The position numbers and the translations under genes were made by a program. Below are positions 1-38,069 of a DNA stretch of 38,069 bases, piece after piece. Position 1 is the first letter of the stretch, and every line of letters starts with the position of its first letter. Under the pieces are notes generated by a model. That model was not told where the DNA came from, did no database searches, and saw nothing but the letters and a program-made list of their open reading frames with translations. This DNA comes from Syntrophaceae bacterium (lineage in GTDB: Bacteria > Desulfobacterota > Desulfomonilia > Desulfomonilales > Desulfomonilaceae): assembly GCA_031292235.1 (NCBI GenBank), contig JARLHM010000044.1:1-38069 (forward strand). Direction: 5' to 3'.

Positions 1-351
1 ATGCTCGCCATGTTTGGAGCTGAGCCTTCCCCGCCTCCAACTGTTCTACTCAAGGATCATGACCTGATAACTTTCGGAAAGGAATCGGTAAGAGTGATTC
101 ATACCCCTGGGCATACTCTGGGTGGAATATGCCTTTATTTTCCCGGACACGTGATCACAGGAGACACTCTTTTTGTAGGGGGAGTTGGCAGGACCGACCT
201 TCCTGGAGGTTCTTACCAGGTGCTCCAAAATTCGATCAGGAATAGGCTGTTCACACTTCCTGATGACACGATTGTTCTTCCCGGCCACAACTATGGGTCT
301 ACACCCACATCCACTATAGGCCGCGAGAAGAGAGAGAACGGTTTCGTTTAG
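1..351 (+). CDS. MBL-fold hydrolase (glyoxalase II-like), C-terminal part; true start probably upstream of window
   Basis: HTPGHTLGGICLYFPGHVITGDTLFVGGVGRTDLPGG and VLPGHNYG motifs typical of GloB-like MBL proteins; ORF begins at base 1. Confidence 0.85.
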   Translation: MLAMFGAEPSPPPTVLLKDHDLITFGKESVRVIHTPGHTLGGICLYFPGHVITGDTLFVGGVGRTDLPGGSYQVLQNSIRNRLFTLPDDTIVLPGHNYGSTPTSTIGREKRENGFV

Positions 352-420
352 ATTTTCAAAGATGTTCCATCCTAATGAACCAGTTGTTATTTTTCGTCTA
401 CCTCCAAGTCAAGATACGTC

Positions 421-1218
421 ATGTGCTTGATTTTACTTTCATTTAACAGTCACTCTCGCTACCGGCTGGTTTTGGCCGCTAACCGGGATGAGTTTTATGA
501 TAGACCCACTGCGCCCGCGGATTTCTGGGAGGATGAACTCAACGTGCTGGCCGGCAGAGACATGAAACATGGTGGAACATGGTTAGGTATTACCAAAACC
601 GGGCGAATAGCAGCGCTCACAAATTTCCGTAATCCTTCCAACAGAAAAAACAGTGCGCTCTCTAGGGGCCATTTGGTTAGCGATTTTCTGAAATGTCGGG
701 ATAAGCCTCTTAAATATTATCAAAGGCTTGTGACCACAGCACATAATTACAATGATTTTAGCTTATTATTTGGAAATCAAGATCAAATCCATTTTATGTC
801 AAGCCAATCGGGAAAATTCCAAAGTCTGACAGCGGGAACATACGGATTAAGCAATCATTTGTTGGATACTCCCTGGCCTAAAGTGAAAATGGGCCGGGAC
901 ACTCTCCGTCAGCTCATTTCCAAGGATGAGGAGATTTGGCCGGAAGCGATTTTTGAGATTCTTACTGATAAAAAACGTCCCGACGATGAATTTCTTCCAG
1001 ATACAGGAGTAGGCTTGGAGTGGGAGCGGATTCTTGCCCCAATATTTATCACAAGTTCCATCTATGGCACTCGTTCGTCTACGGTTTTATTGATTGATTT
1101 AGAAAACAAGGTAACTTTTATAGAAAGAAGTTACCACGGTCACGATCCTAGTCAGTTCACTGAGAAGAAATTTGAATTCAAGCTAAATTCTATAATCCTA
1201 CCCATGGCTTACAATTGA
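421..1218 (+). CDS. NRDE/TANGO2 family protein
   Basis: N-terminal MCLILLSF...LAANRDEFYDRPT...GGTWLGITKTGRIAALTNFRNP signature. Confidence 0.9.
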   Translation: MCLILLSFNSHSRYRLVLAANRDEFYDRPTAPADFWEDELNVLAGRDMKHGGTWLGITKTGRIAALTNFRNPSNRKNSALSRGHLVSDFLKCRDKPLKYYQRLVTTAHNYNDFSLLFGNQDQIHFMSSQSGKFQSLTAGTYGLSNHLLDTPWPKVKMGRDTLRQLISKDEEIWPEAIFEILTDKKRPDDEFLPDTGVGLEWERILAPIFITSSIYGTRSSTVLLIDLENKVTFIERSYHGHDPSQFTEKKFEFKLNSIILPMAYN

Positions 1219-1349
1219 AATTATCGACTATTCGGACCTGTTTTAGAAGATGGGCGAACCTGGAAGACGTGGACCCGACGTTGCATGCAAACTTGACGGT
1301 AGCTCGTCATGAAATTGAGAAGCTTTATCTTGACCTGAGAAAGTTGTAA
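1215..1349 (+). CDS. possible 44-aa small protein, TTG start overlapping the upstream stop
   Basis: Open frame LKLSTIRTCFRRWANLEDVDPTLHANLTVARHEIEKLYLDLRKL*, starting in a TTGA overlap with the NRDE stop; below the size cutoff of the supplied track. Confidence 0.25.
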   Translation: MKLSTIRTCFRRWANLEDVDPTLHANLTVARHEIEKLYLDLRKL

Positions 1350-1423
1350 AGAACGGCGTCTAAAAGCGGATTTCTGTTTTGGCTTCCCTTTGAAAGATTG
1401 CGTAAGAGGAGGTTGTCATAGCT

Positions 1424-1648
1424 ATGGATAAGTGTTACAGACATCCGGATCGTCCGGGGAATTATTTTTGCCAAAAAGATGGAAACCACATGTGCGAGGA
1501 ATGCGCGTGTTGTCACAGCCCTAACATTTATTGTCAATACAGGGGCGCGTGTGTCATCAACATGCTAATCAAACAAGGAGAAATAACCCCTTGTGCAGAC
1601 AAACCGAACGACGAACAGGAAGGGCAGGACGAAAAAATGTCGGCATGA
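1424..1648 (+). CDS. small Cys-rich putative zinc-binding protein (B-box-like)
   Basis: CYRHPDRPGNYFCQKDGNHMCEECACCHSPNIYCQYRGAC; regularly spaced Cys/His. Confidence 0.6.
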   Translation: MDKCYRHPDRPGNYFCQKDGNHMCEECACCHSPNIYCQYRGACVINMLIKQGEITPCADKPNDEQEGQDEKMSA

Positions 1649-1735
1649 GGGTGACAATTCATCCAAGTGTGCACATATGTACAGATTGGTCGTACATTGG
1701 TCATGCCAATGAGGCGATTACTTAATTATATCTGA

Positions 1736-3336
<1,601 letters not shown>

Positions 3337-3434
3337 ACAGTGCTAAACTAAAGTACACCAATTATGGAGAAATAAGGCCGCTACTTTCGGTGGTCTATCG
3401 ATGCTGTTTTTCATTAGTATTGGGAGGCTCAGAT

Positions 3435-3845
3435 ATGCAGATTAGAGAAAAGATCGCTTTTTGCCTTTTAGTAGTTTTTTCAGCTACATTGATGGTTGGG
3501 CTTGCTTTTGCCGCCAACAAGGCCCCTGAAGGGGACATCAGCATTCATTCCGGGGACGTTTTCAAGAATTTCAAGCAAGGTCCGGTTCTTTTCCCACATG
3601 CCAAACACAAAGCCTTGAAATGTACAGACTGTCACCATGAGTACAAAGATGGAAAGAACGTATGGCAGGAAGGCCAAGAAGTAAAGAAATGCGCAACTTG
3701 CCATAAACTGGAAGCCGACGGAAAGATCGTAAAACTCGAAAAGGCTTATCATGACAAGTGCCAGACCTGTCACAAAAAATTCAAGAATGAAAACAAACCG
3801 ACTGGCCCCGTGACTTGCGCCAAATGTCACCAGAAAAAGAAATAG
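3435..3845 (+). CDS. tetraheme class III cytochrome c3, secreted
   Basis: Signal peptide MQIREKIAFCLLVVFSATLMVGLAFA; four CxxCH motifs (CTDCH, CATCH, CQTCH, CAKCH) with extra His; internal ATG at 3435 preferred over the track start 3390. Confidence 0.9.
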   Translation: MQIREKIAFCLLVVFSATLMVGLAFAANKAPEGDISIHSGDVFKNFKQGPVLFPHAKHKALKCTDCHHEYKDGKNVWQEGQEVKKCATCHKLEADGKIVKLEKAYHDKCQTCHKKFKNENKPTGPVTCAKCHQKKK

Positions 3846-3892
3846 GCAGACCGGTTCTTCCGAATTAACGTCTAATCGATTTTGTCTCTTTG

Positions 3893-3930
3893 AAAGGGTT
3901 TCTTCTAAATGAAGAGGCCCTTTTTGTTTT
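3893..3930 (+). terminator. Rho-independent terminator after cytochrome c3
   Basis: AAAGGGTTTCTTC-TAAAT-GAAGAGGCCCTTT (two G-U pairs) followed by a T-rich tract. Confidence 0.85.
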
Positions 3931-4047
3931 TGTGAATGTTCTTGACCAACCTCTGAATATAGATGTAATAATACCGTCTGTTTTTTACGGCCGACCAATT
4001 CCCCATTGAATTCAAATATAGCGCACGGTAAGTCAAGGAGTTGAAAG

Positions 4048-5751
4048 ATGATTTCAGGCAATAAACTGTTAAAAAAGTCCGCCATACCGCTTATTACCGC
4101 ATTATTTGTAGGGCTCTGTGGGTTGTTTTTCATAGGTCCTGATCGGTCAGGTTTTGCGGCCGATGCGGTCCCGACGGAAAACACCGAAAATAACGCTCAG
4201 CCGGCGGAGGCAAAACCATCCCCTGCGCCGGAACCCAAGGAAGTCGACAATCAAACATGCTTAGGATGTCACAATCCGGACATTCTTAATATGAGCAAGG
4301 AAGACCTTGCAGATCAGGTAAATGTCGGGGATAAGCCCGTCCCACCCAGGGTGAAACCTCCTTACGTATTTGGGGAACTTAATCTATCCATTGATGAGAA
4401 GAAGTTCGGAGATAGCATTCATAAGGATTTGATGTGTGTAAACTGCCACAAGGACATTCCGGATGTACCCCATAATCAACGTCTGGCGCCAGTCGATTGC
4501 AAGGAATGTCACGAAGACGCTGTGGAAAGTATGCAGACAAGCGCTCACGGGAAAAAGGCAGAGAATTCAGCGTCTTCGGTTTCTGGTGTCATTCAGGCCG
4601 GCGCTGATGGAAAAAAGGCTGGTCCCAAAGCTCCACCATGCGTAGGATGTCATAATGTTCATTACGGTCAGGCGCAATCGACATATGACAAAGAATTCAA
4701 GGGCAAGGTTTGTTTAAATTGCCACACGGCTTATGGCATGAATACCCTGAAACAACACAAAGGCCTGAACCAGCCTAAAATGCATATGAACATTGGGTGC
4801 CTCACTTGTCATCAGGGCGCCAAACCCGGAGTGCACAACATTCCTGCGGTAAAACTGAAGATGGTGAGTTGTGAAAATTGCCACTCCAAGTTTTCCGTAT
4901 TGTCAAAGACAAAACCAACTCCAACTAATCTGATGACATATATTCTGCAAACTCATTTTATCAATGCGGACCTTTTCAAGAGGTTCGGCTATGTCGTTGG
5001 AGCCAACCGCATTCCCATTCTAGATTTGCTTATCGTACTCGTTGTTTTAGGGACCTTCGCCTTGCCAGTTTTCCACGGTGGACTTAGAATTCTGACGAGG
5101 AGAAAAGGTTTTCATCACGGGGCCAGTGAAAAGATATATCTTCATCCGATATTTGAGCGCATCTGGCACTGGTTCCAAGCCCTATGTATAATAATGCTTA
5201 TAATCACCGGCGCCATTATTCATTGGCCTGAATCTTTCCACGGGCGCTTCAATTGGGCGGTTAATGTTCACAACTGGTTCGGTTGGGCTGCTGTCATAAC
5301 ATGGGCCTTGTGGTTTCTGTACGCGATACTCAGTGGTCGCATCAAACACTACATGCCCAAAAAGGGAGACATACCTGGTGGAATGATCAAACAGGCGAAA
5401 TTTTACGGGTACGGAATATTCAAGCATGAACCGCATCCTTATGCGCCCACAGAGGATAACAAATTTAATCCTCTGCAGAAAATCGCATATCTGAAATTTC
5501 AGTTGCTGTTAATGCCTCTTCTGCTAATTAGCGGTATCCTTTACATGTATCCGGAGACTTTCGGAGGATTCATTAAAGCTATTGGAGGCCTATGGGTTTT
5601 GGCCCTAATTCACTACATTCTAGGAGGTCTTTTCGCCGCCTTCTTGATAGCGCACCTGTATTTAGCCACAACTGGAGAAACAATTGGTGAGAATTTTAAG
5701 GCCATGATCTTCGGCTATGGCGCTAAAGAGGAGCACGGAGAGCACAAATAG
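4048..5751 (+). CDS. multiheme cytochrome c / cytochrome b561-type fusion membrane protein
   Basis: Seven CxxCH motifs (CLGCH, CVNCH, CKECH, CVGCH, CLNCH, CLTCH, CENCH), then a multi-TM domain with HPIFERIWHWFQALCIIMLIITGAIIHWP and HYILGGLFAAFLIAHLYLATTG (FdhI/HydC-like cytochrome b). Confidence 0.9.
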   Translation: MISGNKLLKKSAIPLITALFVGLCGLFFIGPDRSGFAADAVPTENTENNAQPAEAKPSPAPEPKEVDNQTCLGCHNPDILNMSKEDLADQVNVGDKPVPPRVKPPYVFGELNLSIDEKKFGDSIHKDLMCVNCHKDIPDVPHNQRLAPVDCKECHEDAVESMQTSAHGKKAENSASSVSGVIQAGADGKKAGPKAPPCVGCHNVHYGQAQSTYDKEFKGKVCLNCHTAYGMNTLKQHKGLNQPKMHMNIGCLTCHQGAKPGVHNIPAVKLKMVSCENCHSKFSVLSKTKPTPTNLMTYILQTHFINADLFKRFGYVVGANRIPILDLLIVLVVLGTFALPVFHGGLRILTRRKGFHHGASEKIYLHPIFERIWHWFQALCIIMLIITGAIIHWPESFHGRFNWAVNVHNWFGWAAVITWALWFLYAILSGRIKHYMPKKGDIPGGMIKQAKFYGYGIFKHEPHPYAPTEDNKFNPLQKIAYLKFQLLLMPLLLISGILYMYPETFGGFIKAIGGLWVLALIHYILGGLFAAFLIAHLYLATTGETIGENFKAMIFGYGAKEEHGEHK

Positions 5752-5813
5752 CGGCCAACAATATAAACCCAGCCCTTTCTATAAGCTTATCTTATAGGGC
5801 CTGAAAACAGCAT

Positions 5814-5850
5814 GAGCTGACTGGTATAGACACCAGTCAGCTCTTTTAAT
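5814..5850. terminator. strong intrinsic terminator between convergent genes
   Basis: 12-bp stem GAGCTGACTGGT-ATAGAC-ACCAGTCAGCTC followed by TTTTAATTT. Confidence 0.9.
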
Positions 5851-5868
5851 TTCTACTGCTTAAATGAA

Positions 5869-7311
5869 TTAGTTTTTTCTGAAAGATCCCTGGATTAATT
5901 CCGTCCAGTTATCATCACCGGATGTAGGCGGGGCTGCAATTTGAGGTAAAGTCTTGATTTGATTCTGTCTGCTCAACCCAAAGAACAGACTCAATTCTCT
6001 AGTTATGGGTGTATCTCTAAGATCGACTATTCTGAGGAACCTGCCCAAATTCAAATCCCACCAATCATTCTTTACCGGTATAATTTCGGGCACTTTCCAG
6101 TGGCTTCCCTTAGCGGCGTCCCATGTGTATTCAGCAAAAGGCCAGAAACGATATTTGGCGTAGACAAGTAGTCCTTTTCTGTAACGTTTTTGTATTGCGC
6201 TCATGAAAAAGAATTTTCGCTCTGTCACGATTTCATCCGTGGCCAGGGATATATAGTCATCAGTGCTTGAAGATGAGGTCCCTGAGCGCCTATCCTTTTT
6301 GGATGAATAAAAAAGAAAGCTGAATTCTTCTATCCCTCCACCATATCCGTAGGTGAACAAAGGTCTGAAAGAATACCGCTGATGCCCTGAGGCGTAATGC
6401 TTGTAGTAAGCAAATAGTGGCCACAAAAGATCAAGGTTGTAATCGTAATTGGTCTGGCGGCAGACATAAAGGGGAAATGGCAGGGCCTTTAACGAAGTCC
6501 ACTGCTCCTGTCCCATGTATTTGTCGGTAATTTGAAAAAATGGCCATAAAAGGAACCTGTTATTATAGTCATTTCGGATGTGATCCCTTCCAAATAGAGG
6601 CCAAACCTTTAATGTAGACCTGTGTTGACTATTGGCATAGGTAATCAGTGGCCATAAAAACCTGTACGTCTTGGCCTCGTCATCTTCACTTTCGTAATAA
6701 AGGGGAAACAGGAAAAACATGTTTCGATCTACGCCGAATCTTCGATAGCTATAACCATAGAAAGGGAAAAAACCTGAATAATCCTGGCCCATGTCGGATC
6801 GACCTTTGTACATGGTCAGGAATCTAGTGTAATAGTCAAAGGGAGGTATTTTTGACCACCGACTTTCGAATAGTGGAATAATCTTAATCTTCTTGTTAAA
6901 TTTTGAATCTTCTTTGAACGCCAAAGGATAGAGAATGTCGAGTCTTTCAAAGAGACCCGGAACTTTCGATCTCATAAAAAACGGAGGAAAGCCCCAAGTC
7001 TTGCCCACGCGCCAGGTTCGTCGATCCGCGGTCGGGTCCATGGACCTGATTATAGAATCAGGATCGACCGCAAAAAAACCACTCGGCCTGGTAAACTTTA
7101 TATAATCATAAATTGCGCCATGAGCTGAAGATGTGGCGCCAATGACCAGGACCGCAGGTAAGATTGAGTAAATGATCCGAAGAAAAGTCCCCAGTGAACG
7201 GACAAAGATAGAGCGCTCTGTCCTCCCCTGCGTGAGATCGGAGAAAGGTCGTTCATCAGGTCTCGCAGGCTCCTTAGTTAAGGCCTTACGTTTAGTGGCG
7301 GGAAGGCCCAT
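5869..7311 (-). CDS. uncharacterised protein with recurring aromatic 'WPLF/WPFF' repeats, last gene of MCE/Mla-type operon
   Basis: 480-aa ORF with repeated FLWPLI, LKVWPLFG, FLLWPFFQ, LLWPLFAYYKH, FRPLFTYGYGG; 8 bp downstream of the mlaD-like gene on the same strand. Confidence 0.8.
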   Translation of the reverse strand: MGLPATKRKALTKEPARPDERPFSDLTQGRTERSIFVRSLGTFLRIIYSILPAVLVIGATSSAHGAIYDYIKFTRPSGFFAVDPDSIIRSMDPTADRRTWRVGKTWGFPPFFMRSKVPGLFERLDILYPLAFKEDSKFNKKIKIIPLFESRWSKIPPFDYYTRFLTMYKGRSDMGQDYSGFFPFYGYSYRRFGVDRNMFFLFPLYYESEDDEAKTYRFLWPLITYANSQHRSTLKVWPLFGRDHIRNDYNNRFLLWPFFQITDKYMGQEQWTSLKALPFPLYVCRQTNYDYNLDLLWPLFAYYKHYASGHQRYSFRPLFTYGYGGGIEEFSFLFYSSKKDRRSGTSSSSTDDYISLATDEIVTERKFFFMSAIQKRYRKGLLVYAKYRFWPFAEYTWDAAKGSHWKVPEIIPVKNDWWDLNLGRFLRIVDLRDTPITRELSLFFGLSRQNQIKTLPQIAAPPTSGDDNWTELIQGSFRKN

Positions 7312-7319
7312 GGGGCTCC

Positions 7320-8348
7320 TTATCTGAAGATCGACCCGAGGATTATCGCTAAGGTGCTTATAGGTGTGACTTCCGAAACGTCCTCCGCTGTTTTGTTCAT
7401 GTTCCGGATTGCGCGACGAGCCTCAAAATACATTTCCGGATCGTTGATCAATTTCCCTACAGTCCCGGGACCATACTGAATTCTATTGGATATTCCCCTG
7501 ACGTCTCGAACCAGGGCGTGAGCGTCCCGATATAGAGATTCATCACTTACAAGCTTGCCCAAGGTACCTCGGCCTGAACGGACATCCGTAGTAAGGGCGT
7601 CCAGATCATTGGCCAGTTTGTCGAACTTGACCCCAGTCTTGTCGATGCCCTTGGAAAATGATTCAAAATTGGTGACCAATTGGTTAACCTTGTTTTTGTT
7701 CAGTGAAACAATTTCATTCATGCCTTTAGTAGCCGAGTCCGTGTTGTCTATGGTCTGATTTATCTTGTCCTTGTTCTTGGTCATAATATCTTTAGCCTCT
7801 TTCATGAGGACATCGGTATTGTTAATGATGTGATCTACTTTTTCCGAGCCTTTCTCGTCGACCAGTTGTTTCTTGGTCACTGAAGTAATCGCCTGCAGGT
7901 CTTGTGAAACAAGCGCCAGACTTTCAAACATTTTCTGCGTGTCCACTGGTTCGAACACCGACTTGATTTCTTCTCCGGGTTTGAGTTTCCGAGCATTTGG
8001 TTTCCCTGGCTCTATCACAAGGTATTTGTCACCAAGTAATCCTTTCGTTTTTACGAGGACCCGAGAACCTTCAGGGATCATATTCTTATAAGCGTCGTTA
8101 ATGATCATTGACACTGTCGCTTTTCCGGTTTCCTGGTCAAAAGTTATATCTTTAACCTGACCGACCTTTATGCCTGCGATCTGTACCTGGCTACCTTGCG
8201 CCAACCCTTCAACAGACGTGAAACTGGCTTTAAGATTAAAACCTTCCCTGAAACTGTAGTCCAGGACCTTGAACCACACATAAGCAAGGATCGCTACAGC
8301 GACTAAAAAGAACAAACCGACCCTAGCTTGAATGGGAAACTTGTCCAT
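7320..8348 (-). CDS. mlaD: MCE-domain/MlaD-like periplasmic lipid-transport protein
   Basis: N-terminal TM then LKASFTSVEGLAQGSQVQIAGIKVGQVKDITFD, typical MCE domain. Confidence 0.92.
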   Translation of the reverse strand: MDKFPIQARVGLFFLVAVAILAYVWFKVLDYSFREGFNLKASFTSVEGLAQGSQVQIAGIKVGQVKDITFDQETGKATVSMIINDAYKNMIPEGSRVLVKTKGLLGDKYLVIEPGKPNARKLKPGEEIKSVFEPVDTQKMFESLALVSQDLQAITSVTKKQLVDEKGSEKVDHIINNTDVLMKEAKDIMTKNKDKINQTIDNTDSATKGMNEIVSLNKNKVNQLVTNFESFSKGIDKTGVKFDKLANDLDALTTDVRSGRGTLGKLVSDESLYRDAHALVRDVRGISNRIQYGPGTVGKLINDPEMYFEARRAIRNMNKTAEDVSEVTPISTLAIILGSIFR

Positions 8349-8364
8349 AATCTGTTTGCCTTTC

Positions 8365-9111
8365 TCAATCGATCGCGATTGGGCCGTCTGGAGATCCTAA
8401 TAAAAACTGCTGGACTACTGGATCCGGGTTGGTCCTGAAACCCTCTGGCGTTCCTTGCGCGACGATTCTTCCTTGATGTAACATTATGACTTCATCCGAA
8501 ATAGCCATGACTCCCGTGATGTCATGACTAACGAGAAAGTAGGTAATCTCTCCGTCAATATGAGTGCTCTCGATGAGCCGGTAGATCGCTCCTCGAGTTA
8601 TGGGATCAAGGCCACTGGTAGGCTCATCAAAGAATACGAGGTCTGGGCCGAGCGCTAGTGCTCTTGCCAGGCCAACTCGTTTTCTCATGCCGCCGGAAAG
8701 CTCAGACGGATATTTGCTCCCATGACTTAAAAGTCCTACCAATTCAAGTTTTTGCGCAGCCTTATCCAATATTTCTTTTTCGCTGAGTTTAGTGTGTTCT
8801 CTCAAAGGGAACGCCACATTGTCCCTAACGGACATCGAATCAAAAAGAGCGCCGTCCTGGAACAATACCCCGAAGCGTCTTCTGATTCCGTTAAGCTCAG
8901 ATGTCCGCATTCCAACGATATCTGTGCCGTCAATCAGTATTCTGCCGGAGTCCGGTTGATCCAGACCGATCAAGTGACGTAACAGCAGGGATTTACCTGC
9001 TCCCGACCTTCCTATAAGCGTCGTTATAGACCCTTGTTTGACTTCGAAGCTTACGCCTCGGAGTACTTCCTGCTCAGCAAATCTTTTCTGAACATTATCA
9101 ACTTGGATCAT
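8365..9111 (-). CDS. mlaF: ABC transporter ATP-binding protein, MlaF-like
   Basis: Walker A GRSGAGKS, signature LSGGMRKRVGLARAL, Walker B DLVFFDEPTSGLDP. Confidence 0.95.
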   Translation of the reverse strand: MIQVDNVQKRFAEQEVLRGVSFEVKQGSITTLIGRSGAGKSLLLRHLIGLDQPDSGRILIDGTDIVGMRTSELNGIRRRFGVLFQDGALFDSMSVRDNVAFPLREHTKLSEKEILDKAAQKLELVGLLSHGSKYPSELSGGMRKRVGLARALALGPDLVFFDEPTSGLDPITRGAIYRLIESTHIDGEITYFLVSHDITGVMAISDEVIMLHQGRIVAQGTPEGFRTNPDPVVQQFLLGSPDGPIAID

Positions 9112-9142
9112 ACTTACTCACAAAAATTGTGGTGTTCCCGAA

Positions 9143-9931
9143 TCAAAACATAATTGTCGTCATGACATAATCTGAGAACAGAATTAGTACCGATGATAGC
9201 ACAACTGATTTAGTCGTGGCTACCCCAACACCTCGCGACCCTCCGCTGGCGTTATAGCCTTTGAAACACGCCACCAGAGACAGAATAAAGCCAAAAACAA
9301 AAGCTTTGATAAGGCCTTGTGTAACGTCGTTAGGCGTCATGTAGTCCTTAATGCCTGACATGAAAGCGCCCGCGTCAATGTGCAGGTATTCCGTTGATAT
9401 GATATAGGCTCCAACCATTCCGGAAAATCCAAAAACCACCGATAGAAAAGGCAGCGTTAGAGTTGTAGCGATAATACGGGGAGATACAAGGTATTGAATC
9501 GGCGCTACCGCCATACTGGAAATGGCGTCAATCTGCTGCGTGTTACGCATGCTGCCAAGCTCCGCTGTCATTGCCGATCCGACCCTTCCGACAACCATGA
9601 GACCAGTCAATACGGGACCTAATTCTCTTGCCAACGCCAAAGCGGTCGTGGCCCCAACCAGCGATCCCGCCCCGTAACGGCTCATGCCGTTATATCCCTG
9701 TAGGGCGCTGACCATTCCCGTGAACGCCCCTGTCATGACTATTAACATTCCAGATTGGACGCCAACAAAATCCATCTGTCTGAATATCTCCCGAACGCGG
9801 TATGGCGGTTTAGACGTCCAATAAATAAATGATCCCAGAAACATTAGTATTCCACCGAATTCAGCGAGCCAGTCCTGAGTGGTTTCAAGTATTCCCGTGA
9901 TAGACGATTCCAGAAAGTTGTCTGACCGCAT
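9143..9931 (-). CDS. mlaE: MlaE-family ABC transporter permease
   Basis: ALARELGPVLTGLMVVGRVGSAMTAELGSMRNTQQIDAISSMAVAPIQYLVSPRI, hallmark MlaE segment. Confidence 0.95.
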   Translation of the reverse strand: MRSDNFLESSITGILETTQDWLAEFGGILMFLGSFIYWTSKPPYRVREIFRQMDFVGVQSGMLIVMTGAFTGMVSALQGYNGMSRYGAGSLVGATTALALARELGPVLTGLMVVGRVGSAMTAELGSMRNTQQIDAISSMAVAPIQYLVSPRIIATTLTLPFLSVVFGFSGMVGAYIISTEYLHIDAGAFMSGIKDYMTPNDVTQGLIKAFVFGFILSLVACFKGYNASGGSRGVGVATTKSVVLSSVLILFSDYVMTTIMF

Positions 9932-10249
9932 CCTAAGTCTTTCGATAAATCAAGAATGTATTTTTGGTTTAACTTCAGTGAATAACTGATAAACCACATT
10001 TACCTAAAAGCAGTTACAGCAATTGGTTCGTGTTGATTCTAATATATACTGTTAATAAAAGTCAATATCTTAATGAAAATATGAAGCTATATATTCATAA
10101 TACCTATAACGCCATGACTTCATCCCACAACTTGCCATGTCCTTTGGAAATTAATAAAAACAGATTGCGGCGCCCAAGCGCCGGTGATATGTTTACGCTC
10201 CTCTAAAAGGGGTTACAGAATCAACAGACATATAAGATGAGGAATTGCC

Positions 10250-13200
10250 ATGACTGGGGCCGATTTTGTTCATCTGCATCTTCATACTCAATATTCCTTA
10301 TTAGACGGCGCAATTCGAATCCCTGATTTGATTGCCCGCGCCAAGGAATACAAGATGTCCTCTGTCGCCATGACGGACCATGGGAATTTGTTTGGAGCTA
10401 TGGATTTCTACAGTTCGGTCCAGGCTGGTGGTTTGAAGCCTATAATTGGGTGCGAAGTCTACGTTGCGCCAGGTGATCGGTTCGAAAAGTCTTCGAGAAA
10501 TGGGGAGCAAAAATCTTATCATTTAATTTTGCTTTGCGAGAACGAAAAGGGATATCGGAACCTATGCAGGCTGGTCACACTCGGTTATTTTGAAGGATTC
10601 TATTACAAGCCCCGCATAGACAAATCTCTGCTGGAGAAATATAACGAGGGCCTTATCTGTCTAAGTGGGTGCCTTTCCAGCGAATTGGCCGATCTAGCTC
10701 TTGCGGGCCATGAAAACAAGCTTGTAAAAACCGCTTCCTGGTTTCGCGACGTCTTTTCTCAGGACCGATATTATCTCGAACTTCAGGAAAACGGTCTGGA
10801 GGAGCAGCGAAAATTCAACAGGGCTTTGTTAGAACTGTCCAAGAAGCTCGACATCAATTTAGTAGCCACCAACGATTGCCATTATCTTGATCAGAAGGAC
10901 CACCGGGCCCACGAAATATTGTTGTGCATTCAAACCGGGAAACAACTAGAAGATGCATCGAGAATGAGTTTTGACTCGGACCAGTTTTTCTTCAAATCAC
11001 CTGAACGCATGGCGAGCGATTTTAGAGATTCGCCGGAAGCGGTCAAGAATACCCGTGTAATAGCGGAAAGATGTTCGCTTTTGCTCGAATTCGGGAAGAT
11101 TCATATGCCCAGATTCGATTTGGGCACGGGTGAGACACTAAGGGAACGTTTTTCCAAAGACGCTAGGGAAGGTCTTCAGCATCGTATGCGGAAGGAATTG
11201 TCTTCTGGATGTTTGACCGAAAAGGAAGCCGAGAAATATTCCGAACGCCTGGAACACGAAATCAACCTCATTCAAGAGATGGGTTTCTCGGGATATTTCC
11301 TGATCGTGGCCGATTTTATCAATTTTGCTCGCAGGAACGACATCCCTGTAGGACCCGGACGAGGTTCAGCCGCGGGTTCCCTAGCGGCATACTCGCTCGG
11401 GATCACCGATATTGACCCTATAAAGTACAAATTGCTTTTTGAACGGTTTCTCAACCCTGAACGCAAGAGCATGCCGGATATAGACGTCGACTTCTGCACG
11501 GAGGGTAGAGAGAAGGTAATTGAGTATGTCTCAAACAAATATGGGAAAGAAAATGTAGCTCAAATAATTACATTTGGTCGAATGCAGGCCAAGGCCGTCG
11601 TTCGAGATGTGGCGAGGGTGCTCGGATTTCCATATTCCGAGGCCGATCAAATCGCTAAACTTATTCCGGACGCTTTAAAGATGACTTTGGAAAGGGCCCT
11701 CAAAGAAGAACCAAGATTAAAAGAGATGATGGAAAAATCGGACATGGTCGGTGACCTGATCAATACCGCCAAATCTCTGGAAGGACTTTCAAGGCACGCG
11801 TCTACACACGCCGCCGGAATAGTGATCTCTGACAGTCCTCTTGTAGAAAGACTGCCGCTCTACAGGGGAAACAACGATGAAACGCTAACCCAGTTTGACA
11901 TGACCTGGATTGAGAAGATTGGATTGGTAAAGTTTGACTTCCTTGGGTTAAAGACTTTGTCCGTAATTGATCGAACCCTGCGACTGATACAGAAAACCAA
12001 AGGATCCAAACTTGATCTGAACTCTGTCCCACTTGATGACCAGATGACGTTTGAACGCTTATCCCGCGGCGAAACACTTGGCGTTTTCCAGCTCGAATCT
12101 TCAGGCATGAGGGATGTCCTGACAAAATTCAAACCCACCGTGTTCGAGGACCTTATAGCAATATTGGCGCTCTATAGGCCCGGTCCTTTGGAATCCGGCA
12201 TGGTGGACGACTTTATAAATCGGAAACACGGTAGGATCCCTATTGAATATCCATTGCCGGAGTTAGAGCCGATACTGAAAGAAACCTACGGGGTTATCGT
12301 TTACCAGGAACAAGTTATGAGTATTGCGACTGCTCTGGCCAACTATACCCTTGGTGAAGCGGACCTCCTGCGACGGGCAATGGGGAAAAAGAAGCTTGCG
12401 GAAATGGCCGAGCAAAAGAACCGGTTTGAAAAGGGCGCCCTCAAGAATAAGATAGATCCTGATAAAGCTTCATATATATTTGATTTAATGGAAAAATTTG
12501 CGGGATATGGTTTTAACAAGTCCCATTCGGCCGCTTATGCGATGGTAACTTACCAGACAGCCTATCTGAAGACGCATTATCCTGCTGAGTTCATGGCCGC
12601 TCAGCTTAGTCTTGAATCTGGCAACTCGGACAAAATAACAGTTTATCTTCAAGAATGTCGAGACATGGGGATACACATCTTACCGCCTCAAGTTAACGAA
12701 TCGTTTGAAGACTTCCACGTCTCCGAAGGTCGAATCGTATTTGGTTTGAGCGCAGTCAAGAACGTGGGAGAAAACGCTGTCAGCTCAATAATTGAAACAC
12801 GGGAAGATACCGGTCCCTTCTGTAGTTTGCAGGACTTCACAAGAAGGGTTGACTTGCGCAAAGTCAACAAGAAGGTAATCGATAGTCTCATAAAATGTGG
12901 GGCCTTCGATGGTATTGGGCCTAGTAGGCGAGCAATGTCCGACGCTCTGGATACACTCTTGGAACAGGCGGCCAGTTTCCAAAAGGAACGGATCGATGGT
13001 CAATTCAATCTGTTCACAACTGATTGTTCACCAGGTGAATTTGGGAACCTTACGGACACGTCTATCCCCGACGCCCCTGAATGGGATGAAATGACCCGCC
13101 TTGGATTTGAGAAAGAATTGATGGGTTTCTATCTAAGTGGTCATCCGTTACTTAACTACGAAGAGTTCACCAAAAAATTCACGAACGCCACAACTTCACA

Positions 13201-13717
13201 ACTTGCGAATTTCCCAAACAACTCATCTATTCGTTTGGCTGGAATTGTGAAGAAAGTAAAAGAAATAAATACCCGTAAGGGCGATAGGATGGCGTTTGTG
13301 ACTATCGAGGACCTGGAAGGAATCGTTGAAGGAACCATATTCTCGGACGTTTACGCTGCAAGCAGAGACACTATCAATACTGGCGAACCTCTGATTCTTG
13401 CCGGCACACGGGACGGCGACCCGGAATCCCCTAAGATACTTGTCAACGAAATCCACAAGCTTAAAGATTCTCCGAGATATTTCAGCAAAGAGTTACAAAT
13501 AAATATTTCGACCACCGGAATTGATCCCATCCAAATACAACAACTCAAAAGGATCTTGGAAAAACACAGGGGCAAGATCCCTGTTAAGCTCCACATTGTG
13601 ATACCTAACCGTACTGAGACAATAGTAAATCTTACATCCATGAACTGCGATCCCTCGGAAAATTTTCTCGAAGAGGCTCACGAGATGTTCGGATACCAAC
13701 CGGTAACCTGCATTTGA
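10250..13717 (+). CDS. dnaE: DNA polymerase III subunit alpha
   Basis: PHP domain [51 protein letters not shown] domain near the C-terminus. Confidence 0.97.
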
Positions 13718-13763
13718 TAGACCCCATCATATACTTGGTGAAAATAACCGTGATTTCGATTTC

Positions 13764-16190
13764 ATGCACGAATTTGGACAGACAAAACCAAGAGGAGAAA
13801 CGAATAATTTGAGCGACCCCGCTTCCCTTCCTAATGACAAAATCTATGAAACTTCCCTGAAGGACGAAGTTGAAAAGCGCTACTTGGCTTACGCCCTCTC
13901 TACGATTGTGTCTCGAGCTTTACCTGATGTGCGGGATGGCCTCAAACCAGTACACAGAAGAATTCTCTATGCTATGCATGGCATGAAATTGGGCGACTCT
14001 TCCAAAATGAGAAAATCAGCCGCAATTGTTGGTGAGGTTATAGGTAAATATCACCCTCACGGGGACCAGGCGGCATACGACGCCCTGGTACGCATGGCCC
14101 AGGATTTCAGCCTTCGTTACCCCTTGATTGAAGGCACTGGAAACTTTGGCTCCATTGATGGCGATTCCCCAGCCGCGATGCGTTATACGGAAACACGGTT
14201 AAGCCGATTCTCAGGTCTGTTGTTGCAGGACATAGATGAGGGTACGACCGATTTCAGACCAACGTACGATGGAATAGGGGAAGAACCAGATGTCTTGCCT
14301 GCCGCTGTCCCCAATTTATTGTTAAATGGTTCGTCCGGTATTGCTGTGGGCATGAGTTGCTCTTTTCCGCCTCATAATTTGGGAGAAATCGTAGCCGCGT
14401 GCAGAGCGGCGATAAAGAATCCCGATTTAGATGTAAATGGCCTGATGGAATATATAAATGGACCCGATTTTCCGACCGGCGCAGAGATCATAGAATCCCA
14501 TGAGAGGTTGAGAGAGATTTACGAGTCAGGTCATGGTTCAATTCGTGTCCGGGGGACCTATAAAATTGAGCAACAGGGCAGAGGCAAAACGTTACTTGTT
14601 ATAACTGCGCTCCCCTATTCAGTAAATAAAGCGAAGCTCGTTGAACGAATAGCTGTTTTGATCCGTGAAAAGCGTTTGAGAAATGTTTTCGATGTGCGGG
14701 ACGAAAGCGCAGAGGATATCAGGGTAGTCCTTGAAATCAGAGGTACGGATATAAAACCTGAATCAATAGTCGCTTTCCTTTACCGACACACGGAACTCCA
14801 AATTAATTTCCCCATGAATTTCATCGCTATCAATCCTCAGGGATCTCCGGATCGGCTATCGCTCGACAAGATAATTAAGTACTTCCTGGAGTTCAGGTAC
14901 CATAAGACTGTTCGGCGACTTAACCATTTACTGGAAATTCTGCGAAAACGGATTCACATACTCGAGGGGTTTGAAATCCTGTTTGATGATCTGGACAAAG
15001 CCATCGCAATAATTCGTTCATCCAGAAGCAGGGCTGAGGCCGCTTCAGGGCTAAAAGACAATTTTACACTTGATGATGAACAGGTGGACGCTATCCTGGA
15101 AACACGTCTTTATAAAATTGTAGGTATTGAAATCGGTAGGGTGCTTGACGAGTTGGCTTTAAAACGGAAACAGGCCAAAGAAATAGAAAGAGACCTCTCC
15201 AGCCCCGCTCGCATATGGAAAATAATCGACAGGGAGTTGGAGAAGATCGCCGACGGTTTTACTGATCCCAGACGTTCACGGATCGTGCCGGAATCAGAAG
15301 CGGAGGCCCTGGATTACGACGTTCAGACATTTGTAGATCAGGAAGACACTACTGTAATCCTTTCCAGGCAGGGGTGGATAAGACGTATCAAATCCGAAGT
15401 CGAAAATGTCGCCAACCTGAAGTTCCGGGAAGGTGACTCACTCCTTGGGATTGTAAGGACCAACACTTTACGCACAGTCACTGTGTTTACAAACAGAGGC
15501 AAAATCTATTCAGTCAGGTCTCTTGACGTTCCGGCCACTGGAGGTTTCGGAGAGCCTTTGGGTTCAATGCTTCGCCTCGATGATGGCGAGATAGCCGTGG
15601 CGCTGATGGCGCCCGAACCAACGCAGGATTCAGTTTCGGACGACATTGGCCCCCACGATGAATTCGAATTCAATGACGAACCCAATGCGCCTATTGATCA
15701 ACCCTCTTTGTTTGTAGACAGTCGGTCTGAAGAGCTTGAAAATGCGGCTGCTAAAAAGAGAGACGCTATCGCTGTTCTCATAACTAGAAAAGCAAAAGGA
15801 TTCAGATTTGATTTGGAGTCGCTGAAAGAACCCACAAAACGGTTGGGACGCAAGTTGGTCAACCTTGAAGCCGATGACGAGGTGGTAGCGGTTAAAAACG
15901 CTGAAGCGAAATTTGCGCTTGTCGCTGAATCTGAAGGCCACATCCTGATGTTTAGATTGGACCATGTCCCGATAATGTCTGGACCTGCACGGGGAGTAGT
16001 TTCTATGAAAATCCGGGAACAGGCGGAGGTGGTAGGTCTTGAGGTTGTCGGGAAAGATGATTCAATCAGCTTGATTCAAAACAACGGGGAGACTAAGGTG
16101 ATCCCGGTTGGAGAAATTCGTGTGTCGGCAAGAGGTGGACGCGGGAAAAAGGTTTCCACCAGTATTGTAGGAATAGAGCGTAGTGTTTGA
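13764..16190 (+). CDS. parC: type IIA topoisomerase subunit A (ParC/GyrA-like)
   Basis: [29 protein letters not shown], catalytic [11 protein letters not shown]; no canonical QRRGGKG GyrA box, so ParC-like is preferred, but GyrA not excluded. Confidence 0.85.
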
Positions 16191-16207
16191 AAGGAATAAG
16201 GTAGTCC

Positions 16208-18112
16208 ATGGGCGATTCTTACACTGTAGATGATATTCAGGTATTAAAAGGTTTAGAGGCTGTTCGGAAACGCCCTGGAATGTACATAGGAGATACCGGC
16301 GCAGGAGGACTGCATCAACTCGTTTGGGAAATTGTTGATAATAGTGTGGACGAGGCCCTCAATGCGCATTGTGATTCAATTGATGTCATGCTTGGCGAGG
16401 ATAACAGCGTTACGGTTGAGGACCGAGGTCGGGGAATGCCGATTGAAGTTCATCCTACCACCGGAAAGAATACCATTGAAACCATCTTTTGTAATTTGCA
16501 CGCCGGAGGCAAGTTCGACGATGACACCTATAAGGTGGCTGGAGGATTGCACGGTGTGGGAGCGTCGGTAGTAAACGCCCTTAGCTCAAGAATGGTTGTG
16601 GGGGTAAAACGCAACGGCTTTCTGCATGTTCAGGAATTCGAACGGGGCAAGCCTGTGACCCCACTGGTTAGGAAGGCGCCAGCACGAGGGACCGGAACCA
16701 AAATAAGTTTTGTCCCAGACCAGGAAATTTTTGGCCCTCTCCAATTTTCCACTGAAACGATTCGGGAGAGGCTTGAGATAAAGTCATTTCTAATTGCAGG
16801 CCTCAAGATCAATCTTAAAGATAAGAAAGATGGCACAGTTAGGACGTTCCATTATCCTGAAGGCATAAAAGATTTTCTCAATAAAATGATTGATGGGCAT
16901 GAGCCTGTAGGAGCGCAGCCATTCTATTGCAGGCATCAGAATGATTTTCGTTTCGAAGTAGCGCTCGCATGGACAGCAGAGACCTCCGGAAAGATTCTCT
17001 CGTTTGTGAACTCCATTCCCACTCCTGCCGGCGGCACCCATGAAAACGCATTCCGAAACGCGTTTACCAGAGTGATCCGTTCATATATTGAGAAACGTAA
17101 CGGGCTTCCCAAAGGAGTCAAGGGGGTATCCGGTGAAGATATTAAGGAAGGGCTCTTTGCGATCTTGTCGGTATATCTTCATGGGAACCTTGAATTTCAG
17201 GGGCAAACGAAAGACAGGTTGAATAGTCCGGAAGCCCAACAGATTGAACCTGCTTTCAAAGCTGCGTTTGAAACATGGCTCCACCAGAATCCCTCACAGG
17301 CCGCAGCCATAACTTCGAGGGTGACACTTGCCGCCCAGGCCAGAGTGGCGTCAAGAGCGGCTAGAGATGAGGTTAGTCGTAAAGCCGCCACAACAAGACT
17401 TACATTACCTGGGAAGTTGGCTGACTGTTCATTGAACTCTCGTGACAAAACCGAGCTTTTCATTGTAGAGGGTGATAGCGCCGGAGGGTCTTCGAAACAG
17501 GCTCGGGACCGTAGATTTCAGGCCATTCTGCCGATAAGGGGAAAGATTCTCAATGTCGAACAAGCCTCGGTGGAGAAGCTAAAGAATAATAGAGAAGTCA
17601 CAAGCCTCATTCAAAGCGTCGGAACAGGTATTGGAAAGAACTTCGATTACTCTAAACTGAGATACGGCAAGATAATTATAAACACTGACGCTGATGTTGA
17701 TGGTCATCATATATCTACTCTACTGCTAGCCTTTTTCTATCGTTTCCTTCCCGAACTGGTTCACAGGGGACACATTTATCTGGCCATGCCCCCACTTTAC
17801 AGGATTAGTTTCGGGTCCGGCAAAAACAGTCAGGTAAAATATGTATTTACGGACGCGGAAAAGGATGCCCTTATAAAACGTAGAAACGGCAAGAATGTTG
17901 ACATCCAGCGATTCAAAGGATTGGGAGAAATGGACGCTCCTACACTTAAATCCACAACTATGGACCCAGCTACCAGAAGTATCCTTAAATTAAGAATCGA
18001 TGATGAATCCGAGACCCGTCAGGCATTTGACACCCTAATGGGTAAAGATGTCCGCAAGAGATTCGTGTTTATCAAGGAGAGGTCTCAGGAAGTTAAGGAC
18101 CTTGACATATGA
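16208..18112 (+). CDS. parE: type IIA topoisomerase subunit B (ParE/GyrB-like)
   Basis: IQVLKGLEAVRKRPGMYIG, GGLHGVGASVVNALS, LFIVEGDSAGGSSKQARDRRFQAILPIRGKILNVE, TLLLAFFYRFLPEL. Confidence 0.88.
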   Translation: MGDSYTVDDIQVLKGLEAVRKRPGMYIGDTGAGGLHQLVWEIVDNSVDEALNAHCDSIDVMLGEDNSVTVEDRGRGMPIEVHPTTGKNTIETIFCNLHAGGKFDDDTYKVAGGLHGVGASVVNALSSRMVVGVKRNGFLHVQEFERGKPVTPLVRKAPARGTGTKISFVPDQEIFGPLQFSTETIRERLEIKSFLIAGLKINLKDKKDGTVRTFHYPEGIKDFLNKMIDGHEPVGAQPFYCRHQNDFRFEVALAWTAETSGKILSFVNSIPTPAGGTHENAFRNAFTRVIRSYIEKRNGLPKGVKGVSGEDIKEGLFAILSVYLHGNLEFQGQTKDRLNSPEAQQIEPAFKAAFETWLHQNPSQAAAITSRVTLAAQARVASRAARDEVSRKAATTRLTLPGKLADCSLNSRDKTELFIVEGDSAGGSSKQARDRRFQAILPIRGKILNVEQASVEKLKNNREVTSLIQSVGTGIGKNFDYSKLRYGKIIINTDADVDGHHISTLLLAFFYRFLPELVHRGHIYLAMPPLYRISFGSGKNSQVKYVFTDAEKDALIKRRNGKNVDIQRFKGLGEMDAPTLKSTTMDPATRSILKLRIDDESETRQAFDTLMGKDVRKRFVFIKERSQEVKDLDI

Positions 18113-18113
18113 C

Positions 18114-18425
18114 TTAATCGAAAGCTAAATTACTGGCATTTAGTAAGACAATACTAGACCTCCAACTATTGATGGCAGAATTACCACATGCCGGCTTGAA
18201 CAAGCATTTATTATTATTGCAATTATCATTTCTATCGTAACATTCGGAGTATCCGTTATTCTTCTGGTGTTGGTGGACCCTGTCCTTGTGGCGTTGGAAA
18301 CACTCTGGACAAATCCCATGACTAATATCCGTACTAGAATCTAGATTTAAGTCTGATAAATCTAATGAATTAAATTCCTCAATTCCACACCAAATTCTAT
18401 GACATTCAATACATCCACATAACAT
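18114..18425 (-). CDS. small Cys-rich protein, stand-alone version of a domain usually found at the C-terminus of PAS/receiver proteins
   Basis: CGCIECHRIWC...DISHGICPECFQRH...CYDRNDNCNNNKCLFKPAC; convergent with the parE-like gene. Confidence 0.6.
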   Translation of the reverse strand: MLCGCIECHRIWCGIEEFNSLDLSDLNLDSSTDISHGICPECFQRHKDRVHQHQKNNGYSECYDRNDNCNNNKCLFKPACGNSAINSWRSSIVLLNASNLAFD

Positions 18426-19401
18426 GGCAATATCCTCCTATACTATAAAAACAGTACAGAAAGTTTAACCTATAATATTACGCTTTTATTTTATCATACT
18501 CTAATGTCTAACTTCCAGTATAATGTTTCAGTTTCAGTGGAATAGAGTCCGGGAATATCAACGACCGCTCTGCCACCACACACGCTGCATACGGAGTGCC
18601 ACAACATAATGCCCAAACGGCTTAAGATGGTATGCATGCCTGACCCTTGCTATATCCGTGCCATAATGAACGGGACCCGCATGTCATCTCAACGAAGCAC
18701 GGCGAGGAGATATCTATTCCAGAATAAATCGCTTTCTCACGGCGTTCTAAATGACAGCTTGCATGGCGGAAATGGCGCGATTACGGGTATCAATGAATCG
18801 GACACTTGTCCCGGCAAGAGTTTATATAATGGAATGAGTTGGAGGTATGTGGGGTCAAATCTATGGAATTGTTTCCTTATAGCAAGGCACCCGGAGTCTT
18901 TTAATCTTCGCTTGGGTGGCTGGCAAACCCAAGCATATAGGGTTCTCTGCCTTGAGGCGCCTTTACGGCTTCAAAAAGGACACTAATTTGTGAGGTATGT
19001 TGAACTAGCCGAACTCTGGTTCCTGAAGCGGTCACACAGGCGTAAAGGTGATCTCTTCGGTCACTTTATTTTCGACCCCCACCAAGATCACTCAATGAGT
19101 TGTGCTCAAAAATCAGCCACTACCAATAAATCTAGTAATATCATATTGCTTGTTCCACTAAGATAGATTATATTTTCCACGTTTTAGTGAAAACCTGGGT
19201 GATATCAGGAATAATATGCCTGATGGATGGCTAGATAAAGATAGTGGAGCCACCTTTGATGGACACAATAATTTCCAGGGCTGGGTATTGGATGATAATG
19301 ATGATGATTGATGCGGGGCCCATTTTTGGCCACGATATCCGGCTCTCAATTATACCAAATAAAAAACCACCCCAAAACCACCAGAATTGCCATGGCGGCT
19401 C

Positions 19402-19782
19402 TTAGATGGTGAGTGACCGTATTTTTAAATCGTCATACGTGTAATAACGAACATTCCCATCATCTGTTATTCGAAAGACATGACCTGTTCTGTGTTTCTT
19501 TTCGCTGAAATCCAATTCTCGAAAAAGAAACTTTAGTAGTTTGGGGATTATTGATGCCTGTTTATCTGAAATCTTAAAGCAAACCACACAAAACGGGTTG
19601 TTAATGGCAACTTCTTGCCAAAAATCTTTTACATTAATCGTTATAAATAAAGGGTATTTTTTTGTTGCTTGAAGAAGCTGCGGGATGGCGTCATCTTTTA
19701 CAGTGGTGTTGGGTCTCAAATCATTTATAGGCCGCACGCTTAGAGAAATTGCTCCAAATTCTCCTTGCCTCAAGTATCGCAT
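19402..19782 (-). pseudogene. PIN-like/DUF5615-type toxin, apparently N-terminally truncated
   Basis: TVKDDAIPQLLQATKKYPLFITINVKDFW resembles the central 'DDEI..A....LITNDKDF' part; the usual N-terminal LDENL segment is absent because that DNA encodes the antitoxin in another frame. Confidence 0.4.
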
Positions 19783-19990
19783 TCTTTGACACACGCCCCC
19801 TATAGCCCGCAACAATTTCGTCAATGTCCTCTCCGGCGTCAATTCTGTCTCGTGTCCCAGCAATCAGAATACGAGTATATTTGAACGTAGGACGGCCTCC
19901 GCAGACGCCTTTAGCTTTTACTACATGTTCACCCAGCGGGATATATTCATAGGGTTCGTCATCGATAATTTCAGTTATCATTCTTGACAT
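19721..19990 (-). CDS. DUF433-family antitoxin-like protein
   Basis: VVKAKGVCGGRPTFKYTRILIAGTRDRIDAGEDIDEIVAGYRGRVSKNAILEARRIW; start at 19990 with upstream AGGA. Confidence 0.65.
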   Translation of the reverse strand: MSRMITEIIDDEPYEYIPLGEHVVKAKGVCGGRPTFKYTRILIAGTRDRIDAGEDIDEIVAGYRGRVSKNAILEARRIWSNFSKRAAYK

Positions 19991-20100
19991 AAAGCAGTCC
20001 TCATAAAGATATCTGGTAAATAAAATGCCGTTGACAATTTTATTTGACAATAAATTAAATTTTCCGGATTGAAAAATCAAGAATCGAAGCGCCCCGATAT

Positions 20101-21384
20101 TTATGGTTTTGTAGCCACGCTCGTGTTTTTCAATTCTTCCAATGCGGCGGTTATTAGACGTTTTACAGGATCATAGGATTCAGCGCTTAGCGCCTGTTCC
20201 AAAATTGGCGTAATCCTTTCGGGTTCTGATTTGCCAATGACTCGCAAAGCGTTAACTGCGGCTATCCTGGTTCTATAGTCCTTGTCGTTTAGGGCCTTTT
20301 GCAGGGCTTCTATAACTTCGGCTGGTGGAAATTTAATTGAGCCGAGCGTAGATATTGCGGAATTCCTCACTCGCATGTCTGAATCGGTTAACAACGGGAT
20401 GAGCTCCGGAGCCGCCTTACCTAGATCTGTCCCAAGTCCCCTGATGAGTCCTAAAGCCAGGAGACGGTTTTCAATATCCTTGTCTTTTAGTTCTTCTATA
20501 AGGGAGTCAAGAAACGCAGGGGCTTTTGTACGAAAGCGCATCAAGGCTATCAGCGCCTCCCTCCTGTCAAGCGGGTTATTCTCTTTTAGGGCCTTTAGAC
20601 AAATAGGAACGGCAAAATCTCCAGATTCATCTATTGCGCTTACAGCGTCAAGTATGTCTGACCGGGTGTCCTCATCGGACTTCTCATACATGGCTATGAT
20701 TTTGGGTAATGCCTCACCAGCGTGTTTCTTGAGTTTTTTAAGCGCCGGCAGTGCATGAACAGCGGCAACCGGTGTCTTTGAGTCGAGCGCTTCGACGAGA
20801 ACGGGTATCACCTTTTCAGGTTTTTGCTCCCCTATCATGGCTAGCGCTTTGCTTGCGCCCTTGGCCGTGGATTCATTCTTGTTCCCGAGGGCTTCAGCCA
20901 GAACGGGAATTTCTGTGTCATTCCAGGTTCCCAGAAGCGCCATAGCGATGGTAGCATTCATTTGAGTCTGTTTGTCTGGATCATCCAGATACTTCTTGAC
21001 CAATTCCTCGACAGAATGTTCTCTTTCACCAACACGACCCAGGGCAAGGACCGCCGCACGCCTGGGAGACACGTCAGGATCGTTTAGGACCGCTATCAGG
21101 GCCTTCTTTACATCATCGCTGTGGTTTGGGAAAAACCCCAAAGCCTCGGCAGCGGCGCTACGAACCATTGGATCAGGATCTTTCAAGGCTTCCAAGAGAG
21201 GCGGGACCGCCCTCGCTGGTTTGTTTCAGGAGCAACCAAGGTCAAAAGCCGCCTTTGCCCGGACAGCCGGATCGTCACTTTTGAGATTCTTTATGTGCTT
21301 GTCCGTTGAATCAGCAAAGACAGACTGTGGTTGCAAAAAGCAAAAAAGCAAAAAGACAGCGAAGACGACTGAAAAAATTCTCAT
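20101..21384 (-). CDS. secreted HEAT-repeat protein interrupted by a single in-frame TGA at 21228..21226 (pseudogene or candidate selenoprotein)
   Basis: ATG at 21384 overlaps the upstream TGA (ATGA). MRIFSVVFAVFLLFCFLQPQSVFADSTDKHIKNLKSDDPAVRAKAAFDLGCS[TGA]NKPARAVPPLLEALKDPDPMVRSAAAEALGF... HEAT repeats continue in the same frame. Confidence 0.75.
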
Positions 21385-22181
21385 TTCTCAGGTTTTCCTT
21401 TACTCAAGACTTCATGTTTCTTCTTTTCGAGAAAATCCTTATCGATTTTCAAAAAACCCTTTTTCCCGAACAGGGCGAATCGGAGCCATTGGGCGGCGAA
21501 ATACAACATCGTGACATCATCATCCCGTATTTTTTTTACAATATCATCATCAATCTGGAATTTCTGAAGAAAACTGGAATTGAAAACAAATTCTCTAAAG
21601 CGGTCCACATCATACAGAGCCATCAGGATCATGTCCTGCATCCGAGGGTCGGCGATTTTTTCTTCCCATAGCTCGTCCGCGTGCATGACATCTTTCAGGT
21701 TGTGATCTATATCGTCGTAATCTCGGAGGCCCTGGTCCCTGCGCCAGTCTTCAACCGTCAACTCTGTTGATTCCTTGAGACCGTGACAGGTGTCTTGCTT
21801 GACGATAAAGGAATACTCCACTCCCTGTTCGGTATCGAGTGGGTAAAGACGACACGAATATGGTCGGCTCTCGTATACTCCACATCCTGCATCGTTCACA
21901 AACGGGCATTTCTTGTCTTCATCCTTGTTCATTTTAAGGACGACCGCAGGCAAACCACTTTTTTGAGACAACACTCTGTGTGTATAAGTTTCAATAAAAT
22001 CAGTTGAGGACATCTTGAGCGCTTTTCGCAATCGAATGACATCCAACGAGTCCAAGAAAATTGTTACGTCCCTACAACACGAATTAAAACAGTCTATGCC
22101 AGAGTGGCACTTGAAGCAAAAGGTGTCGTCCCACGTCATTATTCTCTCTTGATTTTCGCCTGATTCGGCTCGAAATTTCAT
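21381..22181 (-). CDS. YkgJ-family CxxCxxCC-type metal-binding protein
   Basis: CFKCHSGIDCFNSCCRDVTIFLDSLDVIRLRKAL and CPFVNDAGCGVYESRPYSCRLYPLD. Confidence 0.85.
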   Translation of the reverse strand: MKFRAESGENQERIMTWDDTFCFKCHSGIDCFNSCCRDVTIFLDSLDVIRLRKALKMSSTDFIETYTHRVLSQKSGLPAVVLKMNKDEDKKCPFVNDAGCGVYESRPYSCRLYPLDTEQGVEYSFIVKQDTCHGLKESTELTVEDWRRDQGLRDYDDIDHNLKDVMHADELWEEKIADPRMQDMILMALYDVDRFREFVFNSSFLQKFQIDDDIVKKIRDDDVTMLYFAAQWLRFALFGKKGFLKIDKDFLEKKKHEVLSKGKPEK

Positions 22182-22206
22182 TTATGGTCCTTTCCAACAT
22201 TTATGA

Positions 22207-23169
22207 TTAGCTAGGTTTGTTCTGAACCCGCTCGATATTTTCCAATGCCTGTTTGTTTCCGGGGTCGAGATCTAGAGCTTTCCGCCAGCACTCCAGGGCT
22301 TTGTCCATATCACCCAGCATCTCATAGGCGACCCCTTTTTGATGATGCGCCCCGATGTAGTTCTCCCTGAATGCTATAGCTCTATCGAAACAATTTAACG
22401 CACGGGAGAAGTCACGCTTAACTATTAGACAAATCTGTCCCATGTTGTAGTAAGCGGTTACATAGTCCGGGTCCAACTGAACGGTTTTTTCAAAACATGA
22501 TAGGGCGGCGTCTTCCCTTTTCAAGAAGGTGTATGCCACGCCGAGGTTATAAAAGACCGCCGAATTTTCAGGGTCTAGAGCCGCGACTTTTTCGAGCCTT
22601 GCCGCCGCCTGTTGATAATCTTCATCTTCGAAATCGGAGAAAGCCCGCTGGAGTTGTACTTGGGCTAAAAATGATTGCGGGTTCTTTGCTCCTGCCTCAA
22701 TGGCGGACAATTCTTCCAGGATTTTCTTGACGGCATCCTTTTCTTGAGCATTTTGAAAAAGCTCCAAAGCTTGCTCAAATGATTCACGGGCCTTTTCAAT
22801 TCTGCCTGCGCACGCCCGGGAAACACCTAATCGATACTGAATGTGGGGTTTCTTTGACTCATCTGGGTCGACTAGCGCTTTTTCATAATATTCCGCCGCT
22901 CTAAGATAATCTTCAGCCCCGTCATAGCAACTGGCTATGGCCTGTAGTATTTCACAGGATCTGGGATTGTCATTGAGACAGTCTTTGAAGTCGCAGATTG
23001 CTTCGTCCCACATTTTTTCTGACATAAGCTTGTAAGCCTGGGCTATTTTTCCCTGTGTGGAATTAGAGAGAGGGGCTCTTTGGTCAACCGACTGATTTGG
23101 TAAACAACAATGCTTAAATTTTTTCCCGCTACCGCAAGGGCAGGGGTCGTTTCTGGAGACAGTCGCCAT
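22207..23169 (-). CDS. TPR-repeat protein with N-terminal SEC-C metal-binding motif
   Basis: MATVSRNDPCPCGSGKKFKHCC followed by multiple TPRs; internal ATG at 23169 preferred. Confidence 0.88.
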   Translation of the reverse strand: MATVSRNDPCPCGSGKKFKHCCLPNQSVDQRAPLSNSTQGKIAQAYKLMSEKMWDEAICDFKDCLNDNPRSCEILQAIASCYDGAEDYLRAAEYYEKALVDPDESKKPHIQYRLGVSRACAGRIEKARESFEQALELFQNAQEKDAVKKILEELSAIEAGAKNPQSFLAQVQLQRAFSDFEDEDYQQAAARLEKVAALDPENSAVFYNLGVAYTFLKREDAALSCFEKTVQLDPDYVTAYYNMGQICLIVKRDFSRALNCFDRAIAFRENYIGAHHQKGVAYEMLGDMDKALECWRKALDLDPGNKQALENIERVQNKPS

Positions 23170-23707
23170 CCTGGATGATCCTTTCGAGTTAGCGAATAAC
23201 AAAACATTTATAGTAATATATTAACCGGCATCCCTCAAGCAAAATAAACAATTGTTTTTTACGGACTTTTGGAAAACTATTGTCCAAAAATTCTCTTGAC
23301 AAAAGGAATAGGATTTGATTCAATTGACCAATTCATTATTGCTTAGGTCATCCAAGGCCTAGCTGGATATCCAATTTAGTATTTCAGCGCTAATTAGATC
23401 CACGTCGAGTTGAAATGGTCAAACTTTTTCTCGGAAGTTCCACACAGTACCGATTTTTCTCAGAGACTAAGCATAATCCGGTGGCCGTTGGCGCCGATGT
23501 TTATGTTCGGGGTTCGGCCGTTCTCATGAACGGAGGGTAAAGAGGGGTCTCGGGGACAAAGCGCCTTTAGCTTGGGAAATGATCTTCCAGGAATGGATGA
23601 CTACCTTGAGAAAGGAGGAGCCCGTCTATTCGTTTGAGTCGAAATTTTTGACATTAAACTTTAGTTGTAAGATCAGAGAAAGATTTATCACGCCAGGAGG
23701 ATAGTTC

Positions 23708-24151
23708 ATGCCAAGTTTTGTAATTATGGAAAAATGTGATGGATGCAAGGGGCAGGATAAGACTGCTTGTATGTACATCTGCCCGAATGATTTGATGGTT
23801 CTTAACAAAGAGACAATGAAAGCGTGGAACCGCGCGCCTGAAATGTGCTGGGAATGTTACAATTGCGTTAAAATTTGTCCCCAGCAGGCGATTGATGTGC
23901 GTGGTTACGCGGACTTCGTGCCCATGGGCGCTTCAGTTGTACCGCTAAGAGGTTCGGAAGACATTATGTGGACTGTTAAGTTCCGTAATGGTTCGCTCAA
24001 AAGGTTTAAGTTCCCGATCCGGAAGACCCAGGAAGGAACAGCCGTTCCTGATGGCGGTTTCGGTGAAGTGACAACGGACCTGGCGAGCCAGTGCCTGTAC
24101 AACGAGCCGGCTGCTCTGAAGCTCGCCGCGCTACCCACGGTTAAGAAGTAA
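23708..24151 (+). CDS. aprB: adenylylsulfate reductase beta subunit
   Basis: MPSFVIMEKCDGCKGQDKTACMYICPNDLMVL, two [4Fe-4S] motifs, C-terminal tail typical of AprB. Confidence 0.97.
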   Translation: MPSFVIMEKCDGCKGQDKTACMYICPNDLMVLNKETMKAWNRAPEMCWECYNCVKICPQQAIDVRGYADFVPMGASVVPLRGSEDIMWTVKFRNGSLKRFKFPIRKTQEGTAVPDGGFGEVTTDLASQCLYNEPAALKLAALPTVKK

Positions 24152-24172
24152 TTCCTTAGGAGGAAGCTAATA

Positions 24173-26050
24173 ATGGCCAATTTTGAAAATGTAGAAGTAA
24201 CCACTGACATTCTCCTTTGTGGTGGTGGTATGGCGGCCTGCGGAGCCGCTGTTGAAGCCGCATATTGGGCGGCGAAAAATAATTTGAAGGTAACATTGGT
24301 TGATAAAGCGGCTATGGATAGATCCGGCGCCGTGGCCATGGGCCTGTCTGCCATCAACCAGTATGTTGACATCAACAGCGGCAATAACACTGTTGAAGAC
24401 TATGTCCGTTACGTCCGTAACGATCTCATGGGCATCGCCCGTGAAGACCTCGTTTATGATATCGCTCGTCACGTTGATTCCTCTGTCCATCTGTTCGAAA
24501 AATGGGGCCTCCCCATCTGGTTGGACGCAGACGGAAAGTATGTTCATGAAGGCCGCTGGCAGCTTATGATCAACGGCGAATCCTATAAGGTGATCGTGGC
24601 CGAAGCCGCGAAGAACGCCCTAACCAAGTACGGCCATGAGTATTTCGAGCGCGTTTTCATCACCGATCCGTTGATGGACGGCGAAAGAATCGCGGGCGCG
24701 GTTGGTTTCAGCACCCGTGAGAACAAATTCTATGTATTCAAGGCCAAAGCAGTCCTAGCCGCAATGGGCGGCGCTGTTCACGTTTTCAAACCGAGAAGCA
24801 CTGGTGAAGGCCTTGGCCGGGCCTGGTATCCGCCTTGGAACTCCGGCTCCAGCCTTTATTTCACATTGATCGCAGGCGCTGAGCAGACCTGCCAGGAAGT
24901 GCGTTTCATCCCTGTCCGTTTCAAAGATGGTTACGGACCGGTTGGCGCGTGGTTCCTCCTGTTCAAGTCCAGGGCCACTAACGCGTTTGGTGGCGAGTAC
25001 ATGGTTGAACGTAAGGATGAACTTGCAAAATGGGGCGAATACGGAAAAGTGAAGCCGATCCCAGCTAACCTCCGTAACTACCTTGGCATGCTCGATGAGT
25101 TTGAAGGCAAGGGCCCAATCTACATGAGAACGGAAGAGGCTATTCAAAAGATAGCTAATGAACTTAAGGGCGACCCAAAAGCTTACAAAAAGAAAATGAA
25201 AGAACTCGAGAATGAAGCTTGGGAAGACTTCCTGGATATGACAATCTCCCAGGCTATTCTCTGGGCCGGAACCAATGTCCAGCCCGAAGAGAAAGCTTCT
25301 GAGATCGCAGCGGCCGAGCCGTACTTCATTGGTTCTCACTCAGGCGCTTCCGGCGCATGGGTCAGTGGTCCTAAAGACCTCGCTCCGAAAGAGTACTTCT
25401 GGGGCTATGAATATATGTCCACGGTTAAGGGTCTATTCTGTGCGGGCGACGCCACCGGCGCATCCAGCCATAAGTTCTCTTCCGGTTCACACGCCGAAGG
25501 ACGAGCGGCCGGCAAGTCGATGGTCCGTTTCGTAGTCGATAACAATACCCAGCCGAATGTGGATGCGGCTAAAGTTGAAGCTATGAAGAAACAGATCCTC
25601 AATCCCATGGATCTGTTTGTGGAATTCGGAGCCAAGTCAAGTGACCCGAACATCAACCCCGAGTTCATGAAACCTAAAATGTTCATGTTCCGCCTCCAGA
25701 AAATCATGGACGAATATGCCGCTGGCGTGACCTCAGGCTTCAAAACCAACAAGGCTAAACTAGAGAGAGCCCTTGAACTGTTGAATTGGCTGAAGGAAGA
25801 CTCCGCGAAACTGGCGGCAGAGGACCTACACGAACTTATGCGTTGCCATGAGAACATTCAGAGAATGTATCAGGCTGAAGTTCATGTTCGCTCGATCCTG
25901 TTCCGTGAAGAAACCCGCTGGCCGGGCTACTACTTCCGCAATGACTTCCCAACCATCGACGAAGCTAACTGGAAGGTCTTCGTCAACGCTACCTACAAAA
26001 ACGGCGCTTGGGAAATGAAGAAGGTACCCGTTATCTCTATCGTCAACTAA
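24173..26050 (+). CDS. aprA: adenylylsulfate reductase alpha subunit
   Basis: ILLCGGGMAACGAAVEAAYWA, DRSGAVAMGLSAINQY, ATGASSHKFSSGSHAEGRAAGK. Confidence 0.98.
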   Translation: MANFENVEVTTDILLCGGGMAACGAAVEAAYWAAKNNLKVTLVDKAAMDRSGAVAMGLSAINQYVDINSGNNTVEDYVRYVRNDLMGIAREDLVYDIARHVDSSVHLFEKWGLPIWLDADGKYVHEGRWQLMINGESYKVIVAEAAKNALTKYGHEYFERVFITDPLMDGERIAGAVGFSTRENKFYVFKAKAVLAAMGGAVHVFKPRSTGEGLGRAWYPPWNSGSSLYFTLIAGAEQTCQEVRFIPVRFKDGYGPVGAWFLLFKSRATNAFGGEYMVERKDELAKWGEYGKVKPIPANLRNYLGMLDEFEGKGPIYMRTEEAIQKIANELKGDPKAYKKKMKELENEAWEDFLDMTISQAILWAGTNVQPEEKASEIAAAEPYFIGSHSGASGAWVSGPKDLAPKEYFWGYEYMSTVKGLFCAGDATGASSHKFSSGSHAEGRAAGKSMVRFVVDNNTQPNVDAAKVEAMKKQILNPMDLFVEFGAKSSDPNINPEFMKPKMFMFRLQKIMDEYAAGVTSGFKTNKAKLERALELLNWLKEDSAKLAAEDLHELMRCHENIQRMYQAEVHVRSILFREETRWPGYYFRNDFPTIDEANWKVFVNATYKNGAWEMKKVPVISIVN

Positions 26051-26072
26051 CCTCTTAACTTACCTTAGAAAT

Positions 26073-26098
26073 CCCGGAGGTGGTATCCGCCTCCGGGG
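26073..26098 (+). promoter_or_regulatory. GC-rich hairpin in aprA-qmoA spacer
   Basis: CCCGGAGG...CCTCCGGG inverted repeat. Confidence 0.7.
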
Positions 26099-26123
26099 TC
26101 CCTCGAATGCAAGAGGAAGCAGA

Positions 26124-26156
26124 CTGAGGGAGCAAATGCTCCCTCAGAACCTTTTT
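26124..26156 (+). terminator. putative partial terminator/attenuator between aprA and qmoA
   Basis: 10-bp stem CTGAGGGAGC-AAAT-GCTCCCTCAG, then AACC and TTTTT, immediately before the qmoA ribosome-binding site. Confidence 0.65.
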
Positions 26157-26169
26157 ATTGGGAGGAAGC

Positions 26170-27435
26170 ATGGCTGGAGAAAGGACCGTTTTGGTCGTAG
26201 GGGGCGGTATAAGTGGTATCACGGCTGCGGTGGAAGCTGCGGAGGCTGGTTGCAAAGTGATCCTGGTTGAAAGGCTACCCTACCTTGGGGGCCGAGTAGC
26301 CCGGATGAATAAATATTTTCCGAAGCTTTGCCCTCCTAATTGTGGTCTTGAAATCAATTTCAGGAGAATCAGGAAAAACACGGATATCACTGTGTACACG
26401 CTTGCTAGTGTCGAAAATGTCTCAGGCGCCCCCGGGGCTTACACTGCAACAATAAAAATATTGCCGAGATGTGTTGAAGACCATTCGAGCACTTCAAAAT
26501 GTGTTGAAGACTGCCCGGTTGACATTCCAAATGAATTTAACTACGGGATGGACATGACCAAAGCCGTACGTTTACCGTACGAAATGGCTTACCCCATGAA
26601 CCTGGTCGCTGACGCTGAAGCTCTTAAAAGGAGCGTAGGATCTGTCGGCTTCAATAGCTTCGTAGATTCCCTTGAATCCAAGGGGATCAGGCTTGATCTG
26701 GAAGCCAAGCCGGAAATTCTGACAGTTCAGATTTCATCAATCGTTTGGGCTACCGGATGGGTCCCATATGACGCTACCAAACTGGACAGACTCGGGTTTG
26801 GAAAATACCCGAACGTCATCACAAATGTGATGATGGAAAGACTAGCTGCCAAGAACGGCCCTACTTGTGGTGAGATTGTAAGGCCATCGGATGGCAAGAA
26901 AGTTTACAATTTGGCCTTCGTGCAATGCGCGGGCTCCAGAGACGAAAATCATTTGCCCTATTGCTCGTCCATTTGCTGTCTCGCCTCATTGAAACAGGCT
27001 ACCTACCTGCGGGACTACAATCCGGACGCTGAGGCGCACATCTTCTATATCGACCTTAGAGCTTACGGGCGATTTGAATATTTCTTTGACAGGGTTCGTA
27101 ACGATGAGAAAATACACCTGACCAAAGGTAAAATTGTCAATGTGTATGAAGACCCTGTGACAAAGGACATAATAGTCGAGGGAGAAGATATTCTTTCCGG
27201 TGCCAGGATTCGCAGTACCTTTGACATGGTGGTCCTCGCTACAGGTATGCAGCCGACCACAAGCATCGAGAAGGCGCCGGTGCCCGGAGTGGAATATGAC
27301 GACTACGGCTTTATAGTTTCAGATACCGGAATTCATGCGGCAGGAGTTTCCAAGCGGCCAATGGATGTTGGGACGTGCCTGCAAGATTCAACTGGGGCTG
27401 CCTTAAAGGCCCTCCAGGATACGGTGGGGAGGTAA
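26170..27435 (+). CDS. qmoA: quinone-interacting membrane-bound oxidoreductase subunit QmoA; start 26170 (MAGERTVLV) preferred over track 26158
   Basis: VLVVGGGISGITAAVEAAEAGCKVILVERLPYLGGRVARMNKYFPKLCPPNCGLEINFRRI; GGGAGG ribosome-binding site before ATG. Confidence 0.95.
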   Translation: MAGERTVLVVGGGISGITAAVEAAEAGCKVILVERLPYLGGRVARMNKYFPKLCPPNCGLEINFRRIRKNTDITVYTLASVENVSGAPGAYTATIKILPRCVEDHSSTSKCVEDCPVDIPNEFNYGMDMTKAVRLPYEMAYPMNLVADAEALKRSVGSVGFNSFVDSLESKGIRLDLEAKPEILTVQISSIVWATGWVPYDATKLDRLGFGKYPNVITNVMMERLAAKNGPTCGEIVRPSDGKKVYNLAFVQCAGSRDENHLPYCSSICCLASLKQATYLRDYNPDAEAHIFYIDLRAYGRFEYFFDRVRNDEKIHLTKGKIVNVYEDPVTKDIIVEGEDILSGARIRSTFDMVVLATGMQPTTSIEKAPVPGVEYDDYGFIVSDTGIHAAGVSKRPMDVGTCLQDSTGAALKALQDTVGR

Positions 27436-27439
27436 GTCC

Positions 27440-29725
27440 ATGGATCACAAAATTGGAGTATACATTGATACTGGCTATGGAATAGGCGAAGCCCTGGACA
27501 TCGACGCTCTTTCTTCCGTGGCCACTTCAGAATTCAAGGCTATTGTATGCAGGGCCGAACCGTACTGGAGCGCCCCAGAAAAACTGGCGATCATTAGAAA
27601 TGATATAGCCACGGAAAACCTTACCGCCGTCGTTATCGCAGGCCCGTCTCCAAGAGTATTTCAGCAGGAATTTACGTTTGAGAACGTTATTACTGAAAGA
27701 GTAAACCTCAGGGAACATGTAGTGTGGTGCCAACCTGCCAATGATGAAGACACCCAGATGCTGGCCGAAGACTACATGCGGATGGGGATAACCAAGGCGG
27801 GAAAGTATGAAGACAGACCTGCATATACTGACCCGAACGAAAAGGCGCTTCTAGTTATCGGCGGCGGGATTACAGGTATTACGGCCGCTCTAGGCGCAGC
27901 AGGCGCAGGTTATCAGGTTTATCTTGTGGAAAAGGAACAGAAGCTTGGAGGGTGGCTGAACAAGTTTTCCAAAGTTTTCACAGGAAAGCCACCGTATGAT
28001 CAATTGGTTGATCCGCCGGTGCAGGAAAAAATCAAGGCGGTCGAGACTAGCGACAAGATCAAGGTATTCCTGGGTTCCAGGGTGTTCGGCATATCTGGCG
28101 CGCCGGGCATGTTTGAAGTTGTAATAAGGCCTGATGGGCCATGGATCGAGGAGCTGGATTCTGTTCAGAACCAGTGGTTGGCGGAGAAAAAGGCCAAGGA
28201 AAACAAGGGAACTGAAGAACCTGAGCCGGCCCAGACTTCCCAGGAAGAAGCCGCCAAACTGCCGCCTATGCCTGAGACTCTGGACTTTGACCACGAAAAG
28301 GTAATGGTGGGAGCGATAGTGCTTGCGGCCGGATGGCGACCAGAAGTCCCATCGGAGCTGGAGAAATTCGGCTATGGATCACATCCGGACATTATAACAA
28401 ACGTTCAAATGGAGGAACTGGCTTCCAAGGGCAAGCTGGTAAGGCCATCAGACGGAAAAGAAGTTAACACTGTCGCGTTTGTAGAAATGGTCGATGATCA
28501 GATAGCGCATCCGTGGCTATACAACTCTGCGGTTGGTTCGCTAGTCGCCCTAAAACAGGCGCACTACCTGCGAAAGACAAACCCCAACGGCAAAGCCTTT
28601 ATTTTTTATGAAAACATGAGGGCGCCAGGTCAGTATGAAAAGTTTTACCGCTCTCTCCAGGATGACCCGGGGGTTTTCATGTCCAAGGGTTCTCCTGTAT
28701 CGATAACTAACGGTAGTTCAGGCCTAACAGTGGAGATGAAGGACACGCTTCTTGGAGAGGACCTTAAGGTTAAAGCCGACCTTGTCGTGCTTTCCACTGG
28801 TATGGTTCCGGTGACAAAGGATTCCGCTGTCCTTAACCTTAAATACCGTCAAGGCCCGTTCCTACCGGAAAACCTTTATGGGTTCAATGATTCCCATTTC
28901 ATATGCTTTCCTTACGAAACTCAACGGACGGGTATTTACACCGCGGGTTGTGTCCGTGGGCCGATGGACATCTTAAGTTGCGAAACAGATGCCATGGGCG
29001 CCGCTCTCAAGGCGATTCAGTGCGCCGAACTTGTTTCTCAGGGTAAAGCGGTCCATCCTAGAGCCGGGGACGAATCATTCCCGCAGATCTTCGTCCAAAG
29101 ATGCACTCAGTGCAAGCGATGCACCGAAGAATGCCCATTTGGCGCTTACGATGAGAAGCCGGACGGCACGCCGTTGCCCAATCCGTCCCGTTGTAGACGT
29201 TGCGCTATCTGCATGGGGTCCTGTCCGGAGCGGATCATCTCGTTTAGAGACCACTCAGTAGATATGATCGGCTCGATGGTAAAGGCGATTGAAGTCCCGG
29301 ACGAGTACGCGGAGAAACCGCGTGTTGTTGTATTTATTTGCGAGAATGACGCTCTTCCCGCAATAGATATGGCGGGTATCCATAGATTGAATTATAGCCC
29401 TTATGTAAGATTTATTCCCCTGCGCTGCCTCGGAAACATCAACATGGTATGGATTGCGGACGCTCTTTCCAAGGGTATTGACGGAATCATGCTGATTGGC
29501 TGCAAGTATGGTGACGATTATCAATGTCATTTCGTGAAAGGCAGTGAACTGGCTGAATACCGGATGGGAAAAATCAGTGAGACCCTCCAGCGTTTGGTCC
29601 TGGAATCAGAAAGAATCCGCGTGCATCAGCTCGCAATTGACGAGTACGCCATGATACCCAAGCTGGTTGACGACTTCATCGAAAAGCTTTCTGAATTTGA
29701 CCCCAATCCATACAAAGGTTTTTAA
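27440..29725 (+). CDS. qmoB: QmoB (HdrA-like flavoprotein with C-terminal MvhD-like domain)
   Basis: VIGGGITGITAALGAAGAGYQVYLVEK, CTQCKRCTEECPFGAY, CRRCAICMGSCPERI, MvhD-like C-terminus. Confidence 0.95.
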   Translation: MDHKIGVYIDTGYGIGEALDIDALSSVATSEFKAIVCRAEPYWSAPEKLAIIRNDIATENLTAVVIAGPSPRVFQQEFTFENVITERVNLREHVVWCQPANDEDTQMLAEDYMRMGITKAGKYEDRPAYTDPNEKALLVIGGGITGITAALGAAGAGYQVYLVEKEQKLGGWLNKFSKVFTGKPPYDQLVDPPVQEKIKAVETSDKIKVFLGSRVFGISGAPGMFEVVIRPDGPWIEELDSVQNQWLAEKKAKENKGTEEPEPAQTSQEEAAKLPPMPETLDFDHEKVMVGAIVLAAGWRPEVPSELEKFGYGSHPDIITNVQMEELASKGKLVRPSDGKEVNTVAFVEMVDDQIAHPWLYNSAVGSLVALKQAHYLRKTNPNGKAFIFYENMRAPGQYEKFYRSLQDDPGVFMSKGSPVSITNGSSGLTVEMKDTLLGEDLKVKADLVVLSTGMVPVTKDSAVLNLKYRQGPFLPENLYGFNDSHFICFPYETQRTGIYTAGCVRGPMDILSCETDAMGAALKAIQCAELVSQGKAVHPRAGDESFPQIFVQRCTQCKRCTEECPFGAYDEKPDGTPLPNPSRCRRCAICMGSCPERIISFRDHSVDMIGSMVKAIEVPDEYAEKPRVVVFICENDALPAIDMAGIHRLNYSPYVRFIPLRCLGNINMVWIADALSKGIDGIMLIGCKYGDDYQCHFVKGSELAEYRMGKISETLQRLVLESERIRVHQLAIDEYAMIPKLVDDFIEKLSEFDPNPYKGF

Positions 29726-29736
29726 GGAGGTTCATC

Positions 29737-30945
29737 ATGGCAAGAGACATAGTCACTGAACCTGATCTTCAGTTTACAAAGGACCTTATCGCCGCTGGCG
29801 GTGGTGACCTGAAGAAGTGTTACCAGTGCGCAACATGTTCGGTCGCGTGCAAAGTAGCGCCTGACAATAATCCATTCCCTCGCAAGGAAATGATATGGGC
29901 ACAATGGGGCCAAAAGGATAAACTCCTGAACGACCCCGATATTTGGTTGTGCCACCAGTGCAACGATTGTTCGACACAGTGTCCGCGAGGAGCGAACCCT
30001 GGGGACGCTCTCAAGGCAGTACGAAAAATGGTGATTCAGAACAACGCGTGGCCCGGCTTCTTTGGTAAACTGGTCGGGGAATCATCTATGTTCGTGCTAG
30101 CGCTTGGCATTCCTGCTGTAATCGTGCTGTTGATTCTCATGATCAGCGGATTCAGCTTCCCCGAGGGCGCGGTAAAATATTCGGCCCACCATCTTCATCC
30201 CAAGGAAGGTTTCATCTATCTCCCTTTGATTCAGATAATATTCACAGCGGCTCTTGTGTTTTCAATAGTCTCGCTGGTCATGAGCCTAAAGTCTTACTGG
30301 AACGATCTTGAGACAAATAATCCCATACTGGTGGGAACAGCGAGGAAGGGATTTGTCCCAAGTCTTCTGGAGGCGTTCTCCGAGATTCTGCCGCACACCA
30401 CGTTCAAGGAGTGTGAAGCGAACAATATTCGATATACCGCTCACTTGCTAACTTTTTGGGGCATGATCGGCCTGGCGGTTACCACTGCCATTGTCGCTTT
30501 CAACGTTGACATGCTGGGGCTGCTGCCGCCTTCCCAGAATGGACCGGGAACTATCCCAATCAAGATCTTAGGGAACATAAGCGCTATTGCGTTTGCGGTC
30601 GGGCTCGGAATAATGTTGTTCCGAAGACTGAACGTCCCAGACCAGGCAGGTGGAAGTTCATATTTTGACTGGTTTTTCCTTCTGATCATATGCGCTACCG
30701 GCCTGACAGGCATACTGACTGAACTGTCGAGATTTGCAGGATGGGCCGCCGGAGCGTATGTCATTTATGCGTTCCACCTATGGTTCGTTCTCACTTTACT
30801 GTTGTACATACCTTTCTCTAAATTTGCCCACTTGGGATACAGAACGATTGCTATCACATGGGCAAAATCGGCTGGTAGGAATGTCATGACAGCCACGAAG
30901 CCAAAATGTGTTAGCGCTCCACCTGCGGAGGCCGCTCAATCCTGA
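29737..30945 (+). CDS. qmoC: QmoC (HdrC-like FeS plus membrane cytochrome b domain)
   Basis: CYQCATCSVACKVAP, CHQCNDCSTQCPRGANPGDALKAVR, C-terminal TM segments. Confidence 0.95.
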   Translation: MARDIVTEPDLQFTKDLIAAGGGDLKKCYQCATCSVACKVAPDNNPFPRKEMIWAQWGQKDKLLNDPDIWLCHQCNDCSTQCPRGANPGDALKAVRKMVIQNNAWPGFFGKLVGESSMFVLALGIPAVIVLLILMISGFSFPEGAVKYSAHHLHPKEGFIYLPLIQIIFTAALVFSIVSLVMSLKSYWNDLETNNPILVGTARKGFVPSLLEAFSEILPHTTFKECEANNIRYTAHLLTFWGMIGLAVTTAIVAFNVDMLGLLPPSQNGPGTIPIKILGNISAIAFAVGLGIMLFRRLNVPDQAGGSSYFDWFFLLIICATGLTGILTELSRFAGWAAGAYVIYAFHLWFVLTLLLYIPFSKFAHLGYRTIAITWAKSAGRNVMTATKPKCVSAPPAEAAQS

Positions 30946-30979
30946 TTGATTTGTAGAGAGATGATTTAATCAGAGATAA

Positions 30980-31017
30980 CAAGGGCGAGGCGTCTAAGAA
31001 CACTCGCCCTTGTTTTT
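30980..31017 (+). terminator. Rho-independent terminator of apr-qmo cluster
   Basis: 10-bp stem CAAGGGCGAG...CTCGCCCTTG followed by TTTTT. Confidence 0.95.
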
Positions 31018-31072
31018 AGTAAAACCCATAAATTGGCCTGTTTGAGTAAACCAGATTTACAGCCGAAGATTG

Positions 31073-31318
31073 TTAACAAGAAATTCTTCTTTCAAAACGC
31101 TCCCAAAGAACATCAGCCACCTCATCTCCTAATTCCCGGCAATCTAAATTGAAATTGCCCAAATATATGGAGAGATCTTTTGTCCATCGCGATCTTTCGC
31201 AATCCATGAAGCGTCTAAGGAAATTCCCATAAAGCCCTTCAATCATATACGGCGTAACCCTTTCCAACTCCCGAACCATCTTTTGAGCTTTGTCAACTTT
31301 AATTCCAGGATGCGCCAT
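31073..31318 (-). CDS. conserved-looking hypothetical protein
   Basis: MAHPGIKVDKAQKMVRELERVTPYMIEGLYGNFLRRFMDCERSRW...; GGGAGGAG ribosome-binding site upstream of ATG at 31318. Confidence 0.5.
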   Translation of the reverse strand: MAHPGIKVDKAQKMVRELERVTPYMIEGLYGNFLRRFMDCERSRWTKDLSIYLGNFNLDCRELGDEVADVLWERFERRISC

Positions 31319-31554
31319 TTTAAATCTCCTCCCAGCGAACATGTCTTATGTCTTAAATAATAACTATAAAGTCCTTTTGCAACCGGTAACCTTCAAAACC
31401 ACCAAGTTGCTGAGATGACGCTACTGATCGTAAAACACGATCCGAGCAATATTTAGGCGACATTTACACTTGGTCTGCAAAAGTGTAGCATGGTAACCTC
31501 GAGAGGGTGCGTCCTAATGGGGCGGCCTGCAGATAAAAAGAAAGGAAAGCAATA

Positions 31555-32850
31555 TTGATAAGTCGGTACTCACGTAAACAGATGGAAGATATCTGGAAAC
31601 CGGAAAATCGATTCCAAAAGTGGCTGGATATTGAGCTTGCAGTGTGCGAAGCGTGGACAAAACGGGGCGTAATCCCTGAATTGAGCATGAAGCTTATAAG
31701 AGAACGCGCTTCTTTCAATGTTGATCGTATAAATGAAATTGAGAAAACAACTCGCCATGACGTCATAGCATTTACAACGTCGGTAGCAGAATTTGTGGGT
31801 GAAGAATCACGATTCATACACCGTGGCCTTACATCATACGATGTGGTTGATACAGCCCTGTCTTTACTTATGAAGCAGGCTGGCTCACTAATAAGGGTAG
31901 GCCTTGTGGAACTCATGGATGCCCTGAAGGAACGCGCGTTTGAAACCAAAAGGGTGGCGGTAGTGGGTAGGTCACACGGAATCCACGCGGAGCCAACTAC
32001 TTTTGGACTCAAGCTTGCTATCTTCTATTCGGAAATGTCCAGGAATTTGAAACGCTGGGACGCTGCGCTGGAAACGATATCGGTTGGGAAAATTTCCGGG
32101 GCTGTAGGTACTTACGCCCATTTGGACCCGGAAATGGAGGCTGAAATCCTGGGGAATTTAGGTCTAAAACCTACCCCGGCTTCTAATCAGGTAATTCAGA
32201 GAGACCGGCACGCCGAATATTTTAGCGTCCTGGCCTTGGTAGCGTCGAGCATTGAGAAGATAGCAACTGAAATCAGGCATTTGCAGCGGTCAGAAGTCAG
32301 TGAAGTCGAAGAATTCTTCCACCCTGGTCAAAAGGGATCTTCTGCGATGCCTCACAAGAGGAACCCAGTGCTGACCGAGAATCTGTGTGGTTTGGCGAGA
32401 GTTGTTCGAGGATATTCACTATCGGCAATGGAGAATATTCCTTTATGGCATGAGAGAGATATTTCACATTCCTCCGTGGAGCGGATAATTGGCCCAGACG
32501 CTACAATTATTGTGGATTTCATGCTTGCGAGGATGACCACGGTCATAAAAAACATGCGAATTTTTGAGGACCATATGGCCCGTAACCTTGATTCCAGCAG
32601 GGGGCTCATATTTTCTGAATCCATTCTGATAAAACTCGTGGACAAGGGACTCACCAGGGAACGCGCTTATTTTCTGACACAGAGAAACGCGATGAAGGCG
32701 TGGGAGAATGGATTAAACTTCAAAGACACTCTATTAGCTGATCCGGAACTGTCAGAAATACTCACAAAGGATGAAATCGAGTCGGCATTTGACATGGATC
32801 ATGCTCTCAGGTGGGTGGACGCGACATTTAATCGCGTATTTAATTCATAA
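31555..32850 (+). CDS. purB: adenylosuccinate lyase (TTG start)
   Basis: Fumarase/lyase superfamily signature GSSAMPHKRNPVLTENLCGLARVV; TSYDVVDTALSL; GRSHGIHAEPTTFGLKL. Confidence 0.96.
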   Translation: MISRYSRKQMEDIWKPENRFQKWLDIELAVCEAWTKRGVIPELSMKLIRERASFNVDRINEIEKTTRHDVIAFTTSVAEFVGEESRFIHRGLTSYDVVDTALSLLMKQAGSLIRVGLVELMDALKERAFETKRVAVVGRSHGIHAEPTTFGLKLAIFYSEMSRNLKRWDAALETISVGKISGAVGTYAHLDPEMEAEILGNLGLKPTPASNQVIQRDRHAEYFSVLALVASSIEKIATEIRHLQRSEVSEVEEFFHPGQKGSSAMPHKRNPVLTENLCGLARVVRGYSLSAMENIPLWHERDISHSSVERIIGPDATIIVDFMLARMTTVIKNMRIFEDHMARNLDSSRGLIFSESILIKLVDKGLTRERAYFLTQRNAMKAWENGLNFKDTLLADPELSEILTKDEIESAFDMDHALRWVDATFNRVFNS

Positions 32851-33008
32851 AATATCAAAAGAATCTTGACAGGTTCTTTAAAATGTATCATGCCAGTTCT
32901 AGTTTTAAGAGAGTCAAATCAGATGACTTTCTTGAAACACGTATAAAAAGCTTTAACAAAAGCTGACCATATTGCTATAATTATAAGCAATTCAGGGCAA
33001 GAGGGAAA

Positions 33009-34157
33009 ATGACTAAATTATCCTTAAGTTTATTGAGTCCTTTCAAGGAGACACTAGCCATGACAAAGATCGCAATTCTATGGTCCGGGTTCCTGGAAAG
33101 AATAAGGGGGTCCAAAACCAATCGTAATAGTGGAAAACCTTATAAGGATATGCCCGTTATTCCCTCTCACAAGGCTGTGAATAATCCCGGGTTCTCCGTC
33201 GTGCTGATCAATGAGCGGCGAGGACCTAGACAATTCAATCTCACAGGAAAGAGGTTTCGCTTAGGGCTTGTAGGGTCAGTGATAATTGTATGTTTGTCGG
33301 TCTTTGGGGTCTATTCGGTATTTAGGGGGCTTGTGGGACACACATCCATTATGGCCGGTGGCTACAAAAAAGGCGTAGCTGATATTGCCTCTGTGCAATC
33401 AAAGACCCAGGACCAGGAAACCTCATTCTCGGGGCCGTCGAAGGACTATTCAGGCTCGGCCGGGTCAGGAGGGCAGCGCTCCGGTTCGACATATCAGGAA
33501 GCCGAAGCTGATCATTCGACGAAATTACTACAGTCCTCGGAAAAACTTGAAGGAGACCTGTCCGCCGGTTTACGTCAACCTCAAGAGAGTACTCAGGAAA
33601 ACCAGACGTCAAACGTGACAGCCGCTTTAGACCACAACGGGACCGGGAACCCTGAGTCCTCGGCAAGATCCCAAACCGTAGCGCCTCAGCATGACCAACC
33701 TGCAGGTCCGATCGTAAATTTCAATGCGCAGGATGTCACAGTAAAACCCACCGGAGCGAAGTCCGGAACATTGAGTTTTCGTCTTATAAAGGACCATTCC
33801 GATGTACTTTTTTCGGGCTATCTCTTTGTTTTTGTGGAAATGAAGGATAAACGCGGTGAAACCAAGATCTATGTTTATCCTGACAAGACAAGGCTTGGCG
33901 AGGGTGATCTGCCTTCCAATTTTAAACAAGGCGAGAATATTTCGTTCAAGTATAATTCCAGAGTTGAGTTGCCTTACGGGGATATAAGATCTGGGGCCGG
34001 TTTAGCTAGAGTTTCTATCCTCCTTTACGGTGATGATGGAAAGATCGTTTTTCAGCGTGGCTTCGAGAAAAAAGAGCTTCTGGTGTCAGGGCCTTCAGGG
34101 CCGCAGCGAATGGAAGGGGCAAAATCCAAACCCACTGAAAAAAGAAGGGCGTTATAG
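33009..34157 (+). CDS. single-pass membrane protein with low-complexity linker and a conserved-looking C-terminal domain, function unknown
   Basis: TM LGLVGSVIIVCLSVFGVYSVF; Ser/Gln/Gly-rich linker; C-terminus LSFRLIKDHSDVLFSGYLFVFVEMKDKRGETKIYVYPD; start could be 33009 or 33060. Confidence 0.7.
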   Translation: MTKLSLSLLSPFKETLAMTKIAILWSGFLERIRGSKTNRNSGKPYKDMPVIPSHKAVNNPGFSVVLINERRGPRQFNLTGKRFRLGLVGSVIIVCLSVFGVYSVFRGLVGHTSIMAGGYKKGVADIASVQSKTQDQETSFSGPSKDYSGSAGSGGQRSGSTYQEAEADHSTKLLQSSEKLEGDLSAGLRQPQESTQENQTSNVTAALDHNGTGNPESSARSQTVAPQHDQPAGPIVNFNAQDVTVKPTGAKSGTLSFRLIKDHSDVLFSGYLFVFVEMKDKRGETKIYVYPDKTRLGEGDLPSNFKQGENISFKYNSRVELPYGDIRSGAGLARVSILLYGDDGKIVFQRGFEKKELLVSGPSGPQRMEGAKSKPTEKRRAL

Positions 34158-34460
34158 ATTAGTGTTAAACCGAATTTTGGCAGATAAGGCTTACCCGTCT
34201 TCCAAGATTTTCCTGAGGGACGCTTTTGCGAGCAAACGAGTGGAATCCAGGGTGGTAACGGACAATCTTTCGGGTCCACAATTAATGGAATCTCCGTACA
34301 GCCCAATACTGCCGCGTCGCATCGGGAACCTTACCAAGGATACGAGATTAGGGAATGTTCACGATAACAGAAAAAACGTAAACCGAGTCCATACTTGGGC
34401 CCAGTTTACCGGGTAATAAACATCGGTTCGCGCCGAGTAGTGGCGTGATGATGTCGACTG

Positions 34461-35336
34461 TCATTTTAAAACAACATCTAACCAATCATTGACATATTGC
34501 GCTACTTCTTCCCATGCCGGCTCTGCAAGGACCCAATGGGTGTGGTTCGGAAATTCCTTGTAATGGCGAGGCGCATCCGGTGTCGGGACAGCTTTAAATT
34601 TAGCAGCCACTTTTCTCACACTGGAGGCTGGTGTGATGCGGTCCAGTGATCCGGACACCACCAATACAGGACAATTAACCTTTGATGGATCGATCCAGGC
34701 AGCCTTACGCCGGAACAGATCAAGGAACCAGAACCCGATTTCCCATGCCGCCCTGCCGGATTCGTAGACAAATTTGTCGTAAGCCTGTCTCTGTTCATCT
34801 GGAGAGAGCAAAGCCATCATCGAATAGACGGCTTCACCAAACGTAGGCATGTAAGGTTTGCTCCCGAACCGGCTTCTCAATGGAAATGTTTTCCTGACGC
34901 CCCATCGGATTTTACCTGAAGAATCAACGGCCCCCCAGTTTAGCATCGCGCTCCAAAAAGATTTGGTAACGGACCATTCCAGAACTGTGGTATTCGGAGC
35001 GCAAGGAGCTGGGGTTAGAAGGACCGCTGCTTTTGGGAGCCCTCGACTTGCCAGGATTTGGGCCAGCAGGCCTCCCATAGAATGCCCCATTATTATGGGC
35101 GGGGCCGTTAGCCCGTGACTTTTAAGATCACGGATTTCATTTTCAAGGTCTTCAGCGTAATCCAGAAGGCTTGTCGTTCCAAGCCTGGGGTCAGGCTCTG
35201 AGTGAGGATTGATGTCGTGAAATCTCAGTGTGGGAGTAACGCAGCGATAGCCCCTGGCTTCGAAGAAACCCTTGTAATTTTCCCAATGCCACGGACCTCC
35301 CCACATGCCGTGAATCATCATGATTGTTTCAGCCAT
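34461..35336 (-). CDS. alpha/beta hydrolase
   Basis: MMIHGMWGGPWHWENYKGFFEARGY, GHSMGGLLAQILA nucleophile elbow, SGSLDRITP, His near HTHWVLAEP. Confidence 0.9.
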   Translation of the reverse strand: MAETIMMIHGMWGGPWHWENYKGFFEARGYRCVTPTLRFHDINPHSEPDPRLGTTSLLDYAEDLENEIRDLKSHGLTAPPIIMGHSMGGLLAQILASRGLPKAAVLLTPAPCAPNTTVLEWSVTKSFWSAMLNWGAVDSSGKIRWGVRKTFPLRSRFGSKPYMPTFGEAVYSMMALLSPDEQRQAYDKFVYESGRAAWEIGFWFLDLFRRKAAWIDPSKVNCPVLVVSGSLDRITPASSVRKVAAKFKAVPTPDAPRHYKEFPNHTHWVLAEPAWEEVAQYVNDWLDVVLK

Positions 35337-35653
35337 TTGTTTTCTCCTTTTTTGAGTTCGAGAGTCGGTGATGGTGGCGTCTGACAGTATTTGTGCGGAA
35401 CTAAATCGTTATGGTATTGATGTTACCAAATTTTTTACTGACTGAAACAATGGTTTTTATTATATTGTTGACCTCCAGGATTAAGATGACAAAATAGTCG
35501 CTATCAAGTAAGACGCTTGTGGCTTCAAAAAGGTTACTCTTAAGTCCTGATAATATTCTCCGTTCATTTTTCCATCAAGTATTTATTGCAGTGAATACGA
35601 CTTTGCTGTCTGAAAAGCGGGTCAACCTAAACAACCGAGAGAGGAAAAGCAGG

Positions 35654-36718
35654 ATGAAGCGAAAAATTATCACATGGCCACTTTTCGTTGTAATGACGGC
35701 CCTGGTCGCGGCTCTTTCCATGGCGCCGCAGGTGGACGCATGTACCCGCGCTGTGTACCTTGGCCCGGAAGGCACGATCATAACTGGCCGCTCAATGGAT
35801 TGGGAGGAAAACACTGGAACGGACCTCTGGGCGTTTCCGGCTGGCATGAAACGCGATGGAGCGTCCGGTGCTACCTCGATCAAGTGGGTGTCAAAGTATG
35901 GCAGTGTGGTTTGTTCTTTCTATAATGCCAGCACCGTCGATGGCATGAACGAAAAGGGGCTTGTCGCAAACGTTCTTTATCTCGACGAATCTGAATACGG
36001 CAAGCCGGATGGCAAGCGTCCGACAATCTCGATTGCCGCATGGGCGCAGTATGTTCTCGACAACTATGCTACCGTCGCTGAGACTGTAAAAGCCTTGCGC
36101 GAGGACCCGTTCGTAGTGATTGCGCCTACGCTTCCCAATGGTAGTCCTGCGAAGGGGCATCTAGCGATTTCGGATCCAACAGGTGACTCGGCCATCTTCG
36201 AATACATCAGTGGAAAGCTGTTCATTCATCACGCTAGAAACTATCAGGTGATGACCAACTCCCCGGTGTTTGACAAGCAATTGGCCCTAAACGAGTATTG
36301 GCAGGAGATCGGCGGTGAGACCTTTTTGCCGGGTACCAGCCGTGCATCGGACCGCTTCGCTCGAGCGTCGTTTTACATTAACGCTATCCCTAAGACCACC
36401 GACATGCTCCAGGCTGTGGCTAGTGTCTTTGGAGTGATTCGTGGTGTTTCAGTGCCGCTGGGTATTACCACACCGGGTCAGCCAAACATTGCCTCGACGT
36501 ACTGGCGCACGTTCTCGGACCACAAAAACAAGGTCTACTATTTTGATTCTGCGACCAGCCCTACAGTGTTTTGGGTACCGTTGGGGGAGTTGGACCTAAA
36601 GGAAGGCGCTCCAGTCAAGAAGCTCACATTGGTTGGTGGCAAAACTTATTCCGGGAGCGCGGCAAGCAAGTTCGAACCAGCGCAGCCATTCGTATTTTTG
36701 CAAGGAACGGTGAAATAA
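35654..36718 (+). CDS. secreted choloylglycine hydrolase/penicillin V acylase-family Ntn hydrolase
   Basis: Signal peptide MKRKIITWPLFVVMTALVAALSMAPQVDA followed by CTRAVYLGPEGTIITGRSMDWEENTGTDLWAFP (N-terminal Cys nucleophile); internal ATG at 35654. Confidence 0.9.
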   Translation: MKRKIITWPLFVVMTALVAALSMAPQVDACTRAVYLGPEGTIITGRSMDWEENTGTDLWAFPAGMKRDGASGATSIKWVSKYGSVVCSFYNASTVDGMNEKGLVANVLYLDESEYGKPDGKRPTISIAAWAQYVLDNYATVAETVKALREDPFVVIAPTLPNGSPAKGHLAISDPTGDSAIFEYISGKLFIHHARNYQVMTNSPVFDKQLALNEYWQEIGGETFLPGTSRASDRFARASFYINAIPKTTDMLQAVASVFGVIRGVSVPLGITTPGQPNIASTYWRTFSDHKNKVYYFDSATSPTVFWVPLGELDLKEGAPVKKLTLVGGKTYSGSAASKFEPAQPFVFLQGTVK

Positions 36719-36740
36719 ATTCTGATCAAGGAGAGGAAAA

Positions 36741-37250
36741 ATGGAATACAAACATGTAAATGGCCAGGCCTATTGCCGTTATGCCGCAACTCCGCCGATC
36801 ATAAACTCCCCACTAGCGGATCAATATGGGATCGAAGTGTTTTCACCCGTGAGCGTCGAAGAGGGTCGATACGTCAAACTAAGGGTTGTTTTGCAAGACC
36901 GGCCAGGCAGGATAACCTGTCACGCCCGGATTGACTATGCGAAGAGGGTTGAATCCGGAAACCAATACAGAGTGGGGTTCAGTCATCTTTCCTTGACTGA
37001 TGAGGAATTTCGGTTGCTTCTCCAGAGTTTTGTGGATGAGTCGGAGCGGGTCTTGGAGTTGACGGAGAGTGTCAGAGACAAAGGAGCGGAAGCGCCGTCA
37101 GTCACAGGAATGGAAGGTCTCGAGAAGATCACCAGGATAAAGGCTGTCACTCTCTCTGTCAGTCTTATTGAAGAGATTGACATGAAAAGAGGAGATGAGT
37201 CTTTCTCTGATTTTGTGGCAAAAGCCGTTAGAGATTACGTCAAGCGCTGA
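36741..37250 (+). CDS. PilZ-like domain protein with C-terminal ribbon-helix-helix-like segment
   Basis: GRITCHARIDYAKRVESGNQYRVGFSHLSLTDEEFRLLL resembles the C-terminal half of PilZ; ITRIKAVTLSVSLIEEIDMKRGDESFSDFVAKAVRDYVKR resembles RHH. Confidence 0.6.
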   Translation: MEYKHVNGQAYCRYAATPPIINSPLADQYGIEVFSPVSVEEGRYVKLRVVLQDRPGRITCHARIDYAKRVESGNQYRVGFSHLSLTDEEFRLLLQSFVDESERVLELTESVRDKGAEAPSVTGMEGLEKITRIKAVTLSVSLIEEIDMKRGDESFSDFVAKAVRDYVKR

Positions 37251-37329
37251 AATACATCCCAAGATTTTTATTCCCATAAAGGTTGCTGCAGACGGTTCGG
37301 ATCGCTTGAAACGTTCCAGCCTTTCATGG

Positions 37330-37480
37330 TCAGCCTACGCCATCTGTGATCCCCTGACGCAGTGTGGACTGGACCTGTATGTGAAGGAGGGGAAAGTTAT
37401 CAAGGTAGACGGGAGCAAGGAACAAAAATAAAGCATTTCGGCTCACTCAGAAGTGGGGGGGAGAAAACTTCCGAGGTCCG
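37330..37480 (+). pseudogene. relic N-terminus of a molybdopterin oxidoreductase
   Basis: ICDPLTQCGLDLYVKEGKVIKVDGSKEQK* matches the FeS N-terminal pattern of the family; HFGSLRSGG follows in another frame; no room for a full gene before the ADH. Confidence 0.55.
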
Positions 37481-37625
37481 AAACGCTTGCCGTTACTATC
37501 GCATTTTTCTAAATATGATGTCAACTTCAAACCAGCCTAACGCTAGAAGTGTAGTCTTTTCTTTCAACTGTTGGTATCTTTGAACCACGCTTGCGCAATA
37601 GCCTTTATCAAATGGAGGAAGTGAC

Positions 37626-38069
37626 ATGAAAGCTCTCGCTTTTAATGTCAATACGGCAAAATTCATAGCGGCAAAAAGCCTTGGAGCTGTGTTCGGCGAT
37701 CGAGTATTTTACAAAGGTCCCTTGCGGACCGTCCGGTTGACGGAAATACCGGAACCTAAAATCAGGGGGCCTGAGTGGGTAAAGATAAAAATCTTGGCGT
37801 GCGGATTCTGCGGAAGCGATCTTAACCTTATCCGGCTGCATGACTCTCCCACAGCCAGTCCATTTACTTCATTCCCCTGCGTCATTGGACACGAAATAGT
37901 GGGCGAGATCCTGGAAACAGGGAAAAATGTTGAATTATTCAAACCTGGCGACCGGGTGGTCATCAATCCGACACTTTCATGCGAAGCCCGCGGTATTTCA
38001 TCCCCTTGTCAGAGCTGCATGGCTGGTAGGCCCGCAAATTGTGACAATTTTGCTCAGGGGGACCTGCCC
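37626..38069 (+). CDS. zinc-dependent (MDR) alcohol dehydrogenase, N-terminal part, truncated by window end
   Basis: LACGFCGSDLNL, GHEIVGEILETGKNVELFKPGDRVVINP, structural-zinc Cys cluster C-EARGISSPCQSCMAGRPANC; GGAGG ribosome-binding site. Confidence 0.9.
   Translation, partial: MKALAFNVNTAKFIAAKSLGAVFGDRVFYKGPLRTVRLTEIPEPKIRGPEWVKIKILACGFCGSDLNLIRLHDSPTASPFTSFPCVIGHEIVGEILETGKNVELFKPGDRVVINPTLSCEARGISSPCQSCMAGRPANCDNFAQGDLP

Follow-up and report, generated by a model that had tools for sequence, protein, structure and literature searches.

The bacterial SECIS element of the Escherichia coli fdhF type lies directly downstream of the UGA and has a bulged U17 and an apical G23/U24. On the protein side, the closest described relatives of the gene reported here are the HEAT_2/PBS-lyase HEAT proteins (PF13646, PF03130), including the CpcE/F-type lyases and the designed alphaRep proteins. 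An inventory of May 2026 lists 119 prokaryotic selenoprotein families (PMC13188914, Table 1), and those with a C-x-U motif include ferredoxin-thioredoxin reductase, rhodanese-like form 3, UshA-like, and Trx-like Sec.1. No HEAT, armadillo, or PBS-lyase family is among the 119 in that table. The authors of deep-Sep have themselves pointed out that their method may miss selenoproteins without Cys-containing homologues (PMC12013277).

The gene analyzed here lies in a stretch of 38,069 nucleotides from a Syntrophaceae bacterium (assembly GCA_031292235.1, contig JARLHM010000044.1), referred to below as the window. Like the listed C-x-U selenoproteins, whose function is mostly presumed to be redox, it has an in-frame UGA, a predicted bacterial SECIS, and a Cys two residues before the inferred Sec; unlike them, it is built not on an enzyme or thioredoxin-type domain but on a HEAT solenoid, and neither Pfam nor NCBIfam found an enzyme domain in it. 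It resembles the HEAT_2/PBS-lyase proteins in its sequence repeats and solenoid fold and differs from them in the family-specific Sec of its first repeat. No NCBIfam model scored over its cut-off, and the phycobilin-lyase models fell far below theirs (68 bits versus 300 for NblB and 59 versus 330 for CpcE), so that membership in a CpcE/NblB-type family is not met. The protein matches no domain and Sec motif combination in the inventory, and the word HEAT is absent from PMC13188914, PMC12013277, and PMC9312934. The family, here called HEAT-U, is apparently unreported as a selenoprotein family; GenBank records annotated by others are not excluded. It would add to the inventory a fold that is currently outside it and a Sec that is nearly without a Cys counterpart.

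The HEAT-repeat gene and its in-frame TGA

Read on the minus strand, the gene (Table 1) comprises 427 codons and a TAA, and its sole internal stop is the TGA of residue 53, with 52 codons ahead of it and 374 sense codons behind it. At its 5' end, the start codon shares the sequence ATGA with the stop codon (TGA) of the upstream CxxCxxCC gene. Re-reading the frame confirmed what the first-pass annotation had described, namely, an ATG at 21384 overlapping the TGA of the YkgJ gene, one in-frame TGA at 21228..21226, and 30 plus 344 codons behind it. No other in-frame TGA of the window has nearly so long an open frame behind it. The product matches the HEAT_2 profile (E = 6.4e-55), which meets the criterion of a HEAT-repeat profile match, and its hydrophobic N terminus (approximately residues 1 to 24) resembles a signal peptide, as judged by eye without a predictor.

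Table 1. Features of the HEAT-U locus in the window
Feature	Position	Strand	Evidence
HEAT-repeat gene, inferred selenoprotein of 427 residues with Sec53	20101..21384	-	HEAT_2 match, TGA column, purifying selection ahead of and behind the TGA, AlphaFold solenoid
In-frame UGA, inferred Sec, residue 53, two residues past Cys51 (G-C-S-U)	21226..21228	-	TGA column in 19/20 homologues, Cys in the other
Predicted bacterial SECIS hairpin	21192..21219	-	Published bSECIS constraints, peak of synonymous-site conservation, two compensatory pairs
PF03692 CxxCxxCC protein (YkgJ-like, putative zinc/iron-chelating), upstream partner, ATGA overlap with HEAT gene	21381..22181	-	Family match, kept beside the HEAT gene in syntenic copies
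TPR protein carrying a SEC-C zinc-binding motif; heads the three-gene operon	22207..23202	-	Family match, conserved order
aprB-aprA-like (adenylylsulfate reductase), divergently oriented relative to the operon; listed for context, outside the HEAT gene	23708..26050	+	Synteny; names by eye from sequence features, not a family library
qmoABC-like genes	after aprBA, to 30945		Names by eye from sequence features, not a family library

Homologues were collected by tblastn of 60 related genomes and by a profile search. The window's own bacterial family is represented by 18 genomes; 16 of these yielded full-length copies, one of which loses its C terminus to a contig end, and the remaining two have only C-terminal pieces at contig ends. 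The TGA occupies the same alignment column in 19 of 20 full-length homologues. These 19 genes, 27 to 97% in identity, come from 16 separately assembled genomes that span 10 genera, and none of them contains an internal TAA or TAG. In most homologues the UGA sits in the motif [GS]-C-x-U-x-[KR]-P-x-x-A-V. The one exception in the column has Cys, and Gly or Trp occurs there in none of the 20, so that the criterion for a bacterial selenoprotein, a UGA that is conserved or Cys-replaced in homologues, is met. This is also the outcome that, in the first-pass annotation, was to favor Sec over a mutated Gly or Trp codon.

The Cys-bearing homologue (L043) is one continuous frame that reads VGTCCRPLRAV, with a Cys-Cys pair at the place of the UGA. 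It is the sister of a UGA-bearing gene (L020; support, 98/97) and is nested inside the TGA-bearing family, which argues that a Sec-to-Cys replacement probably took place within HEAT-U. Between close pairs, dN/dS is 0.07 to 0.18 behind the TGA versus 0.11 to 0.31 ahead of it; being as low behind as ahead, it implies full purifying selection on the part behind the TGA. The gene, although "broken" in appearance, is almost certainly whole.

When the profile was run over the other genomes of the class (24) and over almost 300 sampled from the phylum, no member turned up outside the window's bacterial family; searches of plasmids, phages, and viral contigs found none either. Scanning 85,462 genomes by pattern gave two family members and two generic HEAT proteins. 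A further HEAT-like frame with an in-frame TGA (L049, G011:C71:16602-18302; LEDPEUSGRAMFGLG) was seen in passing; its conservation was not examined, and its TGA may be an ordinary stop.

A conserved hairpin downstream of the UGA

In the window, the RNA behind the UGA is predicted to fold as GAG-GGCG-GUCC-CGCC-U-CUC (-14.4 kcal/mol), with a core stem at 21214-21196, the apical loop GUCC at 21207-21204, 18 nt past the UGA, and a bulged U at 21199. A stem-loop stands at the same place in nearly every homologue, typically as GAGGGC-GGUUCC-GCC-U-CUC. Like the fdhF-type element, the hairpin is directly downstream of the UGA and has a G-U in its apical loop at about +22/+23; unlike that element, most HEAT-U hairpins carry the bulged U in the 3' strand of the stem, and the stem register shifts from member to member.

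Folding of the single sequence is of little significance against dinucleotide shuffles (z of -0.1 to -1.0 for longer windows, not significant, and a modest -2.1 for the best 40-nt window), and comparative tests were therefore used. Since the hairpin lies within the codons of a conserved HEAT motif (RAVPPL), it was tested against synonymous alternatives. The mean folding z of the +9 to +40 region relative to synonymous resamples is -1.8, and most genes individually reach p < 0.05. In 14 divergent genes, fourfold-site identity is 66% at codons U+4 to U+11 versus 29% over the remainder of the gene; these codons mark the maximum of synonymous conservation among 397 nine-codon windows (P = 7e-5 for random codon sets).

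Published constraints for bacterial SECIS elements are a loop of 3 to 9 nt, a stem of 4 to 16 bp, a G in the first two loop positions, a spacing of 16 to 37 nt, and an MFE of <= -7.5 (PMC13188914). These are satisfied by 18 of 19 genes, including that of the window, versus 24% of synonymous resamples, and the loop of the passing genes starts 17 to 18 nt from the UGA. The SECIS-like hairpin noted at first pass thus exists and recurs among homologues; one UGA gene (L022) has no hairpin passing the constraints. The genes are related by descent, and for that reason the per-gene figures are not independent. Pair counting in a fixed-register alignment was weak because the register of the stem slips by 1 to 2 nt between members; RNAalifold gave two compensatory pairs only, and Rfam contains no matching SECIS family. 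The significance of the hairpin accordingly rests on comparison, that is, on the shared TGA column, the synonymous-site conservation, and the pass rate under the bSECIS constraints, and on these comparative grounds it is an RNA-level element. The Cys paralogue L043 (G013:C82) still keeps GGGCAGUUCCGCCUCUC, a possible SECIS remnant that no longer folds as this hairpin.

Selenium machinery

The window's genome encodes SelB, a SelA fragment that still scores over the cut-off although a contig edge truncates it, and a SelD over the cut-off. The selD gene has a UGA where Sec is canonically placed (SGUAAKIGPG), and behind this UGA is a hairpin spaced as in the HEAT-U gene. The presence of selA, selB, and selD in the genome, taken as a criterion, is therefore met, with SelA as a contig-edge fragment only. 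The first-pass annotation had proposed a check for all four sel genes, and this was fulfilled for three: no tRNA-Sec (selC) scored over the cut-off in the window genome's own assembly, an 83% complete draft, and a tRNA-Sec did so in 16 of 17 relatives. Two tRNA-Sec-like genes exceed the Rfam cut-off in each of G010 (C1:3200382-3200475 and 3562734-3562821) and G017 (C470 and C38), the second copy having the lower score.

Taken by comparison, with selenium incorporation itself inferred, these results make it very likely that the gene encodes a selenoprotein in which UGA53 is read as Sec. They uphold the earlier suggestion of a candidate new selenoprotein through the TGA column, the conservation of the hairpin, and the selenium genes. 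Counting against it are the lack of a tRNA-Sec over the cut-off in the genome's own assembly, the truncated SelA, the exception of L022, and the weak pair counting. Because one complete genome of the set apparently comes from a cultured species, the claim is testable.

Predicted fold and possible function

The AlphaFold prediction (six sequences; mean pLDDT, 87.6) is a HEAT solenoid, meeting the criterion of a helical-hairpin solenoid; in the model, U53 comes directly after helix 39-52 and ahead of helix 56-66. The Foldseek hits in the PDB were all generic HEAT/ARM solenoids; TM-scores were low, and none of the hits hinted at a function. A Cys two residues before Sec (C-x-U) is present in 16 of 19 members, and this neighboring Cys is absent in two divergent ones (L042 and L044).

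Four genomes have a paralogue elsewhere, in each case immediately downstream of thiol-redox or sulfur genes and on their strand. The Cys version (L043) follows Thioredoxin_3 and DsbD_TM, two others follow DGC, MauE, and rhodanese, and one follows rhodanese. In one of these clusters (L110), only the rhodanese was scanned, and its MauE- and DGC-like neighbors were named by similarity to L109. Together, the four clusters (L107, L108, L109, and L110) hold rhodanese, MauE/DoxX, DGC, Thioredoxin_3, DsbD_TM, and ArsP_1 permease genes beside the HEAT-selenoprotein paralogues and are a candidate periplasmic thiol/sulfur module.

We propose the following sequence of events. As the comparison shows, the ribosome very likely reads UGA codon 53 as Sec, directed by the in-frame SECIS hairpin with its loop start 17 to 18 nt past the UGA, and selection maintains the complete product of 427 residues. 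The product is inferred to be exported and its signal peptide removed, which would leave a mature HEAT solenoid whose first repeat has Sec53 at the C terminus of its second helix. Either Cys51 or a thiol of a partner may then pair with Sec53 as a selenenylsulfide. Proteins of the thioredoxin, DsbD/MauE, or rhodanese type may exchange electrons or sulfur with this site, the HEAT array possibly serving as the docking surface.

A periplasmic thiol/selenol site for C-x-Sec redox or sulfur handling is thus our inference, held with only modest confidence, as no catalytic activity has been shown. It is supported by C-x-U in most members and by the position of the paralogues; against it, HEAT repeats usually only bind, L042 and L044 lack the neighboring Cys, and the other two genes of the main operon are not obvious redox partners for an exported protein. 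The main alternative, which remains possible but which we find rather less convincing, is that the protein is a selenoprotein whose Sec53 serves as a soft-metal ligand or as a structural or sensor residue and not as a redox center. Consistent with such a role, HEAT scaffolds bind, operon neighbors carry metal-binding motifs (CxxCxxCC and SEC-C), two members have no adjacent Cys, and two paralogues have ArsP-type permeases close by (ArsP_1 by scan for L107, similar by eye in L110). Yet the immediate neighbors of the paralogues are mostly thiol-redox genes, and C-x-U resembles the motifs of known redox selenoproteins.

Under the redox reading, HEAT-U as a whole might serve sulfate reducers as an exported, selenium-dependent module for redox chemistry or sulfur handling, built on a nonenzymatic repeat scaffold and with Sec almost obligatory (19:1 over Cys). 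Across one bacterial family it is tied to the adenylylsulfate reductase locus, it has paralogues in periplasmic thiol-redox clusters, and it would have escaped notice because searches depend on Cys homologues. We regard this broader picture as plausible and somewhat favored, no more. The family itself also suggests that more selenoproteins are hidden as split ORFs in genes for repeat proteins.

Other readings of the TGA

It could be argued that the UGA is a true stop and that a short exported peptide is followed by a re-initiated HEAT protein, either as two products or with the first as a regulatory leader. Both HEAT-repeat parts could be stable, and TTG codons occur downstream. We nevertheless reject this reading, which is very improbable, on the absence of a conserved start codon in the first 100 codons past the TGA (best column, 9/20); in addition, the HEAT repeat continues straight over the UGA, the downstream product would be without a signal peptide, the Cys homologue is uninterrupted, and the SECIS-like conservation would be left unexplained. 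Even less credible is a general reassignment or readthrough that yields Trp or a near-cognate residue: the frame is indeed open save for the TGA, but the homologous residue is Cys and not Trp, neighboring and homologous genes terminate in TGA, the selenium genes are present, and the UGA of SelD is at a known Sec site. A recent nonsense mutation or a sequencing or assembly error, only one codon change away from sense in a draft assembly and rated at least equally likely in the first-pass annotation, is refuted by a TGA shared at the same codon by 16 separately assembled genomes and by the selection that persists behind it.

A conserved locus beside aprBA-qmoABC

The gene inferred here to encode a selenoprotein has a fixed place in the genome. 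All eight genomes inspected closely keep the gene order TPR/SEC-C, CxxCxxCC, HEAT-U, divergent from aprB-aprA, and the qmo genes are seen in syntenic copies where the fetched stretch extends to them. On its other side, the operon is flanked by two topoisomerase-type genes in five of the eight; in the remaining three, the fetched stretch did not show them. This fixed place ties selenium use to the sulfate reduction locus in one family of presumed sulfate reducers. Downstream of the HEAT gene, the window contains a DUF433-like ORF, which we take to belong to an antitoxin-type family, and a second, overlapping ORF (19402-20080, minus strand). This region is present in a close relative (G002) and absent from the flanks of more distant relatives and is thus perhaps a recent insertion.
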